Positions 1 through 15,460 of a stretch of 15,460 nucleotides of DNA are shown here, piece after piece; position 1 is the first letter of the stretch; each line of letters opens with the position of its first letter. The notes beneath the pieces are model-generated. The model was not told the origin of the DNA. It ran no database searches and saw only the letters and a list, made by a program, of their open reading frames with translations. Source of the stretch: Holdemanella sp. (GTDB lineage: Bacteria; Bacillota_I; Bacilli_A; Erysipelotrichales; Erysipelotrichaceae); assembly GCA_021442845.1 (NCBI GenBank), contig JABUSD010000297.1, forward strand, positions 1 through 15,460. The letters run 5' to 3'. The position numbers and the translations under genes are program-made.

Positions 1-54
1 ATCCAGATAGGCTAATAATTCCTTTGCATTGTTCTTATTGATTTCCTGAAGCAT
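1..54 (-). CDS. Start of third his-operon gene, probably histidinol dehydrogenase (partial)
   Basis: An ATG at 54-52 opens a frame that runs off the window edge after 18 codons, beginning MLQEINKNNAKELLAYLD. It overlaps the 3' end of hisG by 20 bases. An AAAGGAG lies 12 bases upstream inside hisG, so translation is probably coupled. In Firmicutes his operons hisD usually follows hisG, so hisD is the expected identity, but 18 residues are too few to prove it. Position and operon logic carry the call. Confidence 0.5.
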   Translation of the reverse strand, partial: MLQEINKNNAKELLAYLD

Positions 55-682
55 TTTTCTCTACAACTCCTTTCAAATCGTTGATGACCTGCATAATTTC
101 ATCTCTTTTTAATTTAAAGCTCGCTTTATTCACAATCACACGAGCGGATATATCACAGACTGTATCCAGGACAACCAGTCCGTTTTCCTTTAAAGTTGTT
201 CCTGTTTCCATAATATCGACAATGCCATCGCATAAGCCTAAAATAGGTGCCAGTTCAACCGAACCATCAATCTTAATGATTTCCACATCCATTCCCTTTG
301 ATAGAAAATAGCTGTTGGCAACCGTTGGATATTTTGTCCCAATCTTGATATGTCCAACCTTTGAAAATAGTTCATTTTCAGGAAGGCTAGCCACAATGAA
401 TTTACATTTTCCCATTTCAAGATCTAACATTTCATAATAGTCCTTGCTACCTTCAATCAATGTATCTTTTCCGACAACACCGATATCGGCAACACCATGT
501 TCAACATAGGTGATACAGTCATTGGATTTAACGAGAAAATAGCGGATATCCTTTATTGAATCCTGAAAAACCAGTGCTCTTCCTTTATCCTTTAAACAGT
601 CAATCCCATAGCCACATGTCTCTAACATAGCTACGGTATTCTTTTCCAGACGTCCTTTTGTCAAAGCGATAGATAATGCCAT
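35..682 (-). CDS. hisG: ATP phosphoribosyltransferase catalytic subunit, short form
   Basis: HisG condenses ATP and PRPP to phosphoribosyl-ATP, the first committed step of histidine synthesis, in the cytoplasm. The 215-residue protein has the type 1 substrate-binding fold. The HisG signature lies around residues 140-169, with GSVELAPILGL followed by IVDIMETGTTLKENGL, the PRPP-binding loop. It ends before the C-terminal regulatory ACT-like domain of the long form (about 290-300 aa). This makes it HisG-S, which by family knowledge needs HisZ as partner, and hisZ lies directly upstream. The ATG at 682 overlaps the hisZ stop in a TAATG arrangement, and an AGGAGG lies 7 bases upstream within hisZ, so the two are translationally coupled. 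The 3' end overlaps the next gene by 20 bases. Confidence 0.97.
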   Translation of the reverse strand: MALSIALTKGRLEKNTVAMLETCGYGIDCLKDKGRALVFQDSIKDIRYFLVKSNDCITYVEHGVADIGVVGKDTLIEGSKDYYEMLDLEMGKCKFIVASLPENELFSKVGHIKIGTKYPTVANSYFLSKGMDVEIIKIDGSVELAPILGLCDGIVDIMETGTTLKENGLVVLDTVCDISARVIVNKASFKLKRDEIMQVINDLKGVVEKNASGNQ

Positions 683-1779
683 TATGCTACCTCCTGAATC
701 TGTATATCTTCGATATCCTGTATCATACAGATTACCTTTTTATCTTTTCTTAATGCATCTGCAAGCTTATATGCTTCTTCCTGTTTTGATAATGGATAGG
801 CAACAATAAGCTTCTCTTCCTTCTCTACATCCATACCATCCAGCAGATAATCCAGTTTCACAGAAAACCCACAGGCTGGCAAATCCTGCCCAAACTTCTT
901 TAAGAGCTGATCATAGCGACCACCACTTAATACCGATGTTCCGACATTTTCCACAAAGCCTTCAAAGATGATGCCTGTATAATATTCAAAGTGAGGCACC
1001 TTTCCCAAGTCAAATGTCAATTTAGCGGATGGCTTAATCCTTTTTATCGTATTCACAAGTTCCTTTAATGTTTCAATGGTTTCTTTACATTCCTTATTGA
1101 AACAAACTTTAAGGGCTCTATCCAGGATTTCTTCATTTCCCGATAAGAATGGAAGTTCCATAAAGAAATCAAAGGCCGCCTTATCCAAATTCAATTCCTT
1201 CAGATATGCCTTTAATTCCACCATACTCTTGCGATCAATTAAAGATTGAAGCAGATCAGTAGGAATATTTAAATTGGAACATGCATATTTGAACACATTG
1301 ACATTTCCAATTTCCAATGTATATTCCATATTTAAGCTTTCCATGACATCAATGGCACACAATAAGACTTCCAGATTGGATTTCTCCATACCAATGCATT
1401 CAATACCACAGTCTGTGACTTCCGAACGCTTTCCGGCAAATGTCTTTCGAACCTTATAGACATTGGATGTATAACGGCATCGATAGGGTGGTTGGATATC
1501 CTTAAACTTGGTTGCACAGACTCTGGCAATTGGTACCGTCATATCGGTATGCAAGGCAATAATCTTTCCATTCTGATCAAATAGCTTAAACATATCTTCT
1601 TCCTGGACATCATCAAAGGCATTTAAATACGTAGAGTAGAATTCAACCGATGGTGTCATAACTTCATCATATCCATAGCTTTCAAAGATATGTTCAATTT
1701 TATGCTGCAGCGAACGCTTCTTGATGCATTCATCCAAAATTAAATCTCTCATTCCAAAAGGAATCTGAATCTGTTCCAT
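682..1779 (-). CDS. hisZ: ATP phosphoribosyltransferase regulatory subunit HisZ
   Basis: HisZ is a histidyl-tRNA synthetase paralogue that does not charge tRNA. It binds short-form HisG and confers activity and histidine feedback inhibition. The 365-residue product keeps the class II synthetase core: an N-terminal region starting MEQIQIPFGMRD, the HTDMTVPIARV segment, a motif-2-like stretch with YTSNVYKVRKTFAGKRSEVTD and DCGIECIGME, and the glycine-rich GTSVLSGGRYDQLL of motif 3. It stops soon after this core and lacks the full anticodon-binding domain of HisRS, as expected for HisZ. The start is placed at 1779 because an AGGAGG lies 7 bases upstream. The frame also stays open to a GTG at 1845, but that region is the T-box sequence and terminator and is probably untranslated. 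The stop overlaps the hisG start by one base. Confidence 0.95.
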   Translation of the reverse strand: MEQIQIPFGMRDLILDECIKKRSLQHKIEHIFESYGYDEVMTPSVEFYSTYLNAFDDVQEEDMFKLFDQNGKIIALHTDMTVPIARVCATKFKDIQPPYRCRYTSNVYKVRKTFAGKRSEVTDCGIECIGMEKSNLEVLLCAIDVMESLNMEYTLEIGNVNVFKYACSNLNIPTDLLQSLIDRKSMVELKAYLKELNLDKAAFDFFMELPFLSGNEEILDRALKVCFNKECKETIETLKELVNTIKRIKPSAKLTFDLGKVPHFEYYTGIIFEGFVENVGTSVLSGGRYDQLLKKFGQDLPACGFSVKLDYLLDGMDVEKEEKLIVAYPLSKQEEAYKLADALRKDKKVICMIQDIEDIQIQEVA

Positions 1780-1786
1780 ATATATG

Positions 1787-1792
1787 CCTCCT
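1787..1792 (-). promoter_or_regulatory. Ribosome binding site deciding the hisZ start
   Basis: AGGAGG, 7 bases before the ATG at 1779. It lies after the T-box terminator, which argues against the longer frame starting at GTG 1845. Confidence 0.85.
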
Positions 1793-1796
1793 ATAA

Positions 1797-1828
1797 ATAA
1801 AAAAACTTTCATCCAAAGGACGAAAGTT
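1797..1828 (-). terminator. Intrinsic terminator of the his T-box leader
   Basis: On the minus strand AACTTTCGTCC, loop TTT, GGATGAAAGTT form an 11-bp stem with one G-U pair, followed by a T tract. It sits directly after the T-box sequence and before the hisZ ribosome site, as required for tRNA-controlled attenuation. Confidence 0.9.
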
Positions 1829-2030
1829 AACTTACGTGGTTCCACCTTATTTCACTGATAAAAATACCAGCCTCAAACCCTTAACGCGGGATACGATATA
1901 AACTACTCTAGTTCATCTATATAGCTCCAAGATGTGTTCAATAAAGGCCACTCTTCTTTTTCACCAGCCAAGAAGTCTCTACAAGCTTACTTTATCTACT
2001 ATTTCTTATCATCGCAATCTTTATAATACT
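1797..2030 (-). promoter_or_regulatory. T-box riboswitch leader, probably histidine-specific
   Basis: This leader RNA reads uncharged tRNA and decides whether transcription continues into hisZ-hisG. Several elements can be read directly. The T-box core AAGGTGGAACCACG is at 1848-1835, close to the consensus AGGGTGGNACCGCG. A terminator lies just downstream. The Stem I distal arm CTTCTT/AAGAAG, with loop GGCTGGTGAAA, is at 1975-1953. An AGTA lies on the 5' side of the specifier loop, with GATAAAG (5') pairing CTTTATT (3') above it. The 3' side reads GAACACA, placing CAC (His) at 1936-1934. The downstream his genes agree with a histidine specifier. The variable base of UGGN is A, which would pair with U73 rather than the C73 usual for bacterial tRNA-His; see findings. 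Confidence 0.92.
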
Positions 2031-2033
2031 AAT

Positions 2034-2062
2034 AGTTTAATGAATAAAGATGAAAATGTCAA
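2034..2062 (-). promoter_or_regulatory. Promoter of the his operon
   Basis: A perfect -35 TTGACA at 2062-2057 is followed after 17 bases by TAAACT (4 of 6 matches) at 2039-2034. The predicted start near 2027 places the whole T-box leader downstream. Confidence 0.7.
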
Positions 2063-2103
2063 TCAAATTGAAAGAAACTTACAGTAAATGAAAACATTTT
2101 CAA

Positions 2104-3372
2104 TTAGTTTAAAGTATGAATATATTCATCCAGTAGTTCATCCACTTTTTTATTCTTTTTAATGGTTAAATCCTGAACCTGTTTTCCTTGTATAAAGACC
2201 ATGGAAGGTGTTGATAATATATTTAAATCCTTTAAGGGATTGTCTTTGATAAAGACAAGATCCGCACTCTTTCCCACTTCAATGCTTCCCGTGATATCAT
2301 CAATACCTGCAATTCTGGCATTGTTTAAAGTGGCACTGTAAAGGGCGAAGGATTTGGATACGCCAACCAGTTTTTCAAAGAAGATCAGTTCCCGATACAT
2401 ATTGTAGTGGGTTACAAATGGACAAGCTGTATCCGTTCCAAGTCCCACAGGAATTCCATGTTTGATTCCCTTACGGGCATTATCAATGATTCCATTCAAT
2501 ACAACATTGCCATTGAACTGGACAAATTCATCAATACCTGTCAAGTTACGATCAAAGCGGGCATAAGGAATGGCTGGGGATAATGTACAGATGACAGCGG
2601 CCCCTTTTTCCTTATATAGTTCAAGAATCGCATCCGTCACAACAGCGCCATGTTCAATGGTATCCACACCACAGCGAAGCGCAATTTCAATACCCTGGGT
2701 ACTTTCCACATGGGCAGCTACCTTTAATCCTTTCTTATGCGCCATCGAACAGATTAAAGAGATATATTTATCACTCATCTTGACAACCCCTGGCTCCCCG
2801 CGCTTTGTGGCATCCATAACACCACCGGTTACCATGATTTTAATTAAATCAACCTTCTCCTTTGTGATCAGATCAAAAGCATCCATGCATTCACCGGCAC
2901 TATCGATGGCAATCGCAACACTTCCATCCATATGACCCCCTGGTGTAGTAATCGCACGATTGGATACTAACATTCGTGGTACTTCCAGCTTTGTGTTATC
3001 ACGAATGGTTGTATCATAGGTTCCTAATCCGCCTACACAGCGTATCGTAGTAACCCCAGAGCGAAGGGCAATCTTTGCGTAATTCTCACACATCTTTCTT
3101 GTGACGGTGCGGGTAAAACGATTGGCTAAAGCTAACTTTGCCAATTTTGTTGAATCCTGTTTTCTTTTCTTTGGATAGCCACTGCCTGGCAAGTGAACAT
3201 GCAGATTAATCAATCCTGGAATGACATACATTCCCTCACAATTGATTTCTTTTCCTTTCACTTCTTTTGAGATTTCAACAATCTTTTCCCCATCAACAAT
3301 AATATTCATATCCTTTTGAACTGTCATATGCTTCGTTCCATCCAGTATATGACAATGACTTAATGTATACAT
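2104..3372 (-). CDS. Metal-dependent amidohydrolase (imidazolonepropionase/prolidase-like)
   Basis: A 422-residue cytoplasmic enzyme of the amidohydrolase superfamily, which hydrolyses C-N or related bonds at a mono- or binuclear metal site. Visible ligands are HVH (His58, His60) after the first strand, Lys178 in DLIKIMVTGG (the likely carboxylated bridging lysine), His221 in KVAAHVEST, His241 in DTIEHGA and Asp314 in GLGTDTACP. The C-terminal GSIEVGKSADLVFI is the typical small beta-sandwich domain. No signal peptide is seen. The lysine in KIMVTGG resembles the Xaa-Pro/Xaa-Arg dipeptidase-like group, but the substrate cannot be told. AAGGAG lies 8 bases before the ATG. It is upstream of the his leader on the same strand but probably a separate unit. 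The sequence shows no direct link to histidine degradation. Confidence 0.9.
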   Translation of the reverse strand: MYTLSHCHILDGTKHMTVQKDMNIIVDGEKIVEISKEVKGKEINCEGMYVIPGLINLHVHLPGSGYPKKRKQDSTKLAKLALANRFTRTVTRKMCENYAKIALRSGVTTIRCVGGLGTYDTTIRDNTKLEVPRMLVSNRAITTPGGHMDGSVAIAIDSAGECMDAFDLITKEKVDLIKIMVTGGVMDATKRGEPGVVKMSDKYISLICSMAHKKGLKVAAHVESTQGIEIALRCGVDTIEHGAVVTDAILELYKEKGAAVICTLSPAIPYARFDRNLTGIDEFVQFNGNVVLNGIIDNARKGIKHGIPVGLGTDTACPFVTHYNMYRELIFFEKLVGVSKSFALYSATLNNARIAGIDDITGSIEVGKSADLVFIKDNPLKDLNILSTPSMVFIQGKQVQDLTIKKNKKVDELLDEYIHTLN

Positions 3373-3392
3373 AAAATTAACTCCTTATATAT

Positions 3393-3398
3393 ATTATA
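3393..3398 (-). promoter_or_regulatory. Possible -10 element of the amidohydrolase gene
   Basis: A perfect TATAAT lies 20 bases before the start codon. No convincing -35 is seen at the right distance and the resulting leader would be very short, so this is a weak call in AT-rich DNA. Confidence 0.35.
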
Positions 3399-3400
3399 CC

Positions 3401-4089
3401 CTATTTATTCAAATAGTATTTTGTAGATTTACCAATTCCATCTTTTGATAAGATATTCATTTCAATCAATCCATTTAGAATACGAATGGATTTTGCCTTT
3501 CCTAACTTGCTTCCTGCTTCAATATAATGACGGGATAAGCGAAGATTATCCCCAAATAAGCTTATAATCCGTCGTTCATCTTCAGTGAGGGAACATCATT
3601 TTCAATTGCAGGAAGTTCCCTATAAATAGAGTTCTCATAGACTCTATAGACGGGCTTTCTTTTTGATGTCTTATATGTCTTATTGATTCGTTTTATACCT
3701 GTACCAAATCGTTCGATATAACGAAGGCGAAAGAATAGATTTCCAACGATTGGATTTCGTAAGATGGAAACCTGTCCATCCAGATATTCCTTTTCACTTA
3801 AACCAGCACGAAAAGCAATTTCAATGCGATCATCAAACATGCTTATACGGATAAAACTTTGAACATCCCAATATCGATGCACAAAGGCATTGGCAATTGC
3901 TTCACGAAAAGCTGTTTCAGGTATACGCTCCATCTGTTTGCGATAGGCTCCCTCTATCTTTTCATATTGGTAATAAGTACGATGCATATCCAGTGCCTTA
4001 TCATACATTTCTAAAATAGACATATTTTCAAGAATGCGTCGATCGTTAATTTCATCAATATCTTTTCCAAATCGGATACTATCAATCCC
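3401..4089 (-). pseudogene. Remnant of AlbA_2/HATPase-type DNA-binding regulator, truncated and frameshifted
   Basis: The intact family has an N-terminal AlbA_2 domain, a GHKL-like ATPase region and a C-terminal winged helix. Here the reading frame opens without a start codon just after a TAA at 4092-4090 and reads GIDSIRFGKDIDEINDRRI. It continues through family-like blocks PETAFREAIANAFVHRYWD and RNPIVGNLFFRLRYIERFGTG. The AlbA_2 domain is missing. Near 3587 the frame is lost: the main frame stops at 3562, while the -1 frame continues LTEDERRIISLFGDNLRLSR as a winged-helix tail to a TAG at 3401. One extra C in the GTTCCCTC run would rejoin them. A few residues of the glycine-rich loop also seem missing (RAGLSEKEYLDG). 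An ATG at 4023 could start a 153-residue fragment, but with no clear ribosome site. Non-functional decay is the best reading. Confidence 0.85.
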
Positions 4090-4216
4090 TTAGATCAAGT
4101 GTTTTAAGATAGAAATAGGGAAAATACGCATACAATTTATTAGTTTTAACTCTTTTTTTCAGTTGCTTTGTCTTGTCTTTGATGGTTTCCTTGCTTCTTG
4201 AAGCAAAAATCCACTC
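4082..4216 (-). other. Short coding-like remnant between fic-like gene and regulator remnant
   Basis: After an in-frame TAA at 4219-4217, 44 codons stay open (EWIFASRSKETIKDKTKQL, then a lysine-rich stretch ending KTLDLRD) to a TGA at 4084-4082. There is no start codon or ribosome site. The composition looks protein-like and may be the C-terminal scrap of a decayed gene, but I do not recognise the family. It overlaps the left end of the regulator remnant in another frame. Confidence 0.25.
4191..4206. repeat. Short perfect inverted repeat
   Basis: TTGCTTC-TT-GAAGCAA, a 7-bp stem with a 2-base centre, in the non-coding stretch downstream of the Fic-like gene. No T tract follows on either strand, so it is not a convincing terminator. 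It could be a protein-binding dyad or chance. Confidence 0.3.
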
Positions 4217-4294
4217 TTAGATTTTCTCCAAAGCAGCTATAAATCATAATATCAAATTATTCATTGAAGTCTAATTTAGCTCACTAACATAGCA

Positions 4295-5230
4295 TTAAAA
4301 TTTGCGCCAACATTTTTCCTTCAAGAATGTTTTTATTTCTTCATTGACGCTATCTTCATAATAGGCTACAAGAAGGGCTTTAAATTCAGAAACGATACCC
4401 TCTGGTACTACTAAAAGTCCAATTCCATGTCCTATCATAAAATGATTTGCAAATATTATAGCCGCCCTTTTATTTCCATCGATAAAGATCTGTGATTTCA
4501 TACAATATAGGGTAAGATTAATTGCGATATCTATGTCTTCTAACCCCGAATGTAGTATCTCATCAATTCTCTCTTTTACATCTAATTCATTTGGAATTGG
4601 TGGCACATAACTTGAACCTCCTATAGTAACGGGTACACCTCTAACAGATCCACCATTTTCAAAAAAACCTTCATTCACCAAACGTGCTATGTGACTAAGC
4701 AGATAATAATTGCAAGGTGATGCTACTACATCTGGATCCACGATAAATTCCCATGCATGTTTTAGATTAAGTATTTTCTGCACATCACTTGCTTTCACAC
4801 CGTTTACCACTCCATTTTCCAAAATCGTCTCTGTTTGTGGAAATGTTGTGGAAACGCCTTCCAATACTGCTTGATCATAAATCAAACTCTTCACATTAGC
4901 TCTTGCAAAATCTATATTAAGTTTTACTCTTGGTGTCAGTTCACTTTCTACATAGCCTAGTTTAGCAAGTTCCTTTTCAATTGCTCTTAACCGTTTCTTG
5001 ACAGTTCTGATTTGCTGAGACTGATTAATTGCCATTGCATAAAGCTCATCAGAATATTTATCAATATAAGTAGACTTATACCTTCCAGCCTCTCTTTTTC
5101 TAACATAAATATATCTTTGTTCATTTACTGTTTTAACTTCAATACTACCATCAAAAGCAGAAATATTAACTTGTGCCTGCAAATCAGCTTTTTCATTTAA
5201 TAACTTTTGAATTTCTGTTATATTACTCAT
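4295..5230 (-). CDS. Fic-fold protein with degenerate active site (His to Gln)
   Basis: Fic domains transfer AMP or other phosphate-containing groups to proteins, usually through HxFx(D/E)GN(G/K)R. From the chosen Met the product is 311 residues. The N-terminal 95 contain a YIYVRKREAG-type segment and a probable coiled coil. TILENG near residues 135-140 aligns with the Fic inhibitory helix, but the usual Ser/Thr of [ST]xxxE[GN] is Glu. GGSSYVPPIPNE is the flap. The catalytic loop reads QIFIDGNKR: Asp, Gly, Asn, Lys and Arg are kept but the nucleophilic His is Gln (codon 4492-4490). Conventional AMPylation is therefore doubtful. The start at 5230 is preferred over the ATG at 5260 because AAAGGA lies 8 bases upstream and the predicted transcription start falls below 5260. 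Decayed genes flank it, suggesting an accessory, possibly transferred locus. A role in stress, defence or regulation is possible but unproven. Confidence 0.85.
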   Translation of the reverse strand: MSNITEIQKLLNEKADLQAQVNISAFDGSIEVKTVNEQRYIYVRKREAGRYKSTYIDKYSDELYAMAINQSQQIRTVKKRLRAIEKELAKLGYVESELTPRVKLNIDFARANVKSLIYDQAVLEGVSTTFPQTETILENGVVNGVKASDVQKILNLKHAWEFIVDPDVVASPCNYYLLSHIARLVNEGFFENGGSVRGVPVTIGGSSYVPPIPNELDVKERIDEILHSGLEDIDIAINLTLYCMKSQIFIDGNKRAAIIFANHFMIGHGIGLLVVPEGIVSEFKALLVAYYEDSVNEEIKTFLKEKCWRKF

Positions 5231-5238
5231 ACTATTAT

Positions 5239-5244
5239 TCCTTT
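5239..5244 (-). promoter_or_regulatory. Ribosome binding site deciding the Fic-like start
   Basis: AAAGGA, 8 bases before the ATG at 5230. No comparable site precedes the in-frame ATG at 5260, which lies inside repeat copy 1 and at the predicted transcription start. Confidence 0.65.
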
Positions 5245-5355
5245 TAGGGTGATTCTTCATATTTAATATACATAATAATCACCCTAAAAACAATACTTTT
5301 ACAAAATTTAGGGTGACTATTATCAAAGAAGTTTTACAATAATCACCCTAAATTA
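5242..5355. repeat. Four alternating copies of TTTAGGGTGATTATT, operator-like array
   Basis: Cores are AGGGTGATT at 5246-5254 (plus), AATCACCCT at 5277-5285 (minus copy), AGGGTGACT at 5310-5318 (plus) and AATCACCCT at 5341-5349 (minus copy). Extended matching to about 15 bases gives TTTAGGGTGATTATT. Orientation alternates strictly. Core centres lie 31, 33 and 31 bp apart, close to three helical turns, so all sites would face a similar side of the DNA. Copies 1 and 2, and 3 and 4, form two long inverted repeats. The array lies immediately upstream of the Fic-like gene, and copy 2 falls in the spacer of its predicted promoter. Best reading: binding sites for a repressor, possibly the Fic-like protein itself through its N-terminal domain. 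Confidence 0.85.
5265..5293 (-). promoter_or_regulatory. Predicted promoter of the Fic-like gene
   Basis: TTGTTT at 5293-5288 and TATATT at 5270-5265 with a 17-base spacer. The spacer contains repeat copy 2, so a protein bound there would block polymerase. The predicted start is near 5258. The -35 is weak (3 of 6 matches). Confidence 0.5.
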
Positions 5356-5407
5356 AATCATATGAAGTTGATTAATCCTATTATATGTATGATTCCGATT
5401 ATATTAA

Positions 5408-5527
5408 CTAAAATTCTTTTTCACAATTCTTCTTTGTCTTCACACCGATTAGGATGGCTACAATTGCCACAGGAATCATTCCTATGATACCATTTGAATC
5501 TTTTATGATTGGATAATAAAGAAGCAT
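5408..5527 (-). other. Small ORF with one membrane segment, probable remnant
   Basis: A 39-codon frame, beginning MLLYYPIIKDSNGIIG, then a hydrophobic helix (IPVAIVAILIGV) and a basic tail KTKKNCEKEF. The codon just before the ATG is a stop and there is no ribosome site. It could be the decayed C-terminus of a membrane protein or, less likely, a real small membrane peptide. I do not recognise a family. Confidence 0.3.
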
Positions 5528-5548
5528 CTATAGTATATGTATGTTTAA

Positions 5549-5690
5549 TTAAAAGCTAAGATTCTGATCTTTAGATGGCAATTCTTCAAATGATTGATTG
5601 TTTCCTTTTAATACAAGGCGTTTTAACACAACGACAAAAGAAGTCCTCATCTTCTATAAGTAGGTAGTTCACCTTATACTCTAAATACAT
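5549..5690 (-). other. Frameshifted coding-like remnant
   Basis: One frame from an ATG at 5690 reads MYLEYKVNYLLIEDEDFF and is lost soon after. An overlapping frame, with an ATG at 5650, reads on as KRLVLKGNNQSFEELPSKDQ to a TAA at 5551-5549. Joined by a frameshift they would make one tail of about 45 residues. The family is not recognised. It is interpreted as a decayed gene end, not a working gene. Confidence 0.3.
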
Positions 5691-5754
5691 ACTTTCACGC
5701 ATTGATATCACGTCATAAAACAATTATAGTATCATTGCATTATGATAGATACGC

Positions 5755-5783
5755 AAATAAAAAACAGCGATTGCTCGCTGTTT
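5755..5783 (-). terminator. Intrinsic terminator of the division cluster
   Basis: On the minus strand AAACAGCGA, loop GCAA, TCGCTGTTT form a 9-bp stem followed by TTTTATTT. It begins 8 bases after the ftsZ stop and closes the mraZ-to-ftsZ unit. Confidence 0.9.
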
Positions 5784-5790
5784 GTAAATC

Positions 5791-6882
5791 TTATCGATTG
5801 AAGAAGAAGTGTGGAATTTCATCATCCTGTGATACTTCTTCAACAGTTGTTGCGACTGTAGCCGTGCGTGTTGAAGGCTGTGTGAACAATGAATTTGTTG
5901 CCTGTTGTTGAGGAGCGGCTTCCGCTCTTTTCTTCATCTTCTTTGGTTCTTCAAATCCTGTCGCAATGACAGTAACGATGATCGCATCCCCTAACTGTTC
6001 GTTGATTGCGATACCGAAGATGCAGTCGATTTCGCCACCAGCAGCATCCTGGATTACAGCTACCGCATTCTGTGCGTCATATAATGATACCTTGTCACCA
6101 CCTGTGATGTTGATGATGGCAGATTGTGCACCATGGATCTGTGCTTCTAATAATGGAGACTGGATTGCCTTTTCAGCAGCTGCAATCGCCTTGTCTTCAC
6201 CTTCAGCCATACCAATACCAATTAAGGCACGACCCTGATTCTGCATTACAGAGCGAACGTCTGCAAAGTCAAGGTTAACCAATGCAGGAACCGCAATCAA
6301 GTCAGAGATTGTCTGCACACCTTGGCGAAGTACATTGTCAGCAGCCTGGAATGCTTCTTCAATTGGCTTGCGTCCAATAACTTCCAATAAGTTATCATTA
6401 GATACGATGATTAATGAATCAACATATTTCTTTAATTCTTCAATACCTTCTTTGGCATTGTTGGCACGACGACGTCCTTCGAATGTGAATGGACGAGTAA
6501 CTACCGCAACCGTTAAAGCACCTTCTTCTTTAGAAAGCTTTGCGATTAATGGGGAAGCTCCTGTTCCTGTTCCACCACCCATACCAGCAGTGATGAATAC
6601 CATGTCAGCGCCTTTGATGGCTTCACGGATTTCAGCTTCGCTTTCTTCCGCTGCCTTGCGACCATATTCAGGATTTCCTCCGGCTCCTAATCCTTTTGTT
6701 GTATCGCGTCCTAAAATAATCTTATTGTCACAAGGTGATGACTTTAATACCTGGATATCTGTATTAGCTACAAAGAATTCGACACCTTTGACTCCATCGT
6801 TTACCATTCGGTTAACAGCGTTTCCTCCGCCTCCACCGACACCAAATACTTTAATATTCGCAACCTGATTGAATTCTGTCAT
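5791..6882 (-). CDS. ftsZ: Cell division protein FtsZ
   Basis: FtsZ is the tubulin-like GTPase that polymerises into the division ring. The 363-residue product shows the N-terminal nucleotide-binding [14 protein letters not shown] near residues 13-26. The tubulin signature GGGTGTG is at 102-108 and the T7 synergy-loop region has [12 protein letters not shown] Gln/Thr-rich linker of roughly 40 residues ends in the conserved C-terminal peptide [11 protein letters not shown], the contact for FtsA and other partners. The length is slightly short for the family, mainly from a short linker. The ATG at 6882 has AGGTGA about 7 bases upstream. The stop of ftsA lies inside that ribosome site, only 10 bases away, so the two are coupled. 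It is the last gene of the cluster; no sepF or ylm genes follow. Confidence 0.99.
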
Positions 6883-6892
6883 TTTTATTCAC

Positions 6893-8152
6893 CTAATCCC
6901 TTTCTGTCAAAATAACGTTTTTCAACTTTTTCGTGAAATTTCCATCTTCATTTGCTTTTGTCTTTGCACGAATTGTATCAATACTTGCTTCCAATTCATT
7001 GTTGTTGACTGAAATCTTATCGCTATGACGAATTTCATTGATTTCATTCCATGCATATGCCATACCTAGACAACATACATAAGCACCACTGCGGGCACCC
7101 ATATTCATTTCCTCATAGACACGTGCATCGGCATTGAACTTCTTCTCTAATTCCTTGAATGTGGAGATATTAGCACCTTTTCCTGTTAATAGATAACGGC
7201 TCTTTGCCTTCTTAACGATTGGATCGCATGCATCATTTACCTGATCAATCCATGCCTGCATTTTTGGAAGTACGCTTTGAACTAGCTGCTTTTCGGTAAT
7301 TTCAATGCGTGTATCTTCTTTCTGTTCAATATAGACAATAATATCTTTTGCCTCTTCCACATCGCTTGTCAGTACATTCTGTAACAGTCTGTAGCTAACC
7401 GCATTGGAAAGAGCATATTCTTTCTGTAAATCTTCGATAAAAGACATATATCCCGTTTCAAGCGTGATTGTATTCATCATTCTACCTTTCTGGAATAATG
7501 AAATTGTACAGTGCTCTTCCTCTAGATCTACCTGAATCATTAAACGATCATAGCTCTGTACTAAGACAGCCGCCTGCTGGGCAATCGCATAGGAATCCAG
7601 GCATAAATCCAGAATTTCAAGATTTGCCTGTTCAACACAGCGGGCATAGGAATAAATGGTTTCTTTATCGGCATATAATAAATCGATATCCATATAGAAA
7701 TCTTCCGCATTCTTTGATACCGGAACTTTTCTTATTTCTTCATCATTTACAATATATAGAACACGGTTCGCATTGACAAATTCTACATCGTCCGATACTC
7801 TTCTTTGAATTGCCTTATTATATCCCTGCTGGATATGGAATAAACGGATGCTCTTTGTACCGTCATCCACCATCACATGGATTTTCTGGTTATTTCTCTG
7901 TACATTTACACTAGGAATAGCCAATAAGACGCGTTCAATACGATACCCTAGAGCTGCCTGCGCATTGGTAACAGCCTGTCGTATTGAAGTAACGACATTG
8001 GCTTCATCAACAATCTTCTGCTTAACAACACCTTGGCATTCTACGCTTTCCGTACGTAGGACATTGTAGCGTCCATCAAATATTTCCAAAACGACAAGTC
8101 GGATTTCCTGATCTGCAATTTCTAAGGATGCATATACTTTTTTCTTACTCAT
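6893..8152 (-). CDS. ftsA: Divergent FtsA-like division protein
   Basis: FtsA is an actin-like ATPase that tethers FtsZ to the membrane. Position directly before ftsZ, length (419 aa) and the C-terminal segment NFTKKLKNVILTERD, a plausible amphipathic membrane-targeting helix, support the call. The sequence is strongly divergent. The phosphate-1 region reads ASLEIADQEIRL instead of the usual DIG(S/T) pattern. The phosphate-2 region at 205-220 reads QVDLEEEHCTISLF where DxGGGTTD is expected. The third site (TGKGANIS, 323-330) is partly kept. ATP binding may thus be weakened or altered. AAAGGAG lies 7 bases before the ATG. The gap of 82 bases from pbpB contains a possible extra promoter. Confidence 0.88.
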   Translation of the reverse strand: MSKKKVYASLEIADQEIRLVVLEIFDGRYNVLRTESVECQGVVKQKIVDEANVVTSIRQAVTNAQAALGYRIERVLLAIPSVNVQRNNQKIHVMVDDGTKSIRLFHIQQGYNKAIQRRVSDDVEFVNANRVLYIVNDEEIRKVPVSKNAEDFYMDIDLLYADKETIYSYARCVEQANLEILDLCLDSYAIAQQAAVLVQSYDRLMIQVDLEEEHCTISLFQKGRMMNTITLETGYMSFIEDLQKEYALSNAVSYRLLQNVLTSDVEEAKDIIVYIEQKEDTRIEITEKQLVQSVLPKMQAWIDQVNDACDPIVKKAKSRYLLTGKGANISTFKELEKKFNADARVYEEMNMGARSGAYVCCLGMAYAWNEINEIRHSDKISVNNNELEASIDTIRAKTKANEDGNFTKKLKNVILTERD

Positions 8153-8178
8153 CTTTTGTCTCCTTTTACTACTAATCT

Positions 8179-8206
8179 ATCATACCATAAAAACACGATT
8201 TGTACG
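8179..8206 (-). promoter_or_regulatory. Possible internal promoter for ftsA-ftsZ
   Basis: An extended -10, TGGTATGAT (hexamer at 8184-8179), with a weak CGTACA 16 bases upstream at 8206-8201. It lies in the only sizeable gap of the cluster, before ftsA, and could allow extra ftsAZ expression. Confidence 0.45.
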
Positions 8207-8234
8207 GTATAAAATTATATTAAATTATGTGATT

Positions 8235-10418
8235 TTAAGAAAGTTCTACGGCTAAGGCACCATTTTTTTCAATTGGCTTGCCAACTTCTATGCTTTGTGC
8301 AGATACGATACCAGAACCACTGCTCTGCAGGGTTAAACCGGCCAATCGACAGAATGAAGCTACATCACGATATGTCCATCCAATCATATTTGGCATCGTT
8401 ATATTTTCACCATCTGTCAATAGGAAAATCCTATCATTTGAGTTGACAGTCGAAGATGCCACTGGATATTGCGAGATGATATTGCTTCCATCGCCAATGC
8501 ATACAGTCTGTACCTTCATGGAATTGTATTTGCCTTGTGCATAGCTGATAGTATGATTGATAAAGCTAGGCATTACATAGGTTTCCCAGCCTTCCTGTTC
8601 CTCACTTTTTGTCGCAACTTCATTTCCGTTTATATTGTTGGCAATCAAGGCAGCCTGCATAATCTGCTGGAACTGGATAGGTGAATAGTTCAAATAGTTT
8701 GTGGAAATCATACCCCAATAGACCATGATCTTTGGATCATCATAAGGGGCTGCTGCCATGATGGATGAAGTAAATGTATCCGTACTATATGTATGGGTTT
8801 CTTCATCATAGATTTCCCCTGTACCTGTCTTGGCAATCATATCCACACCATCGATTTTAAAGCGTTCCCCTGACATGCCTTCATCCAGGACATGACGCAT
8901 CATTGTACACATCTTATTGGCGGTTTCCTTAGTAATTGGTGTTCCAACAACTTCGGTATCATATGTTTCAATCGGCTGTCCCGTTGTACTATCCACAATG
9001 GCGGATACAACATGGGGCTTGACCATCTTGCCATCGTTAAAGATTGCGGTATATGCCTGGGCAAGCTGCAATACAGTAATAGAGCTTGCCTGACCAAATC
9101 CACTTGATAGATATCCCATGGGAATATCCAATGATTTCCATCCCGTTACTTCCGAGATGAATGGTGCATCTACCGTCTGGAAGAAACCGAATTTATCCAA
9201 ATATTTATCAAACTGTTTATATTGTATATAATTGGCTAATAATTCACAGATACCGACATTGGATGAATGGGCAAATCCATCTTCAAAGGTCAAAGTACCA
9301 TAGTCATTTCCCAAGGCATCTCGAATGGTTGGATACCCCGTTTCAATGCCATCAACACGGTTGATCTTTCCGGTATTTGGATCATATCCATAATCAAACT
9401 GACCAGCACGATATTTTGTGTTCTCGGGAAATACCCCCGTATCCAGAGCTGTCGCATAGGTAAAGGTCTTCATAACCGATCCTGGTTCATACGACATCTC
9501 GGAAATATTATCGGTATAATTGGGAATCTCTTCGTGGGTATTCTGATCAAAAGTAGGATAGCTGGCCCATGCCAGAATATTCCCTGTCTCACACTCCATA
9601 ACGATGCACCATGCTCGTTTCGCATTGTTTAGAAGCATCGTTTCCTTCATGGCACTTTCTACTGTTGTCTGTAAGTTGGAATCAAGCGTCAATACAACAT
9701 TGTTTCCATCTTCGGCCTGCTCATAGATAATTTCTGTACCTGGAAGAATATCTCCATATATTGTACGCTGGTATGCCTTTAATCCATCCTTACCACTTAA
9801 TACATCATTTAAGGTTGACTCAAGTCCCATTTTCCCGACGATTTTCTGTTCATCTTCATCATAGGAAGCAAAGCCAATCAGATTGGAAGAATATGGCGTA
9901 ACCGGATAGCTTCGGTTGACCGCATCAATAAAATGGATTCCTGGAAGATTCAACGCATCCACCTTTTCCATCGTTTCCTTATCAAGACGCTTTGTCCCTG
10001 CCCCTAATTCTGTCTGGGTCAGATTCGCGTCAATTGCCCTATCTAAAGTCGCCTGCAATGTATCCTTATCAAGATCCAGTACCTTTGCCAGCTTCTTAGC
10101 GGTTTTCTTTGTATCTTTTACATAATCCGCTTTTCCATCCTCATCGACAATGCTTGTGTCCAGATAGGCTACAATTGTATAGGCCTTGATTTCCTGGGCA
10201 ATAACCGTATAGTTGCGGTCATAAATCGTACCACGTTTCGCATTGACATTTGCCTTTATAAAAGAAGAAGCAATACGCGAATCATATACATCATTCTGTG
10301 ACCATATATGCTTATGGGTAAACATGGTAAAAAGAACATTAGCTACCACTAATGTTCCAACTACCAACATACTGATTGTAATTCCGACAAGCTTATTGTT
10401 TGTATGCTTTATGTTCAT
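8235..10418 (-). CDS. pbpB: Division-specific penicillin-binding protein (FtsI/PBP2B class) with PASTA domains
   Basis: A septal peptidoglycan transpeptidase of 727 residues. It has a short cytoplasmic tail and a single N-terminal membrane anchor (about 11-32). A class B dimerisation domain begins at RGTIYDRN (62-69). The transpeptidase domain carries all three catalytic motifs: SVMK with Ser314 and Lys317, SSN at 385-387 and KTG at 530-532. Two C-terminal PASTA-like repeats lie at about 617-670 and 671-727; the second starts ITMPNMIGWTYRDVASF. PASTA domains are typical of the Gram-positive division PBP. Beta-lactams target this class. The start is the first in-frame ATG after a stop; a modest GGA lies 9 bases before it. 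It follows ftsL by 50 bases. Confidence 0.96.
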   Translation of the reverse strand: MNIKHTNNKLVGITISMLVVGTLVVANVLFTMFTHKHIWSQNDVYDSRIASSFIKANVNAKRGTIYDRNYTVIAQEIKAYTIVAYLDTSIVDEDGKADYVKDTKKTAKKLAKVLDLDKDTLQATLDRAIDANLTQTELGAGTKRLDKETMEKVDALNLPGIHFIDAVNRSYPVTPYSSNLIGFASYDEDEQKIVGKMGLESTLNDVLSGKDGLKAYQRTIYGDILPGTEIIYEQAEDGNNVVLTLDSNLQTTVESAMKETMLLNNAKRAWCIVMECETGNILAWASYPTFDQNTHEEIPNYTDNISEMSYEPGSVMKTFTYATALDTGVFPENTKYRAGQFDYGYDPNTGKINRVDGIETGYPTIRDALGNDYGTLTFEDGFAHSSNVGICELLANYIQYKQFDKYLDKFGFFQTVDAPFISEVTGWKSLDIPMGYLSSGFGQASSITVLQLAQAYTAIFNDGKMVKPHVVSAIVDSTTGQPIETYDTEVVGTPITKETANKMCTMMRHVLDEGMSGERFKIDGVDMIAKTGTGEIYDEETHTYSTDTFTSSIMAAAPYDDPKIMVYWGMISTNYLNYSPIQFQQIMQAALIANNINGNEVATKSEEQEGWETYVMPSFINHTISYAQGKYNSMKVQTVCIGDGSNIISQYPVASSTVNSNDRIFLLTDGENITMPNMIGWTYRDVASFCRLAGLTLQSSGSGIVSAQSIEVGKPIEKNGALAVELS

Positions 10419-10468
10419 TTCAAATCATCCATTCCGTTGTTCATTAATGACAATAACCATTATATCAA

Positions 10469-10780
10469 TTATTGTACATCAATGATATAGATATTGTTCT
10501 GATTGTCTTTTACGCTGTTATCCAGCATACCTAATAATCGAGTCTTGTTTTGAAGCGCATTGATTTCAGTTTCAAGCTGGCTTACCTCTTCCTGTTTAGC
10601 GCTGACAGTCGCCTGAAGCTGCTGTGCTTCCTTCTGCAATGTAATATTCATTGAGTGAATTTTAAGTTTGCTTGTTACGTAGAAGGCCATAGATAAGACA
10701 AAGACAAGAACAACCAATAATTCTAGTCGAATACTTCTTCTTTTCTTTTTATTATGTAACTTCTTTTTTCTATTCAACAT
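10469..10780 (-). CDS. ftsL: FtsL-like septum protein
   Basis: FtsL is a small bitopic component of the divisome that works with the DivIC/FtsB class of proteins and activates the septal synthase. The 103-residue product has a very basic N-terminus (MLNRKKKLHNKKKRR), one membrane helix at about 20-36 and an extracellular coiled coil at roughly 44-82 with heptad leucines. Primary sequence is poorly conserved in this family, so the call rests on topology, size and position between rsmH and the PBP gene. AAGGAGG lies 9 bases upstream and contains the rsmH stop, so expression is coupled to rsmH. Confidence 0.88.
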   Translation of the reverse strand: MLNRKKKLHNKKKRRSIRLELLVVLVFVLSMAFYVTSKLKIHSMNITLQKEAQQLQATVSAKQEEVSQLETEINALQNKTRLLGMLDNSVKDNQNNIYIIDVQ

Positions 10781-10794
10781 ATTGCTGTTCCTCC

Positions 10795-11718
10795 TTATAT
10801 CTTTTCAATCCCTCGAAGCTTCGCTGAATGCGATCTATTATTTAGCTCAAGTTCATCTTGTGTGGCAACAACCGGTTTCCGGTTAATTAGCCTGAATTCT
10901 AAATTTTCTATCCCAGTTACAGGTAATCGCTTATCGACTTTCTTAGGAACCCCTTTTTCCTTGAATACATTCTTCACAAGGCGATCTTCTAAAGAATGGA
11001 AAGTGATAATTACGAATCGCCCACCCGGTGCTAATCGTTTTAGCCCCTCTTCCAAAACGATCTCGAGCTGACTTAATTCCTGATTTACTTCGATTCGTAT
11101 TGCCTGAAAAACCTGCTTAGCTGGATGCCCCTTTTTCTTAAGAACTTTCATTGGAAGACAGCTCTTAATCACATCCACTAATTCAAATGTTGTATCAATT
11201 GGTTTTTCTTCACGAATCTGTACAATTTTCGAAGCGATTTTTGATGCGAATGGTTCTTCCCCATAACATCTGAATATCCTTTCCAGTTCTTCCTTAGAAT
11301 ATTCATTGACAACTTTCCAGGCATCCAGTTCGCTCATCTGATCCATACGCATATCCAGTCTGGCATCCATTCGATAGCTGAAGCCCCTATTTTCATCATC
11401 GAACTGTGGACTTGATACCCCTAGGTCCATGAAAATTCCATCAACCTTATCAATTCCCTGTGCATCCAGAATGGTTCCTAAATGTTCAAATGTATCATGA
11501 ATGATTGTAAAGTTAGAACCGATAGCTTCTAAACGTGGCCTGCTTTCCTGGATTGCCTGCATATCGCAGTCAATGGAATACAAATGCCCCTGTCTGCATC
11601 GCTTCAGGATTTCACTGCTGTGGCCCCCTCTGCCAAGTGTGCAATCCACATAGATTCCATCATCTTTTATTTGAAGCATCGCAATGGATTCTTCCAATAG
11701 AACACTGAAGTGCTTCAT
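10795..11718 (-). CDS. rsmH: 16S rRNA (cytosine-1402-N4)-methyltransferase
   Basis: RsmH (MraW) uses S-adenosylmethionine to methylate N4 of C1402 in the ribosomal decoding centre. The 307-residue protein has the usual length. It shows the N-terminal HFSVLLEESI, the SAM-binding YVDCTLGRGGHS at 23-34, FMDLGVSSPQFD at 96-107, FQAIRIEVNQEL around 205-216, ITFHSLEDR and the C-terminal NRSHSAKLRGIEK. All are hallmarks of the family. Its ATG lies one base after the mraZ stop and has no close strong ribosome site (GGAG is 14 bases away), so translation likely depends on mraZ. The stop overlaps the ftsL ribosome site. Confidence 0.98.
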   Translation of the reverse strand: MKHFSVLLEESIAMLQIKDDGIYVDCTLGRGGHSSEILKRCRQGHLYSIDCDMQAIQESRPRLEAIGSNFTIIHDTFEHLGTILDAQGIDKVDGIFMDLGVSSPQFDDENRGFSYRMDARLDMRMDQMSELDAWKVVNEYSKEELERIFRCYGEEPFASKIASKIVQIREEKPIDTTFELVDVIKSCLPMKVLKKKGHPAKQVFQAIRIEVNQELSQLEIVLEEGLKRLAPGGRFVIITFHSLEDRLVKNVFKEKGVPKKVDKRLPVTGIENLEFRLINRKPVVATQDELELNNRSHSAKLRGIEKI

Positions 11719-11719
11719 A

Positions 11720-12154
11720 TTAGATGAAATACTCCGTTAGACTCTCAGCAAGTTCTTCAAACATACCTTCCTCTTCGGCATCTTCGATAGCTTTCCATCT
11801 ATCCTTAGCCCAGATTTCAATATGATTGGCTACACCGATAATCATGCATTCCTTTTCTAATTTAGCCAAAGAAGTCAATGACGATGGAATCAGAATTCTT
11901 CCTTGACCATCAATTTCGCAGTCCGTTGTCTTTGATAGAACATCACGCATATAGTGACGTGCATTCTTATTGGTAGATGGCAAACTTGATAGTTTCGCAA
12001 ATACAACTTCCCATTGAGCCATTGTATATACATTCAGACATCCATCAAGTCCACGGCTGACAACAACATGTTCACCTAACTCATCACGAAACTTTGCTGG
12101 CATTATCAATCGCCCCTTACGATCAATATTGTGCTCATATTCGCCCATGAACAT
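11720..12154 (-). CDS. mraZ: Transcriptional regulator MraZ
   Basis: MraZ is a ring-forming DNA-binding protein with two SpoVT-AbrB folds that controls its own division cluster. Both halves carry the DxxxR signature: DRKGR in the N-terminal half and DGQGR in the C-terminal half, each followed by a hydrophobic-Pro segment (LIMP, LIP). From the ATG at 12154 the product is 144 residues, normal for the family, starting MFMGEYEHNID. A GTG nine bases further upstream is in frame but lies in the ribosome site GGGAGGTG, so 12154 is preferred. It is the first gene of the cluster. Three operator-like repeats lie immediately upstream. Confidence 0.98.
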   Translation of the reverse strand: MFMGEYEHNIDRKGRLIMPAKFRDELGEHVVVSRGLDGCLNVYTMAQWEVVFAKLSSLPSTNKNARHYMRDVLSKTTDCEIDGQGRILIPSSLTSLAKLEKECMIIGVANHIEIWAKDRWKAIEDAEEEGMFEELAESLTEYFI

Positions 12155-12162
12155 GTGTTTCA

Positions 12163-12168
12163 CCTCCC
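12163..12168 (-). promoter_or_regulatory. Ribosome binding site deciding the mraZ start
   Basis: GGGAGG, 8 bases before ATG 12154. It overlaps the last MraZ-box repeat, so operator and ribosome site share bases. Confidence 0.85.
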
Positions 12169-12193
12169 ACTTTCTGACACTTTCTGCTACTTT
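12164..12193 (-). promoter_or_regulatory. MraZ box: three 10-bp direct repeats
   Basis: Minus strand, end to end: AAAGTAGCAG (12193-12184), AAAGTGTCAG (12183-12174), AAAGTGGGAG (12173-12164). The 10-bp period fits one helical turn. Tandem AAAGTG repeats with three-base gaps are the known type of MraZ operator in mollicutes. The box lies just after the predicted transcription start, so bound MraZ could block initiation or early elongation, or activate as reported in Mycoplasma; the direction is not visible here. Confidence 0.85.
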
Positions 12194-12201
12194 GCACCAC
12201 T

Positions 12202-12230
12202 ATTATAACTGTTTTATGCATTTTAAACAA
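12202..12230 (-). promoter_or_regulatory. Promoter of the division cluster
   Basis: TTGTTT at 12230-12225, a 17-base spacer, and a perfect TATAAT at 12207-12202. The predicted start near 12195 directly abuts the MraZ repeats. Confidence 0.8.
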
Positions 12231-12288
12231 TAAAAAGAATGTGTTTTTTTAGGTTTTTTATAGAAATGTACTAATCTTTATAGGTTTT

Positions 12289-12297
12289 TGATATAAT
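12289..12297 (+). promoter_or_regulatory. Extended -10 promoter of the lactate permease
   Basis: TGATATAAT, a TGn extension joined to a perfect TATAAT at 12292-12297. No good -35 is seen, which is common for extended -10 promoters. The start would fall near 12304, giving a short leader with AGAGGAG 10 bases before the ATG. Confidence 0.6.
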
Positions 12298-12320
12298 TCA
12301 AGAAGAGGAGAGATAAGATT

Positions 12321-13847
12321 ATGAGTTTTGTATTTTTTTTACTGGGTCTAATGCCCATACTTTGGTTAATCTTTGCGCTTATCGTATTAAAGTGGCCTAC
12401 ACCTAGAGCTGCTTTTGGATCTTTGCTTCTATCTATTCTTTTAGGAATGTTCATCTGGAAACTGAACACAATCGAGGCCCTTAGCGCTACATTAGAAGGA
12501 TGCCTAATGGCTTTATGGCCAATTGTACTCGTTATTGTGGCGGCCATCTTTACATATAATCTGACCGTCCGTACAGGAGGAATGGAAACAATCAAGGCAA
12601 TGATGACATCTGTCACAAGTGACAAGCGACTGCTTGTTTTGATTCTTGCCTGGTGCTTTGGAGGATTCATGGAAGGAATGGCTGGATTTGGTACCGCGAT
12701 TGCGATTCCAGCAGGTATGTTAGTTGCCTTAGGATTTGAGCCTTTATTTGCCTGTCTGGTATGCCTGATTGCCAATGGAGTTCCAACCCCATTTGGTTCC
12801 ATCGGTATTCCAACGGTTACCCTTGCCAATCTGTTAGGTCTTGAAAATACCGTATTATCGTCTATCACAACACTGCAGTTGGCTCCATTCATTCTTCTAT
12901 GCCCAATTCTGATTGTGATGGTTACAGGCGGTGGCATCAAAGGATTAAAGGGCGTTACAGGCATTACCCTGGCTTCAGGTATCAGCTTTGTCATTCCGCA
13001 ATTTATCGTTGGTAAATTCGTTGGTGCTGAACTAGCTGTTGTTGTAGGAAGTGTATGTTCCTTGCTTGTAACAATTCTTCTTTCCATGAAGAAAAAACCA
13101 GATCCTGCCTACCAGATTGAAATAACGGGTAAACAGAAGCTGGATTTCAATACATGTCTAAAGGCATGGAGCCCATTTATCTGCATCTTTGTATTCTTAT
13201 TATTGACATCAAAATTAGTGGCTCCTATCAATACGTTCCTTGCCCAGTTCGCATCCCAGATTGTTGTATACCAGGGAGCAAATCCAGGAACGATTACCTT
13301 CTCCTGGATCAATACCCCAGGGGTATGGATTTTTATATCCGCATTGATTGGTGGATTGATTCAGAAAGCTTCTTTCCAGGATTTCAAGGAAGTATTCATC
13401 GCCACTTTAAAACAGCTAAAGCCAACCGTGATTACGATGATGTCTGTATTAGGATGTGCTAAGGTTATGGGATATTCAGGAATGATTGCTTCCATCGCCA
13501 GCTTTGTCGTTGCGATTACTGGTCCATTCTATCCAATTGTTGCCCCATGGATTGGTGCCTTAGGTGCTTTTGTAACCGGGTCAGGAACAAGTTCAGGTGT
13601 ATTCTTTGGAGCGGTACAGAACAGTGCTGCCCAGTCGTTAGGATCCAATCCATACTGGATGGTTGCCTTGAACTCATTGGGTGTTGCTGCAGGTAAGATG
13701 TTGTCTCCACAAAGCATTGCCATCGCTCTAAGCGCTGTAGGTGGACAAGGACAGGATTCCAAGCTATTGACAAAGATTCTTCCTTATGGAGGTCTATTCC
13801 TTGTTCTGATGTCCATTCTTGCCTACTTTGGAAATATGCTATTCTAA
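12321..13847 (+). CDS. lctP: L-lactate permease family transporter
   Basis: An inner-membrane carrier of the lactate permease family (LctP/LldP), which moves L-lactate, D-lactate or glycolate with protons. The 508 residues form roughly 12-14 membrane helices. The family stretch GGFMEGMAGFGTAIAIPAG lies near residues 113-131. Other family segments are GVPTPFGSIGIPT, TGSGTSSGVFFGAVQNSA and NSLGVAAGKMLSPQSIAIA. It is slightly shorter than E. coli LldP. It is the only clear plus-strand gene here, divergent from mraZ with 166 bases between the start codons and convergent with the YitT gene. No lactate dehydrogenase or regulator gene is adjacent, so the direction of transport (uptake or export of fermentation lactate) cannot be told. 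Confidence 0.95.
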   Translation: MSFVFFLLGLMPILWLIFALIVLKWPTPRAAFGSLLLSILLGMFIWKLNTIEALSATLEGCLMALWPIVLVIVAAIFTYNLTVRTGGMETIKAMMTSVTSDKRLLVLILAWCFGGFMEGMAGFGTAIAIPAGMLVALGFEPLFACLVCLIANGVPTPFGSIGIPTVTLANLLGLENTVLSSITTLQLAPFILLCPILIVMVTGGGIKGLKGVTGITLASGISFVIPQFIVGKFVGAELAVVVGSVCSLLVTILLSMKKKPDPAYQIEITGKQKLDFNTCLKAWSPFICIFVFLLLTSKLVAPINTFLAQFASQIVVYQGANPGTITFSWINTPGVWIFISALIGGLIQKASFQDFKEVFIATLKQLKPTVITMMSVLGCAKVMGYSGMIASIASFVVAITGPFYPIVAPWIGALGAFVTGSGTSSGVFFGAVQNSAAQSLGSNPYWMVALNSLGVAAGKMLSPQSIAIALSAVGGQGQDSKLLTKILPYGGLFLVLMSILAYFGNMLF

Positions 13848-13855
13848 TAAAACAC

Positions 13856-13887
13856 AAAAGCTCTGGATTTTTCTCCAGAGCTTTTTT
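13856..13887 (+). terminator. Bidirectional intrinsic terminator between lctP and yitT-like gene
   Basis: AAAAGCTCTGGA, loop TTTTTC, TCCAGAGCTTTT give a 12-bp stem followed by T residues on the plus strand. The minus-strand reading also ends in TTTTG then TTTTA, so it can serve both convergent genes. Confidence 0.93.
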
Positions 13888-14754
13888 CTATAGTCGTTTT
13901 TCAAATCCGCCCGTGATATTCTGTCCTTCGGATAGAATGACAAAGGCATTGGGATCCACTTCATTCAATATCTTATATAAACGACGGATTTCATATTTAT
14001 TGATAGCAGTAAACAAAATATACTGGTCCGTTTCTGTATAGGCACCTTTTCCCATCCAGTATGTAACACCACGTCCCATACGAGTCATGATATCTTCTTT
14101 GATTTCGGGATGTTTCGTGAAAATCATAGCGGTAATATTGATATTCTGATAATGCACTCTATCGCATACAAAGTACATGATAAATACATACATGATAGAA
14201 TAGATAGAACTCTGCACATCAAATATCAGAGCATATATACTAAATAATACCGCATTCAATACAATCGAAAGCTTTCCTACCGAAAAGTTTGGTCTTGTCT
14301 TAGAGAAATATACACCTAATATATCCATTCCTCCTGCACACCCTGAACTTCTTAAGCACAATCCGATTCCAATACCTCCCATAACAGCGCCTGCGATTAC
14401 ATTGGATAAGGGATCTGGCATAATCACCGTTCCAAACTTTGGTAGAATTGACATTGTAATTGTCTGGGTAATGACACTGACCAGCGTCTTTGAACAGAAT
14501 CCCTTTGAAATGGTACGGAATGCCAACAGGAACAAAGGAATGTTGATTGCCATATTGATAATACCGGCTGAATCAAAGGAAGCTGGAAGTGTGATAAACT
14601 TTCTAAGAAAATAATCAATCAATTGGGCGGTACCAAAAATACCTCCTGTATTCAAGCCATTGGGTGTGATAAAGAAATAGATTCCCAATATAAACAATAT
14701 ACTTCCTGCAATGACCTGCAGATATTTAAATATTTCATTATTCTCCAGTTTCAT
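13888..14754 (-). CDS. YitT family membrane protein
   Basis: A 288-residue membrane protein. The N-terminal two thirds are a DUF161-type bundle of about five to six helices with GLNTGGIFGTAQLI (near 33-46) and SSGCAGGMDILGVYFSK. The C-terminal third is a soluble DUF2179 domain, seen in MGRGVTYWMGKGAYT, YEIRRLYKIL, VDPNAFVILSEG and a final GGFEKR. Members are widespread in Firmicutes, and their transport role is not firmly known. AGAGGA lies 5 bases before the ATG. The gene overlaps the upstream methyltransferase by 17 bases, so they are co-transcribed. Confidence 0.92.
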   Translation of the reverse strand: MKLENNEIFKYLQVIAGSILFILGIYFFITPNGLNTGGIFGTAQLIDYFLRKFITLPASFDSAGIINMAINIPLFLLAFRTISKGFCSKTLVSVITQTITMSILPKFGTVIMPDPLSNVIAGAVMGGIGIGLCLRSSGCAGGMDILGVYFSKTRPNFSVGKLSIVLNAVLFSIYALIFDVQSSIYSIMYVFIMYFVCDRVHYQNINITAMIFTKHPEIKEDIMTRMGRGVTYWMGKGAYTETDQYILFTAINKYEIRRLYKILNEVDPNAFVILSEGQNITGGFEKRL

Positions 14755-15460
14755 ATAGTTCCTCTTTCATCAAATTCACATTCTCTTTCATTCTAAGTCC
14801 TTTTGGAATCTTATTCTTAATATGCATTCCATCACTTTTTCCAAAGCCAAAAGGAATTCCATCATAGCACATGCATATATATCCTTTTTCCAATTTCTCT
14901 GATAGCTCTAACCCATGCATAAAGGCATTCATTTCATCAATGGACACATCGCATTTCCTTTTATAATATGGAATCCATGGAGCGCACATATAGAAGGCGT
15001 GGGCGGGTTCAAAACGATTCTTAATGATTTCACCTAAGCATACACCTTGTCTTAACAGTTTGATCTTTTTAAAGTCTACAAAAGGAAAATCCATGCCATA
15101 TACTTTTTCACTTCCATAGATATGCTCTATCGAAGTATTCAGCTGTTCCTTTAAAAATTTTGAAACAATTGGATCCGTTTTTTTATCTTTTATATAAGGC
15201 AAAGAATGGATGGTACCACCAGTTTTCCGTAATTTCGCTACAAAATGCCCTTCGCCATGGTCCATAGGAAAGATACGACAGACTTTCGATGCATCCATAC
15301 CTTCTGTATCAAGGCCTCTTCTTCCAAAAGAAATGCCTACATCTAACAATTCCATATCTTCATGCTCCTTTAGAAAATGAGCAATGACTTCTTCATTTTC
15401 CTCTTTGGCATAGGTACATGTGGAATAGACAAGAATTCCCTCTTTTTTTAATACATTATA
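14738..15460 (-). CDS. RsmF/RsmB-type rRNA cytosine-C5 methyltransferase, C-terminal part
   Basis: The frame is open to the window edge and continues beyond it, so the 5' part is missing. The first visible residues include ILVYSTCTYAKEENEEVI, which is motif VI of the NOL1/NOP2/Sun family; its Cys is the nucleophile attacking C6 of the target cytosine. The following 200 residues match the RsmF-like C-terminus: RIFPMDHGEGHFVAKL, then a PUA-like region ending FGFGKSDGMHIKNKIPKGLR. An in-frame ATG at 15355 is internal and not a start. The SAM-binding domain lies outside the window. It methylates 16S (or possibly another) rRNA; the exact position is not visible. It overlaps the yitT-like gene. Confidence 0.92.
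   Translation of the reverse strand, partial: YNVLKKEGILVYSTCTYAKEENEEVIAHFLKEHEDMELLDVGISFGRRGLDTEGMDASKVCRIFPMDHGEGHFVAKLRKTGGTIHSLPYIKDKKTDPIVSKFLKEQLNTSIEHIYGSEKVYGMDFPFVDFKKIKLLRQGVCLGEIIKNRFEPAHAFYMCAPWIPYYKRKCDVSIDEMNAFMHGLELSEKLEKGYICMCYDGIPFGFGKSDGMHIKNKIPKGLRMKENVNLMKEELYETGE

Follow-up and report, generated by a model that had tools for sequence, protein, structure and literature searches.

How a solitary Fic protein, encoded without an antitoxin gene, is controlled is largely an open question, and it is the one addressed here. The accessible part of the CccR paper (PMC9755527) likewise states that little is known about the functions and modulation of class II Fic proteins. The window (the whole stretch of Holdemanella sp. 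DNA that was analyzed, 15,460 nucleotides) poses the question in a concrete form: four operator-like sites stand directly in front of a Fic-like gene. What binds them, and to what effect?

The array and the putative promoter of the Fic-like gene

The relevant features of the window are as follows (+, forward strand; -, reverse strand;., no strand assigned).

4295..5230, -, gene for the 311-aa Fic-like protein, ending in the stop codon 4295-4297
4298..4936, -, Fic core of FICD-like fold (residues 99-311), with Gln247 at the catalytic His position
4937..5230, -, N-terminal domain, residues 1-98, a helix, three beta strands and a long helix; predicted DNA-binding part
5238..5243, -, putative ribosome site AAGGAA
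5243..5288,., predicted proximal operator, 46-nt inverted pair TTTAGGGTGA-N26-TCACCCTAAA
5243..5252, +, half-site 1, in contact with the ribosome site
5265..5270, -, putative -10 hexamer TATATT, 17-bp spacer from the -35
5279..5288, -, half-site 2, inside the putative -35/-10 spacer
5288..5293, -, putative -35 hexamer TTGTTT, from the family-consensus promoter
5307..5352,., predicted distal (auxiliary) operator, second 46-nt inverted pair
5307..5316, +, half-site 3
5343..5352, -, half-site 4

A sequence-only reading of the window had described four near-identical sites of alternating orientation. This description was confirmed: 15-mer copies lie at 5243-5257 (+, one mismatch), 5274-5288 (-), 5307-5321 (+, one mismatch) and 5338-5352 (-), with centers 31, 33 and 31 bp apart. 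The natural unit is the 10-bp half-site TTTAGGGTGA, of which all four copies are identical and which forms two 46-nt inverted pairs (5243-5288 and 5307-5352). As had also been claimed, the array has no other match in the window with up to 3 mismatches; four matches at this tolerance were reached in 4 of 200 shuffled windows, scattered anywhere. Elsewhere in the same genome the 15-mer occurs at one place within 1 mismatch and at four more with 2 mismatches. Since the reversed control gives more places than the 15-mer itself (20 vs 9 in all, up to 2 mismatches), the scattered single copies represent no excess. The inverted pair TAGGGTGA-N22..29-TCACCCTA was found twice in this genome, both times at the array, and its reversed control not at all; the many genome-wide copies of a REP/REPIN-like scattered repeat were not seen.

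The Fic start codon is at 5230. The putative promoter fits the consensus at only 8 of 12 positions, and a generic scan detected two other promoter-like sites on the - strand farther upstream (5426-5398 and 5407-5380). Among relatives, a -35 at -8 and a -10 at +15 of the proximal half-site was the best fit in 64 of the 87 GGG-type loci, and the same fit shifted one register upstream was worse. The register in the window is -7/+16. The proximal pair is itself placed alike in relatives, with 8-mer starts at about -57 and about -24 from the ATG in GGG-type loci. Given this putative promoter and AAGGAA, one copy falls in the promoter spacer and another next to the ribosome site, in agreement with the earlier suggestion. 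Such a position, in which one half-site falls between -35 and -10 and the other meets the ribosome site, is classical for repression.

Occurrence of the inverted pair among relatives

We kept 80 related genome loci (58-81% identity) and assembled 101 upstream regions from the window, 78 of these 80 loci and 22 of 29 new loci from a Fic search of 392 genomes. An inverted pair was present in 98 of the 101 regions (window included) under written rules that were set down after the data had been inspected. A rule-free inverted-repeat score placed 83 of the 101 above the 95% level of 303 shuffles, a few of these cases resting on a repeat other than the operator. Orthologues lacking the array, which had been named beforehand as the outcome that would speak against an operator, are confined to three regions (L209, L217 and L221), two of which, L209 and L217, show near-miss TGTGAAAC or TGTGTAA pairs in their sequence. 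Most pairs are GGG-type (87 of 98, spacing 32-35 bp), and the remaining 11 are TGTG-type, spaced by 22-23 bp (8) or 33 bp (3). Regular spacing is clear inside the pair (33 or 22-23 bp); the helical phasing proposed for the array is only suggestive between pairs. Of the 98, 45 have a distal pair upstream as well. Reading of 29 upstream regions gave the same anatomy, often with an altered half-site. An operator built as a wide inverted repeat at the gene's own promoter, as in class II Fic proteins of the CccR type, is a conserved feature here and takes the form of two 46-nt pairs in the window. The Fic protein has at least 7993 scored relatives, counted irrespective of the N-terminal domain.

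We also located the pair across whole genomes. In 50 relative-bearing genomes, TAGGGAAC-N22..29-GTTCCCTA was detected in 45 (79 pairs), and the reversed control in none. Of these GGGAAC-type pairs, 74 of 79 lie at the Fic gene, defined as the gene with 200 bp of flank in front of it and about 170 bp behind it, so the pair does not behave as a scattered, unrelated repeat family, the other outcome named against the operator. The five genomes without a GGGAAC pair are GGGTGA-type, and each has a GGGTGA pair. Across the phylum, the GGGAAC pair occurs in 6 of 392 genomes: by an intact Fic gene in three, by a Fic deletion relic in one, by a Fic gene cut at a contig end in one, and alone in one. A Fic match with E <= 1e-15 was found in 45 of the 392; in many of these the half-site is a different one or the N-terminal domain is missing.

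Some solitary pairs stand away from any Fic gene (L126:2991-3031, L127:6245-6284, L128:3065-3105, L129:3008-3048, L130:3032-3072 and L246:5042-5082). The L127 pair lies 25 bp before a DegV-like start codon and the L130 pair 19 bp before an SfsA-like one, both genes being named by reading. A search for Fic remnants in L246, L126 and L128-L130 returned only one weak match, in L129, far from the pair. At L245:4798-4959, a Fic deletion relic (residues 1-35 followed by 274-305) lies behind an intact GGGAAC pair; the genome that carries it (G149) also holds a TGTGTAAC-type Fic locus.

Among viral contigs, 54 stretches carry the pair, 1 of 54 beside a Fic gene and 30 of 54 inside an ORF of at least 60 aa, and we take these pairs to be mostly chance occurrences in a huge collection. 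Phage records gave no DNA match and two partial protein matches. Plasmid records with a match numbered 428, none covering 80% of the query, and the best 20 of the 428 all begin at residue 94 or later.

The Fic-like protein as candidate binder

Relatives with 79-81% identity start at the same codon as the 311-aa frame. A longer 321-aa frame was considered and rejected; its start would fall inside the proximal pair, and relatives give it no support. The protein scores 26 bits against the Fic/DOC profile PF02661 (cut-off 24). In the Fic catalytic motif, HxFx(D/E)GN(G/K)R, the first residue is the catalytic His. This His is missing from the window protein: the position, aligned with the FICD His, is occupied by Gln247, as in 69 of 69 aligned sequences, and the DGNKR loop is kept despite the loss. 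Class II Fic proteins have the inhibitory motif (S/T)xxxE(G/N) before the core. The window protein does not carry it, since Gln120 takes the place of Ser/Thr in 69 of 69 sequences, while Glu124-Gly125 is present in 69 of 69. For the N-terminal domain, the PF20586 (DUF6788) profile reaches 12.2 bits on the window protein against a cut-off of 27.2, and a precomputed annotation names PF20586.4. An arm-type integrase DNA-binding fold is no more than a possible structural match for this domain. No helix-turn-helix was recognized in the protein, and there is none at the C-terminus, where the Fic core runs up to the last residue, 311; the additional domain stands at the other end of the chain. It should also be noted that the Fic core encoded in window 4295-5230 weakly matches PDC-S04 (E 0.0009), which PADLOC lists as a candidate phage-defence family, as does the Fic core of L018 (7.8e-5).

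The half-sites fall into classes by Fic lineage: GGGTGA, GGGTGC, GGGAAC and TGTGAAAC. In a tree of the Fic core, GGGTGA/C loci form one clade of 9 (100/97) and TGTG loci another of 10 (100/100), and TGGGG forms of the half-site appear in several places. The class tracks the Fic lineage and not the host; the hosts come from several families, and some MAGs are assigned to other phyla, although errors in MAG binning are possible. Within the window's own host family, the window has GGGTGA and six other genomes have different half-sites: GGGAAC in L203, L204 and L201 (the last with one GGGGAC half), TGGGGAAC in L207, GGGAAT in L205 and TGTGTAAC in L211.

These patterns bear on a second candidate left standing by the sequence-only reading, a host-encoded distant regulator that binds the array and has the Fic gene as its target. 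Such a regulator would fit the absence of a recognized helix-turn-helix in the Fic protein, and the solitary pairs have a regulon-like look, with two (L130 and L127) lying 19-25 bp ahead of the start codons of other genes. However, a host regulator does not explain why the half-site class goes with the Fic lineage rather than the host, why G149 holds a TGTGTAAC-type Fic locus together with a GGGAAC pair at a Fic relic, or why the GGGTGA pair is missing from four same-genus genomes without a close Fic relative (G001 has one 23% match). Together with the 74 of 79 pairs at Fic, the lineage-tied half-sites make a distant regulator improbable.

A binder encoded next to the Fic gene was sought among neighboring genes. 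For ORFs of at least 80 aa, the widest common family is present in 11 of 80 loci (ABC ATPase-like by reading). As this cut-off would miss small antitoxins, ORFs of at least 40 aa within 1.5 kb were added, and the widest common family was then present in 6 of 78 loci. We therefore found neither a neighboring antitoxin gene of the type II toxin-antitoxin kind (Phd-Doc, FicTA) nor any widely kept neighbor family. Before Fic relatives without the N-terminal domain, the pair was found in 0 of 17 cases. Of the top 20 alignment columns tied to the GGGTG class, 13 lie in the N-terminal domain, an association that rests on one switch. The lack of a conserved neighbor, the lineage-tied half-sites and the 0 of 17 without the N-terminal domain point to the Fic protein as the likely binder. 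It is thus likely that the Fic protein itself acts as the repressor through its N-terminal domain, for which binding is predicted. The earlier proposal of an autoregulated Fic operator with an N-terminal binder has come through the computational attempts to refute it (98/101 and 74/79), with its binding step still a prediction.

This assignment would give an operator code that can be read and that switches with the protein lineage, so that binding domain, specificity and regulon become testable by domain and half-site swaps. It also proposes a function, operator reading, for DUF6788-like domains, and raises the question of what role a Fic fold plays after loss of its catalytic His with the DGNKR loop kept.

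Proposed mechanism and comparison with known systems

We consider it probable that the two inverted-pair operators, conserved with the Fic family, are bound by a Fic dimer through its N-terminal domain, repressing the gene's own promoter. One dimer would span both half-sites of a pair, which are about three helical turns apart, or mostly two in the TGTGAAAC lineage. Binding would block RNA polymerase at the Fic promoter, because one half-site lies between the putative -35 and -10. The other pair, which lies upstream or, at some loci, follows the stop codon, could serve as an auxiliary operator and raise cooperativity, perhaps through looping. With the operator almost restricted to this one gene, the likely output is the Fic protein, which may be a low-copy, possibly toxic or defence activity released once binding is lost.

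Comparison of proximal and distal pairs in one locus is consistent with this mechanism. Half-sites are 97% shared (a figure partly imposed by the search rule) and spacers 37%, which is the pattern expected for protein sites. A pair of the same or nearly the same half-site was found behind the Fic stop codon in 11 loci, 8 of the 11 within 2-5 bp. The loci concerned are L016, L017, L019, L023, L027, L032, L055, L079, L086, L207 and L208; the rear pair overlaps the stop codon in L019 and lies 39 bp behind it in L023. Only L023 also has an upstream distal pair, and 40 of 96 loci have neither a distal nor a rear pair. An auxiliary operator may therefore sit on either side of the gene, which suggests looping; a literature search on such looping gave nothing relevant by title among the matches listed. 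In a bolder version, a large one-gene, His-to-Gln Fic repressor family would read its operators with an N-terminal domain of a novel type, built on a three-stranded beta sheet; the promoter operator and an auxiliary one, either immediately upstream or a few bases past the stop codon, would loop the whole gene, and the Fic fold would be a sensor that opens the loop. This version is speculative, and we regard it as doubtful.

Rear pairs are also what one would see if the pairs were recombination or transposition sites bounding a mobile Fic cassette rather than operators. The existence of solitary pairs and of one pair fronting a Fic deletion relic fits this idea, as do three same-genus genomes in which the 3.4-8.6 kb behind ftsZ hold no Fic gene (compared with window 4295-5790), because of which the gene looks accessory at this place. 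However, placement of the pair follows one promoter register (64 of 87) and not the end of an element; pairs in one locus share half-sites and not spacers, which means that they are not duplicates of a single end; and no widely shared neighbor, hence no shared recombinase, was found. In addition, 40 of 96 loci carry one pair and no more. Mobile-element ends are an improbable account, about on a par with the distant regulator.

Two further features of the surrounding DNA were recorded. A T-box leader (window 1813-2021, -, 126 bits) precedes ORFs 682-1845 and 35-682, which are histidine-synthesis-like by reading. A short ORF (window 3562-4023, -) matches HATPase_c_4 and nothing else; this corresponds to the C-terminal portion of a helicase-like protein, and the ORF is perhaps a remnant.

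If Fic binds the array, it could instead activate its promoter, or both activate and repress it: the position of the distal pair would suit an activator, and pair distances vary in the TGTG lineage. The pair that is nearly constant, however, takes in the -35/-10 spacer and the ribosome site, the repressing position noted above, and activation is, by a little, even less probable than a distant regulator or a mobile cassette. That the inverted repeats work as RNA hairpins (an attenuator or stability element), to which their symmetry and their place behind the stop codon in some loci might point, is very improbable: a transcript from the putative promoter would hold only one arm because the -10 lies inside the spacer, loops would be about 25 nt, the distal pair is upstream of that promoter, and 5180-5480 contains no terminator-like site and no Rfam match. 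We infer that the sequence data are best explained by autorepression, with the Fic protein acting on an operator that is conserved across a large Fic family and coded by lineage.

Literature searches found no paper on DUF6788 or on this operator, and among the matches listed for the string TTTAGGGAAC the papers are unrelated by title. Several known systems resemble parts of the proposed mechanism. FICD/HYPE differs from the window protein in keeping the catalytic His in aligned chains, and to our knowledge it has no such N-terminal domain. The degenerate Fic2 of C. fetus retains the His, according to the accessible part of its description. Like AbiEi and other toxin-antitoxin autoregulation, the window locus would be a toxin-like gene whose operator is bound cooperatively; unlike AbiEi-type systems, in which a separate antitoxin binds, the window family has no widely conserved partner gene. 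CbFic2 of Coxiella burnetii is a Fic protein with a winged helix-turn-helix that binds random DNA tightly, and unlike the window locus it has no own-promoter operator described in the accessible part of the paper (PMC10628234).

The closest precedent is CccR of Yersinia pseudotuberculosis, a Fic protein with a DNA-binding domain that represses its own gene (PMC9755527, accessible part). The sequence-only reading knew of no described operator of this shape. This needs correction, because the published CccR footprint protects 46 nt near the -35/-10 region, with 10-bp inverted repeats separated by a 26-bp spacer (PMC9755527); the window pairs have the identical 10-N26-10, 46-nt geometry. As far as the accessible part of that paper allows comparison, the two differ in other respects. 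CccR has a C-terminal helix-turn-helix, whereas the extra domain of the window protein is N-terminal and without a recognized one; the Fic domain of CccR modifies FtsZ, whereas the window protein has Gln in place of the catalytic His; and operators of the window family differ in half-site sequence and frequently occur as two pairs or follow the gene. By analogy, the window locus would work like CccR but belongs to a different family, for which the predicted N-terminal reader domain, the His-to-Gln replacement and the putative doubled or rear operators would be new relative to CccR.
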